DNA of 64,000 nucleotides from Byssochlamys sp. IMV 00236 (lineage: Eukaryota > Ascomycota > Eurotiomycetes > Eurotiales > Thermoascaceae), in contig MSJH02000699.1 in NCBI GenBank assembly GCA_001931875.2, positions 62,001-126,000 of the forward strand, in the 5' to 3' direction. The translations under genes were made by a program, and so were the position numbers. Under the pieces are notes generated by a model. The model was not told where the DNA came from. It ran no database searches and worked only from the letters and a program-made list of their open reading frames with translations. Positions within the stretch are counted from its first letter, which is position 1. Each line of letters starts with the position of its first letter. Below, in pieces: positions 1-64,000 of the stretch.

Positions 1-3000
1 TGTTCCGAAAATTCTACGCCGATCTCAACATAGTCATGATCCGTGCATCGCCTGCAGTTTCAACCTGATTCCCTGACAGGGATCAGGGTTTGAGCGAACT
101 GCATCCGAACCTGCATATGCTTATTTCGACGAAGAAAGTGAGGCAAAGTACCTACTGTACTTATTTATCTATTGAATCTCTAAACGTAATGGAAGATATT
201 GCGAGTCGGGGGCCGGTTTCTTCTTTATTGGGAAAATAGGTACGAGGGTCGACGGCAGGTCTCACCCACGAGGGTGATATCATACTCTAGAGGTATAGAG
301 CTGTTGTTGTGCATACTACAGACTCTGGTGAGGACTGGGGTTCGCGCAGAGGTTAAGTAGTTAGTTTGTTTGTTCCTATTATTTGTAATCGATGCTTTCG
401 TTCTAGTTATCTTCCTTCAGGGCACTAGAGGACAAGGGTTAATTGGAAGGCTGCATACAAGATGCTTCTAGAGTCTGGAGTTAAGGTGATAGTAATACGC
501 ATCTTACGACGTGAACTTCGGACGTATGTCCATATTGAGTAGTTGTCACCTTTCAATAGTTCGTGATAAAACAATAATGCCTCTCCAGACCCCTGGCGAT
601 GAAGGGTTGGCGTTAAGACTCCCTGGGAAAAAAAAAAATAGCGCGGTAACTAAATCCGTTGTCGTCCGATATATCGAAACGTGAAGTTTCTGAGTGCGTA
701 CTGCATCTCAATTGTGTAGCTTATCGGGAACTACCTGATAAGCCTTGCTGGGTTCTGAGAATTGAAATGTCGATGTAGATGGAAAGGGTTAGGTTACTGC
801 CGCTGGTGAATTTCGATTATCACGGTTGGTGGCTGGCCTTTAAGCGCCTAGTAGGTTCACTAGCAGCTGTCAAAGTTCGGAGGATAAACTTATCAAGTTA
901 ACTAACACATACCAACTACCTAAGTAGTTAGTTAGGTGACTACCTACCTACCTTAGGTAGGTAGATATGGTAAGTTATGTAATGCTAGTAAATAAACCAA
1001 CTAGTTAACCAGCTAACCATCTACGGAGTAGTCGCTAAACTTGCTCGAGGGTAGTCGGAGTTAATCCATAGTTAGAACTTCTGTTTGAGTAAATCCAAGC
1101 ATGATCTCTTTGATGATCCTGGCTCCCTGAGCTCGGGGATCCGCCATGCCTGGGTGATCGCAGCTGCTGGTCCCGGCAGTGAGACAAAGTCGAGTCCAAC
1201 TGTCTACCTAACTGTCGACCAGGTGCCTGTCCGGGAGTGACCAACTCTGGCCTAGAGGCAAGTTACAAGCCGCATTGACGTGGAACTTTCCAACAAGGTC
1301 TGGCTGGGCGCTGTAGGGACTCAACTAGTTAGTGGGGTTATGGACGGAGTAGTAGTGGCGATGCTGAGTGAAGACACAGGCTATCACAGGGCCGTGAGTT
1401 AGTGCAGCCGACCCAGTAAATAGCCTAGGTGGTTGATTGATGATATGTGCATCTTCTTGCAGGATGTCAGTTTTTGCTAGACTAAACAGGCCGTGCGAGT
1501 GTGCTCAATGTCACCTCCATGCAGCATACTGGAAAAGATATGCCACTAGATACAGGGCACTGTTTGCAACGCTCTACAGGGGTGGCGAGAGCTATTTCGT
1601 CCTATTCCTGAAATATTGAGAAGCTGCTCACATGAGGCTTCAAACTCGATTTTCTCTTTGGCCGCCGATTCCGGTATGCTCACAGAGTCGAGTCAGCCGC
1701 ATGACTGATACCTGATAGTTCCGGACTCCGTAGTAGTTAGTACCTTCGACAGGAAACGAACTAGAAAAAGGCCCCCATTCAATGTGGGTGGAAATGACAA
1801 CCTGAGTATCCTAGACCCGTGGAAAGGACTGATGCTAGTAGGGTATGGAGTCGTAGTAGTAGTTGGTAATGTGATGCCTGGCAAGGCGGTAACAGCTCTT
1901 TCTGCCCCATCTGTGTGAAGTTTTGACTACATTAACAACCTCTCTTTCGAACCCCAATTCTGGTGTGTGCGCTTCGCTCTCCAAGAGCTGAATGCAAGCC
2001 ACAGTTAATAATCCAGTTGCCCCGCCCGCTGATGGCTGTTAAGTGCGATGTCTATCGATGCTTCCGAAGTTCCCTGGTATGATATGAGTCGTGGGTCGCA
2101 GCTCCACTGACTCTTATCCTCAGTTCGTATCCGCTGAGAAGAAGTCAATTCGTGAGCATGGCAGGCTGTGCCCTATGCGCCTCAATCCTTCCGTCTCTTG
2201 CGCTAACGAACACCGTCGACCGGATCGTGCGGACAATCGAACACCGGACCCCGGAGTTTCGCAGTATGTGTCGACATGGTTCAGTGAGTGTTCAAGAATG
2301 CCCCGCTTGATGGCTCTCAGAGTTCAAGCCCTCTTGGAGCTGCAGCGCGCCATCCTGACTGATCATGAGTCTATTGCTAACGGAAGGACGCTAGAACCCC
2401 CGACAAAAGCACCGGAACGTGGCCCGTGGAGAACAAGGGCGTCTCTCTTTCTCCCCATGAAGTATGTTAAGATCCAGGATTGCTCTGATATATCTCGAAA
2501 TGGAATCTGGGTCTGCACGCCGCCCGTCAGCAACCAGTAGACGCCAATCGATTTTCTGACGTCCCCCTCCAATGACATCGATCTGGGCGAGCACTGGGAA
2601 TGTGCTGTGATTTATGGTACTCCGTATGCTGTCCAAGCTTTGGAGCAAGCCATCACTTGATGGTGTGCTTGTATTATGCATGAGCGCCAGTTCTTACAGA
2701 ATAACCTGAATCCCAGAGCTCTAAATCAGTCTTGGCAGGTTACTTTGGGTCTCAGGACTTTGGCCGAGCTGTATCGTTCCGCCAGCTTCGGCGGAAGTAG
2801 GAAAACACGGCCTGCTGCCAAACCTCGCTGTCGATCAGGGACGTTTCGAATCGTCATCCCGTTTTTGAGAGTTAGTAGAAGGAGTTGAACGGGATTTTAA
2901 CGGATGGCGCCGGCAGAGCCCCAATGCCGCAGCATCCAGCCACAAGAAGATGCATCGTCGCGGACGTTGTCCCAAATCTGAGTGTTTTTACCTTTCGATC

Positions 3001-4018
3001 AAAACTCTACAGCGACCTAGGGTTCGGGCGGTTGCTAGTAGTTTTGTCCGAAGCAGATCGACGGCGTGCCGTTTCGCACCCCCCAGAGGCCGGCACTTTC
3101 CCGCCGATGCTTTTTGGCTGCTAAATCTCCTCATCATTCGGAAGATTTGAAGCCGATATTTGATCTGGTTTCCACCCCCCCCTTTTCCCGTCCCTCCGAA
3201 ACGTCAGTTATATTTGGGGCAACTTATTATAGTCTACTAAAGCCGGCAGTTTTCTGAGTGGATCCAGAGTGGTCAGTGGGGCCCCTATTTATTCTTCCGC
3301 CAAAACTGAAAATAATAATAATCCGGAGTCAGCGGCGATAGATAGGTGATCGATCTTGGCTGCATCCTGGAGTGACCGATCGTTGCCTGAATCTGACATC
3401 CACAAGCTGTTTGCTGTTCGATCCTGATCCTGGTACTACTGTCCCCCGAACGGCCACTACTGCTGATCTCCGCGCTTGATATCTATCATCGGCGGTCGAA
3501 CCGTACAGTGTGCTCCGTAGATAGTTACCATTCACTCTAATAATAAGCGGAACTTGAGTGCTTTCCGAATCAGATGGTGTTGTCGGCATTGCTCTTTACC
3601 GCAAGCTATTATTATTCCTTGTGGAACGGTCAACGATTATTGCGCTGGGACCATCTTGACCTGTCCCACTTCAACCCCCTTCTGGAGGCTCACCCCCGTC
3701 AACGATAACTGCAGAAGGCTGCTAGAACGACCGCAACGCTTCAAATCGACGGGGGATTGGTGGGGCCATAATTCAGGTGGGAGCGCTGCTGGCTCGAGCT
3801 TGACGGCGATTAGCACGTTCTCCATACACTGCCGGCCAAGAGCCAACGCGACAGTGATTCCTAGCTCGATGACGGCGAACCTTCCCTGGACTCCGCGTAT
3901 ACGAGTATTACTTCCTTTGCGGATCTAAACCTTTCTCCGAGTGTTGACCGGCAATTGAGACCCTGGCGGGCTTTGTTCCTGTCTTATTTGTGATATCTGT
4001 GAGCACTGTCGCACCGTC
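1..4018. other. 4 kb without a convincing gene
   Basis: Only short open frames occur, none with recognisable domains. The longest is 2091-2540 (+, 149 codons); its predicted peptide has no motif I recognise and no good continuation by splicing. The last few hundred bases before 4019 probably hold the promoter and leader of the Zn2Cys6 gene. Around 895-1020 there is a TAGG/CCTA-rich low-complexity patch, listed separately. Confidence 0.5.
895..1020. repeat. TAGGTAG/CTACCTA low-complexity patch with palindrome
   Basis: The patch is made of overlapping CTACCTA, TAGGTAG, TAGTTAG and TAACTA words. Positions 944-964 form a 21-bp palindrome (CTACCTACC...GGTAGGTAG) that is perfect apart from its unpaired central base. 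Similar words recur in other intergenic parts of the window, notably near 20.6 kb. Confidence 0.7.
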
Positions 4019-6376
4019 ATGGAGCACTCGTACCTCCCTCCAGGCGCATCACTGCCAGGTTATTCGGCGGAAGCATCTCTGGCGCAACTCAATGACTCCA
4101 GCCAAATACCCTTTTATGCAATATTTGCCCCGGCTACCTATCCGGAGAGTGTGGCCTTCTGGCATGATCCTCCCGTCCAACAGCACGGAATGTCCGCGTT
4201 TGGGGGTCTACCAATGTCAACCCCGCAACCAGCGCAATCGGCAGTTGATCAGAAAAAACACAAAAGAACGAGAAGTGGCTGTTTTACTTGTCGGTCGCGT
4301 CGAGTAAAGGTCAGTCTATTTCTCTCTCTACGGCCCAATCGAGTTATCTAACAGAGAATGGCCGATACAGTGCGATGAAACTCGTCCTATCTGTGAAAGT
4401 AAGTGGCCATATCGTATTAACCGCGTATCCGGACGAATATTAACTACTTGGACCTCGCAGGGTGTAGGAAAGGTAAACGAGAATGTGTTTACCCACCGCC
4501 GCCATCCCAGAAGTCTGGCAGTCGCGCGGGCACCAGATCTACGTCACAGGGCGATTCCTCAGACAACAATGAGGGTGATGACGCCAGTGGATTAGAAACT
4601 ATCCAGGATGAAGAAGGCTCAGAGCAGAGTGGGCGTACTTCTTCAACTATAAGTACGACAAAGCACCGGCCGGCCGTTTCCAAGACACGCAGCGCACACT
4701 CAATAGCCAAGAGAAAGATCAAGCAGACACCAGACAGCTCAACTCTAAGCAAAGAAAAGAGCCTGTCGCCATTCACAGACACTGCTACAAGGTCAGAGTC
4801 CCATAGCCCGGCCAGCGATACTCCCTCAGTCGGCTTCGATCCGCTCTACGGGCAAGAAATCTCCAATCTCCCCGAGACCGCACAGTTACCGGACGACATA
4901 CTCTTCTTCTTAGACTACCACCAGAAAGAGATCACACATCATCATTACATGTTGAAGTCTCGATCCGGGGAATTCATCCATAGGACGATTGTGGAATTGT
5001 GCTTGAAATACGAACCTCTGCTGTATGCCGTAGTTGGATTCTCAGCTTATCATTACTGCCTGAGACAACCAGGTGGAAAGCTGTACACTTTCCTGCGGTA
5101 TTATAACAAATCCTTGATATTATTAAGGAAGTCTCTTGCGTCAGCAGAGCCGCACAGCGAGGCAACCTTGATTACGATCCTCTTGCTTACGACGTTCGAG
5201 GTATAATAAACAGATATTGCCTCTCTTGCCCTACCTCCTGCTGACAATAAACTAGGAATTCACTGGTGATTGGGTCAACCTTGTTGACCATCATCAAGCA
5301 GCACATACCCTGATTCTCGAGTTGTTAACACCCGAAACGGCGAACGAGAACGAACTACATCGACATATTTTCGTCTGGTACGCTCGTTTTGATCTCGTTG
5401 CCGGTCTCTTGGCTGGAAATGAGACAATTCTCACCCGAGAATGGTATACATCACGCGAAGAGTATGATGCGAAAGAGGCAGCTGAGGATCCAAGCGATGT
5501 ACAGAAGCAATTGTCACTGTTTAACTCACGCAACCGCAGATTCGCCATGGACATGGCGTCTCTTTACGCCAAACTCTCCCGCGGAATGATACCAATGGAC
5601 CAATTTGTTGCACAGAATGAGCAGCTCTCGTTAACCAAGGAGGAACTACGCACTTTACTCACTCAATTTGATACGTCTGAGCATACTGTGACCTCGTATC
5701 CTCACAGAGTGCCACTCACGGAAAATGACATTGTCGATCCTTATATGCCAGGTCGCTTTTTTGAGGGCCCTCTGTGGGATGTCAACTTTTCCTGGATAGA
5801 TTTTCTGGCTACGTCTTTGATGTTCGAGTATCAGTCATCCCTTGTCCTGAGGCAAGAATCTTCCTCCGAGTTGCAGCACTCTGCTTTGGAACAGTGTCGC
5901 CTCATTGAGACTATTGAACGGTGGCCGGAGAAGGAGAACGGGACAGTAATTGCCTTCCATTCAAGCCTGGGCCTTGCGAGTATGTTCATTCCCAAAGATG
6001 CGAGGCACACCATGTGGATCAGAAGAAAACTGGCACGTGCCGAGCAGGACGGGTGAGTACACTACCTTCCTAACTGACTTTATACGCGTATCCCAGCCTA
6101 TTCGTTGAATATGAAGCCTCGTAACACTGACACGGTATTGTTAAATATAGGTACATATATCCACCAAAGTTTAGGATGAGCATGGCACAGATATGGGGTA
6201 TCCCAGAGGTCAAGCACTGGTGGCTCCCGAACGACGAAGGATATCCCGACATAGTTCGGGAGATCCGAAAAATGACCGAAGAGCGCACGACAAATCCACG
6301 GGATAATTTCCGTGAAGATGTTCGCGAAATGAAAACATTGTTCGGCAAAATGAATGTCGATGACAGCCCGATTTAG
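4019..6376 (+). CDS. Zn2Cys6 fungal-type transcription factor
   Basis: Predicted exons 4019-4309, 4371-4398, 4461-5200, 5256-6052 and 6151-6376 join in phase to 693 aa. After a ~80-residue N-terminal region comes a basic stretch and a complete binuclear zinc cluster of the form CFTCRSRRVKC...CERCRKGKREC. This cluster class binds DNA in the nucleus, usually at CGG-containing sites. A long Ser/Thr/acidic linker follows, then a region resembling the C-terminal fungal-specific regulator domain. The zinc cluster is interrupted twice: intron 1 falls just before the third cysteine, and the 28-nt second exon encodes only CDETRPICE plus one base. The start is the first ATG of the open frame, preceded by ACCGTC. 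Target genes cannot be told from sequence. The adjacent MFS gene (11.9 kb) lies beyond the helicase, so a pathway-specific regulator is possible but unsupported. Confidence 0.85.
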
Positions 6377-7570
6377 AGGTATTCTAGGAGTAGAATGCCC
6401 AGTTAGGGAAAGCATCAGGACATTGGCATTGCAGCCACGTGGATAAGCTCATCGGACATATGGACTTGACTGATGAAGCTGAATAATGTCTCTACTTGCA
6501 CCTTTCTGAAAGAAGCAGGAGCGGAAGAACCCGTATCACACGCAAGGAATCCTCCCTCAGATCCGAGATCCCCGCCAGATCCTTTCCTCGTGCATTTTGA
6601 GGCTGCAGCGAGGATTTCACCCTCCTTAGCCTTCTACTATTCAGGTGGCCAATGATAAATCGAAGTATCATGATGAAAACCCACCTGTGGAGATAGGAGT
6701 CTTGATTGACTTCCAATCCCCGCGCGGCTAGTTATGCATGTTTCAGAAGTTATTGGTATGACCGGTCGCCTGTGCGCCTCTGACCTTGTCAAGCTCTTCA
6801 TGTTTCCATGTAATAATATTACCCTTCATTCTTCCATGCAGTTGTGTTTCGAAAGCGGATACCATTACATTACGATATGTTTCTCGCATTTTCCTCGTGC
6901 GAAGTTGGCGTCTATACACCTTTCTAATAATCCCTGTATCTTTGATTTACATTTCTCACATCCCTATCGACATGTGACGCCTAACTTTTATTACTGCATG
7001 GCTGTCGGTGTTACCTCTTGTATGCTCTAATAGACAATTTTGCCCCCACTATTTTCCTAAGATTGACAACAGCCTATTTTCCAGTTCTTCTGTTAATATC
7101 CTTATCCATCCACCTCACGACGATTGATACTTTAAAGTTTACCCCTATCCAGTACACTATTCTGATATATACCCATTATCGCGGTAATTCTACATTGGGT
7201 TTTCGAGGATCTTTCTGTTTGAGAAGTATACACGGAGCATTTGCTATCAGTCGTGGTATCCGGCTTTGCGCAGTATCTGCATATTTCAGTGTACATTAGA
7301 TTCGTAACAGCGGACTTGCCTTGGGGTATCAAGGGAAACATGAAATAATATTAATTCTGGCGGCTTACTTGATATGTCCGTCTTGAGATATATGTATGTC
7401 TTTAAACGTATTAAATGGAGCATTTCACTTGATTGGTAGCCTACCAAGAAGGGGGATAACAGATGAGTCTGCGGGCTTCAATACTTAATACTCGCGAACG
7501 GTCCAAGTATATATATCTCATGAATGCATTATTTTCATCTAAAGGCGTTATTGGTATCAAAATCCATCGG
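6377..7570. other. Intergenic, convergent 3' regions
   Basis: This lies between the ends of the Zn2Cys6 gene (+) and the helicase gene (-). It is AT-rich and holds only short unsupported frames. I see no gene here. Confidence 0.6.
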
Positions 7571-10500
7571 TCAGTCCGTTTCCTTTCGCCCTAATGCTTG
7601 GTCATCATTCGTGCGTTCTCCGATTATCCTCGCGTCAGGACGGAGGGGGACCTCTCTCGCTTCGACAACCGTCTCATAACCACCCGCCAACTCACCACTT
7701 CCTTCCTCCCCTTCAAAGTCCTCTCCCCAGGGGAGAGAGTCGACATCGACATCGTAACCGAGGAGACATCGCAGCACGACACCCGCGCCAGCTTTGCTCA
7801 TCACCACGTTCTGCTCTTTACAGCGCTCATCGCAGACGCACTCGATACAGCCTTGCGGCGTGACACAGGTGCATGTCTCGACGCGAGAGAGCGCACGGCG
7901 AAGGAGGAGGTCGATGAACTCGAAGGCTTTACTCGCGATACCGGAGCCGGAGGAGCCGCCTTTGGCATCATAGAATGTGAGACGCGCAGGTCTTTGGCGC
8001 GCTGGAGGTCGCAGATCGATGGGGTCTGGTTTGGACGACCGATGACGAGACTCGTTTGCTCGCTTGAGATTCTTGCCTAGTTCCTTCTTGGAGACTTTGC
8101 ACTCTGTGCGGACATCACCGGGGGTAGAGATCACGAATGTGGGCATCAAAGAGAGAATCGCGTGTTCAGCAGCATGGATGGCGGCTGCGATGTTGAGTCT
8201 CCTGGACTCGAGGATTTCCATGGCGCGTTTGGGCACGTCGAGCCACATACCCTTGCTGAGAATGTCGATTGGGGGATTGTCCACGGCGACGGCATCAAGC
8301 ACGCGGCCGCGCTTATCGATCTTGAAGAACCCGTAAACCACGGAATGAATCTGGATAGAACCAAAGAAGGCGCGGGATGTATCGTTGATGAAGCGGATGG
8401 CTTCGGTTTCGATAGGATCTATGTCGGTGAAGTCGCGCTGTTGTGTACTCCAGTCGACGTGGACACGAACAACGCGCGCGAAACGCCGTTCGGGATTCAA
8501 CTCCTTCACGATGTACTTCTCACCCTGATGCATAAAGATGCCACCTTCGTAGATAGTGAACAAAGCGCGCGATTCTTCGACTTCCTCAAGGACAATGTTG
8601 CGATTGTTGGTGGTGTCGATGACGGCAAAGTGGTTTTCCTCTGTATCTCTTATCGAGACATATCTAGAAGGCTGAGGACGAAACCTCTCGTGGCAATGGT
8701 AGAACCCCAGGCCATCTTTGATGAGTCTGCTTGAAGCGAATTCTCCGAGGTTTTCTCCAAAGTAATGACTATCCTCCTCCGGCCTGATAGGCATCTCGAA
8801 CGCAGCACACTGAATATGTCCTTCTAGGATAAGCTCGTTTGTTAAATCAATCTGCAGTTCACAGTTCGGTTTTGTGAAGATCTCATCCGGATTCTTCATA
8901 TAATGCTGATCTGTGGGAAAACTGTCGCCCACTAAGACAGATAAGGAATCTTTGTTACGGCGACCAGCTCGACCGCTTTGCTGACGGAGGTTGGAAATTG
9001 AGTAGGGAAAGCCGAGAGTTATCACGGCGTCGAGGGAGCCAATGTCAACACCCAGTTCGAGAGCGTTTGTTGCAACAATCCCCATGAGTTTCCCTTCGAA
9101 CATTTCCTTCTCGATTTTCCGGCGGTCTTGAGGACTGTACCCGCCTCTATACCCCATCACAAGCTTCCCAACCTCGGGTCTCTCTAGGCTCTGGAATTCG
9201 CTTCTCACGTTCTGGAGAAGTAACTCGCACTGCTTCCTGATCCTGCAGAAAGCTATGACTCTGACTCCTCTCAGTATGAGTTGGCAAAAGAGCCTGGCTG
9301 TCTCGGATAGACTGTCGCCTCGTCCCGAGGTTGGGTCTCCAGGATCCTTAAACGGGGTATTCCAGCAGATGAATTCCTTGCGGCCTGCTGGAGAACCGTC
9401 AAAATCTATCAACTTCACGTCTTCCACTCCAAATATCGCTTTCATGTGCTCTTCCGGATTTGCAACGGTAGCAGAGCAAGATATGAATCTAACATGGCGA
9501 TTTCCGACTGCGGCGCATATCCTCCGTAGCCGCCGCATAACGAAGGCAACATGGGAGCCAAACAATCCGTTGTAGACATGGAGTTCGTCCACGACGACAA
9601 ATTTCAAGTTCTTGAGGAAGCTTCTCCAGGAACTTTCTTGCGGAAGGATAGTGATGTGTAACATGTCTGGGTTCGTGAAGATAATTCGACCTTCATCCCG
9701 GATGATATTTCGATCATCCATGGGAGTATCTCCGTCGAATGTCTCCACAATAGTATCCTGCAGACCGTCCATGTACTGCAGCAAATCTTTCATGCTGCGT
9801 CTCTGATCTTGCGCTAGCGCTTTCGTGGGGAAAATATACAGTCCCCTACTGTTTGGATCTTTCTCCAATTCGTGCAGCATCGGAACCTGATATATCAGGG
9901 ATTTCCCTGAGCTCGTAGACGTAGACACAATGACATTATTCCCTTCGTAGAGATGATTGATAGCCTCTGCTTGATGAGAATAGAACTCTGTAATGCCTCT
10001 GGTGTTATACAGGGCATTTACAATGTTCTGGGAAAGCTGAAAATTCAGATCTCCATAGACCGGTGGTTGCGGATTGAAAACTCTATGACCATCTGGGACA
10101 ATCTGAGCCGTATACCAATCCATCTCCCTAATCTCAGCTATAATCTCAGAGATTGACTTGCGTTCTTTCGGAATTTCAGCTGGAAATTGCGGAACCGCTG
10201 GCGTAGTAGTGCCACTATTGGGCATCGAAGGGATGAGCGCTTCTTTATCCTTCTCCAATCTCTCGACCGGATCTACACCATCATCTTCACACTTCACCAG
10301 AAACGCATCGATCGCCTCCATAAACTTCTTATTTCGTTTCTCGATTAAACCGAGCATCTGTTTCTGACTGTAGACGGGCATTTTGAGATCTTCATCTCTC
10401 ATCCTGCGGGTGGACTTGGTTGGTTCTCCGGTCTTGGGATGCTGAACCTGTCTTTTTAGATCCCCATCGAGGAATTCGAATAGTAGCACTTCGTTTCTAT

Positions 10501-11173
10501 CCTTATCCGCATCCATGTTGATAACTGGAAGATTCTCTCCGTCTTCAATGGCACTTGGTCCGCTTCCTCTCATGAACCTATAGTCGTCCCGGCCCCCTTC
10601 GCCAGCCCCCATAACTTCCAAGGCAGCCTCATCCACGACCTCAAACCTCACTGCATGTGGGACAAGCACCTTCACCCGTGCGATGTCTTCCACAGTCAGA
10701 TTTCGTCCGCCCATCTGAGCTTCCACAGCACCTTTGATCTTATCAAATGTCGTGGCGAGATGTTTCCTCGTGCAGCAGAATGTATAGACGAGGTTCAAAG
10801 CTCGATGCGTTTTTGAGAGCTGCTTGAACGTCTCTGGCCATGGAGCGGAAGGAGTTCGTTTTTGCTTTGGCTTTGGCTTTGGCTTAGGCGTGGCAGAGCG
10901 AGATTTGCTGCGTCGGCCGTCACTATCGACGCCATTTGTGCTGGAGTCAACGCTCGGAGACGAAATTCGTCCTTGCTTCCCTCGTCCACGAACTGCCTTC
11001 CTGACCCCCTGGTCAGAAAGAGGGCCATCGTCCGTCTTAGTCGGGACAGCTGTGGCGATCGCGATTTCAGTCGCGGGCGTTGACGCGCCGTCCGCCGAAG
11101 ATGAAGGAGAACTGAGTTGCCCATCATCTTCTGGACCTCTTTTCCGTTTCACGCCATTTTGCGAGGTGGCCAT
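7571..11173 (-). CDS. hrq1: Hrq1-type RecQ4-like superfamily 2 DNA helicase
   Basis: A single 1200-codon frame without introns. The N-terminal ~115 residues are basic, Ser/Pro-rich and probably disordered. The helicase core shows motif I with SSGKS near residue 423, motif II as DELH near 529, motif III SAT near 567, and motif VI QQSGRAGRR in the second RecA domain. The C-terminal part has the conserved region following the helicase core in Hrq1 proteins and ends with a cysteine cluster (CTCV...CIECVCDERC) likely to bind zinc. The family is the fungal/bacterial relative of human RECQL4, a 3'-5' helicase linked to crosslink repair and telomere maintenance in yeast. The ATG at 11171-11173 starts MATSQNG. 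The gene is divergent from the MFS gene, sharing a 765-bp upstream region. Confidence 0.9.
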   Translation of the reverse strand: MATSQNGVKRKRGPEDDGQLSSPSSSADGASTPATEIAIATAVPTKTDDGPLSDQGVRKAVRGRGKQGRISSPSVDSSTNGVDSDGRRSKSRSATPKPKPKPKQKRTPSAPWPETFKQLSKTHRALNLVYTFCCTRKHLATTFDKIKGAVEAQMGGRNLTVEDIARVKVLVPHAVRFEVVDEAALEVMGAGEGGRDDYRFMRGSGPSAIEDGENLPVINMDADKDRNEVLLFEFLDGDLKRQVQHPKTGEPTKSTRRMRDEDLKMPVYSQKQMLGLIEKRNKKFMEAIDAFLVKCEDDGVDPVERLEKDKEALIPSMPNSGTTTPAVPQFPAEIPKERKSISEIIAEIREMDWYTAQIVPDGHRVFNPQPPVYGDLNFQLSQNIVNALYNTRGITEFYSHQAEAINHLYEGNNVIVSTSTSSGKSLIYQVPMLHELEKDPNSRGLYIFPTKALAQDQRRSMKDLLQYMDGLQDTIVETFDGDTPMDDRNIIRDEGRIIFTNPDMLHITILPQESSWRSFLKNLKFVVVDELHVYNGLFGSHVAFVMRRLRRICAAVGNRHVRFISCSATVANPEEHMKAIFGVEDVKLIDFDGSPAGRKEFICWNTPFKDPGDPTSGRGDSLSETARLFCQLILRGVRVIAFCRIRKQCELLLQNVRSEFQSLERPEVGKLVMGYRGGYSPQDRRKIEKEMFEGKLMGIVATNALELGVDIGSLDAVITLGFPYSISNLRQQSGRAGRRNKDSLSVLVGDSFPTDQHYMKNPDEIFTKPNCELQIDLTNELILEGHIQCAAFEMPIRPEEDSHYFGENLGEFASSRLIKDGLGFYHCHERFRPQPSRYVSIRDTEENHFAVIDTTNNRNIVLEEVEESRALFTIYEGGIFMHQGEKYIVKELNPERRFARVVRVHVDWSTQQRDFTDIDPIETEAIRFINDTSRAFFGSIQIHSVVYGFFKIDKRGRVLDAVAVDNPPIDILSKGMWLDVPKRAMEILESRRLNIAAAIHAAEHAILSLMPTFVISTPGDVRTECKVSKKELGKNLKRANESRHRSSKPDPIDLRPPARQRPARLTFYDAKGGSSGSGIASKAFEFIDLLLRRALSRVETCTCVTPQGCIECVCDERCKEQNVVMSKAGAGVVLRCLLGYDVDVDSLPWGEDFEGEEGSGELAGGYETVVEAREVPLRPDARIIGERTNDDQALGRKETD

Positions 11174-11938
11174 CGCAGCTGCAGAGCAGACCTTGCCCGC
11201 GAACCATCACTAATTTCACTGAATGGATAACTCTGGGGATTGAACTTGCGGCAGGGAGTGAGAAGCGGCGAGACACGTGGTCACGTGCGCAATTAACCTT
11301 CAAATGGAATAGCGTGGATCGAAAGAATAATGCGGGGTATCAACGTCCATTGCGAGAATGACAATGTAATGTTTCCAACTTCTATAAAGGTTTGGTTGTG
11401 AGTGGAATAATCACACGTATGGAAATCGTACTGTGGATATATCCTTCCTGGGATATCGATGTCAAAATTAGTGGTAGCCTGCGGATGGCATCTGACGAAC
11501 TGCACAGTGCACGGGTCTATTAAGCTGGCTCATTAACATCGTATAGATCTGTCATATGATGGAGTAGCTCTTAGCAGAAGTCGAAGAGGCTTCAATATAT
11601 GATGTATGCGCCTGGTGATATTTGTGGCTTCTTCCAGGCATCAATAAAATAGTGTAATAGTCGCTATCTAGGTACCTACTAAGGTATACATCAGAGACGA
11701 ATGTCTTACTGACAACTTGGACGTTGAAGTAAAGGTCTGTGATAAAATCCAGAGTCATCAGCGCAAACTAGAATCATCACTTGTAGTCGCAACTACTCAT
11801 GAACACTGTCTTATCCATCAGAGCTAGCTAAAAGCCCTGCGAGTTCATCTCTTGGCAATAAGTACCTAAGACGGCGACTTCGACCGCAGGTTTCCCACTT
11901 CTCCTCATCTTTGTCTCAGCATTGCTATCAAAGCCACC
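11174..11938. promoter_or_regulatory. Shared divergent upstream region with paired CACGTG boxes
   Basis: The region separates the starts of the helicase (-) and MFS (+) genes. Two perfect CACGTG E-boxes occur at 11274-11279 and 11282-11287, two bases apart and about 100 bp from the helicase start. CACGTG is the core site of bHLH factors such as Cbf1-type proteins. Function is inferred from motif only. Confidence 0.4.
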
Positions 11939-13561
11939 ATGGCAGCAACCGAAATCCCCCTAGCTGATCTCAAAAGTCCCGAACATCGATCACCAGAACT
12001 ACTAGAACAGGAGCCACACCAGGTATTCCAACAGGTGGAACGATGGAACGCTCCTCGGTCCAATGTATGGAAGACACTAGCGACGTTCTGGAGTTTTCTC
12101 GTCATGGGAATGAATGACTCGGCGTATGGGGTGAGTTATCGCTTCTCAATAGAAGGGAAATGGAGTCTGTAACTGAATTAAATGATTTTGTAGCCGTTGA
12201 TTCCTTATGTAAGTTGACAATAACAGTACCGCGGCACATATATCAATTCAATCCAAGTATGGGAAAAGAGCGTATGACGAACTAACCAAATCAAAACATA
12301 TGATTAGCTGGAAACATACTACGACCTCTCCTACACCGTTGTATCCATCTTATTCTTCTCGCCACTTTTCGGCTACATCTGCTCCGCATTACTTAACAAT
12401 AAAATCCACAATCGATTCGGTCGTCGTGGCGTCGCCTGGATTGGCCCCGGGTGCCATATCATCGCCTACATTGTCAATTGTCTTCACCCACCGTATCCAG
12501 TCTTGGTGGTTTCGTTCATCTTCGCAGGTTTTGGAAACGGCCTCGCGGACTCAGGATGGAATGCTTGGATCGGCAATATGGCCAATGCGAACCAAGTCCT
12601 GGGACTTTTGCATGGCTTCTATGGAGTCGGAGGCGTGCTTAGCCCGTTCGTTGCCACTTCTCTGATCACGAGAGCGGATTTGCCCTGGTATTACTTTTAT
12701 TATCTCATGGTATGTTAGATTTGACCATCTCTGATCAAAATCCCATCCAAGTCCCAGTTCCGTTCGCTTATATACTTTGCAGATCGGCTTAGCGACGATC
12801 GAATTTGGTTTCTGTCTCGCTGCCTTCTGGGATGCGGGCGCGCCTGGAACGCAGAATAACCACCCTGGGGAAGAGACCAAGGGTGGACTGCGTCAGGCCC
12901 TTCTCCAAAAACAATACGCCTGGGTCACATGGATCTGCGCTCTTTTCCTTCTCGGATATGTAGGCATTGAAGTTGCTCTGGGCGGCTGGATCGTGACGTT
13001 CATGAGAAGAGTAAGACATGGAGAGCCCTTCGCCAGTGGCATGACTGCTACGGGGTTCTGGCTGGGGATCACCTGTGGGAGGGTTGTTTTGGGCTTCGTG
13101 ACGCCTAAATTGGGGGAGAAGCTGAGTATCGTTGTAAGTATATTGAAAGAAATATCCATGCGTATGACACATAGTGCTTACAATTTCGGTGCCAGATATA
13201 CTCCCTCCTCGCAATAACAGCCGGACTGATCCTCTGGCTCGTACCGGATTTCTATTCTTCCGCAGTAGCAGTCTCATTTCAGGGCTTCTTCCTGGGCCCC
13301 TTCTTCCCTGCAGCTGTTGTAGTTGCCACGAAGCTTCTTCCACGAAATCTTCACGTCAGCGCTATCGGCTTCGCGGCAGCTGTTGGAGGAGTGGGAGGTT
13401 CGGTTTTTCCTTTTGCAATGGGTGCGCTTGCTGAAGCGCGCGGTGTACAGGTCTTGCAGCCATTTATAATTGCGCTTTCCGCGAGTATCTTGTTGTTGTG
13501 GTTGGGATTGCCGCGGATGCCTAAAAAGACGGAGGATGATAGAGGTCATTCGAATGCTTAA
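11939..13561 (+). CDS. Major facilitator superfamily transporter
   Basis: Predicted exons 11939-12130, 12194-12208, 12308-12709, 12783-13133 and 13196-13561 join in phase to 441 aa. The protein has about twelve hydrophobic segments separated by a central hydrophilic loop (GAPGTQNNHPGEETKGG), as expected of an MFS carrier in the plasma or an internal membrane. Sequence features include FGRRG after the second membrane segment and the GNGLADSGWNAWIG stretch, recalling the FucP/Bsc6-like group of fungal MFS proteins whose substrates are mostly unknown. The second exon is only 15 nt and encodes PLIPY inside the first membrane segment. A short N-terminal cytoplasmic tail (MAATEIPLADL) precedes it. 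The end lies 0.8 kb from the convergent Ran-binding gene. Substrate is not predictable. Confidence 0.85.
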
Positions 13562-14373
13562 CTCGGTTTCCTGATACCTGAAGTGATAATGGCCGGAATT
13601 TAATGGATCCACACACCTCCAGTGGGCAGATGAGGTACCAGGTCAAATCTTATGTTTTTACCATACGGGAAGTTTAGGCAAAAGTGCTTCAATATTATTA
13701 TTCTTTGTTGACATAACAATCGACTCTATCCTGACATTTATGAAATGGAATAGCTCAGCTATGCTGGGGAAAGCCCCACCTCCAACATGCACCCAGAGTC
13801 AAAGAATATGAAAGAGATCGCCCTGCCCCAATTGCGCATGCTTAGAACTCCCCGACTGAACAACTATGCTAAATGTACCGCCTATTTTGAATGACAGCCC
13901 GCCGGCATAAAAGAAACAGATTTAGAAGACCACGAACGAGAGGCCCGTAGGTCTGACCCAGGTTTAAGTATGAACTGCTGTACATAGAACACCCGGTCAA
14001 TGACTCAATCCGCCGCGGCCAAAAGATGAGATCCATAAGGCCCGTTCGCAGAATAAATGATATTCTGTTCGGACCTTTCGGTTTAAGTGCAAGATATGCC
14101 CCAAATCCGCACTGGATTGAGCAAGCTGACTCCTGTGACGACATCGTGATCAGACCCCATGAATTTCTGTTTCATCCGAGATATCTTCTGACCAGCGGAG
14201 AGAATTGGGGTGCCCAGCACATGCTGGACCCAACAACAATTCTCTGTTCCCTAGTCGTAGTAGATAACCTTAAGAGTTGCAGACGTGAAGCCCGTTCAGC
14301 GTAAACATTCACTTGAAATGTACCGAATTCAATCGCACAGGAGATGCTTGCTAGCCACGTCTATTCTCGACGC
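13562..14373. other. Intergenic, convergent 3' regions
   Basis: Between the ends of the MFS gene (+) and the Ran-binding gene (-). Only short frames with no support occur; probably two 3' untranslated regions and spacer. Confidence 0.55.
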
Positions 14374-16313
14374 TCATAGCTCCTCCTGAAGCTTTTGGAT
14401 CACGTGGTAAAGTTCCTTTGCAAGGTCATTGCTGCCAGTCTGCGAGAATGTCAGCGAGAACTGTAGGCGCCAAGATCAGGAAGACAACTTACTCGAAGAA
14501 GAAGCGGCACGGAACGTCCATTTTCAAGACTAGCCAGGTGCAACTGCTTGGTTGACGGCTCCTTTCCTGTAGCATCTCCAACTGTCATGCCCTTAAAGAT
14601 AGGCGTATTCAGCATCACCCGCAAGACGCCGTCCGCACGCATGATAAGCCGAGCAGTCTTCTTGCCATCGCCCTTCGGTTCCTTAACATTCACCTTGAAC
14701 GTGCCCAGTCCACGTTCCTTCCACTCCTTTCCAGAGAAGCCAAACAGCTTGGCCTTGCAAGAAAAGTATGTTGTTTCTTCTTCTTCGCCGGTCTCAACTA
14801 TAAAACATTAGCATTTGCGAGTGGAAAAAGGTCCGCGAGGAGATGGTCAAATCATACTCGGCTGCTCAAAGAACCGTTCATCCTCCTTATCCTTCTCAAA
14901 AGTTGGAAGTTCCGAGCCAGGTTTGGCTTCATCTTGTTCACCTTCCTCATCGGAGTTATCTCCTGATGAACCAAATGGCTTCGCCTTTTCGGCGCCAATG
15001 ATACCAGGGCCACCAGGTGCAGCAAAGCTCGTGAGTCCACCTCCTGGCTTGGGAGCAGCAGCGGCGAATCCGCTGAATCCGGACCCTAGGGTGCCAAAGG
15101 CAGAAGTACTGGAAGTTGCAGCCGCTGCGAATGGGGAAGGTCCAGCGGCAGCCGCAAACCCTGTAGTAGCAGGTTTCTCGGTATCAGTAGTGGAAGTGTT
15201 CTTGAAGACAGACGACGTAGATGCCCCAAGGGAACCAAAAGGTGACTGCGTCGAAGACGCAAACGCCCCAAAAGTTGACGAAGCGAACGCAGAGGCTGAA
15301 GTAACATGAGTGGTCTTAGGAGCCTCTTCTTCTTTCTTAGACTTGGGAGCGAGAGACGCGAAGGGTGAGACGGCGGAGGTGTTGGCAAACGCAGAAGGCA
15401 GAGAAGGCTGTTCGGTAAGTCAGACCTAGGAGACAAAACGACCTGGAGGATATAAACGAACCTTAGAAGCCTCATCCTTAGATGCCTCGGCAGCGCTACG
15501 CTCCTGCGAATTGTCGCGGTGTCTCTTCTTCTCTGGTTCAGATAATCCGTTCTCATATGTCGCCTTTCCCGCCGGCTCTTCTATCTTGGCATCGTCCTTT
15601 TCGAGTTGATCTATGCTTCTCTTCTTCTTAGGACTGAGAATCTTTGATTTATCATCCACGTCCTTCGACTGTTCCGGCGGCGGTGCGGTCAGCTCTTTGG
15701 AATCGCGAGATCTCTTTCGTCTATGACTGTTCTCGTCTTTCGACTCAGCAGCTGCATCGTTATTGTCCGTCTGAAGATCGTCGAAGGATCGTTTCCTGGA
15801 CGCCCGTCCTCTACTAGTAGAGCGCGAATCGCTCGTATCGGTATTCTCAGACACTTCTGGATTCCCCGCAATAGTCGTCTCTTTCAGCTTCTGTCGAACG
15901 GGGCGCTCGCCGGTATTATCGTTATCGGAGGTAGTGGGGTCCTCGTTCGTGTCTGTTCCAACGTTTTTCTTGTTAGACTCTGGCTTTGCTGGCATGGTAA
16001 AAAAGAGAGCCAAGATAAGGAAGACAATAATAAGAAAGAGAGCAGCGTCATCTTTGCGGGCAACGGTCTGCGTGGCCTTTTGCTCTTGATTCCGGGTCCC
16101 AGGGTTCACTTCAGGGTTGATTTTGTTTTCCGCATAATCCGAGGGCGGAGGGGTAATCTCATTCGTACCTTTTGGGTTCTGGGGCTCCTTGTCCTCTGAT
16201 GATGGAGAACTGGGTAAGTCTGGGCTCGATGTGTTGTCTGGGGGTAGCGGGGTGACGTGGTCCTCCTTCTCAGCAGTAGACGCACCATTGTGTTCCTGGG
16301 TATCAGACGCCAT
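14374..16313 (-). CDS. Ran-binding domain protein, Yrb2/RanBP3-like, with FG-type region
   Basis: Predicted exons in transcription order 16313-15462, 15407-14858, 14797-14493 and 14439-14374 give 590 aa. The N-terminal half is charged with several KKR-type nuclear localisation candidates (RKRSFDD, HRRKRSRD, KKKRSID). The middle is rich in Phe-Gly and SAFA/SPFG-type repeats such as occur in nucleoporin-associated proteins. The last ~120 residues form a RanBP1-type domain (CKAKLFGFSGKEWKERGLG...RLIMRADGVLRVMLN). Yeast Yrb2 and fission-yeast Hba1 are nuclear cofactors of Crm1 export, which fits. A hydrophobic stretch near residues 92-106 (LFLIIVFLILALFF) is out of character; 15989-16168 has intron-like ends and would remove it in frame, leaving about 530 aa. 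See findings. Confidence 0.85.
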
Positions 16314-17293
16314 CTTGGACGATCAGGTTATCCGTGTAGATTCGGGTAAATAGAAAGTTGAAACTATTTGCAAGTTTACGCGCAAGGCAATTTCGCTGAG
16401 TGAAGTGTTGCGACGGCAAGGAGAGTCGGGATATCGTTCGCCAGGTAGGTGGTAGGCAGGCTTCCTGTAGGAAAAAGATCTCTAGTCAGTCTACCTGGAA
16501 CAGGACAAAAGGGGCCGCCCTTGCGGTCGTTGTAGAAAGAGACCCTGCATAAGATCGCAGAAGGATATACTCACTAGTCATCCGTCTGCTTTCAAGGGTG
16601 GAGAGACTTCAGGACCCTACGCTTTGCGGAAAAAGGTATGGGGGACGCTGGAGTTTTGCCGTGCTGCTCCAGCTTCTTTCGCTTGTACACGTTACACAAA
16701 GGGAGATAGCGATGTCGAGAGAAGTCCGGCTTTTGCTCCAATTGACGCCAGGGCTAGCTCAGACCTCGCGAGACAGAGTGACAGCCGGCCTTGAACGAGC
16801 CGCGGTTGGCTGTAGTGCAGAGTGGTGCTGGGTAGCCAGCAAGAAGTAGTTAGATCAAGGAACGAGCTCTAGACGTGCAAGCGCCCAAAGACTAGGAAGA
16901 AAGACGGAGCCGGACCAGAAGGAGTCGGAGGAAGAAGGTCTAGAGATCCGTAGACGAGAGAGTCAAGGCGGGTCGAACTTTGGTGTTGGCCTTCTCTTCT
17001 TTGGTCTCCCGGCGACCGCTTCACTTCACCCCGCAGCAAACAACTCAGCTGCTCTTGGTGCCGCCCGGTTGGACCTAGGTTGCGAATTGATAACGCGCTT
17101 GTCGGCTAAGTCGATAATAATCGAGTACGAGAGAAAGTATATCAAGTTCACTGCTATCCTATACATCCTCAATTCCCCGAACACGTCAATTCGTCACCGC
17201 TTAATATGCCTGGCTGGCAATTATTGTCCTCCGGCCAAAGTGGAGCACGGCACGGCCGACACTCATTTGCAATAAAACCAAGACCGCAGTCCT
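16314..17293. other. Upstream region of the Ran-binding gene; no gene seen
   Basis: About 1 kb between the start of the Ran-binding gene and the end of the Yip4-like gene, both on the minus strand. It probably holds a long leader and promoter. No supported coding frame. Confidence 0.5.
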
Positions 17294-18381
17294 TTAGCTA
17301 ATGAAACATAAACACCCGATACCAATATAGAAAACAAACAGCGGATACACCGCAAGGCCCACGCGATTCCTGACCACGCCCGAGCCCCCTAATATACTAA
17401 CTCCGGCAGCGAGGGACCACGCGATGAGCACAAGATAGACCGGTATCCGAGCGATGATGGGTAGGCCCAGTGCGCTTAGAAGTGCGGCGATGACCAGAGG
17501 GAATAATGTGTATCCGATAATGCATACCGACTGGAAGAACGAACTAAACGCACGGAGGTCAGCTCAAGATCATGGGGCATCAGAGCGAGGTCCACATACA
17601 TGTTTCCACCTAGCAATTTAATCTGGAGTGTCACAACTGCTTCTCCGATCCAAACGATCGAGAAGACCCCGGAGAACACAAGGGACGATTGTTCATCCTT
17701 CGCGCGCATGGAGAGGAACATGCTCAGAAGTAGACAGAAAATCAAAGGACCCCTAGAGTAACAGTGTCAGCAATCCCAATGCATATACTCTAGAGTTGCG
17801 ACAATCCGGGCGCCATTACCATAAGTCCCAATCTCTCAAGCCTTCACTCATGCCGCCTTGCAGCACCGTATCAGCGTCCGGCCATCGGCCAACAATGCCT
17901 CTCAAGCCACCTCTAAAGCCAGTCGCTTCTCCTCTCTCAGCAGCTCCAATGCCACCACCTTGCCGGAGTATACCTCCAAGCAGGTACTTGGGCCAAAGGA
18001 CCTGTCTCATCTTCTCCCACACGGCGAGGAGATCCCGCGACAGAGTATCCCAGACGCTCTCGTCGATGGTATTCTGCGGGGCACGACGGTCCTCGCCAGG
18101 AATTGAAGAAGTGAGATAGTTCCCTGAGATACCGCCATCTTGAGATGAGGAAGATTGAATGTTGCCCGTCAGCGGAGCTCGATCGGAAGTGTCGGCCTGA
18201 AGGGGATCGTCTGCCTCGATAGCTGTAGCTGCGATTGAGCACGTTAGCTAAAGCTCGTGCGTACCCAGAGACGGGGTAGCAAACCATCATCGGGATCGAT
18301 CAAGTCATTGTCCAGCAGGGAGTCGTCATCATAGTGGTCTTCGTGAGGAACGCCGGATGTTCCACTAGCCATCATGGCCAT
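17294..18381 (-). CDS. yip4: Yip1-domain family protein, Yip4/YIPF6-like
   Basis: Predicted exons 18381-18285, 18228-17820, 17752-17600 and 17543-17294 join in phase to 302 aa. An acidic N-terminal part is followed by VWEKMRQVLWPKY and a GLRGIVGRWPDADTVLQGG stretch, then DLWGPLIF and five hydrophobic segments to the end. That order is typical of YIPF6/Yip4, small multispanning membrane proteins of the Golgi that bind Rab/Ypt GTPases and take part in vesicle transport. The start used is the first ATG of the open frame at 18381. The frame stays open further upstream to a possible acceptor at 18462, and a candidate upstream exon ending at 18598 would join in phase, so the true N-terminus may be longer by some 40 residues or more. 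Confidence 0.85.
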
Positions 18382-19146
18382 GTTGCTCGGTTGCGGAGGT
18401 CTAGCCCCAGGCGCATCCCCTGACTGGGGTTCAGAATAAACAGTAGCTGGCCCTGGCCTCCCTGCTCACTGCAAAAATATGAGAGCAGTCTAGAGGACGA
18501 GACGGAAAGATAACTGTTTGATCAGAGCGTAGGCAGCGCTGCCGTTGAGCTCATCCGGGAGAAGCTGCTGAGTGGCATTAAGACAGCAAGTACATACCTA
18601 ACGTGCTGGCGGCTGTTGGCTGTGCTGCGCGATTAGCCGCTGACGCGCGTTCCCGCCGCGAGGATCTCCACCATTCAGAATATGTAAGTTAGACCAGACA
18701 CCTCAAAAGGTCGCCATATTGTTCTCTTCATTGACAATGAGTAGCTAATTGTTATAGATCATGGCTTTGAGAAGTTGCCAGAGCGGTCAACCACCCGCTT
18801 TCATACCAGCTCAAAAGGCTGTGATTGAAGTCAAGCACCTGCAGCAATCCCTACGTGATCTGGACCTGGCTACCTACCTAGGTACTTAAACATGGCAGCT
18901 TGGAGGGATTCAGCGTATGATAAGGTAGCCACTCTGATTCTACTTTGGTGATATGCAAGGGTAAAGAGATACTTCTGAGAACAGATTAGACATCCTATAC
19001 GATTCTACCAGGCACCTTGTTTAATGAGCCAATATCCTAATCGGCAACAGTTTTCAATTCCCGTATCTCTTCACCCATTGCGCCTTTGGCTTGCTCGTCG
19101 CCGAGATGGCTGTCGATGATAGTTCCGCCAGATCACGCATTTTCCT
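18382..19146. other. Upstream region of the Yip4-like gene
   Basis: It may include an additional 5' exon of the Yip4-like gene around 18598-18690 on the minus strand. A TACCTACCTAGGTA patch occurs near 18870. No other gene is seen. Confidence 0.45.
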
Positions 19147-19980
19147 CTAAAATATCGTCTTCCCTTCCGCTGCCAGCGCTATGTACCAAAGGCATTCGCG
19201 TAACGACGGGCCTCCTTCTGACTCTGTAGAATGAAGGATAATACTACTGTGAAACAATACCCATCTATCTTGGGTAAATTCTTGTTTCAAGAATATGGTT
19301 TCGTCATATGTTGATATATATCCGAATTTGAACTTGGCCAAATACAGGTATTCTGCTATTTGACCTACAGAGTCAAGTCAGCCTTGATATGTATGTAGAA
19401 TAACTATGGATGCATGTCTTGCTTACCAAGGATATGTTGCATGTGTTCTTTGCCTTCGCCCTTTGCCCTTTGGCTAGCCTTATGGTCACCTTAGCTAAGG
19501 TAATTGGCACATTCATTGCTTTGAAGACGGCCGATACAATTCGGCCTACATTACTTTCGAGCCGTCCTTGTACCCCAGTTTCATCTCCACGAACAACGTG
19601 CTCATGGGATAAATTGGCGTCAGTGACCCCGTCGACTCCACCAGATACCCCCGATCCTTACCCCACGGAAAGAGATCGAGTAGATATGCCCTAAGCGCCG
19701 ATCAGTCAGTACTAGTACTTGAGAAGTAAAGGATCAAGTATATATAAGCGATATGCTGCTGCTAGGCCATAAGCGACCATAGCAATAGCTCCTGCAACTG
19801 CAAAAATGTGAGCGATAAAGCACGATGTTGGGCTAATTATTAATTATATATTAATTAATATTATTAGTGATCATAAATCAGGGAAGAAAGGGTAACTTAC
19901 CGGAAGTAGGAGAATCGGGCGTTCCCAATGGATACCAAGTTAGACTCTATTATCGGGGCGGCCCTCGTCACTGTAGGCAT
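19147..19980 (-). pseudogene. Decayed fragment of an uncharacterised fungal protein family
   Basis: The 3' part (about 19354-19147, minus) encodes a convincing C-terminal segment beginning GQIAEYLYLAKFKFGY and containing STYDETIFLKQEF and SLRECLWYIALAAEG, then a stop. I recall similar segments at the C-terminus of a family of uncharacterised fungal proteins, but cannot name a function. A plausible acceptor (CTCTGTAG) precedes it, but the nearest donor upstream (near 19435) does not restore phase. Further upstream, an open stretch starting near 19740 (AYLLDLFPWGKDRGYL) ends at a stop before reaching it. A short first exon (19980-19901) could precede that. The broken phase suggests a relic; a missed splice pattern is the alternative. 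Confidence 0.4.
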
Positions 19981-21186
19981 AGCGCTTGATGTAGTAGCTA
20001 GGAGAAGAAAGAGTAATATATTTTGCTGTCACTGTTAGTCATTTATCTCTCTTTCTCTTTCCCTCTCCATACGGGTATATCTGAGGGGAGCGTACCCAAA
20101 ATATTTAAATTTTGTTTCACCAACATCGACCTTGTCGGATTCAAGACCGGCGGTCTGTTGAGTGACCGCGGCACTTGTAGTTGTAGTAGTAGTTATAACA
20201 GTCAATTGCCGTACAAGCGTTCTGGATAGCAGTCTCGCATCTGCTTCGCAGGGGAGCACCCGGGGGCCTTAAATCATACGGCGATCTTTCGAACGGAGTT
20301 CCCGAGGTATATTAACGGGTCAAAGAAGGACTATTTAGGTATAAATAGACGGAGAAAGCTTTAGTATTAGGGGTCTTGAGTGCCATCGAGGCGCGTCAAT
20401 CAGATATTTACAATCCATCGGTATTAGAGCATTTTGAAACCATATAAGAGGCAGCTATCATACTATATCGACGTCATCAACTTGTAGATGGCTCTGATCG
20501 TTTCAGGCACTTTTTCTGGTAGGCCAGTCACCTGCGCTCTCGTAGCATCGTCTGCCATTTCGGTGATGGATCTGTTGGGGGAAGGAAAGAGGGGTAGGTC
20601 GAAAGATCAAAGCTAGGTACCTACATAGGTACCTACCTACTAGGTAGGTATCTACCTGGTATGCTATCACTGTGCACTGAACTAAGCCTAAAGCAGATTT
20701 TGAGGGAGATCCCCTACTACTAGGCCTCTAGTGCCAGAATTCACTCTCTATGCATGACTATAGCTGAAAATAGAGGTACTTGAGTTAATGGAATTGGGTT
20801 AGATATTCCCCCCTTCTATAGTGAGTATGGTTGGAAACTACAGGTAGGAGAACCATTCATAAACCATATTCTCAACCACATGCAGTATGAAAAATCCTAG
20901 AAAGTTCAATGAAGACTTTTATACTTGAATTATTGAAGCTAGACGACACGTGACAGGAATATTACGATGCGTGTCTACGTGAAGGGAAATGAATAAAAAT
21001 AAAAGGAACAGAACAAACCCCTAGAACAGATATTGCTGAAGTTCAAGGTAGCAATCTATAGCCTAAACGCTATGATTCCAAAGTAGAGAGCTATTATACT
21101 ATTGGGCATGATTCACACCTATATCAGTTATCCGCGTGTCTAGATCAACAATGTCCTGGAGAGGAAACTACAACAGAACTGCTCAT
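19981..21186. other. AT-rich gene-free stretch
   Basis: No supported coding frame. It contains a CTACCTA/TAGGTA-rich patch at about 20612-20658 with overlapping palindromes (GGTACC twice), otherwise AT-rich spacer. Confidence 0.55.
20612..20658. repeat. TAGGTA/TACCTA patch with GGTACC palindromes
   Basis: Alternating TAGGTA and TACCTA words with two GGTACC sites form several nested inverted repeats over about 47 bp. Composition matches the patch at 895-1020. Confidence 0.65.
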
Positions 21187-22198
21187 CTATCTTCCAAAAA
21201 CATCTGATATTTTACGCCTGGAACCATCACGTAAGGCGATTAGAGAATCCTCTGGTTTCGGATCTCTAGTGGGTCGCTTTAGGAGGTACTTGGGTGGTTT
21301 TGACAGAAACCATAGCCTCAACTGCTTATCATCCCATCCTTGTGCATATTCTTCTGATGAACAAGTGTACTGGAACCCTGTAAAATAACTGTTATAGTGT
21401 GGCACAATATAATTAGCTCTAGAGATCTACACTTTCCTAGCACTAGAATGGTTGCGATCACTCACAGTCTTTTGGTTGCAGCATCCCACAGAATGTTATC
21501 GGTGTTGCCTAAATAAAGTACAAGGCCGGCGTTGTAACAAGAACTGCGAAGAGTTACTAGGTTAGAAAAAGCGTTGCCGAGAGTAAGAGATGTAGTAGGA
21601 AAGTGGGAAACCATACATCCATGCTTCCTTGAACTTCTGTCGGATATCGGCACGTTCAGATTCATCTAAGTTCCAGAAGACCTCATCTTCCAAGCGACAA
21701 CAGGGTAACTTCTCCATTAACAGATAGACAATAAAACCACCAGGAACCAAGTCCTGTGGGCCTTGAGTATCTACTTTAGACGCTAGGAGCTTTGGAGTTG
21801 AGGGGCAGGCCTTTTCTGTAAACAGCTTAAGAGCATTAAATTCTGATCTTGCAAAGCCCTGGAGCTCTAGCGCTTGCGAGGCCCTCAGCTGCGGTGTATC
21901 GAACTCTGATCCTGCATAGGGAATTCTATAAGAGAATTAGCAACCATAGAGTTTTCAAGAAGTAGCAAGCATACTGCATGTATATTTTCATGATTGCCTG
22001 ATCAGTAGGGTCGTCGAGGTTCTCACAGACATAAATTGCCCAAGCTTGAGAAGCAACCCGGTCCGTTTCCCATGACATCTCATCGAGTTGAGTCTTCCTT
22101 TCCAGAATCTTCTGTCCTAGGATCAATGGGTGCGGATAATCGTCAAATTCAATCCTCATTTTGTCAAAACCTCTAGCAAAGAAGATATTTCCAGCCAT
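21187..22198 (-). CDS. Fungal protein kinase-like (phosphotransferase-fold) protein
   Basis: Predicted exons 22198-21975, 21925-21617, 21543-21466 and 21388-21187 join in phase to 270 aa. The protein contains SWETDRVASQAWAIY, VPGGFIVYLLMEKLP and a short NTDNILWDAATKR segment, a pattern I associate with a large, poorly characterised fungal family resembling protein kinases or aminoglycoside phosphotransferases; NILWD would correspond to the catalytic-loop region. The canonical HxD catalytic aspartate motif and the following IDFE metal-binding motif are not evident: after NILWDAATKR comes LYFTGFQYTC. Activity is therefore doubtful. The last splice works only with the acceptor before TTATTTTACAGGG, not the nearer one. 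The gene sits in a gene-poor stretch, typical of such lineage-variable families. Confidence 0.65.
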
Positions 22199-22734
22199 CT
22201 TGAGGATGACTTGACGCTTTTTGCTACTGAGGCGTACGTCCAGAAGGTATCACAAAGATATAATGAACACGGAGAATGCACTTCGAGGTAAGGGAGAGGC
22301 TGAAAATGATATAAGAAGGAACAAGATGAAATCAGCGTTAATGAAAGAGGTACGACATGTATGAGGCAGCAATCACGTGACACGTACCAGGTACTGAATA
22401 GGTAGGTGATTGATTTGCTATCTCCAGCTTTATGAGTGTATCCAGATGGCGCGGATAGGTGCACGGGCAAAAGTGACGAGACCCGGCGCGATTCCCACAG
22501 TCGTACAGTAGAGGCTACATAATTTACACCGCAACGGGCAGTAGGCCGCCGGCACCGTATACTATCTGACCGCACCTGCCACGATAATCTATAGAATCAA
22601 ATTTGGATCTTCGAAAAGTAGGTAATCTCGCACTTTAATAGAATTTCTAGATATAGGCGTTAAGTAAAGAACCTATAGTTTTTCTTTCTTTTTTTCTATT
22701 TTCTTTTTTCTTTTACGCTCGCAGAATCGAAAAT
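22199..22734. other. Spacer with a pyrimidine-rich tract
   Basis: Between the kinase-like gene start and the end of the betaine-lipid synthase gene. It holds a T/C-rich tract at about 22679-22716 and no supported gene. Confidence 0.5.
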
Positions 22735-25587
22735 TTAGATCTCCAAGTGTTCAACACTATTCGATCTTTGGCTGGGACCAGAGCCAGGGCGTCCCAATTC
22801 TGCAGTCTTCGTACATATCCAAGTAGACGCGTACATATTTACACTAAAGTCAATTAGCATCTTTTTGTAACGTAGACAAAATATCTGCCTCGTATCACTT
22901 ACCGATCAATACACGACCCGGGGAATCTAGCGCCTACACGGCGTGGGGAGAAGCCACTCTTCTCGAAGTTCTCAATATACCAGGGTTCGATACTGGCTGA
23001 CCTTAGCAAAATGCGGCCTCCCATCTTTAGAGCACGGTTGAATGTTCTGGCTTGTGAGGTAGCTGCATCGCCCTTGGGGTCGAACCAGTCCATTGAGTCC
23101 ATGACCTAGAAATGCGTAAGTACATTCTCGATTAGAAAAGCTTTTTGAACTCACCACTGCGATTGTCAGAGTCCTTGGCGTGATTCTTGCAATAACCTCA
23201 TTGATCTCGTCCGTATGAATCCGGAGACCGTCGAAGGCACCAGATAACGACAATTTCGCATGAGCTTTCGGGCTCAGATAAATAGGGTGGCATCTGCTTG
23301 CAATCAGCACGTGAAACAGCAATCATCGTAGTAATAATCCCCTACTTTCTCGAGAAGCGTCCCTGCAAACAGAGATGGTAGAAGTAGTTGTCGTTGCTGA
23401 TCATTGTGTCTTTGACGACCGGGTCCAACGTGTCGACGACATACTCCCAGATAGCCTTGCCGCTGACATCCTTGGCCGTCTTCATGTCATGAGTCAGGCC
23501 ATTCCTCTTGAGGTAGTCATCGATAATCATGTTCCTTTGATTGCGCGGTACTCCGGCAGCCTTCCAAGCAAACCATTCTGTTGAAACAATAGCATAATGG
23601 AGAGGGGAGCTCATCAGTACTCCACGGATACGGGGCCAGATCTCCCGCTGCTCGTTCAGGGTCTGAGCTTCACACAGATTCTTCACTTCCTTTTCAAGGC
23701 CGAAGACCTTAAACAAATATCGGACCATCTTGATTGCGTGGCGAGAACCGCCAGTCTCGTAGAGCCCCCGTCCAGAGGCGGATGTGAAGACATGAGAATG
23801 CTCGAGCCAATACTGGAAGGCCTGACTAGAAAGGTGTGGGCTAAGTTGAGAGATGAGGAGCTCACGGAACTTCTCATGTTTGCCTTCTCCGAAAATCTTC
23901 CAGAAATCCCCGTAGCTCAACGCACTAAACCCTGCCACTTTGAGTTCGAGGAGGTGGTTCTGGTTAGGGTTGAGGTCTACCGCATGCACTCTCCTGGGGT
24001 TGTTCTGCAGGTAATCGAGGATGTTATCTCCGGCGCTGGTGATGGCCAATATAACATCATCAGGTCCAATGTTTAGCAGGCGGTGGTCTACTCGGGGATC
24101 CTCCCATGTGAAAGCATAAATGTACTCATTCTGGAACTGGGTGTGCTTGGGCAGCAGATCGTTGTAGTAGACTCGGTAATGGTGATTCTGGTAGAAAGAC
24201 GAAGGGAGCGGCAGGTTCGCGCTGAGGTTGATAACTGCCGATTCGTATGCCTTGGACCGGATTTCCTTTTCGCTCTGTTCGATCGCGACGTCAATCTCCT
24301 TCCGATGGTTCGCTGGTGAGAGATAAGGAGACTCCGTGAAAGATGCATCCAGTTGCTCAATGCTGGAAGGGTTGGAGGCAACGTCCTTCTGGCAACCGAT
24401 GAAGATATAATAAGGGATACCTCCTAGAAGGTAATTTCTCTCGCTTGCTGAAATGACAGTACCAAAGCGGTATTCCAGGTAATCGCGGCGGGCAGCCTCA
24501 AGATTAACCCTGTCAGCCTCGAACCAAGCACGCCAGAATGCGCGTCCCAGCCAGTTCACATGGCGGTTGAAGACCCCTCCAGTATAATTCCGCGACGAAA
24601 CATCGACTATGCTTTGCACTATTTCGCCCACTCAGTTCCCGAAACCGAAATACCCATTAAATGTTGCTTACCGTAGAAGTCGCAGACTCCAATGATACCG
24701 GAGGGTTTCAGTAGGGAGGTGAAGGAATCAACCACACTATAGTAGTCTGCCATCCATTAGCAGTTGACTTGACTATCGCGGGCCGGATATATTCTCACCT
24801 GGTATCATAGACAAGCTATAGCTCATAGTGACAATATCGGCTCCGTCATCACCTTTCGGAAGGCGAAAAGACCGAGCGTCAATGCAAATCACACTTACGT
24901 TTTTCCATCCTAATCGTTCGAATCGCTTACGGGCGACCTCGAGAAGCGACGGGGATAGATCGACCAGGTAGACGCGGGAGAAGAATGAGTCGACTGGGAG
25001 GAAGGAAGCCATTGCCTCAATATTGTATCTAATGAGCGGTTAAAAGATGTGTCGCTGACGAGAACATGTCGACGACCTACCCAGTGCCTCCTCCAATCTG
25101 ACAAAATTAGCCTAGCCCGCTGAATGGGACAATGAAAGATATACTTACATCTACCCAGATAGGCTTCTGAGCCTTCGCGCCCTGCTTCTCGCTCTTCAGC
25201 TTCAGCTGTGCAGCGAGCAGGCCAAGCATATCCTCGCGTCCCCGGAGGAGCCGTGAACGAGTCGCATCATAGACGGACGCCTGCACGCGGTAAGTAGTGT
25301 ATTCGTCAGCAGGACGCGGGTTTCCGTACCTGAGTCTTGTAAAAGCTCTCCAGTGCCTGCTGTTGGCCATTGCCGCCCTTCTCATGAGGTTTCAAGAAGC
25401 TTGCATATACGAATTTAAGATAGGTCCAGATCCCGCTATTGTAGTCGGATTTCGCATTTTGGGAAGAGAAGATCAGAACGGAAACGATAAGAACAGAGAC
25501 AAAGAAAGCAGCAATGGCAATGTAGCCATGAGGCGAGCTCAGGCTACTCGGGATAGATCCCGCAATGAGACTGTCAGCCAGACTCAT
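22735..25587 (-). CDS. bta1: Betaine-lipid synthase (BtaB-BtaA fusion, Bta1-like)
   Basis: Nine predicted exons (25587-25330, 25280-25149, 25097-25081, 25028-24799, 24746-24672, 24618-23346, 23293-23155, 23105-22903, 22843-22735) join in phase to 811 aa. A membrane segment near residues 22-42 (IAIAAFFVSVLIVSVLIF) anchors the protein, probably in the endoplasmic reticulum. Next is a SAM-dependent methyltransferase domain with IGGGTGYN and VYLVDLSPSLLEVA, equivalent to bacterial BtaB. The large C-terminal part (NYTGGVFNRHVNWLGRAFWRAWF...AVDLNPNQNHLLELK) is the BtaA-like 3-amino-3-carboxypropyl transferase domain (DUF3419). Together they convert diacylglycerol to the betaine lipid DGTS, which replaces phosphatidylcholine under phosphate shortage in several fungi. 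Exon 3 is only 17 nt and carries the glycine-rich SAM motif. The ATG at 25587 was chosen; upstream in-frame codons lack another ATG nearby. Confidence 0.9.
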
Positions 25588-26948
25588 TGTATAATCGCGA
25601 CGTGGTCCTCTACCAGTTGTACTGAAGCTCGAGGAGACACCAGCAAAGCACAAACGAGGAAGAAACGACTGGTACTTGAGTACATCGCTTCAAGTATCCT
25701 AGGGAGCTCATCTGCAGGCCCACCATGCCCCTCGGTAGCAGGAAATGGCTGAAAGTATACGGACAACATCACGATATCCTATCAGGAGAACACATGCGTG
25801 TCGAAAGATAAGATAGACGCAGTGTGGACTAGCCGGCACGTATAGCACGAGGCCATTCTAACCGTGCGGCGGCAACGCTTCAGATCAGCAAGGCAGTTAG
25901 TAAAGATGGGATCTGCTCTCGTTCCGAATTGTCGTTGCTGGATCGAGTGGAGTGCAGGGAGTACACGGGCTACGACAGGGTTTCTCAACGCCTGAAAAGG
26001 AGCCTCAAGGGAAGCAACATCAAGTAATAACGCGTCTTTATAGCATGTGCAAACACGTTCTGGACACGGCGTCTCGAGGAATGTCGCTGTAGTCTTTCCG
26101 GGCAATTGCATGGCCAAAGGTTGAAGTTGTTGGATCAGAGTCGGGTATCAGCCAATGGGAACAGCGTGATCTACCACGAGTTGCAAGGGCGGCCTACAGG
26201 ACGGCCATGTCTCTGGGGAGTCAATACCGTAAGCATCTCATTGATTCTCTGCTTCAGTTAAAACCAATGGACACATTATTCAAGACAGACCCTTTCTCGT
26301 CCCCGTCTTGGGGAAGATCATCGATCATGCGGGGCCCCTGATGTGTCCCTTCGGATGAGTCTCGGTAACTGTCAATGCTCCGATTCACATCCATACCAAG
26401 AAGCTATCTGGGCGACTCTTGCGTATAGCTATACAATTGGAAGCGCAGTGCCGGGTTTTTCGAAGTTTGACCTAATATTCTAGTTTTTGTTCTTTTCTTT
26501 TTATTTCAATTATGCCAGTAGTGCAGCGATCTAGCTCTAAAATGTATCCCAGAATAGAAGCATCATGGGAAGGATTGCTATGTTCTCTATGTCTCTTGAA
26601 TGTAGTTTGATGTGTAAGGATCAAGGGCAAAAATAGTTAAAAGCTGCGGTGATCGACCTCCGGAAGCCCCCGTACCTTACTACTAGTACTTTCCCCTTCT
26701 TTGATACACGGGAAAAGATAAGAGCGGAAGTATCTATTGCGGACAGCAACAGTGTCCAGAAAGCCGAATCATATGAAAATATGGGGTAATAACTGGTCGT
26801 AATCCATATCCTTTCCTCAATGGTGTTAATCATTGAGGCACGAGAAGACGCCACTTTTAGCGCATGGATCAAGGGGTATTAGATCCACAGACTCCGCAGA
26901 TCTTCGAGGTGGTCTAGGTAGAGTAAATGTAGAAATATCATTCTCCAG
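25588..26948. other. Upstream region of betaine-lipid synthase; no gene seen
   Basis: A 1.36-kb stretch between two minus-strand genes, including the promoter of the lipid synthase and the 3' region of the dehydrogenase. Open frames here (for example 26117-25782, minus) have no recognisable features. Confidence 0.5.
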
Positions 26949-28552
26949 TTATTCGGGAATTTTGACGACGGCCCTCCCGTCAATTTCTGACCTGCCCAGT
27001 CTCTCCAGCACAGTAGCAATTTGCTCAAAGTCGAAAACCTCGATGTGTGCCTTTACATCACCCGCCACCGCCATTTCCATCAGCTCCTCCATTTCTTTGG
27101 CCGTGCCTGCAGAATTGCCCACGATTGTAAGACCTAAAGCGACATTGATCAGTGGATGTTCGAACTTCTCCGCATATCTGAGATACATGTGGGGATTTTC
27201 CGTAGTATAACATCCAGGGTACTAAGAAGCTGAGATCCTTACCTTTGACGATCATATCGAGAGGCGTTGCAGGAAGGTTAAAGGGTATATTCGGTATACC
27301 AACGCAAACAAGGATACCCGTTCTACGCAGCATCCGCATACTTTGTGCATAGGCTTTCTCATTATTTGCCAAGCATATCACTGCATGTGCACCGAGGCCG
27401 GATGTCAATGACTTGACTTCAGCTTCTATGTCGTCGGTCTTATAGTCGAGGAAGCTTGTAGCCCCTAAAGAAAGGCACAACTTCTTCTTTGCTTCGCCAC
27501 TTATGGTATCCATGTTGGTTAGTAATTGCACGCAGTTGCTCACCGTTTTTATAAAGCAAGGAACGGTCATCCTACCTATCAATAGCAATTACTTTCAATC
27601 CCTTCTTTACTGCTATTTGAATTCCCCTAGAACAGTCAGCCTCTACTCCGCTCTCTTGGATTGAAGTCTCACATGTGCCCAAGCCCACCGCCTGCTCCTA
27701 GAAGGACCAGCCAATCACCTGGTCGTGTCTTTGTTTTCATGATAGAGGAATACGTTGCAATACCGGCTAGAGTAATTGGTCAGCTAGGTCCAAGTTACGC
27801 TGACAGCTTCAATGTGAGATGTACCGCATAAAAGTGGCGCAGCTTCGTCCGGGGATAGCTGTGGAGGGATCTTCGTAACATGGAGAGCTGGCGCCACGAT
27901 ATACTCTACTCATCATCAGAATCGACTTCAATTGTAAGATGAATAGCTCTCATACGCTGGAAAGTTCCGGGGACATTCTGAACCTCGGTCAATGAAACGT
28001 TCTTTCGGAAAAGCAGTCTGGATCGGAATCTTGACTTACTGCACCGGCATTCTTTTGATACGGACACGATGTGTTGTTGACGGCACATATTTCACAGTTC
28101 AAACATGAACTATACAGCCATCTTTCCCCAGATTCAGCATACATCTCAAATAGGACCTCATGTACGTGACCCATGAGATTAGGAGAATAGGAGACCAACC
28201 TGACACCGACTCGATTCCCCTTCCACTCTTCCTCATTGACACCAGCTCCCACTAAGACCATCTAATCAATACCATATTCCATGTTCTAAATCAGCCTCGA
28301 GATCTGAGTATGTAACTTACCGCCCACGACCGTCCCCACCCCCTCATGCCCCGCCACATCCGTCAACATTGGTGTCTCCCTGCGAACGCTGTGCACATCA
28401 GAATGGCATACGCCAGAATACTCCAGCTTGATTAGTAAATCGCCTTCTTGTGGAACGGGCTTCGGATATTTGTTGTCAATTTCAACGAGACGGTGTGACG
28501 CTGTCCCTTCAGGCGGGACGACTGCAGCAATCTGTGTTTCTGTAGACGCCAT
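26949..28552 (-). CDS. Zinc-dependent medium-chain alcohol dehydrogenase
   Basis: Nine predicted exons (28552-28321, 28251-28200, 28121-28040, 27977-27956, 27905-27825, 27766-27673, 27626-27576, 27499-27243, 27133-26949) join in phase to 351 aa, the usual length of yeast-type ADH. Catalytic zinc ligands lie in GVCHSDVH and GHEGVG; the structural zinc set is the four-cysteine CLNCEICAVNNTSCP; the NAD-binding fold has LLGAGGGLGH. The enzyme should interconvert alcohols and aldehydes with NAD(H) in the cytosol. Substrate, and whether it is the main ethanol enzyme, cannot be decided. Exon 4 is only 22 nt. Several nearer splice sites break the frame, for example the first acceptor after exon 1, so automatic models could easily go wrong here. 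Confidence 0.88.
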
Positions 28553-29604
28553 GGCCGATACGTTCTTCTATGATTCTAGAGGATATAATGTAGTTCTTCC
28601 AAAGCCACTGCCGGATAGAAGATGTTCGAGAAACGCGGGTAGTCGTATAAGTTTATAGTGTCCAACAAATGTTGATGCGGAACGTGATACCTCAAGAATT
28701 TGTTTCTTTGTGCCGGGGTTAGGAGAATATATCTAAAGGGACCCTCAACAGTAGTGCCAGACTCTCTTAATATTAATAACAAGTCAACCCCACTCTCCTG
28801 GCCAGAGCCAAAAATGCGATAAAAGGGACCAAGATACGGCGAATCGAAGCATATAATTACCTAAGCATCCCAGATTGATCTCGGATAAGGAAGCTCGATA
28901 ACCACAACGATTGATAGGCGAGATAAGACATGATACCACTGATACGAGCGCAAAAAGCATTTCTATGTTGCCGAAACACGCTTCAAAATGCGATATGTTT
29001 CAGAAGCTCCTATCGTCCGTGCTCTCTTGGAGGCTCTGTGGTCATCTATTACCCCTCACGAAACTTTCCATAGTAATTGACGAGCTGCCGACTTTCTCGA
29101 AACAATTTACCAATGAGAAACGCACTAACTAACGGGAAAGTTTAGGTAGATGGCATGGAAGCCTTTCCAATACTACCACAATAGTATCGACCTTGAGTGT
29201 TGTTTTTCTCGAATAAGTAAATTACGCTGGCCTCGAAATTGAACCTAGCAATTGAGGACTTCTGCAAACTCGTTTCCGCTTATGTAGCTGCCGTCGCATG
29301 CTTGGACCTAGGAAAGGTACGGGATGTGTAGGTACTCATCAATATACGGCATTGCCTACACAGTGAGACATTCTTAGATTGGTATCTTTTCGTGACGGTT
29401 TGGATACAAAGTTCTCAAATTAAAGTAATCGGTAGTGGCCTATTGCTAGGCTGTGAAACTCGATGATTTTGTGATATACAAAATGGCGCGGCCTTTACGG
29501 CCCTCCGCCGAGAGTCTAACCGAGGAAAGTGAGGTAAAAGACGGAGAACGCCAGGCGAGTGGTATTAGTGAGGATTCGTGACACGATAACAAAGACGCCT
29601 GCGC
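28553..29604. other. Upstream region of the alcohol dehydrogenase; no gene seen
   Basis: About 1 kb between the dehydrogenase start and the end of ARL1, both minus. No supported frame. Confidence 0.5.
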
Positions 29605-30484
29605 TTATGAGTTTTCAGATTGGACTGTTTGCTGCACAGTGATGTAAGCATCTGTCTACATAAGAGAAATGCAGCCCAAACAGAGGCGACCTGCGACTGA
29701 CGGGATGTCTTGGATAACAGGAGTATACTTACCACCAACCAATCCATTCCTTCACTAATGCCCTTTCCGTCAATGGCAGAGCATGCAACAATACTCCAAT
29801 TTCTATCACGGAGCTCTCCTAGCTTCAGAGCCTCCGATATTTCACCAGCGCCTTTGGCACCGGGCTGGTCTTGCTTGTTGGCAAAGACCAGCAATGCCGC
29901 GTCCCGAAGCTCTTCCTCATTCAACATAGCCGCCAACTCGTCTGCAGCAGTTCCTAATCGTTCAACATCTGTCGAATCAATGACGAAAATGACAGCAGCA
30001 GTATTTGCATAGTAGCACCTCCAGTATGGACGGATAGATGTTTGGCCTCCAAGATCCTAAGTATCAATGCCCCAGTCAGCGCTTGTGTCCTAGTGACGTC
30101 TCGGGCGGGTTGCCACTTAGGGACTCAACGTACCCAGACATTGAAGTTGAGGTTCTTATATGTCACAGATTCGACGTTGAAGCCGATAGTCGGTATTGTC
30201 GTCACAACTTCTCCAATCTGCGCGGAAGAGTAACAACTGTTAGCGAGAACAGGCTAAGATAACATTACGACTGGCTTTCATACCTTCAATCTGTATAGCA
30301 GAGTTGTCTTGCCGGCATTGTCCTATATCATCGAGACTAGAGTCAGTATCGAACCTATACTGTTTGATACTTCTGGTCGCGTGGCCTGGGGAGAAGGCAG
30401 CCAACATACAAGTCCAAGAATGAGAACACGGATTTCCTTTTTGGACCAGAACAAGGAAACCAGACGAGACAAGGAAACGCCCAT
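29605..30484 (-). CDS. arl1: ADP-ribosylation-factor-like GTPase Arl1
   Basis: Predicted exons 30484-30410, 30322-30284, 30217-30134, 30056-29733 and 29631-29605 join in phase to 182 aa. Gly2 begins the myristoylation signal (MGVSLSRL). GTP-binding motifs are GLDNAGKT, the switch I IPTIGFN, DLGGQ, NKQD and CSAIDGKG. The C-terminus is QTVQSENS from a 27-nt last exon. Arl1 acts at the trans-Golgi, recruiting GRIP-domain golgins and helping endosome-to-Golgi traffic. Length and sequence agree well with Arl1 of other fungi. The gene is divergent from ARP8 with 660 bp between the starts. Confidence 0.93.
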
Positions 30485-31144
30485 TGTGCTATCTGTATAG
30501 AATATTTCCAGCCGTCCAGACGGTCAAGCAAGAGGCAGACTGCGAGATGTTGACGGCAACCGTAGGTCGAGGTTGCAGCCACTGAAGGTACGAGGACGTG
30601 AGAAAAAGGCGTAGGATGATGAAGTAAAACTGTATACAGATGCGATAAATACTATGACATGTCCTCGTGAGCGGATCCAGACCGTTTGTACAATGAGCGA
30701 TTTCGATTGATTGTTAGACTGAACGAACTGTGAAGGGAGAGCGCCAATCTTGAACTTCTGGTGGTGACCGCATCGGGGCCAGCTGGCGTTGGCTAGGCGG
30801 GCGCGCCCTGGCCGATCTGCATGGCCCAAGCTTTGCGCTCTCCGGGATTGAAAGCCAAGGGAAGCAGACGGTCCATCCGCATTATTATTCACAGAGGGCT
30901 CTCCATTACTGTGGCGCTCTCGTCGGGGTTCCATTCTCTCTGCTATCACGACAAAGGCGGTTTCATAAATTCAAGTCTTTCACGCCTCTCTAATGACGAC
31001 CGCCTGAAGTGTCTCATCACCTCATCAGCACCAGACGCCAACCGCGATCCTCCGCACTGCGCCAATACCCCTCGATTTACTATCTTTGGAATCGGTTTGG
31101 AACAGTCGGCGAAGTAGCGCTGAGGAAGACAGGGAGCAAGCAAA
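30485..31144. promoter_or_regulatory. Shared divergent upstream region of ARL1 and ARP8
   Basis: 660 bp between the two start codons in opposite orientation. It must contain both promoters. No specific site is asserted. Confidence 0.45.
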
Positions 31145-33537
31145 ATGGTTGGGAAGAAATCCGGCAAGGCACTCCTTCGGGATGAGGGTAAGTAATCCGC
31201 GATCAAGCGCATTGCTACTCAACAATACTTGCGGAGTTGACGCTGATGAATATACTTGTGAAGGCCTGGAGCGTACAGATAACAACATGGAGCTCTCGAG
31301 CTGGCCCCAGATACCTCCGATCAACCAGAAAAACTACTATACGTATGCAACCTCACTTTCTCAGTCTCTGTCTGCGCTTGGACGCCTACGGTAGTGTTAT
31401 TGACCACACTGGTTTACTGACGTGTTTCTGGCCTGCAGAGACTATCTCAAGAGGGATGATCAGCTGCTAGCCTTCCGACTACAAAATGAAGAAGTGAGAA
31501 ATCGAATGACCAAAAGCGCAAAGGATCGGGATCGCGCTCTTGCAATGGGGAAGACAGAAGAGTTAGAAGGAGATGGTGAAATAGACGGTGATACTCCCAT
31601 GGATGATGCTGAGGAGGCCGCTACAGAAGCTCTGGGTTCAAAGGTGATAGTCATCCATGTCGGGAGCCAGAACCTGCGAATTGGATTAGCGAGCGATGCA
31701 TTACCCAAGACCGTCCCTATGGTTATTGCACGGAAATCCACCAAAAACGAGTCAGAGGAAGAGGGGACAGAGCCAATCCCAAAGAGGCAGAAGCTGGATG
31801 ACGACTCACTGATGGAACCTGAAAAGATGTTTGGTACAGAGGTACGTCTATCGCGATATATTGCGGTTGTCGAATAAATCACTGACGGCCCTCCAGTTCG
31901 CCTCCCAGTACACGGCGATGTCTTCGGAGCTCAAGACGCACATGCGTCAGAATAAAAGACGAACGCTTCCAAATTCTAAGGAGATGGTAGTTAATTACAA
32001 TCGACGGACACCTCCGGAGACCATTTCAGAGCACAACGATCCGATGCGCGTGGAGTGGACAGAAATTGCCGACCCCGCTCCGGAGTTCATTACTGGACAG
32101 GCAGCCTTGAGAATCCCTGATACATCAAATCCTCGCTACAAGCTTTTCTGGCCAATCCGATATGGGTGGTGCAACGAGAAGGATTACAACAGTAAAAGAC
32201 TCCTGTTTCTGGACATCTCGTTGATCCTGGAAGACGCGATCAAGACTCAGCTGGGTTTGACCAGCAAAAAGGAGTGGCCGCAATATTCCTGTGTGTTTGT
32301 CATTCCCGATCTCTATGAAAAGTCCTATGTGACACAGATCTTGGAAATGCTTATGAGGGAGTTCGCGTTCGCTCGTGTGTGCTTCATCCAGGAAAGCCTG
32401 GCAGCTTCCTTTGGCGCGGGCTTCACCTCCACGTGTGTTGTGGACATTGGGGCGCAGAAGACATCGATATGTTGTGTGGAGGAAGGGATGTGTATTGAGA
32501 ACTCACGGGTCAACTTGAAGTACGGCGGCGCTGACGTTACTGAAACGTTCATCAAGATGATGCTATACGATCACTTCCCTTACGCGGATATTGACCTGAG
32601 ACGAAGATACGACTTCCTACTGGCGGAAGAGCTGAAGAAAAACGTATGCACGATGTACGAGGCGAATGTCTCTGTGCAGGTCTTCGACTTTCATCTGCGG
32701 ATCTCTGGTCAGGATACCCGGAAATTCACCTTCAAAGCATACGATGAAGTTCTTCTCGCACCCATGGGTTACTTTCAACCCACGATATTCGATAATTCGC
32801 GGAAGCTGGAAGGCAGGAGGAAACTGATATCTCCATCCCGTGATATCTACGATGGCTCGCTCAACGATCCTGTGTCGGCAGCACAGTCAGAGATCTTGGC
32901 GGCAATTGCTCCTCCATCCGCTAATTCCCAGACTAATGGAGATGCAAATCATCCGAGCCTGTTGGATGTGCAATCCACCCCAAGCCGCTCACAGCAAATA
33001 AACGCACTGGTCAGAGTGCAAGATCTCGACGCGACCCCCCGTTCATCTGTTGCAGGATCGCCAGGGCCAGAGGTCACGGGAACGCCGCAGGCAGGTGGTG
33101 CAAACACTCCCATCCCCGGCGCACAGGGCCAGACTTCGTCCCAAACGCCCCGTATGCCCGCGGTCGAGGAAAGAGATGATGTTCTCCCCATCTTTCCACT
33201 GGACAGTGCCATATTCACCTCCATCACTCACGGTGCACGTTCAGATGACCGCAAAATGCGTGATTTCCTCGGTGGAATCATGGTGGTTGGAGGAGGCAGC
33301 CTAATCTCGGGTTTCCATCCCTTCTTGGAAGAACGTCTACAAACTCTTCGACCGGGATATGCCAAAGAAGTCATGATTGGCACGCCACCGAGAGAGCTTG
33401 ATCCGCAGGTGGTGGTTTGGAAAGGTGCCAGCGTCTTCGGAAAACTCAGCGGGACAAACGACAGCTGGATAGGACAGCTGGAGTATGATCGGCTAGGTAG
33501 TCGGCTTCTGGCATACAAGTGCATGTGGGCTTACTGA
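31145..33537 (+). CDS. arp8: Actin-related protein 8, INO80 complex subunit
   Basis: Predicted exons 31145-31187, 31264-31342, 31439-31841 and 31897-33537 join in phase to 721 aa. Features include an N-terminal extension, the actin-fold start VIVIHVGSQNLRIGLASDALP, a phosphate-binding loop equivalent VVDIGAQKTSICCVEEG, and C-terminal GGIMVVGGGSLISGF. A long low-complexity insertion (roughly residues 500-590, rich in Pro, Ser, Thr and Gly) interrupts the actin fold, as is usual for Arp8. In the nucleus Arp8 joins actin and Arp4 on the HSA segment of Ino80 and helps the complex grip nucleosomes and linker DNA. The first exon is short (14 codons), starting MVGKKSGK. Confidence 0.92.
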
Positions 33538-34156
33538 TCCTTGCTTGTAACAAAAACCGAGTTTGCCCTTATCGAACTTTAAGAGGCGACGACAATCCGC
33601 GTACTGGTTATCTGGGTGTCTATTTACGGTGTGTTTTCTGCGTGTAAGATAGGCGATTGAATGGGTAAAAGAGCAGATTATTCGCTATTGCATGTAAAAC
33701 TTCGGCTGCAGTCCATTTATGATCAGAGACAAATATTAGCGCATCTCAATCAGGTGCTATATAAAGAAATACTTCTTCCCCGAAGTCGGAACGGCAAATC
33801 TCCATTCCCAGCTCCATACCATAAGTATACGCTAGCCGTAACTATAAGGCGGTAAATTAAGGCAGAATAGCGCCTCTCACTGCTCAGTGAGTTTCGCTTC
33901 ATGATTGCCTTCCCAGTGCTCAGAGTCCCTCTCGCAGAGCTTACCTTTGGCATTTTTGAGGACAGGCTCACTCAAACAAAGCCGTGCCGTTCCAGATTAA
34001 AGCTTATATCTTGGTCCTGGAAGTCTCTCATCCCGAGACGCGTGGCTCTTGTGAGTTCAGTACCTACACTTTCAACGCGCATTTCCTGATTAACAGTTTA
34101 CCAGCCAGGAACACTTTCCGCTGACGCCCATTTCTTTACTTGCCGAGGGTCAAGTC
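33538..34156. other. Spacer between ARP8 and PAF1
   Basis: ARP8 3' region and PAF1 promoter, both genes on the plus strand. No supported gene. Confidence 0.5.
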
Positions 34157-35731
34157 ATGTCGAAGCCTAAGGATGGCCGCCCTTCCGAGGGCTTTCACCA
34201 GGAGTACATCGCCTCTTTGCGATACCGCAATGATCTTCCTCCTCCCGATATGCCACCAAAGTTCCTTGACATCCCACATGAGGGATTGGAGCGCTTCCTT
34301 ACTCCAGGTTTTGCTTCAAACATGGCAAGGCGCGAGGAGCTAAATATAGACGTGGACGCAGAAGGTGGTATGCCAATTGATCTAGTGGGGATCCCAGGTC
34401 TCCATTTAGGTGATGAGAGCGGTAAGGTCCTTGCAGCGCCAGAACTCGATCCCCGAGCTAATTTGTTCGTCATAGCTATTATGGCGCCGGAGAATCCTCC
34501 TCCTGTAGATCCAGCCGATCTAGCCCTCTTGACGACTTTGGATCAACTCAAAAACCCAGCTCCTAAGAACACGAATGTCAGTTTCCTGCGTCGCACACAG
34601 TACATCTCCGCTGGTCAAGTGAGCACGGGAAGCGTGAGGACAACCCCCATCAGACCCAAGCCACGCAACCAGCCAGAGAAGACAAATGTTTCCCGTGACG
34701 ATCCCACATATATCAAGAAATACATCCAGAAGGGATTCGATATTGCATATCCTCAGAGCAAGCACACCGGCGAAGACACTCCGAGCAGAATCAAGGGACA
34801 TACGCCGACGAAAGCAGAGCTTGATGCATGGGCTCATCCAACGCATCCTGACAACCCCAAACTCAAGCCTACAGGCTTCTTACCTGTGCTCCCAGATTTG
34901 CAAGGCTTCCCCGATCCTGGTGGATTCGTCCAGTTCAAGTTTGATAAGGCACCCCTACAAGGGATCTCAGGAAAGCGAGATGAACGCATGGATGTCGCCA
35001 TCCTCGTGCCTTCGGCGCCAGAGGAAAGAGTCTGCCAGGAGCACGCGACTAAAACGGCCCTACACAAGGCCAATCCTAATCTGTACCCCGATCCTGGTCC
35101 TATCCCGTGGGATTATGATCTTTTCCTACCAGAGAAGAAAGGGACTGCGAAAAAGATCAAGAACAGTCTCAAAATATCCAACCCAGACCGCGATAATGAG
35201 GAGAATTACACACATGAAGGGCCCGACAAGCAAAAGTTTCACCGCTATGATCGGGTTCGCACCTATGCTACCAGCAGCCAAACCCTTAGTACAGAGCAAA
35301 AGCAACGCGACATTGCACTCACGCTATTCGATCCGTCAGAAGTGTCTGACCAGGGCAGCACACGCCTCACTCAGAAAGGAGCCTATTACTACCCGATATT
35401 GGGTAAAACTCGGCTTAAGCCTGAGCGTGCTCGTACTATCGCCCAGGCTGGTCTGGCGCCAACTCGTCCTAAGGCGAAGGAGGATCAGGTCGATCAAATC
35501 CAGGTTGTTGTGCGTGATCCTGATGAGGCTGAAGTCTACAAACGCTCTTTGCACCGGGCAGCGATCGACCCCGTATTCGCAAAAACCCTGCCGCCACCTC
35601 CAGAGGAACCTGCTGGTGAAAATGAACCTGCTGGTGAGGAGAAGGGCGAGAAGGAAGAGAGGGCGTCTGACCGCGAACGAAGTGAAGAGAGGCAGTCAGA
35701 ACCGGAAGACGAGGATATGAACGAGGATTGA
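34157..35731 (+). CDS. paf1: RNA polymerase II-associated Paf1 complex subunit Paf1
   Basis: A single 524-codon frame without introns. The N-terminal HQEYIASLRYRNDLPPPDMPPKF is typical of Paf1, as is FLRRTQYIS further on (residues ~140). The C-terminal tail is strongly charged with Glu/Arg/Asp runs. Paf1 is the scaffold of the nuclear Paf1 complex, which travels with elongating RNA polymerase II and supports H2B ubiquitination and H3 methylation. The ATG at 34157 lies in GTCATGTCG and gives the MSKPKDGRPSEG start. It follows ARP8 in the same direction by 0.6 kb. Confidence 0.9.
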   Translation: MSKPKDGRPSEGFHQEYIASLRYRNDLPPPDMPPKFLDIPHEGLERFLTPGFASNMARREELNIDVDAEGGMPIDLVGIPGLHLGDESGKVLAAPELDPRANLFVIAIMAPENPPPVDPADLALLTTLDQLKNPAPKNTNVSFLRRTQYISAGQVSTGSVRTTPIRPKPRNQPEKTNVSRDDPTYIKKYIQKGFDIAYPQSKHTGEDTPSRIKGHTPTKAELDAWAHPTHPDNPKLKPTGFLPVLPDLQGFPDPGGFVQFKFDKAPLQGISGKRDERMDVAILVPSAPEERVCQEHATKTALHKANPNLYPDPGPIPWDYDLFLPEKKGTAKKIKNSLKISNPDRDNEENYTHEGPDKQKFHRYDRVRTYATSSQTLSTEQKQRDIALTLFDPSEVSDQGSTRLTQKGAYYYPILGKTRLKPERARTIAQAGLAPTRPKAKEDQVDQIQVVVRDPDEAEVYKRSLHRAAIDPVFAKTLPPPPEEPAGENEPAGEEKGEKEERASDRERSEERQSEPEDEDMNED

Positions 35732-35919
35732 TACTGTCCCCGTCGTCTTGTCGATGAATTATTAGGCCGAATATAGCGCTATACTCAGGCGCCTCCCCCA
35801 TTCTAAAATGGGATCCATTGAATCAATCATCTTGAGCCGTCTCCGGCCTCAACATTATTCCATCTCTGACTCATGCGATACCATAAGCGGATCGGAAATC
35901 CACTGCATTTTCGACATGT

Positions 35920-36165
35920 TTACATCCTGCTTTCTCTTTTTCTCTTTTGTCTACTTTCGTCCTTGTAAATGTTGAGATATAAATCGAAAACTTCCTCCGT
36001 TGCAAGCTCTTCGAGACGATAAAGCTGATATAATGGGACATCTGTCTTTCTTACTTGTCTTACGAAGTCGATTTCACCGGGGATGGCGGGTAGCACAAGC
36101 GTTTGGCGTTCAAAGTGGACACCGGCATTGATTGCGGTTGGGTCAATTTCTCGCGGTGTGTACAT
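35920..36165 (-). CDS. Small hypothetical protein
   Basis: An 81-codon frame encoding a soluble-looking peptide with IDPTAINAGVHFE, VLPAIPGEIDFVRQV and TDVPLYQLYRLEELATEEVF, ending in a basic KRKRESRM tail. The amino-acid mix is protein-like and not low-complexity, but I recognise no family. It could also be the last exon of a longer gene starting near 36.3 kb. Coding status is uncertain. Confidence 0.4.
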   Translation of the reverse strand: MYTPREIDPTAINAGVHFERQTLVLPAIPGEIDFVRQVRKTDVPLYQLYRLEELATEEVFDLYLNIYKDESRQKRKRESRM

Positions 36166-36584
36166 TATTATAAATGCAAGACTACTTCAGAAATCCTCCT
36201 ATTTCCGTTCATTCTATAACGCAGCGCGACTCCTGATATTATCCAGGTACGATCGAAACTATTTTTTGTAGTCTGCGAACCTACTAGTGATAGCCTGTCC
36301 CCATGGGGCCTTCTGCTACTCATGTAAGCAAGCTTAGCCGTGCGGAGGATCTACACTGCATAAATGAATGGCACCAGTAAACAATGTAGTTCGAAAGCCT
36401 GGTTGCATGGTATATTTGCAAGTTTAACATCATTGTTTCCCCTACATATATAGACATCCAGGCTTGCTCAACGGAGACCCTGTTTCCTGCTCTGTTAAAT
36501 CAATGTCCCAGATCTTTCTCAAACACATACACTCTCAATCTCTCTCTCTCTTCCCAATACACATCTCTTGAACAATTCTCCATC
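36166..36584. other. Upstream region of the 36.6-kb gene
   Basis: AT-rich with a TATATA near 36448 and a CT-rich leader (TCTCTCTCTCTTC) just before the start codon at 36585, a common pattern of fungal promoters. Confidence 0.45.
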
Positions 36585-37247
36585 ATGTTTGGACCGCCTC
36601 AACTCAACGAAGCGACCATAAACTCCATCGACTTCAACCGCACCTCCCGTCGCATGCTCCACGACATGCGCGAAAAGACCTGGGGCTGGGTCGTCTACCG
36701 CACAACCTACCGCTCCGACCCCGCGTTCCGCGCAGCAATCGAAATCCTCACTTCCTGGATCAAGGCAGGCGTCTACGAAGATCTTCACGAGTACGGCTTG
36801 GGAAAAAACCCAGATTCCACCCCTAACGATCAACTCTGGGCTTGCCACCAGTTGACTGTGATCGAGGAGCCAGCCACGCTGAACGAGGCTTCGTTTGACG
36901 CAGTGCGGGGGCATTTTGAAGGCTGGGTTGAAGCTCAAGATAAGAAAGATGCATGGAATAAGTACCGCGCGTGCTTGGTGATGGATGAGGAGGCTGTTCA
37001 ACGACTGGGCGAGGCAATGACGCCAGAGGAGCACCGGGAGAAGTATGGGGAACGCTGTTATGCAGAGCTGCGGAAATGGTTTGTTCCAGTCGTGGAGGCA
37101 TTTCCAGAACTTGGAGAAGAGGAAGAGACTGATTTTGAAGGGTGGATGAATTGTTCAGTCTTTAATCTAATACGGCTGTGGACGTCTTTGGGAGATGGGA
37201 TGTACATGGAAGATGCTTCAAATGAGGTCCAGGATGGGGTGTATTGA
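36585..37247 (+). CDS. Uncharacterised fungal protein
   Basis: An uninterrupted frame of 220 codons. The product is acidic and rich in Trp and Glu (TWGWVVYRTTYRSDPAF, EHREKYGERCYAEL, FEGWMNCSVFNLIRLW), with no signal peptide or membrane segment. It resembles small uncharacterised proteins common in Aspergillus genomes; I cannot name a function. A CT-rich leader directly precedes ATG. Its end is only 62 bp from the end of the convergent catalase gene, so the transcripts probably overlap in their 3' ends. Confidence 0.7.
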   Translation: MFGPPQLNEATINSIDFNRTSRRMLHDMREKTWGWVVYRTTYRSDPAFRAAIEILTSWIKAGVYEDLHEYGLGKNPDSTPNDQLWACHQLTVIEEPATLNEASFDAVRGHFEGWVEAQDKKDAWNKYRACLVMDEEAVQRLGEAMTPEEHREKYGERCYAELRKWFVPVVEAFPELGEEEETDFEGWMNCSVFNLIRLWTSLGDGMYMEDASNEVQDGVY

Positions 37248-37309
37248 GGGCGAGACTGGTAGGGTTGCTCAGCGTTGTATATTCTAGTTTTATTGTTTGC
37301 TCATAGTAT

Positions 37310-39034
37310 CTACAGTCGCGCGGGGACATGAGACTGTTTCCTGACATTGGCCTCGGTAGCTTTCTCGATTCGTGCACCGAGATCCTTGTTGACGCGGGTG
37401 AACATTCCGTAAGTCTGCTTACGGACTCTCTCGTGAGCGTTGCACAGATGACTAGCCACGTTGTTGACAAAGTTGTCCTGCTGTCCAGGCTGACGGCCCA
37501 GGACCTGCCAGAGGCCGTTGGCCTGGACGAAGTCTTCGTCCGTGACGGGGATTTGCCTGGCGACTGCTGCGCCGGCCCATTTCTCGTGCTCCTGGCTGGC
37601 TTTGACAGGACGGAAGGTCAACGGACGGAAAGTTGATGGGTAGTTAGGATTCGCGCCATAGTTGCCGTTGACAGTCATTGCACCATCACGCTGGTAGGGG
37701 TTGAAGGCACGGAGAGGACAGTTGACCGGGATTTGCTGATAATTGACTCCCAAGCGGTGCCGGTGCGTATCTGGGTAGGAGAATAGACGGGATTGGAGCA
37801 CCGGGTCAGCAGAAGCCTCCACGCCAGGAACCATGTGCGAAGGTGAGAAGGCTGCCTGTTCGATTTCCGCAAAGTAGTTCTGCGGGTTCTTGTTCAGGGT
37901 AAATCGGCCGAAGCGACGCAGCGGAACCTCGCTCTGTGGCCAGACCTTGGTTAGATCAAATATGTTCCAACGGAACTTTTCAGCCTGCTCAGGGCTGAGG
38001 ACCTGGACATAACAGGTCCAGGAAGGGTATTCGCCCTTCTCGATGGCGTTGAAGAGATCTTCCGTATGCCAGTCAGGATTCTCTGATGCCAGCTTGCCAG
38101 CCTCCTCATTTGTGAAAGTCTTGCTTCCCTGGTCGGTCTTGCAGTGAATCTGGACATAGTTGAAGGTTCCATCTGGCTTTATCCACTTGTAGGTATGCCC
38201 AGAGTAGCCGTTCATGTGGCGATAGGAGTATGGAGTACCGCGGTCGCTGAACAGATGCATTACCTGATGAACAGACTCCTGGTGGGTTGACAAATAGTCC
38301 CAGAACATAGTAGCATCTTTCAGATTGGTCTGAGGGTTCCTCTTTTGAGTGTGGATGAAGATAGGGAACTTGGATGGGTCACGGACAAAAAACACTGGAG
38401 TGTTGTTGAATACCCAGTCCCAGTTACCTTCCTCTGTATAGAACTTGAGTGAGAAACCGCGAGGATCACGGGCACTGTCTGCTGAACCCTTCTCCCCACC
38501 GACTGTAGAGAACCGTGAGATCAACTTGGTTTTCTTTCCAACACCCTTGAGCATGTCAATAGTAGTCTGATTCCTCATGTTAGCCGCTGTGCAAGTCGTA
38601 GATTCAAAGTGGAAAACATACAATGTCACTGATGTCGTCTGTGACTTCAAACTCTCCATAAGCTCCAGCACCCTTTGCATGAACAACCCGCTCCGGGATT
38701 CTCTCTCGATCGAAGTGTGCTAGCAGGTCGATCAAGTGGAAGTCCTGGAGCAGAAGGGGTCCATTTGCACCAACTCGCAATGAAGCTTCTGGGTCCATGA
38801 CCTATACGGGCACATTAGTACGCTTTAAGAACTTCAACGTTGCCGTGATCGGTCGAATAGACTCACCGGGCAGCCATTGGACGTAGTGTAGGTCGGGTTC
38901 TCATTGTAGCGGTAGGTCTCTGGAAGAAAGGAAGTCATCGTCAGTTACTTATCCAGATCTCCAAAGATATGTACCAGCTGCCAGCTATGGAAATGGGCAA
39001 ATGGGTTCATACTTGGCTCATCGTCTTTACCCAT
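37310..39034 (-). CDS. catC: Small-subunit catalase, CatC-like, with peroxisomal PTS1
   Basis: Predicted exons 39034-39013, 38919-38867, 38801-38622 and 38566-37310 join in phase to 503 aa. The distal active-site signature is [20 protein letters not shown] with the catalytic histidine near residue 66; the proximal haem-ligand region is [14 protein letters not shown], whose tyrosine binds haem iron. Length places it in the small-subunit, NADPH-binding clade. The last three residues, ARL, match a peroxisomal PTS1. The enzyme breaks hydrogen peroxide to water and oxygen. In Aspergillus nidulans CatC is the corresponding peroxisomal catalase, and I use that symbol by resemblance. The first exon has only 22 nt (MGKDDEP plus one base). 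Confidence 0.92.
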
Positions 39035-40776
39035 GATGGCGGTTCAATATCGCAGTATGATACAGAAAACAGTTCGTATAATGGATACAGTTGCTCAATT
39101 GTCAGCAGGGAGATGCCAGGTTGAGTCTACGATGAGCAGCAGACAGAAGACGAAAGGAGATTATATACCGCCCTCTGGACAGGGAAGTGCGCCGTTGGAG
39201 AGATTTATCAGCTTTGGAGAACACCATTCTCGATCCATCTATCAGACACCATGAGACTAACTGTCTGGGGAACGAAATCAGAATGATCTTATGGGGATTC
39301 ATCATCCATGTCAACATACCAATAGCTCCCGTGGGGCCGTGTGTTTTTGTCCAGACCAGCGCTCATCAGACCTCGGTTGTCATCAAATCGATCCAGCTAG
39401 GAGAGGTTCATCCCTAAGTATGACGTTTTCCCCAGCTTCTTTACCCGTATGGATCTAGAATGCACTGCTAATTCATTCATTCATTCATCAGCATTATTCT
39501 CTGCGGTTCCGACTTGGTCTCCGCCTCCAGGCCCGAATCTCTACCCCGCACAACAGTGGATACAAACTCCCAATAAGATACTGTTTGAATGTAAGGCATG
39601 TATCTATCCACGAACACGATTTCTCCGGCTTTCCAATACAACACAATGCATATGTACTGTACATACATACAATGCCGGGGTTGGTCCCATGAAGTCTGCG
39701 GGGAAGTTTCTCCAATATCCTTGACGCAACACATGTCACGAGCATTTCATCTATCTTCTCTCCAACCGGGCCTTGCGAGATCTTTGTTTGTCAGCTCTAG
39801 CAGGCTCGAACATCACGGCCAGGAAACTGATGGTCTGGACCGCAGTCGATGTTAGATGGATTATGTTGGACGCGCTATGGGGTCACGTGATCTTGGTCAG
39901 CGATAGGCCTGCTCGTTGCCAGTTGGTAATCAAGCAAGCTTCCCACCGTTTTGGATTATTCACCAGAGCGCAGGATCTCATTCGATTATCCCCTCTTCTC
40001 CTACGCCATTCTTAGAACTACATATTACAAACATATTGCCATACCTGGCTCGATAAACACGTCTGGGCCCGCAGACCGGTCAATGCTCCCCCGAAAAACA
40101 AATAGTTAAGGGGGTTCGAATGCATTGTTAATCCCAATGTTGATTTCCAATGTTGGTTTCCAGTATTAGCACAGATTCCTCCGACTTTTCTGGCCGTGTT
40201 CCGATAAATCATGCCAGACCGGATGAGCTGCGGCCGAGTTCGCATCCTATTTCCTGACTGGGGAATTGTCTAGATCGAACTGCTAGCTGCTGTTATCTGC
40301 TACTATATGGGCGGGCGAGTAATTCTAGAAAGTTTGAATCGCGCACAGTGCCCCTAAAGGGACTGTAATCCCGATGGGTTTGCTATTCGGGACCATCAGA
40401 TTCGTTCTGTCTTCTGTCTTCGTAGACTGACCGCGTAGGAGTTGAGCGATGAGACGCGGCACTATTAGCAGGCAATTAGGCTCCCTCAATAGTTGCAGGT
40501 AATCGGTATCCTGGTCTGGATTAGTATCTTGATCCATACCCATGAATCCGTACTATGTAAGGTTAGGGCATCGGCATTCCGATGATACCTAACTTCTACC
40601 ACCAAAGTCAAGCTATTTCCTTCTCCATGTCTCTGGCTAACAGTTCTGGAACCGAGGAACCGGTAACAGTGAGAAGGTAGCCTGGAGATTACGCCGTAGA
40701 TAAAGAATACTCTAAGAGTCATACAGTAAACGACGTAGAAATGTTACGGGGATTTCACATTCAATAATTAAACAGG

Positions 40777-40795
40777 GTTTGGTGACTCACCAAAC
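40777..40795. repeat. Perfect 19-bp palindrome
   Basis: GTTTGGTGA and TCACCAAAC flank a single central C, giving perfect 9-bp arms. It lies in spacer DNA, far from any gene start that I can support. Confidence 0.8.
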
Positions 40796-41199
40796 TGGAT
40801 TAAAACTTCTAAAAGTGAGTATCTGTTAACAGAAGGGCCTCCCAGGCATCACTTGACTGCTAACTATATAACCCGAGTATTTACAGCGCGCCCATGTGGT
40901 CGGGCTTATCAATCAACCGGACGCGTCCGTGACTGGGCCCATCATTTCACTCTTCCTACGATGTTTCTCGGTTTCTTCGCGAACAAGGTAAGCGAAAAAT
41001 ATAGCCTGTAGATACTGAAAGCTATCTGACCCTCCAAGGCAAGTAATTCAGACACTTATCAAATAACTTGTTTCATCTCCGAGAGGTTTTGCCACCAGCA
41101 TGAGAAGGTCACTCATTTGACGGGTTACTAGCATGTGCTTGGCAAGAGATATAGAATGTCTCTCTATATATTTGAAACCTAGCTTTAGGAATCACTTTG

Positions 41200-41615
41200 C
41201 TGATGAAAGTGTTCTAGATTTTCTGAAAGGCAAAAAGTCAGTCACATGAATTGAGCATCATACCCAAACTCTGACATCACAGGCCAAGGCCTCAGATCGT
41301 AACAACTGGGAATCCCTTGCCTTGATGATGAAAACGTCTATAATTTCTTGAAAGGCAGGGGGTCAGCCACATGGACTGAGCATCACAACCAGAGTCTCTC
41401 ATCGCAGGCCAAGGCCTCAGATCGTAACAACTGGGAATCCCTTGCCTTGATGATAGAATCGGTCATAATTTCTGAAGAGGACAAGGAGTCAGCAAACGCT
41501 GAGCTCACAAGACCCTGTTTTTATCCACATAGGAGGATGTCTTCACACGATTCTTCGGGAACAAAAGTGTAAATCCTTGCCTTAATGATGAATGTCTCGT
41601 TTCTGAAAGGAGAGG
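41200..41615. repeat. Degenerate ~125-bp tandem repeat
   Basis: Unit boundaries can be followed by a TGATGATGAAA...CTGAAAGG motif at about 41201, 41323, 41450 and 41583. The two central copies (about 41219-41342 and 41343-41467) share a ~50-bp identical block starting CAGGCCAAGGCCTCAGATCG. The flanking copies are more diverged. Period varies (about 122-133 bp) and is not a multiple of three, so a protein repeat is unlikely. Confidence 0.75.
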
Positions 41616-44302
41616 TGAACGCTAAACTCATATCTCTCTGTGGTTTTGACAAGGTCCGGAGCAGTACCCGGGGGTCGTTCCTTACTGGCAGGTCTCAAGA
41701 CTCGGCATCTTTGGCTAATAGAGGAACGTGTGAGGTTGTGGTCATTAAGAAGTACGGGTATAAAGGATGACTTTCCTGCGAAAAGATCCGGAGGAGCATC
41801 CAAGTGTATCTTTTGCTCGGTGTCCGTGATTATGGTTGGTATATTGAAGTTACTTGTGGCCGTAATGTCGAGAAACTGACCCGATTTCAAGAAAGCCTAG
41901 GAGAAAGTCATAAGTATCAGCATCCATAGCGTTCTCACCTCGAAAGCATTGCTATGGTCTGGCCTGTCGATTCTGCTGATCGTGTGTGGATATAAAGATG
42001 AGAGACCGCTCTTTTGAAGTTCATGGAGAGTGCATGAGTTTATTAATACCTTGGGCTATCCAGAAGCTGGTCAAGATTCTGTCTTCAAAATTATAAAAGA
42101 GAAAGACAAGATGATGGCTATACAGATCGGCTCTGTTACGTGAGGATACAATACAAGGAGGATGAACAAAAGGAAGATAAACACTGACAAAAGAACGATG
42201 CTTATGATCCAGATTCCGCGTTCATGCCTTCCTAACTTATAGTGAGCGACACACTCGAGGATACTACGATTCACAGGCCATAGGAAGGATACAGAGACAT
42301 CTCAAGCAATCACTATCGGGGCAGATCTCGGAAGTCTATACGATCAACATGCCTGCCTGATTGGGACTATTCCTACCGAATATACTTGTCATTTCCGTCC
42401 GAAGTACCGCCAAACCACCCTGGGCACAGGCATATTTCCGATTCCGAGTCATCGATCTATATGCACTAATGGAGAAGGAGCAGTGCTAACTTTTTACTTA
42501 GGTGTGGTGCTTCTGTGATCCATTATCGGCCACGGTTTCTGTAACCTACGGAAATAGCCACCGGTATTACCTACAAACTCGATCCAGGCGCCACTTTGTG
42601 GGACAATAACAAACTCAAGATTGGCATACTTGACTGACTAGATTGTTTCTGCTTATATGCTGCTTTGCTTACATACTCGTCAGCTGGTTTCAGGGACATT
42701 GCATTATCACTTCCGAATATAGCTGAGTCACTTTCCACTGTCGTTTTGGTCAGCTACTGTCAGATCAAATACCCCAAAGTTAACATGCGGAGTTGCAGAG
42801 TTATTGACTTCCTACTATCAAGGTTGACTCGTCTTTTGGCTATCATTGACAAACGCAGTACAAATGGTAGCAACTACGTTATGGCTTCACGGAATGCTTC
42901 TCGCAAATATGGCAATAAAACCAAAATCACGACACTCCCAACCTGTTCACACATATCCGTTAGGTCGAGTCCTTGGTTGACAAGATTTCTTCAGGACGAA
43001 TGGCACTCCAGAGAGATCCACTCATATAACGAGCAAAGAGAAGGTTGAACCTGGTCCATGGCGACAGAAGTTGCACAAAGAGATAATTACTCGGGTCATC
43101 CTTTGGTGTCAGGCCAGACAATCCCAGTCTTATACGCGCGATGGGCGAGGGCTGCTGGTGTCATATTGTATTGGAGTTTGGCGTGTATATGGATGTCCTG
43201 GGGCGTTGCGTTATTGAACTGAGTTCTGCAGTTGCATTCCCATTAGGAATTTTAATTTCAATTCTCGGTTCATTCTTTCAGTTGTAGAAAGATTTCTATT
43301 CTCCACTAAGTATTATGTTGTCGTGTTTTGCGGGTAAGCCGGTCTTCTCTAAAGAAACAGAGCGACAGTCCAGAGCTGTAGATCAATGATGAAATCCAAA
43401 CAAGCAGACTCTCGGACTACCGCGATCAGTTATCCAGTGACATTTACATGATAAATTAGAACGACCCATCGTTTTCTTATTATTATTTCTTGGCATTTTC
43501 AATAAACTACACTCTATATGGAAGCATAAAGGATAACACTGGACATCTCTCTGCGCACATAGAGCTAATACATTATTCCGTGCTGAAAATACTAAGATAA
43601 ATTGCCTATACTAAATAGTCACGACAATCATTGACCTACCTACCTTACGGATCCAACCCACTATCGTAACAGAGGTTATCACATGCCTATCACTAGAACA
43701 TTCAACCGATAAGGCAAGTCGCAACCAAAGCAATACTGCATACCCATACACCATCCACTATATCTACTATACCATATTTCACGGTTCTCCTATCAGATCG
43801 CCTTCTCCTCTCGAAAATAGCGGACTCGCAAGCCATACACCTCACTGATACCCCCAGCGAGCCCACAACCCCTCCCAAGACCCATGTCAACATACGAAGC
43901 ATAGCAGGATGTGTCAACGCCGCCGCATCATCATCATTGTTAAACCAATCGGTTCCTTATGGGGTAGTACGCGCGATGATTCGTGGAGCCGGCGGGAGGA
44001 CGTGGGCTTGAAAATGTCATTGTACGGAGAAAAATATGGAACGCGGATGATATCATACTTGGCGTGTATGGTACTCTAGCTTTCAGGATCACCACCTACA
44101 TCAGGCTCAGAACGTCAAGAAGGTGGTAATTGATGAATATTTAAATCTTCGACGGACTTGTGAGTTGTTTGTTTTTTTGACTTTTGTGCAAGTGTCTCTA
44201 ACTGAATAATTGATTACTATAAAGCTATTAGTTTCCACGTTTGAGTGACACGATACTTCTCTATCTTGTGCTTCCATACGACCAAGTCACGAATAAATCA
44301 AC

Positions 44303-44715
44303 ATGTCATCTGGTAGCGGAGACAGCAGCGAACAGAACCGTACGTCTATTATTATTCGCGTCTCCTTTCCTATGACTCTTGAGACCTTGAGCCACCCCCC
44401 CTTTCCCAATCTTGTATACCTCGAACTACCAAACTAACCGATCCAGCCACCGTCCTAGGCGGTATCACCGACACTCTAGGCAAGACCGTCGGCGGCGTCA
44501 CGAACACTGTCGGTGGTATCGTCAGTGGCCTAGGCAAGACGGCTGGCGATGCGACTCAAGGCCTTGGAAACACAGTCAGCGGCGCCAGTCAAGGATTAGG
44601 AAACACGACCAAGGGCGTTGGTCAAACTGCCAACGACACGATCAGCGGTCTTGGTGAAGGACAAGATAGGAAGGTCGAACAGTCTACTGAGAACCCTCTG
44701 GGACTGAGTCGTTGA
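44303..44715 (+). CDS. Small LEA-like 11-residue repeat protein
   Basis: Predicted exons 44303-44339 and 44447-44715 join in phase to 101 aa. After a short hydrophilic start (MSSGSGDSSEQN) the sequence is almost all Gly, Thr, Val, Asn and Ala in units of about 11 residues: GLGKTAGDATQ, GLGNTVSGASQ, GLGNTTKGVGQ. The pattern resembles group-3 late-embryogenesis-abundant (LEA) and related desiccation or heat-stress proteins, which are disordered in solution and fold into amphipathic helices. No signal peptide or membrane segment. Glycine content is higher than in classic LEA proteins, so the assignment is by pattern only. It stands alone in the accessory block. Confidence 0.7.
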
Positions 44716-45644
44716 GTGAGGGCTGTGAATGTGAATTTGTTTGGACCGGAATTTCCCTGGGGTCTAATAGGATGCCCCCGACTGTATTATTAGTATTGTG
44801 TGGAGGAAAGGATTACGATCGCTTTTGTGATTGATTTCTTTTTGTTCTTCTGAGGATTAGCCCCAATATCAATACCAATGTGACATGATGTCTTAATAAC
44901 GGCTGAATCGCGCCTCGATCCAAGTATATCCCTTTCTTGCACCACAATATGCTCGACAGACAGTTGAGAGGTAGTGTAACCGCGCCTCTCTTGTTACATT
45001 TGAATCATTATATGCTGGTGTAGTCTTCTAACTGGACTGGAGTTCGAATGTAGCATTAGTATAATAACTGGGGGGGAAAGGTGTCCGCTAGTGATTATCA
45101 CTTTCCGCATCACAACTTCCTAAATAGGAAATAGAAAACAACATCAAGAGCTACACCGAATAATGCCAACTCTCAGGGTTAAAAAAAAGAGCAAAAAGCT
45201 CACACCCTCAGACTGGTTTTCTGGTGGTAGTCAGTCTGAAGGTGCTACGAAAACCCCGCCCGGGCAGGGTTTTACTGATCCCCTGATCCCCAGAGGGAGT
45301 CACTGGAGGGTTCCCTCCGGGGATCGAACAGAGGAGCTCTGGTAGTGCAGTACAGGTAGTCTAGAGTTATCTCCACTGCACTACCAGGGCTCCTCTGTTC
45401 GATGAGAGATCTTTGCTTGGAATTATATGGGGACTGGTGAATGGGGGACACCGGGGACCCTTCTTTGTTGTCACGTGGGTCGAGTATTAGGCACAACAAT
45501 GGGTTATGACCTTCGGTGTCTCCTGGGCGATCGTGTGAAGTGGCAAGTCGTTAAAGATCTGACCTGAAGAGAAGGTATGCAAATCAGAATCGTCACATTG
45601 TTATGTAGCGCTACAATACAGATCCCAGTCAAGACATAGTTTGT
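44716..45644. other. Spacer carrying a row of hairpins
   Basis: Between the LEA-like gene (+) and the enoyl-CoA hydratase gene (-). Apart from the hairpin row at 45189-45403 I see no gene; the 60-codon open frame across the hairpins is most likely chance. Confidence 0.5.
45189..45403. repeat. Row of five adjacent hairpins (possible fold-back element)
   Basis: Five inverted repeats follow each other: 45189-45201 (GAGC, A5 loop, GCTC); 45203-45215 with 45232-45244 (12 of 13 pairs, 16-nt loop); 45250-45261 with 45262-45273 (11 of 12, no loop); 45285-45298 with 45312-45325 (13 of 14, 13-nt loop); 45323-45350 with 45376-45403 (27 of 28, 25-nt loop). Every mismatch in the four longer stems is explained by one C-to-T or G-to-A transition. 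No terminal inverted repeats or target-site duplication were identified around the array. Confidence 0.85.
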
Positions 45645-46716
45645 CTATTCGTTTGACCATTCCGGTTTCTTCTTCTCCGCGAAAGCCGTCATTCCTAAGC
45701 CTCGTTAGCCGCGGATTGTCCAAGTCAAGGCATATGTACTTACCGATCTTCTGATCCCTGGTGCCAAATAGAGCGTGGAAGATGCGTCTCTCATACTCAA
45801 CACCTTCCTTGAGAGAGAGCTCCTGGCTCTTGTTGACTACTTCCTTGGCAGCCAGAACGGCGACCTTGCTGTAGCTGGCAATTGTCTCGGCAGTCTTAAG
45901 GGCTTCCTCCAGGAGTTCGTCCTTTCCACCGTCGACCACCTTAGCAGCGACACCCCATTCGCCGGCCTCCTTTCCGCTGAAGTTCTTGCCCGTCAGGATG
46001 AGCTCCATAGCCTTGCTCTTCCCCACGGCTTGTGTCAGGCGCTGAGAGCCACCACCACCGGGAATGATACCCAGCTTGATCTCTGGCTGGCCAAATGTGG
46101 CCTTCGAGGTGCAGTAGATAATGTCACACATGAGGGCCAGCTCACAGCCACCACCCAAAGCATAGCCAGAAACAGCCGCGATAACCGGCTTGCGAATATT
46201 GTTTGCCAGATGGGACCAGGGAGCGATGAAGTTGTTGGAGAAGGCAGAGGAGAAGGTCAGAGGAGCCATTTCCTTGATATCGGCACCGGCTTTGGAAGCA
46301 CACCAGGGTTAGCAAATGTGCCGCATACGAAGGGCATATTCTTGAGAGCATACCGGCAAAGGCCTTTTCGCTGCCAGTTATGATGATGGCGCCAATATCC
46401 TTGGCCTCCTCGTACTTGGAAAGTGCATCGTTGATCTCCTTGAAAACGGAGCTGGAGAGGGCATTGAGAGCCTTGGGACGGTTGAGAGTAACTTAATTCA
46501 AGTCAGCAACTCAATTGCTGTCATATTCATTTCTAGAGAAGCTTCTATGGGTTCTATATGCTTACTGAGACCAACACCTGGCCTTGGTGTTTCCGTCAGG
46601 ATGTTCTCGTAAGCTGGTGCAGCAGAAGAGTACGGCCTGCCGACTCTAGAAAGGTAGGATGTCAAAGGGACGGCCGTCTTCGAGGCGACCAGCCGAGAAC
46701 AGCGCCTAGCAAACAT
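45645..46716 (-). CDS. Mitochondrial enoyl-CoA hydratase (short-chain)
   Basis: Predicted exons 46716-46566, 46491-46354, 46289-45744 and 45694-45645 join in phase to 294 aa. The first ~35 residues ([13 protein letters not shown]...) are rich in Arg, Ser and Ala without acidic residues, a typical mitochondrial presequence. The crotonase fold shows [11 protein letters not shown], the oxyanion-hole region ADIKEM, and the catalytic glutamates in [16 protein letters not shown] and [15 protein letters not shown]. It hydrates 2-trans-enoyl-CoA in mitochondrial beta-oxidation or branched-chain amino-acid breakdown. A TTG just upstream is in frame, but ATG at 46716 is the better start. Divergent from RER1, with 492 bp between starts. 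Confidence 0.92.
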
Positions 46717-47208
46717 GACGTTCAATTGTTGAATAAGACAATTGATAGTAAGGAAGACAGAAAATAGGGAATGAGGTCTAGATATTATCTATTGCCAGAC
46801 GGGTGGACGGACGACGACAAGCTGTCTATTAAACATCATTAGAAATAAACTGCCCGAGGAACCCCCATACTTCCCCCCGCAACAAACCCCGACCGGCCCG
46901 AGGAAAACCGCGGCCAGCCATGTCACGTGGAATGCTCCCACCAGCCACATCCCGTGCTCGGTTCCTGGATGCGCTAGTACTGAAAAGGTATACTAGATGA
47001 ACCAGCCACAAATGAGGCTGCTGCGCCACCAACCAGCAACTTGACACTTTTCCCATCTCGAAGCACGACAACGCAATCCCGACGAACCCGCCGTGTCCTT
47101 CTTCCGTTTCCCTTTTTCTTTGTCCTGCGCTGGCAACCGAAAGGTCCGGAGATTCATATTTCATTCGGAGACCGATCGATAGCCCCAAGACTCCGCCCGT
47201 GCTGCACA
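46717..47208. promoter_or_regulatory. Shared divergent upstream region of enoyl-CoA hydratase and RER1
   Basis: 492 bp between start codons in opposite directions. A TCACGTGG sequence occurs near 46923. Pyrimidine-rich leader sequence precedes RER1. No tested regulatory site is known to me. Confidence 0.4.
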
Positions 47209-48059
47209 ATGGACGTCCCAGAGCCGGAACAGTCGCCGTTTACGGCCGTGTCTGCACAAACCTCCAAACTTCATAGGGTGAGCAATCCTTCAAGGCCATA
47301 GATTCGCATGGATTCATGGATGGTATAGATAATCATATGGATCATTGGGCTAACTCAGTTGAAAATAGCAATACCAAGCTTATCTGGACGCGTCAACACC
47401 CTACACGACTTATCGGTGGGTGGGCACCGGAGTACTCCTGTTCATTTTCTTCTTGCGCATTGTCTTCGCGCAGGGGTGGTATATCGGTAGGTCTTGATTT
47501 GCAGTTGATACTCTCCGAGATTCTGGATGACCGGTATATTAATTTGAATCTACGTTATGCAGTCGCATACACCCTCGGTATTTACCTCTTGAACCTTTTC
47601 CTCGCCTTCCTCTCTCCGCGATTCGACCCGTCCCTCACCCAGGATGAGGGCCTGGAGGACGGCGATGCTGGTAGCAGCCTTCCCACCAAGAACGATGACG
47701 AATTCCGTCCGTTCATTCGTCGCCTCCCAGAATTCAAGTTCTGGCACAAAGCCACAGTTGCCATCGCCATTGGATTCCTTTGCTCGTGGTTCGAGATTTT
47801 TGACATTCCCGTGTTCTGGCCAGTCCTAGTGGTCTACTGGCTCGTTCTCTTTTTCCTGACGAGTAAGTCCTTTTGCCTTTCTACTCTATACGTGGTCTGC
47901 GCGCTTTTTGTTCCGATATGTCCAATGACGAGAGCGCCATATCCAACCAAGAAAATTCACTAACACATCTCCATTACAGTGCGACGACAGATCCAGCACA
48001 TGATCAAGTACCGCTACGTCCCTTTCTCCTTCGGTAAGGCGAGATACGGCCGCAAGTAA
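47209..48059 (+). CDS. rer1: Rer1, Golgi-to-ER retrieval receptor
   Basis: Predicted exons 47209-47277, 47369-47486, 47563-47862 and 47980-48059 join in phase to 188 aa. The order of four membrane segments and the family words STPYTTYRW, GIYLLNLFLAFLSPRFDPSL, EFRPFIRRLPEFKFWHK and IKYRYVPFSFGKARYGRK are clear. Rer1 sits in the early Golgi and returns membrane proteins such as Sec12 to the endoplasmic reticulum in COPI vesicles. The intron in the region encoding QYQAYLD uses an acceptor at TAG before CAATACC. Overlapping longer frames in this region are not coding. Confidence 0.93.
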
Positions 48060-49132
48060 ATGACGATCAAACTATATTTTCCTCCACCTCTCGGAAAGTC
48101 CTATTCTTTCCAGGACCTCTTTTGGCCGGGTTGATATTCGACCACCATCACTATAGCATTTACCTGCATCATGAAGCGACGAGGAAACCCTAACTTTTTC
48201 TTTATAATGCGGAAGTTGGGGAGGAGGTGTAATACGGGTCGGGACGTACGGAGGGAGGTTTTTACTTTTTAAGAAGGAACGAAGAACCGATTCTTCATTG
48301 TCTTTGTTTCTTCTTTCTACTTTTTCTTTACCCTTGGGTCTGCACAGATGGAAGGCTTCTTTTTCATTGTACAATTAATACAGGCATTGAATCTTCTTCC
48401 AGGCTTGTTCATCTTTTTTTTCCTTCTCTCATGAGCTATCTGGTCTGTTCTATTCCTTTAATTTTTACCTCGCGACGGGTACATCCTTTGACGTTGGATG
48501 GATTAAGAACTTAAGGAGACTGACCATAAAAATCCTAATAAGACGACTTCGTGGATGTTTTATCTTTCGTGACGACCATGGTATATGTCCACAATCGGTA
48601 ACGATCGTGTCGGATTACATGTATGAAAGGGTTTGAACTAATATATGCGAATATGAGGAATTGTCTTGCTTGCTTCCCCGAGGACTTACTTCATTATCTA
48701 CCCTGTAAACAGGCTACAACTCTTTTATTGTCCCAAGAAACATACTAAATTTAGTGTTCGAGAAGTAAATGAGCAGGTTCACAAAGGACAGGCTCAACGC
48801 TGTTATCACGATGCAAGATCTAGCCCGCTTGCGATGCTGCACATTTAGAGTTTATTGTGTCATCTTTCCTTTATAATGATTTCTCATTGGACTTAGACAC
48901 GAAGAAGTGTGATGGATGTGCTCCAGTGAGAGGAATTAATGCTTATTCTAGAATACATGTTATTGTGAAAAAAAAAGGCACAACGCGACTAGGTAATGGA
49001 TCTATGATGAAATCGAGACTTGAAAAAAAAAATGAAAGGAAAAGGGAAAAGGGAAAAGGCTCCCATGCAAGATACCATCTGCACTCGAGCCAGAATCGGA
49101 ATTGATAACCACAAAGCACTTTCAGTATACCT
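48060..49132. other. Intergenic, convergent 3' regions
   Basis: Between RER1 (+) and the dynamin-like gene (-). Contains purine runs, for example GGAAAA repeats near 49037-49060, and no supported gene. Confidence 0.55.
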
Positions 49133-51136
49133 TTATTTCGGTCCTCTCTTCAGTTGTGAGTCCATATACTGATCGGAGATGTAAACAGGGGGATCCTTAA
49201 GACGGTATCCCAGAAGTACTCGCTGCCTAGCAGCCTCGCGTGATTCCTCGGATGGACAGGTCCGGAATCCATCGCTTTTGCTCTGGAGATATGCAACTTT
49301 GCACTCTGTCTGGCGGAACAGTCTGGTCAATTTTTCTCGGTGCTTTCTGAGCATTTGGCGTAGAGAGCTTCGAGGAATGTTAATGTCGTTCACTGTTTGC
49401 AGGAGAAGCTCAGGTAGTCCCTCTAGTAAGCACTTCTCGATCACTTCTTTTTCAACTTTCTCAATGATGGCCTCGAGACAGAGTCCAAAGTAAAGCCGCG
49501 AGCAACATAAGATGTTCGAGTAGACGGCTTCTCGGTGTTCGGGTCCATGGGCCCCGTCCAGGCATTTTTGTAGTTTCTCCAGCTCGCGCTGTAACTCTGG
49601 AGTTACTGCGACAGTCTCTGGTTGACAGCGCGACGCAGCTAGCTCACGCACTTTAGCCAGAGCAGCTGTCTCCCTCGATCTGAAAGCCGGCGCTAAAACA
49701 CGTCTATCAAGGATTTTTGAAACCTGTGGGACTGTAGTGTGCTGAAGAATTTCCTGCATGAGAAATAAGCAACCATGTGTCGCTCTATACATGCACTCTT
49801 CGATGATGAGTAACCAGTCGGCAGTTAGAATAGAAATGAATTTCTCGACTAGCCGCCTGCCTTCGAGATCTGACGAGCGCTGACTCGAGTCTTGTTGGAG
49901 TAGAAGGTCAAATTGTTGTGTAAGCTCTGCTCCTTCTTGCGACGCTGCGAGGAAGTCACTAATGGAGGACGAGGGAGCATTTTCATCCAGCAGCCTTGTT
50001 TCCTGAGCTCTCCTCTGCAGGCGAGATCGGAGATAGTGCTTAGTTTCATCGATAGTGAGTTTCAACCGTCGAAGATTGAAGTCCCCTATCTCAAAGAAAG
50101 AATCCTCGTATTCGCCATTTATTGAAGTTTTCACCAACGTTTCGAAGCGGCGACAGAGACCCGTAAGATGTTGTCGCGCTTTGCTTTCGTCACATTCATA
50201 AGCTTGTTTACCGTAATGTTCCCCTTTTGCTTCAATTTCTTTCGCAAGTCTGGGGAAACTAGTTAAGAACTGAGCTTCACACAAGTCTAGAAGTTTGACC
50301 CTTAATGATTCAAATCCCATGTCGATTCTTTGCAGACAGTTCCACGGCGGAGTCCAAACGATGGAAGATATGTCGGTGGACGATGCAATTGGGGAAGGCA
50401 CAATATGCCAACTCAGTGAGCCATGAGACGTACGCCGCTTTGCGAAGAGAGATCTCAGATAGTCAAGGGATATTTGGGGATCCACTGTCTCTGGTTTGAC
50501 GATAACGTTGATCGTACGATTGGGAGGAAGTCCAGAGGCATCGACGTCAATGGAGATGTCACTCCCAGGGATGGCATTGAGTACGACTGTCCCCTCATTC
50601 GACACGTATCGTTGCATCAGCTTATCAACAATGGCGTCCTTTATCGAATCACCGGTCTTTCCTGGGAGATCAACGAATGCGATGTGTGGTAGGCCAAAGC
50701 CACACATTTCGATTCTCAGGATATGTTCGCCTGTGACCCATGCTCTGAGATCTCGCGCTTGCGTCTCAGCGTTCTGAATAAGCATCGGGATATCGAAATC
50801 CTCCTCGAGTTCCAACCTGATGGCAGGAGGTGCCTTTGATCTAACTTCCGACGTAAGAAAGATCATAGTCATATGTCTGGACCGTGAGTCGGATTGTCGC
50901 AGAACGATTTCTGTCGCAATAGCGGTACCATCTAGCCCAGTAGGAAACGGAATGCCTGACAGTGCTCTCAGAAGTGAGCTTTTCCCACATCCTTTCTTAC
51001 CCAGCGCCACAACATATGGCACATCCGCCTCCTTAAGGAGTGGTGACTTAGGAAATCTTCCTAGGAAATCCTGAGTGAGGCACCCATATGGATGGTGCCC
51101 AACCGCGTTTGAGAGTTCTGACAGTTGTGACTGCAT
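49133..51136 (-). CDS. Divergent dynamin-like large GTPase
   Basis: A single 667-codon frame without introns. The GTPase domain has a P-loop GKKGCGKSS near residues 47-55 followed by LLRALSGIPFPTG, a switch I candidate ATEIVLRQ, the switch II DLPG near residue 157, and an N/TKxD-equivalent VKPETVD, all in dynamin order. A helical middle region and a C-terminal assembly-type helical region follow; there is no PH domain, proline-rich tail or membrane segment. The layout is Mx/fungal dynamin-like. The P-loop has GKKGCGKS in place of the usual GDQSSGKS, and the G4 aspartate position is shifted (PETVD against KPDLVD). Many moulds carry extra, poorly characterised dynamin-like genes. Cellular role is unknown. 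Confidence 0.82.
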   Translation of the reverse strand: MQSQLSELSNAVGHHPYGCLTQDFLGRFPKSPLLKEADVPYVVALGKKGCGKSSLLRALSGIPFPTGLDGTAIATEIVLRQSDSRSRHMTMIFLTSEVRSKAPPAIRLELEEDFDIPMLIQNAETQARDLRAWVTGEHILRIEMCGFGLPHIAFVDLPGKTGDSIKDAIVDKLMQRYVSNEGTVVLNAIPGSDISIDVDASGLPPNRTINVIVKPETVDPQISLDYLRSLFAKRRTSHGSLSWHIVPSPIASSTDISSIVWTPPWNCLQRIDMGFESLRVKLLDLCEAQFLTSFPRLAKEIEAKGEHYGKQAYECDESKARQHLTGLCRRFETLVKTSINGEYEDSFFEIGDFNLRRLKLTIDETKHYLRSRLQRRAQETRLLDENAPSSSISDFLAASQEGAELTQQFDLLLQQDSSQRSSDLEGRRLVEKFISILTADWLLIIEECMYRATHGCLFLMQEILQHTTVPQVSKILDRRVLAPAFRSRETAALAKVRELAASRCQPETVAVTPELQRELEKLQKCLDGAHGPEHREAVYSNILCCSRLYFGLCLEAIIEKVEKEVIEKCLLEGLPELLLQTVNDINIPRSSLRQMLRKHREKLTRLFRQTECKVAYLQSKSDGFRTCPSEESREAARQRVLLGYRLKDPPVYISDQYMDSQLKRGPK

Positions 51137-51600
51137 ATTGCGCTTACTTATATGCAGAAGCGTGCGAAAAGAGAGAAGGAGAAGGAAAACCTGCGAGATA
51201 CTGGGATGGCCAGTCTGTGGTACCTGAATTTGGCTGATGATGATGCAACTTGGTGATGCTTAAACATCAGCAGCAGCGAAGGATAAGATGTGAGGAGGGA
51301 TGAATAAGGGGGATCCTTCAGGGGAGGACGGTGTTATAGCAGGACACACCGGGAAGCCCACCCACCAAATTCACTCAAGGTCATTTCCTTCACAGCAGCC
51401 AGAAATTCACTGACTGAATAGCTGGAGTTCTTGCATATATTGGGAACTAGCCAACAACCCGCGACTTTTTGCTTCACAAAGCGCAATTTGCCGGCTATCA
51501 ACAAAGGCATACCAGGCTGGGCATTTCCACTTTTGAACAGGAAAATCTACTCAGGATTCAGATCAGATGGCTGCACCCGACGTCCCTCTGCCCGACCACT
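51137..51600. other. Upstream region of the dynamin-like gene
   Basis: Promoter region of the dynamin-like gene plus spacer. No supported gene. Confidence 0.45.
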
Positions 51601-51954
51601 TTAACCCGTCCGTCTCACTGTTCTATTCCCACTGCGGTCCGTTACAATGACCACTCTGTGTCTTCTCTCATCGTGTCTTTGTTGCCTCGACCGCCTCACC
51701 AGAGCCACATTGGTCGCTAGACGTGCCACAAACAGAAGGGTGAGGGCTCCCAAGACTATTGTCTGGGGAATATAGGTTGCCGTCTGCCGAGAGGCAGGCT
51801 GAATAACGCGGCGACGACTGCCCTCAGGCGGCACGATATTTGGCCCAAATGAGAAAGAGACGGAGAAACCGAAGGGGAGAAGAGAAGTTGAGACCCTCGC
51901 AGAAGCAGAGGAGAATGAGGCCGTAAAGGGGCCGATAATGAGAGGGAGGATCAC
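51601..51954 (-). CDS. Possible small membrane protein (unsupported start)
   Basis: An open frame of about 117 codons with one hydrophobic stretch (IPQTIVLGALTLLFVARLATNVALV) followed by a basic tail. It opens with GTG and lacks a convincing ATG, so it would need an upstream exon. I tested joining it to the end of the RING-LON gene 117 bp upstream; the available splice sites do not keep phase. It may be an exon of an unrecognised gene or chance. Confidence 0.25.
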   Translation of the reverse strand: MILPLIIGPFTASFSSASARVSTSLLPFGFSVSFSFGPNIVPPEGSRRRVIQPASRQTATYIPQTIVLGALTLLFVARLATNVALVRRSRQQRHDERRHRVVIVTDRSGNRTVRRTG

Positions 51955-52070
51955 TAAGAGGAGCAGAGGGACGGCTAGTCATAAGACCGCACATGCTGAA
52001 GTGCTCGTTGACCTTCGTGCAGGAGTTGTGCTGTCAGAACAGTGCGGGATATAATAGATATTTCAGGAAC

Positions 52071-53717
52071 CTACCAGTCTGTGATGGTTTCCAGCTTCTT
52101 CACCCAGCGAGCTGTGATCTTCAGGCGTTCTCTCACGCTCGTTGTAGGAAGTAGAGAGTATCTCTCTTCCTCTGGAATAGGGAGGATGCTGGCAAGCCAC
52201 CAGGCGAACCGCGCTGCATCTGTCGGCACATCACCATAGGCAGTTAGAATACGGCGATGCAGCCATGGTGCAGAATCGGCACGGCGTTTGTCCACAAAGT
52301 CCAGACCAATCTGCAACAGTTGCTGGGTTGAGAGAGACTCGAGGGGCACTTCTGCAGTACCGCCTTCTTCTGGGATAGGCATATTGACTGCTGCTGCTGC
52401 AGTTTCTGTTGATTCGATCCTTTCTTCCTCAGCTAACGAGACATCATCGACACGCTCAGTTATTCCAACGTAATACCCATCCACGAGAGCGTATTCTAGC
52501 ACCTTGAATCTAGATACACCGACTGCGGAAACAAGGCTTCTGCCATCGGGAAGCAGCTCAAACCTATCAATCACAAGGACAGTGCCGTACTGCATGAATT
52601 GGCTTCTCCCCAGTTCCCCTTGAGGCGATCCGGAATGGTTAAAGGCAACCATACCAAACTTCCGCCCACCATTTTCCAGCGCTCGTCGAATCATGAGACG
52701 GTATCTAGGCTCGAAAATATGCAAGAAAGTCGGCATCGTCGGAAACGAAAGGGTACAGACAAATAAGGGCAAAGCTCTGCCATCATTGAGACCAACCTCG
52801 TCTCTCGCGGCAGCTTCTCTTCGTGCAGAAACTTGATTTTCGAAAAAGGTATCCAGGAGACGCGATAACAACCCATTGACAGGTTCAGAACTCACTGCTG
52901 GTGGCATGCTGATCTTCCTTCGACAAATCGGACAGAGATTGGAATGATCTAGGATCCGAGCCAGGCACTTTCGACAGAACGTATGTCCGCAAGGAGTCGT
53001 CAACGGATCCAGAATGAGAGAATAGCACACTTGGCAATCCAGCTCGTTCCTCGTAACGTCCTTGATCTTTTCCAATATCGCCTTCTCAGATTCATCGAAC
53101 TCCCCATCCGGCTCGTAAGTCACACCGAGAGCTTCGTGCTTGAGTCGCCCTTCCTTTACCAGCATATAGGTACCGCGCAAACGACCTCCGTCAACAACAG
53201 CTTCCTCCGGAATATCGTCTTCCTCCTTTCCAGTTACACCAGGTTGTCTCCACCGAACAACGACTCTGTTTTCCCCTCCGCCATACTGACCAGCAGCATA
53301 TTCCCCCTCCAGCACCGATCGAAACAGCTCGACAACCTTCGCAGCTAAGACATCCACGCCACAATCGCCCAGCGCATGTTCGCTCTCACACCACCAACAC
53401 GTGAACCCATCCTCTCGACCCTCATCAACCGGGTATGTAATTCTCGGCCGCTTCCACACCGGCGGCAGACATGACCGACAATGTGTCTTTCCGCACGGCA
53501 ATCGGAGCGGGTTCCGTAAGGGCAGGTTGCATCGCGGACACTGAATTAACCGTACAATAGCAGCAGGATTGATAAAAGGATCTAATACATCCGTCCGTAT
53601 CGTCGAGTCTGGCGTGGGCGAGCTACTCTGAGCTGTGACGTTGTCGTCGTCTCTAACATCATCTCGCGCTGCGGAGGTAGGCGGAAAGTCCGAGGTGTTG
53701 GAATCTTGCGCCGACAT
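52071..53717 (-). CDS. crgA: RING finger and LON-domain protein, CrgA/LONRF-like
   Basis: A single 548-codon frame. There are two cysteine/histidine modules: an N-terminal CPRCNLPLRN...CGKTHCRSCLP (about residues 60-86) and a full C3HC4 RING CQVCYSLILDP...CGHTFCRKCL...CPICRRK (about 228-268). The C-terminal half is a LON substrate-binding-like domain (LPLFVCTLSFPTMPTFLHIFEPRYRLMI...). RING proteins act as E3 ubiquitin ligases; the LON part here lacks any protease or ATPase domain, so the common label ATP-dependent protease is misleading. Mucor CrgA, with similar architecture, represses light-regulated carotenoid synthesis; human LONRF proteins are related. Substrates are unknown. The start is ATG at 53717. 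Confidence 0.85.
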   Translation of the reverse strand: MSAQDSNTSDFPPTSAARDDVRDDDNVTAQSSSPTPDSTIRTDVLDPFINPAAIVRLIQCPRCNLPLRNPLRLPCGKTHCRSCLPPVWKRPRITYPVDEGREDGFTCWWCESEHALGDCGVDVLAAKVVELFRSVLEGEYAAGQYGGGENRVVVRWRQPGVTGKEEDDIPEEAVVDGGRLRGTYMLVKEGRLKHEALGVTYEPDGEFDESEKAILEKIKDVTRNELDCQVCYSLILDPLTTPCGHTFCRKCLARILDHSNLCPICRRKISMPPAVSSEPVNGLLSRLLDTFFENQVSARREAAARDEVGLNDGRALPLFVCTLSFPTMPTFLHIFEPRYRLMIRRALENGGRKFGMVAFNHSGSPQGELGRSQFMQYGTVLVIDRFELLPDGRSLVSAVGVSRFKVLEYALVDGYYVGITERVDDVSLAEEERIESTETAAAAVNMPIPEEGGTAEVPLESLSTQQLLQIGLDFVDKRRADSAPWLHRRILTAYGDVPTDAARFAWWLASILPIPEEERYSLLPTTSVRERLKITARWVKKLETITDW

Positions 53718-54824
53718 AAGAGAAAAAAGAAAAGCGCAACTCGCTCGCGAATTAGAAAATATAGAGAATTATTTAAAAAATACACACAAAAATGCGCTTT
53801 TCCACCAGGGAGAAATGTTGCTGCGATGCGATGCGATTGTAATAGTAATGGTCATATGTAGCTTGCTTGTTCGCGAAATAGAAAGAGCGGCATCGGCATA
53901 CGGTAAGAAGATCCGCGGCTGTTATGTAAATACTTAGTTAGACTACCCGCGGATGACAGTGCGAAGCTAGGTAACTAAATAGTCTGAATACAAACACATC
54001 AGACTACAATAACAATAAGTAGAATACCTGTTTATTCAACAATTGAATAAGAAATTCTGTTTGTTATTTGAAAGAACTATTGATCGGCAAGGAAGGTAGG
54101 TCTGGTTAGCTGCATGCATTGCACTAGAGAAGCTATCGCGTTCTTGATCATAGTTATATTCTTGAATATATACAACAAGGTCAAGACCTATCATTTACTT
54201 CTTATGAGCGCTCTTACTGAAATCAACTGATTCTAATGATATGCCAAAATTGTTAATTTCTCGCTGAATATAGGTGACTGATCCCTTTGAATTCTCGTGT
54301 TTCACGCAATATGCAGCCGTTACATCTGTTCAAACCAGCCATCAATGACAACAACCCCAGGCGCGCAGAATACTTTTTCTCTCTTCACAATAAAAAAACA
54401 AACTCCACCTCCTGTCCCACCCGTTCAGTTTTCTTTGATAAGCAAGCACCAAGACACCAATCAAAACACAGAAGAGGCGAGCACATAAAACACGGCAACA
54501 ACGCTTGCAACATATACCATTTCATATCGCACCACGGTAAAAAGGAACATGAGGTGCGAAGGGGGGAAATAGAGGTGGAAAGCACGGGGGTATCCATCAC
54601 CTCAAAATACGACATCGCCATGGCGCCAAAATAGGATGTAGCGCAGGGGTAGTCTCGACGTTATACGGAACTGGGGGTAAGAGATACCGCTAAATATGGC
54701 AGACCGAAAAGAGAACACGAAATCAGGGTATATGTGTCAGAACTCATCAAACAACGGGTTGAGTCATGCAACCGAGGTGAACTATCAATAGAAATGCCAA
54801 AAAAAAGGACGGAGGCAACAACCC
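53718..54824. other. Spacer between RING-LON and Rictor genes
   Basis: Promoter of the RING-LON gene and 3' region of the Rictor gene, both minus strand. AT-rich, with no supported gene. Confidence 0.5.
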
Positions 54825-57800
54825 TTACTGCGACATAGAGCTGTCAGAGTCGCTATCTGTATCTTCTTCAAGGACGACCCGCCTCATCACGCTCTTGTCA
54901 AAGAGGTCTAGAGCAAAGCGTCTGGCCGGGAGCCGGTAGTGATGACTTTCCAGGATCATAAGGGTCTTTCGGAAAAGGGCGACCTGGCGGAAACATTCAG
55001 GATGCTTTGTTTTCAGGCTACAAAGATGTACTGTTAGATCCGACATTCCATATAGAGCGCTCGGAGGGTTTCAACTCACCTCTGAAGCTCGGTGGCAGCT
55101 CGTTTAGACAGCACGGTGTTACCCATGTCCACTATAGATTTCAAAATCTTTTCGTTCAGTGGATTCGAGTCCGTTGTCGCTGCCTTGAACAACTCTCGAG
55201 AAACACGTCTAAATTGCGAATTCCGAGGAAGTTTAGGGAAAGATATCTGGTATAATCGGATCAACAACGATTCTTCAAACGTCCGTTGAGCGTGACTCAC
55301 AGTATACAGCTTGCTCAAGTCCATAGGCAGGCATTGTCCCAAGGAATCTCCTTTCTGGTCCACTGCAGAATCCCATCCGTTCTCTATAAGCATCTCCAGT
55401 CCATGCCGGCTCCTGGATATCAGTCCAAGGACAAAGAATGCTGTTCCTCGCATTGTCAAGACCTCTGCTTCTTCAGCGATCTTGACAATATCTTTTACGA
55501 TATCCGTTTCTTCGAGGAAGGATGCTCCCAGCTCCATCGATCCGACGTTACCCACCGCCCAGAGACAGCCTTTTACTTTCAGCAGCAGCTCGGGGTCCTC
55601 TTCTGTCAACTCGAAATCTCGTATGGTTGATGCAAATTCGTTGAAATGCCCAGACTGCTCCAAGAGCCTGCAGCCCTCAGTGGTGCGAGCAAGTTCCCTG
55701 TAGAAATGAGGGGGGAGAAGACCGATGTCTTGCATTTCAACGAGATCGTCACCTACAAAGCTGTTCCTGCGAGGCTGGTCGACGTAAGCTCGGGACAAGG
55801 AGGCCTCAACAAGCCCCACGTAAGCATCGTTTCGACCCAGAAACCAGTCGTCCATTTCCTGGGTAATGTAATCAAGACCGTCAAGGTAGTGATATCCTAC
55901 AGAGGTTGAAAGGAAGCGTAGAAGGAGAGGTGCTCCGATTTCGCCAAGATGGTCGAGAGAAGGTCGACATCTGACTACGTATTCAAGATAGTCGCGCTGA
56001 TTGCAAGCCTCCTCAAGAATCTTGACGGCAACCTGGCAAACCGCAACATCTGGATCATAGAGCTGCGTAACGAGCAGTTTCACAACCCAGTCGGCATTTC
56101 CTATCCCCGTACCGCTTGGTGAAAGTGAGGAATTGCCCACGGCATATTTCCGGAGGAACCTGGTTGCAAAGATACGGATATCCTTCGAGCATGTGGTAAG
56201 GGCCTTGGATAATATGACTCTGAGGTGGCTCTCAAGGCTGAAGTCCATATTTCCAAGGAGCGCTTGGATCAAGTCGTTTCGATCCTTCAGCTCTATTATA
56301 TGATAGAACATGTTATGCATGTGCCATCTCTCCATCATGGCCAGTCCGTTGCTATCGGAACTTAGAGTTCCCAGTAAAGCGAAATAGCCTCCGCTCAGTG
56401 TATTTGACATCTGATCCCTTGAAAATAACGGCGAAGACGAAGTCAATCCGCTCATTCGATCCACTTGAGCTAGGCATTCTGCGATTTGCCTCAGCAACTT
56501 ATTTTCGGCCAGATACTTCGATCCTTCCGTGCTCTGCACTAGCGTCCGCATTAGAGCACAGCCCGTCCGTATGTAACGCAAATTGGGCTTTGTGTTTGGA
56601 ATCATGGAGAACCTATATTTGAAGGGTCGATAGAATCCAATTAGCCGCTTCATGAACTTGGATCCTTTGATAGCCTCGTCTAGTCTTTTCGGATTCGTGA
56701 GGGGGCCTTCGACGATACGGTGGATCAAATCCCACTTCCATTTAACGTAGTTGACCGTATTCAGGACGTGGGTCTCCAGAATCAAATTGCGGAACTGCGT
56801 TTCGTCCATTGTGGCACTCAGTTTATTTTTAGCCTGTTCCCCCGACAGCAGCGAAGCTGATATATCTGCATCCACAGCATATCTGCCCGACTCCGTCGAG
56901 AAACCACCGGACTTGGTGAGAGTGCGGTTGATACTTTCTATCTGGTAGATCGTTGACGTGGAAATGTCATGCTTGTCGGAGTTGAAGTTAACAGCAGCCG
57001 GAAGGAGATGGGGAAGTACTTGGAGGCCAGCGCTGATCGACCGAGGGAGCGAGTGATGCGCAAGTTTAAGGACTTCGGTGAGCAGCAAGGTTGCCTTTCG
57101 CTTCAGTGATAGGTCCGTCTCATCTTCAATAAGGTCGGAGAGAGCCTGCAGAAAGATTAGTGAGTGTAATAGCAAGATGAGCTGCGATGTTCATTACCGT
57201 GACTAGCCCGGCATCCAGCAGGGTTGCCAGTATGAGAGCCGAGAAATGAGCCGTAAGGTCAAACCGGTTGCTCTCTTTATCATAGAAGGCACGCAGTTGC
57301 TTGGTGTCGGTTTCCGACCTGAGGTTGGATACTCGACCATAAGTGGTGAGCCTTCTGCCAGCTAAGAAAGACGATGACCATGAAGGAGGTTTGATACGCA
57401 AAGCATCGAAAAGAAGCTCCATAATGAGATCCCTAGCTTGGGGGTCGGGATAATGCAAGGATTCTAGGAGGGAACGGAGAGGTCTGCCTTGATCCTTGGC
57501 CAGTGTCAGCAATCCTGGCCAGGTCTTCAGCATGGCCGAGATGGCTCTTGCAGAAGATTTGAGTCGTCCATTACGGATATTATCCGCTATCGAATCAGTG
57601 AAAGGAGTGAGGACCGATTCTAGCTCGCAACCACCTCGAAGGTACTTTCTGCTCTGCGGTCGATCGAGTATGTGCAAAAAGCTGGCCATTAGACTCTCCG
57701 ATGCACCAAAGGTCCCTTCAGCAAGGGCGTCGTTCAGAGGACCATAGCCACCGGCGCTGAAGAGCAACTCTGGGTCTTTAACCAAGATTTCCGCAAGAGT

Positions 57801-58916
57801 CATCAGGGTGATATTCTTCAAGCGGTCCTCATGATGCTCCGCGACAGAGACGATGGTCCTAAGGACCGCGAGGGAGATCTCGCGAACTCCATCTTTGACA
57901 TCTAGAAAAGCTCTCACGAATTTCAAGGCCTGCTCGCGTTCCATGCTAGCCTTTGATTCTTTGACAAGAGAAAGCATGACCAACTCGTCTGTGTGCAATG
58001 ACCTTATGATCTGGATCGACTTGCGATCTGCAATGGCATAACGAGTCAATCGGTACCCCGCCGCGATGACCTCCCTGCTATCGCTCAGGAGCATCACCTG
58101 CACCCGCAATCCAAACACTGACCACGCCAAATCGTATTTAAGCGTTGGATATCGTCTGAATAGTTCCACCAAGCTATTCGCCCTCTCCACGTAATAATCT
58201 GGCGACATCCCCTCGATCTCCAGAGCCTGGAGAGTCTCCGAGAGGACGTACGTAGGCGACTCCGTCTCCCCGTCAGCCTCTATTTGGTCCTCATCGGCGA
58301 CGTCCACCTGTCGAGAAGGTGACCGTAGGGGACTGCCCCGAAATAATGTAGAGATACGATTTCGGGGTGGTGTCGATGGCACCTGCGCACGCAACAATTC
58401 CTCTTCCAGCTCATGGTGGAGCTCCGCGAGCTTGCGGTTTGCCGAACTCAACTCCGACTCGACCTTCAATCGCTGGTCTTTTGTCTGCTTTGGATTCTTG
58501 GCCAGCAATGCCTCCAACATATTCTCTGTGCCTGTTTTGATCTTCATTTCTTTCGCAATCTTGTCCCTAAGAACTGCCTGCCGTTCTTCTGTGCCGGTAA
58601 CCTCATCCTCCTCGATGGTATTATTACCCTGCCTGGGGAACAACACTTCTTGTCGCGGCGTCGTACTCCGCGACGTGCTCATACTCTTCAAATCCGAGCT
58701 GAAACTGCCAGGTGGAGGGAGGGATGGAGTAAGCGAGGTACCTCGCGGACCGATGCTGCTGCCTCCAGAGCCAGAACGCCCATTTCGGTTTCCCCGCGAG
58801 GCTGTCTCCGTCCAGCTCCCATCAGCAGACCCTTCATGGCTTGATAATGACCGTCCATCCACCCCACGGTGTTGGGATGGTGCCCCCGAGGACCCTAGGT
58901 TATAACCGGACGCCAT
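54825..58916 (-). CDS. Rictor/Ste20-like TORC2 scaffold subunit
   Basis: Predicted exons 58916-57198, 57145-55080 and 55017-54825 join in phase to 1325 aa, the size of fission-yeast Ste20 (Rictor). The N-terminus is Ser/Gly-rich and disordered. Then comes an HR1-like coiled segment (about residues 110-190, LRDKIAKEMKIKTGTENMLEALLAK). The rest is armadillo-like helical repeats with the Rictor N-terminal, middle and V domains (for example GTAFFVLGLISRSRHGLEML). The tail is acidic (EEDTDSDSDSSMSQ). Rictor is an essential part of TOR complex 2, which activates AGC kinases such as Ypk1 to control actin, sphingolipids and growth. An in-frame GTG 36 nt upstream was rejected in favour of ATG at 58916. 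Confidence 0.9.
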
Positions 58917-61214
58917 GGATCTCCATCTAGGATCGAGACCTACTTCCCGCACATGGATCGGAAGTCGGGATGTCGCATTGAGCTCGTATACAACGAACGG
59001 GGTTGTCTACCGCGGGCAGGTTTCAGCTGCAGGGCTTCACGAGCGCCGAAGGGAGCGGATTCGATGTCAGGGACACGATCGGTGAGTCGGGATGCGGCGC
59101 CTCTACGAAGGAGGGGAAGTGCTGGCTGACAACGAGTGGTACGGCCCTCGACACGTGCCTCCTCTGGGATACCACGGTGATGAGCAAATGGATAGGATCG
59201 AGGATATCTCAAAGAGATGTTTCAACCTCGCAAGCAACACGCAGGCAGTCTAGCACCTGGTTTGTCCTCTCTGGTTGGCGTATCGCTCTTCGCTCTTCTC
59301 CGCCCTGGAGTTGTCCTTGGCGCGTCGGTGAGGCTGACTAAGACATGTCTAAGAATGCCTCAGGCTTTCTCGTAACGGACTTCTCTGCGACATCTTGTCA
59401 GACGCAGGCATGAACAAGTCCCAGGTCGCCCTTTACTCCAGATGACCAGAATTCGAGGCATTTCTGTTCTCTCGAATGTGGATTTGTTAAGCAGCAAATG
59501 AACATCAACCTCTGCATGGCCCCTTTCCCAATGGAAGGGCGGTCTGACTGATTATCTACCAATTTACTGGCGCGAAATTGGCTGGGATAAGATGCTCTTC
59601 AGGATAATAATAAGAAGCTACGGGACTGACATGAGCTGTAATAGGTAATGTGCGTCGGAGGTAACCGGTCACAGCATCTTTGACCCTTCACGGAGGCTAC
59701 CACATCGTCACATGGGAGAAAGCGAGTCCAAAGGATCCCGAACGGAAATTCGCCCTACTCCGCCTGGACGGGGATAGCGAAGTGGTACGACGACGGAAGG
59801 TCTGGCATCCATCGTCGCCGGCCATGACAGGAGCTGGGTGCGGATTCGCTCCAGACGGTCCGAGGATCCCCGTTCAAGCCATGACCAGCATGAACGAAGG
59901 GTCCTGGCCGGTGGGAACTACTACTGTCCACCAATGTCCTCCAAAGGTACCATTATTCTCCTCTGCAGGAATGTCGTGGATGGCAGGATGGTGGGTTATT
60001 TCCCAATGTCGTCTTCTCGGAGCGAGATTGAACTCCCGGGGGGTCTCTGCAGCCTGACTCGTGGGAGAACGAACAACCAACAGACCAACAGACGACGCAC
60101 GCCGCGGGATGAGAAGCGTCCACAGTCAAGAGGTGCTCCATCAACAAATGTAATTACGACATGCACTGCGGTCTTACTGCAGATGTGGTCTTGCAGTGTT
60201 TTCCAGCCATTTTTCTGGTGATGATAGGTACTCGAGTCGCGAATGGATGCAATGAGAACTGCTAGAGAATGCGTGTCAACCAGAATCCGAATGCGCGAGG
60301 GTCTCAAGAGTCTCAAACACCGGTCGAGGATATAGATAGAAACTTTCCTGGAGGGATGAACAAACGTGATATATAGATTACTTAAGGGAATCAGACGTTA
60401 TGGCGGGACGTCCCACGGTTGCGGGGTGAGAGACGGCCGAGACGGAGCCACCCGTGTCTGCTGAGAGGAGTCAAGAGCAGTGTGTTTCGAAGAACTTTTG
60501 CTGTCGATCCAGAGAGAGATCCCAATCCAAATCCCGGTGGAAGAATAATAGAATAATAGAATGAAGCCATCGTTAGTTGATTGATTAATTACCGTACATA
60601 CATATCGAGATGACAGGCGTGAATAACTCATTCGAGAGGGGACGGACTGATAAGATGCCCGTGCCTGGACCCACGCCCCGAGCCCGATCTCGCTCTGAAA
60701 GCCTTAGCGTGCCGCCGATCCACCGCCAGCACGGGCACCAACCAGCGCGCTCCCTGCCAGCCCTGCCCGCCGGCCGTCACCAGGCCCTTCTTGCGGGCTT
60801 CGGAGCTGCCCGATGCCTGTCCTGGCCTATCCTGCTCCTGTCAGCTTCGGGGATCGGGCTCTTTGGCTTCTGGCCTGGAGAGCTTCACTGGCAGTTTCCC
60901 GTGTTACTCAAGTATCCAGTAGTAGTCATAACTAGTAGCATATTCGAGGACAGTCTTTCCCCCTGCTGTTTCTGCTGTCCGCTCGTCTCCGGTGACCTGC
61001 GCTTTATCCGGTCTTGGGAGCTTCCGCAGCTTGATAAGCCACCCTTATAAGAGAACCAGCTCCCCCCAACGAACACATACTCTGGAGACTGTGGTAGACA
61101 ATTAATTCAAGCAGCGTCTTGACATTACTTTCTTCTCTGCTCCCTCTCGAGGTCACGATAGATAGACTTTGCTTCCTTCTACTCCCACTTGACTCCGTTA
61201 CCCTGCTGTTCGTC
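58917..61214. promoter_or_regulatory. Long divergent upstream region between Rictor and uricase
   Basis: A 2.3-kb stretch between two divergent start codons. Open frames in 59.0-60.2 kb lack recognisable features. Near the uricase side, HGATAR (GATA-factor) sites TGATAA occur at 60648-60653 and 61032-61037, the latter about 180 bp from the uricase start. Purine catabolism genes in Aspergillus are under the GATA factor AreA and the regulator UaY; I did not find a perfect UaY-type CGG-N6-CCG site. Confidence 0.4.
60648..61037. promoter_or_regulatory. Candidate GATA-factor sites upstream of uricase
   Basis: Two TGATAA words at 60648-60653 and 61032-61037 match HGATAR, the AreA recognition sequence. 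Single six-base matches are common by chance; the argument rests on the position upstream of a known nitrogen-regulated gene type. Confidence 0.3.
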
Positions 61215-62267
61215 ATGACTGCCAGACTTGCATCGGCCCGCTATGGGAAAGATAACGTCCGTGTGTACAAGGTGCACCGTGACCAGGAGACAGGTGTGCA
61301 CACGGTGGTCGAGATGACTGTGTGTGTGCTGCTGGAGGGGGAGATTGACGCCTCGTAAGTTGAAATTGACAATATCCAGCGCGCAACGAGAGACACATCT
61401 CTAACATGCCCCTCCCCTCTATAGATACACAGCGGCCGACAACAGCGTGGTCGTAGCCACAGACACGATCAAGAACACCATCTACATCCTCGCAAAACAG
61501 AATCTCGTCACTCCCCCAGAGCTATTTGGCTCCATTCTGGGCACTCACTTTATCGAGAAATATGCCCACGTCCACACTGCTCACGTCAACGTCGTTACGC
61601 ACCGCTGGACCCGCATGACCATTGACGGCCAACCACATCCGCACTCCTTTCTCCGTGACGGCAACGAAACACGCAACGTCCAGGTCGACGTCACCGAAGG
61701 CAAGGGCATTCAGATCAAATCTGCCATCGCGGGCCTTCTGGTTCTCAAGAGCACCAATTCCCAGTTCTGGGGCTTTATCCGCGACGAGTACACCACTCTT
61801 CCTGAGACATGGGATCGGATCCTCAGCACGGAAGTTGACGCCAGCTGGGACTGGAAGCTCTTTGAGAACCTCGCTGCCGTCAGAGCAGAGATTCCCAAAT
61901 TCGACGACGCATGGACTGCTGCGCGGGACATCACCCTCAAGACCTTCGCGGAGGAAAACAGCGCCAGTGTACAGGCGACTATGTATAACATGGCAGAGAA
62001 AATCCTCGCAGCTGTCCCGCTGGTCGAGACGGTCGAGTACTCTCTGCCCAACAAGCACTACTTTGAAGTTGGTAAGTGGTCGATTACTCTGCCTCTGCAG
62101 ATGAGCCGATACTAATCGAAATTGTATCTATAGATCTCAGCTGGCACAAGGGTCTGAAGAACACCGGCAAGGATGCCGAAGTATATGCCCCGCAAACCAA
62201 CCCTAATGGTCTGATCAAGTGCAGCGTCGCGCGATCTGGCGAGAAGCGAGAAAACGCAAAACTGTAA
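61215..62267 (+). CDS. uaZ: Urate oxidase (uricase), peroxisomal
   Basis: Predicted exons 61215-61354, 61425-62071 and 62134-62267 join in phase to 306 aa, the usual uricase length. Family features include ARYGKDNVRVYKV at the N-terminus, the ADNSVVVATDTIKNTIY motif, the LKSTNSQFWGFIRDEYTTL stretch and a C-terminal LPNKHYFEVDLSW. The last three residues, AKL, are a peroxisomal PTS1. The enzyme oxidises urate with oxygen to 5-hydroxyisourate and hydrogen peroxide in purine breakdown, with no metal or organic cofactor. The symbol follows Aspergillus nidulans uaZ. Upstream GATA sites fit nitrogen regulation. The start is ATG in GTCATGACT. Confidence 0.93.
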
Positions 62268-62652
62268 TCGCATACTAGAGACATCTAGACGGTCCGGTAG
62301 TGGCCAGAAAGGCGTATGACGGTAGTTGCAGCGTCTGCATGGAACATAAAGCGGCGTAGGGCATTTTTTATTCTAGCATTTGAGATCTTTTATCTGTTCC
62401 TTTTTATGATACATAATGAAAAAGACTGGATTCATCAGAAGAACGTGTTCTACCCCGTAGAAAATGAGGCTTCCCTTCTAAACCACTGGAAGGAGGAGCA
62501 AGCTCAGTTGACACCATGCCAAAATAGCATTTGCATTTCAAAATCCCGACGGACTCCACACCCATGCGCTGCGAGCTTGAAGGTGAAAAAAGAAAAGAAA
62601 GGAAAAAGATGAACATGAATAAATTACATAGATCCGACCGTAGAAAGATTTT
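62268..62652. other. Intergenic, convergent 3' regions
   Basis: Between uricase (+) and the mitochondrial L13 gene (-). No supported gene. Confidence 0.6.
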
Positions 62653-63429
62653 TCATGCTGACGACTCTTCCTTGGCCTTCTCGAACGCTTGCTGCACCTC
62701 GGGCAGCTGTCCAATCACGGGCTGATTACCGATCTTCACGATATTCTCCTTGTAGGGGTGCGCGAGACCTTCGAATGCTATAGATGCGTTAGCCATCAAC
62801 CATTCAGGGTATATAAATCAAGATCACAAGCATGTCTCATCAAAACTATATCTCAAAGCCAACTTCCGGAAAGTTTCAGACGTCGGCTAGAAAGCCTGAA
62901 ATATCCCATATGGACTTATACATCCCCCCACCAAAGAAAAGAAGAATAAACCATTGCACTCACTCTTCAATCTAGCCAATCTCTGATCCCGAAGCCTGTT
63001 CTTCGGCAACATGCCCCTAACAGCACGCTTCAGGACCTCTCCGCCTCCCCACTTCTCAAACATCTTGTCCATCGTCATGCTCTTCAAGCTACCGGGCCGG
63101 GTCGTGTGCGTGTAGTACTTCTTCTGCAGTTTCTTCTTGCCCGTCACCCGTAGGTCGTGGCATCCGACAGCAACAACATAGTCACCGCAGTCTGTGGAGG
63201 GGTCGTAAATCGGCTTGTGTTTGCCCATCAGGTGGATGGCGATGGAGGAGGCTAGACGGCCCAGAGATCGGGGGTCGGATCCGACGTCGACATAGTGCCA
63301 GGCGCGAGAGTATGCGAGACGAGTCTAAGGAGGGAAAGAAAAGACATGGTCAGTTGGCACGTATGGAATTGGCGGATTGGGGAGGGATATGATATTGAAT
63401 TCCTTTACCTTTCCGACGGTCTGCGACAT
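62653..63429 (-). CDS. mrpl23: Mitochondrial large-subunit ribosomal protein uL13m
   Basis: Predicted exons 63429-63409, 63324-62964 and 62777-62653 join in phase to 168 aa. It starts MSQTVGK and continues [68 protein letters not shown], and [16 protein letters not shown], all typical of bacterial-type L13. It forms part of the mitochondrial 54S subunit; yeast Mrpl23 is the counterpart. There is no long cleavable presequence, as is common for this protein. Divergent from the ribosomal S16 gene, 441 bp away. Confidence 0.93.
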
Positions 63430-63870
63430 CTTGAAGACTCAGGAGGGGATTGAACCCTGGAAACCAAAGTGAGGTAGAACGAAACGAAGAAAGAATCAAA
63501 TAGACAATCGAACCGCGTCGACGGCCGAAAGCTTGGGTATCAACGGGGGAACAGTCGACCAACAACCAAAGCTCATCACCTGTGTTTTCTCCGAACTTTC
63601 CTATTCGGAGATTCTGGCTCGTCGGACCGGGCGCCTACTTCACGTGACATGCTCGGACTACCTAAGATATGGCAGCCTCAGGTTCCCAACGAGCGGAACG
63701 AAAGCCCTAGGTAGCACTAGCGCGCACACTAAGCGAAAGCCCGCACACCCGCAACTCACCTTGGGATTTTACACCTCGAATCGAGTTGGAAGACTTGCGA
63801 CGACGACAACGACACCACCCCTTCGCACACTCCCCTTCTCGACACCCGGCAAAAGCCATCCATACCCACC
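63430..63870. promoter_or_regulatory. Shared divergent promoter of two ribosomal protein genes
   Basis: 441 bp separate the start codons of mitochondrial L13 (-) and cytosolic S16 (+). A CACGTGA box occurs near 63640 and a CT-rich segment lies just before the S16 start. Divergent arrangement could couple mitochondrial and cytosolic ribosome genes, an inference only. Confidence 0.4.
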
Positions 63871-64000
63871 ATGGCTTCTACCCAGAGTGTGCAATGCTTC
63901 GGCAAGAAGAAGACGGGTGAGTTTTGATGCGCGAGATTGTTTTGGAAGTTGTTGGGTCTGGAATAAATTTACTGACTGGAGGATTTTAAAAATATAGCTA
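63871..64000 (+). CDS. rps16: 40S ribosomal protein S16 (uS9), 5' end only
   Basis: Exon 1 is 63871-63916 and encodes MASTQSVQCFGKKKT plus one base. An 81-nt intron (GTGAGT...ATATAG) follows, and only the first three bases of exon 2 (63998-64000, CTA) are in the window, giving TA in phase. The MASTQSVQCFGKKKTA start is characteristic of eukaryotic S16, a small-subunit protein whose C-terminal tail contacts tRNA at the P site. The gene is cut by the window edge and not truncated biologically. The early intron just after the start region is common in fungal ribosomal protein genes. Confidence 0.9.

What the first reader, a model, noticed from the sequence alone, without database searches (positions are those of the whole stretch)
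45189..45403. Five back-to-back hairpins with transition-only stem mismatches
The sequence shows five adjacent inverted repeats, the last with 28-bp arms, packed in 215 bp with almost no spacer. Each of the four longer stems has exactly one mismatch and all four are explained by a C-to-T or G-to-A change, as expected of RIP or cytosine deamination on once-perfect stems. No gene explains it. It could be a fold-back mobile element, a replication/recombination structure, or a structured RNA.
Basis: partly seen in the sequence, partly recalled or inferred. Interest (0 to 1): 0.75.

Follow-up and report, generated by a model that had tools for sequence, protein, structure and literature searches.

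The report
Probable RNA polymerase III hairpin-RNA gene
A fungal intergenic stretch packed with five hairpins looks like a complete, undescribed gene for a small structured RNA made by RNA polymerase III, possibly a source of microRNA-like small RNAs.

Summary
The five hairpins are real. Among 4820 windows of 230 nt from the 64-kb window (Paecilomyces variotii or a close relative) and the loci then held, this stretch folds most strongly for its GC; z is -11.35 on the minus strand. On that strand the block coincides with a complete RNA polymerase III unit: TATAAT (45427-45422), A box (45383-45373), B box (45329-45321) and T8 (45188-45181). With the TATA-to-start distance of this genome's predicted U6 and SRP genes the RNA would start at about 45399, at the foot of the 28-bp stem; the last stem abuts T8. 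The full signal combination appeared once in 600 shuffled windows. Three of the four internal transition mismatches are G-U pairs in this RNA; none fits the CpA context of RIP. It is single-copy at the sensitivity used and reaches no Rfam gathering score. Best reading: an orphan Pol III hairpin-RNA gene whose long stem may feed Dicer, as Neurospora Pol III milRNA precursors do. Transcription and conservation could not be tested.

The parts
45422..45427 (-). TATA-like element TATAAT, starting 44 bp upstream of the A box
   Evidence: Predicted U6 and SRP genes of the same genome have TATAAA starting 28 bp before the first base of the family match; SRP TATA-to-A-box distance is 40.
45399..45399 (-). 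Predicted transcription start (A; range about 45399-45403)
   Evidence: Inference from the TATA distance of the U6 and SRP loci. Not shown experimentally.
45373..45383 (-). Pol III A box TAGTGCAGTGG, in the 5' arm of hairpin I
   Evidence: exact match to the textbook consensus TRGYNNARNNG (recalled). The SRP gene here has TAGTCTAGTGG.
45321..45329 (-). Pol III B box GTTCGATCC, at the junction of hairpins I and II, 54 bp from the A box
   Evidence: exact match to GWTCRANNC (recalled). The 20 nt around it match one tRNA gene (L022) in 17 of 20 positions.
45323..45403 (-). Hairpin I: 28 Watson-Crick pairs over 29 positions, one mismatch (C-A in minus RNA), 23-nt apical region
   Evidence: z -10.7 alone.
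45285..45325 (-). Hairpin II: 14-position stem with one G-U, 13-nt loop
45250..45273 (-). Hairpin III: 10-position stem with one G-U, 4-nt loop
45202..45245 (-). Hairpin IV: 14 pairs in RNA with one internal and one end G-U, 16-nt loop
45189..45201 (-). Hairpin V: GAGC-TTTTT-GCTC, directly before the T8
45181..45188 (-). T8, predicted Pol III terminator
   Evidence: SRP in this genome is followed by T8 and U6 by T9. T runs of 8 or more occur 6 times in the window, both strands.

Best explanation
The block is a stand-alone RNA polymerase III gene on the minus strand, between two convergent protein genes. An upstream TATA, internal A and B boxes and a T8 terminator would produce an RNA of about 215 nt (about 45399 to about 45185) that is mostly hairpins: a 28-bp stem that contains the A box and abuts the B box, then stems of 14, 10 and 14 pairs, and a terminal mini-hairpin. 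Shown: the sequence signals, their spacing, their coincidence with the block, and the predicted folding. Inferred: transcription, ends and function. Most likely function (about 0.45 given that the gene is real): the long 5' stem is cut by Dicer into microRNA-like RNAs loaded on Argonaute, as for the Pol III-made milRNAs of Neurospora. Stems of 10-14 bp are too short to be canonical Dicer substrates (recalled), so the 3' hairpins would serve stability, termination or protein binding. The confidence given is for the Pol III gene; the first rival shares that gene and differs only in function.
For: Only one A+B pair (25-90 bp apart) exists in the window on either strand, and it is in this block. 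A+B plus TATA 36-50 bp upstream plus T6 or longer within 220 bp came up once in 600 dinucleotide shuffles of the 64-kb window. The predicted start and the T8 bracket the five hairpins almost exactly. The genome's SRP gene has the same layout: TATA, A box at base 13, B box at base 83, T8. The minus strand folds better (z -11.35 versus -8.91) and turns 3 of 4 internal mismatches into G-U. Folding exceeds that of SRP (z -4.3) and MRP (z -5.0) in the same test, and the same structure is predicted at 50 C. The assembly encodes Piwi proteins and, on C137, two RNase III matches each lying in an 866-aa open frame; the Piwi locus on C803 (GC 0.50) and the C137 loci (0.47-0.48) fit the window's composition. 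Neurospora milR-1 to -4 are Pol III transcripts followed by T runs, milR-1 being about 170 nt and intergenic (PMC3547838, passages).
Against: No transcript data and no comparison with a second strain or species could be made. The motif test was designed after seeing the motifs. The A box lies inside an inverted repeat, so motif and repeat are not independent. 3 of 4 G-U is not significant on its own. The U6 control shows TATA and T run but no A-box match, and the MRP control shows none of the boxes in place, so the layout rests on SRP and tRNA genes. Neurospora milR-1 itself has no predicted A or B box. Only one of the five stems is long enough for a canonical Dicer cut. The search with 21 bases of stem I for a further copy or target gave one place with 3 mismatches outside the block, against two for the reversed control pattern.
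Confidence: 0.7

Rival explanations
1. Same Pol III gene, but the RNA acts as a whole structural or regulatory RNA (protein-binding scaffold or decoy) and is not a Dicer precursor. Overlaps with the best explanation; differs in function only.
For: Hairpins II-V are well folded without hairpin I (z -5.3) but too short for canonical dicing (recalled). The promoter layout resembles the genome's SRP gene.
Against: A nearly perfect 28-bp stem is unusual for an RNP scaffold (recalled). No Rfam family reaches its gathering score.
Confidence: 0.33
2. A single-copy tRNA-derived retroposon (SINE) or its relic, like the low-copy AfuSINE2 elements of Aspergillus fumigatus.
For: A and B boxes and T tract. 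The B-box region resembles one tRNA gene (17 of 20). Some AfuSINE2 elements are single-copy by Southern (PMC5063351, passages). AfuSINE2-5d gave a local score of 22 against a null of 16.5, reached by 2 of 200 shuffles (not corrected for four tests; unexplained).
Against: No second copy found and no direct repeat of 7 or more bases on both sides. The tRNA model is not among the 22 matches at E up to 10. Of 4 AfuSINE2 sequences tested, 3 have no excess folding (z 0.3, -0.1, -1.2; the fourth -3.1) and 3 show no similarity.
Confidence: 0.1
3. A structured 3' UTR element of the enoyl-CoA hydratase gene, which runs on the same (minus) strand and whose reading frame ends about 240 bp upstream.
For: Same strand; the gene is ECH (PF00378) and the presumed last exon ends in a stop at 45645.
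Against: Does not explain TATA, A box, B box and T8 in register with the block.
Confidence: 0.08
4. A fold-back or cruciform DNA element, with transitions left by RIP or deamination.
For: The inverted repeats are strong on both strands. P. variotii has active RIP (PMC6300479, passages). 2 of 4 mismatches would fit CpG deamination.
Against: Single copy; 0 of 4 mismatches in CpA; minus-strand Pol III signals unexplained.
Confidence: 0.05

Closest known systems
Neurospora crassa Pol III-transcribed milRNA genes (milR-1 to milR-4)
   Same: Fungal stem-loop RNAs made by Pol III; milR-1 intergenic, primary transcript about 170 nt; T run downstream; TATA-like elements (PMC3547838, passages).
   Different: milR-1 has no predicted A/B box and milR-4 lies among tRNA genes; the Figure 2 legend speaks of putative A and B boxes in the set, so boxes as such are not unique. 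Here TATA, A and B boxes and T8 frame an array of five hairpins. No small RNAs shown here.
SRP (7SL) RNA gene of the same genome (L044)
   Same: TATA, A box (9 of 11 identical), B box, T8, one match in the genome, strongly folded RNA.
   Different: No sequence relation beyond the boxes (local score 16, shuffle mean 17.3); different fold.
AfuSINE2 tRNA-related SINEs of Aspergillus fumigatus
   Same: Low or single copy, Pol III boxes, 140-493 bp (PMC5063351: abstract, section 14 part 1, section 21 and passages).
   Different: Described with target site duplications (the paper says some candidates lack them); 3 of 4 tested do not fold above chance.
MHV68 TMER genes (Pol III, tRNA-like head plus pre-miRNA hairpins)
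   Same: Pol III type 2 promoter followed by hairpins before a T terminator (recalled; only the search listing and starts of abstracts seen).
   Different: Here no tRNA fold is recognised before the hairpins; the boxes lie in and beside the first hairpin. Analogy only.

Membership tests
Pol III gene with internal (type 2) promoter | A box and B box at workable spacing | tested here: met
   Exact consensus matches 54 bp apart; the tRNA genes have 44-55, SRP 65-70.
Pol III gene with internal (type 2) promoter | T-run terminator | tested here: met
   T8 directly after hairpin V.
Pol III gene with internal (type 2) promoter | Transcription by Pol III | not testable with these tools
   No RNA or ChIP data.
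Fungal milRNA precursor | Stem-loop long enough for Dicer | tested here: met
   Hairpin I, 28 pairs over 29 positions; stems II-V are shorter (14 or fewer).
Fungal milRNA precursor | Host has Dicer and Argonaute | tested here: met
   PF02171 on C803, C809, C796 (and on C265/C266/C708); two PF00636 matches in 866-aa frames on C137. Composition checked only for C803, C265, C266, C708, C457, C137, C834 and C511 loci; full-length genes not examined.
Fungal milRNA precursor | 20-24 nt RNAs from one arm, Dicer-dependent | not testable with these tools
   No small-RNA reads available.
SINE | Multiple dispersed copies | tested here: not met
   One place only, at the sensitivity.
SINE | Target site duplication | tested here: inconclusive
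   None of 7 or more bases; 4-6 bp repeats cannot be told from chance.
tRNA or tRNA pseudogene | Cloverleaf | tested here: not met
   ARAGORN 0 genes; RF00005 not among matches at E up to 10.
SRP, U6, RNase MRP RNA | Match to the family model at this locus | tested here: not met
   Best matches lie elsewhere: C545, C613, C825.
RIP-mutated repeat | C-to-T in CpA context of duplicated DNA | tested here: not met
   0 of 4 mismatches in CpA; single copy.

The most novel reading that the evidence does not exclude
A new class of fungal Pol III genes in which the internal promoter is built into the product's own first hairpin, followed by a hairpin array: a self-contained hairpin-RNA gene whose RNA is both Dicer substrate and structured effector, restricted to Paecilomyces or to Eurotiales.
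Probability: 0.2. Interest if true: 0.8.

Novelty: new variant of a known kind. Interest (0 to 1): 0.55.

Why it matters
Pol III transcripts outside the standard set are few and escape poly-A RNA-seq and family scans (general knowledge). A candidate with all promoter parts, in a fungus that can be transformed and crossed (PMC6300479, abstract passage), makes it directly testable whether Pol III milRNA or structural RNA genes extend beyond Neurospora to the Eurotiales.

Tried and rejected
Rfam at gathering score over the window: 0 matches. At E up to 10 on 45100-45500: 22 matches, all below their gathering scores, many of them microRNA models that reward any long hairpin; not taken as membership. 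tRNA search: none. Common origin with SRP RNA: rejected (score 16, null 17.3, 417 of 500 shuffles reach it); U6 likewise (224 of 500). Common origin of hairpins I-IV with one another: no clear signal in 6 pairs (lowest: 39 of 300 shuffles reaching the score). Similarity to tRNA: 12 of the 30 fetched tRNA loci were tested; the best three are shown (0, 16 and 20 of 500 shuffles reaching the score); the best has 17 of 20 identity around the B box, in good part the B box itself; kept as a lead only. Exact 20-21-base words in genome contigs and viral contigs: 0, not informative since these collections are not fungal. Six stem words in 5.39 million papers: 0. Papers on P. variotii small RNAs: one search listed 8 of 3,183 papers, none of the 8 holding the species name; inconclusive. 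A search for 7SK RNA with fungal terms gave one paper, on telomerase. Fungal structured-RNA survey PMC5640933: 12 passages seen, none describing such a motif. Re-analysis of fungal hairpins PMC9757828: 12 passages seen only.

Limits: the genome search skips common words and scores only best candidates; the consensus boxes are recalled; thresholds (T6, TATA 36-50) were set after seeing the locus; U6 and SRP starts are the first bases of the family matches, not mapped ends. Real-sequence control: among the loci held, A+B pairs outside tRNA genes, SRP and this block were two (L025 at 2068, L041 at 2081), neither with a TATA in range, the first with a T10 downstream. Of the three non-tRNA Pol III controls, MRP showed none of these boxes in place (only the best of its four matches was examined) and U6 no A box.

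Full report
What is there. From low to high plus-strand coordinates the stems are V (4 bp), IV (13 positions), III (10), II (14) and I (29 positions, 28 Watson-Crick pairs); the four longer ones have one internal mismatch each, all of transition type. Folded alone, the minus strand of 45180-45410 gives -124.6 kcal/mol (z -11.35) and the plus strand -120 (z -8.91); 0 of 200 shuffles match either. Against 4820 windows of 230 nt from this window and the loci then held, windows over the block take the first five places after correction for GC. In one test (100 shuffles each) the putative transcript scores z -10.9 against -4.3 for SRP RNA, -5.0 for RNase MRP RNA, 0.9 for U6 and -1.2 to -1.9 for three tRNAs of the same genome; without hairpin I it still scores -5.3.

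Where it is. A neighbouring 667-aa dynamin-like protein is 98% identical to one of P. variotii DTO021C3, so the window is P. variotii or a close relative. The block lies between convergent genes: a plus-strand reading frame ending at 44715 (no family search succeeded for it) and, on the minus strand, an enoyl-CoA hydratase gene (PF00378) whose presumed last exon ends at 45645 (exon limits by eye). No ORF of note covers the block.

The Pol III unit. The minus strand holds an A box (TAGTGCAGTGG, 45383-45373) and a B box (GTTCGATCC, 45329-45321), both exact to the textbook consensus (recalled). It is the only A+B pair 25-90 bp apart on either strand of the window. TATAAT starts 44 bp above the A box and T8 lies at 45188-45181. 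The genome's predicted SRP gene has TATAAA 40 bp above its A box (TAGTCTAGTGG at base 13), a B box at base 83 and T8 at its end; its predicted U6 gene has TATAAA at the same distance from its first base as SRP, a T9, and no A-box match. Applying that TATA distance (28 bp) puts the start at 45399, within the first bases of the 5' arm of hairpin I, while the last base of hairpin V abuts the T8. The combination (A+B, TATA 36-50 bp above, T6 or longer within 220 bp) occurred once in 600 shuffles of the whole window, both strands; A+B alone occurred 734 times in those 600, so the boxes by themselves mean little.

Strand. The four internal mismatches become three G-U and one C-A in the minus-strand RNA, and the reverse in the plus-strand RNA; two further G-U pairs extend stems I and IV at their ends on the minus strand. 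This agrees with the promoter strand but is too few to be significant. It offers a simpler account than RIP: if each mismatch was a C-to-T change, the contexts are CpT, CpG, CpG and CpC, none CpA, whereas RIP in this species favours CpA (PMC6300479, passages).

Copies and relatives. The block is found once in the 47.4-Mb assembly by DNA search (the second row is stem I matching its own other arm) and by two 21-base patterns with up to 3 mismatches (one place; the two arms plus one 3-mismatch place elsewhere, with two matches for the reversed control). Neither ARAGORN nor Rfam at its gathering scores names it. No fungal DNA collection was available, so conservation is untested. This is the main gap.

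What it probably does. The reading that fits all parts is an orphan Pol III RNA gene (0.7). A Dicer substrate is the most likely use of the 28-bp stem: the assembly has Piwi proteins and a Dicer-like pair of RNase III domains, with fitting composition where measured (C803, C137), and the main milRNAs of Neurospora are Pol III products followed by T runs (PMC3547838, passages). Against this, the other stems are too short for canonical dicing, and milR-1 lacks A and B boxes. A whole-RNA structural role is therefore kept at 0.33; it shares the Pol III gene and differs in function. SINE, 3' UTR and DNA fold-back readings fit less well, for the reasons in the rival list.

Novelty. Pol III ncRNA genes and Pol III milRNA genes in fungi are known kinds. 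A gene whose promoter boxes are embedded in the first of an array of five hairpins was not seen in the listings and passages of the papers searched, which are limited to an open-licence library.

Noticed in passing
G000 contigs C172, C219, C265, C266, C276, C382, C383, C457, C708 and others: The 47.4-Mb assembly holds loci of about 30-41% GC with their own tRNA, Piwi and RNase III genes, some in copies with equal scores (C265/C266/C708; C276/C382/C383), beside loci of 44-52% GC; it may be a mixture of P. variotii with a second eukaryote.
   Followed up: partly
window 49133-51136 (-): Dynamin-like GTPase (PF00350): of 12 proteins found, the 5 from Paecilomyces have 72-98% identity and the other 7 have 26% or less.
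   Followed up: no
L043, L044 and tRNA loci: Predicted U6 and SRP genes of this genome both have TATAAA at the same distance from the first base, and some tRNA genes have a TATA 36-50 bp above the A box; useful for finding other Pol III genes here.
   Followed up: partly
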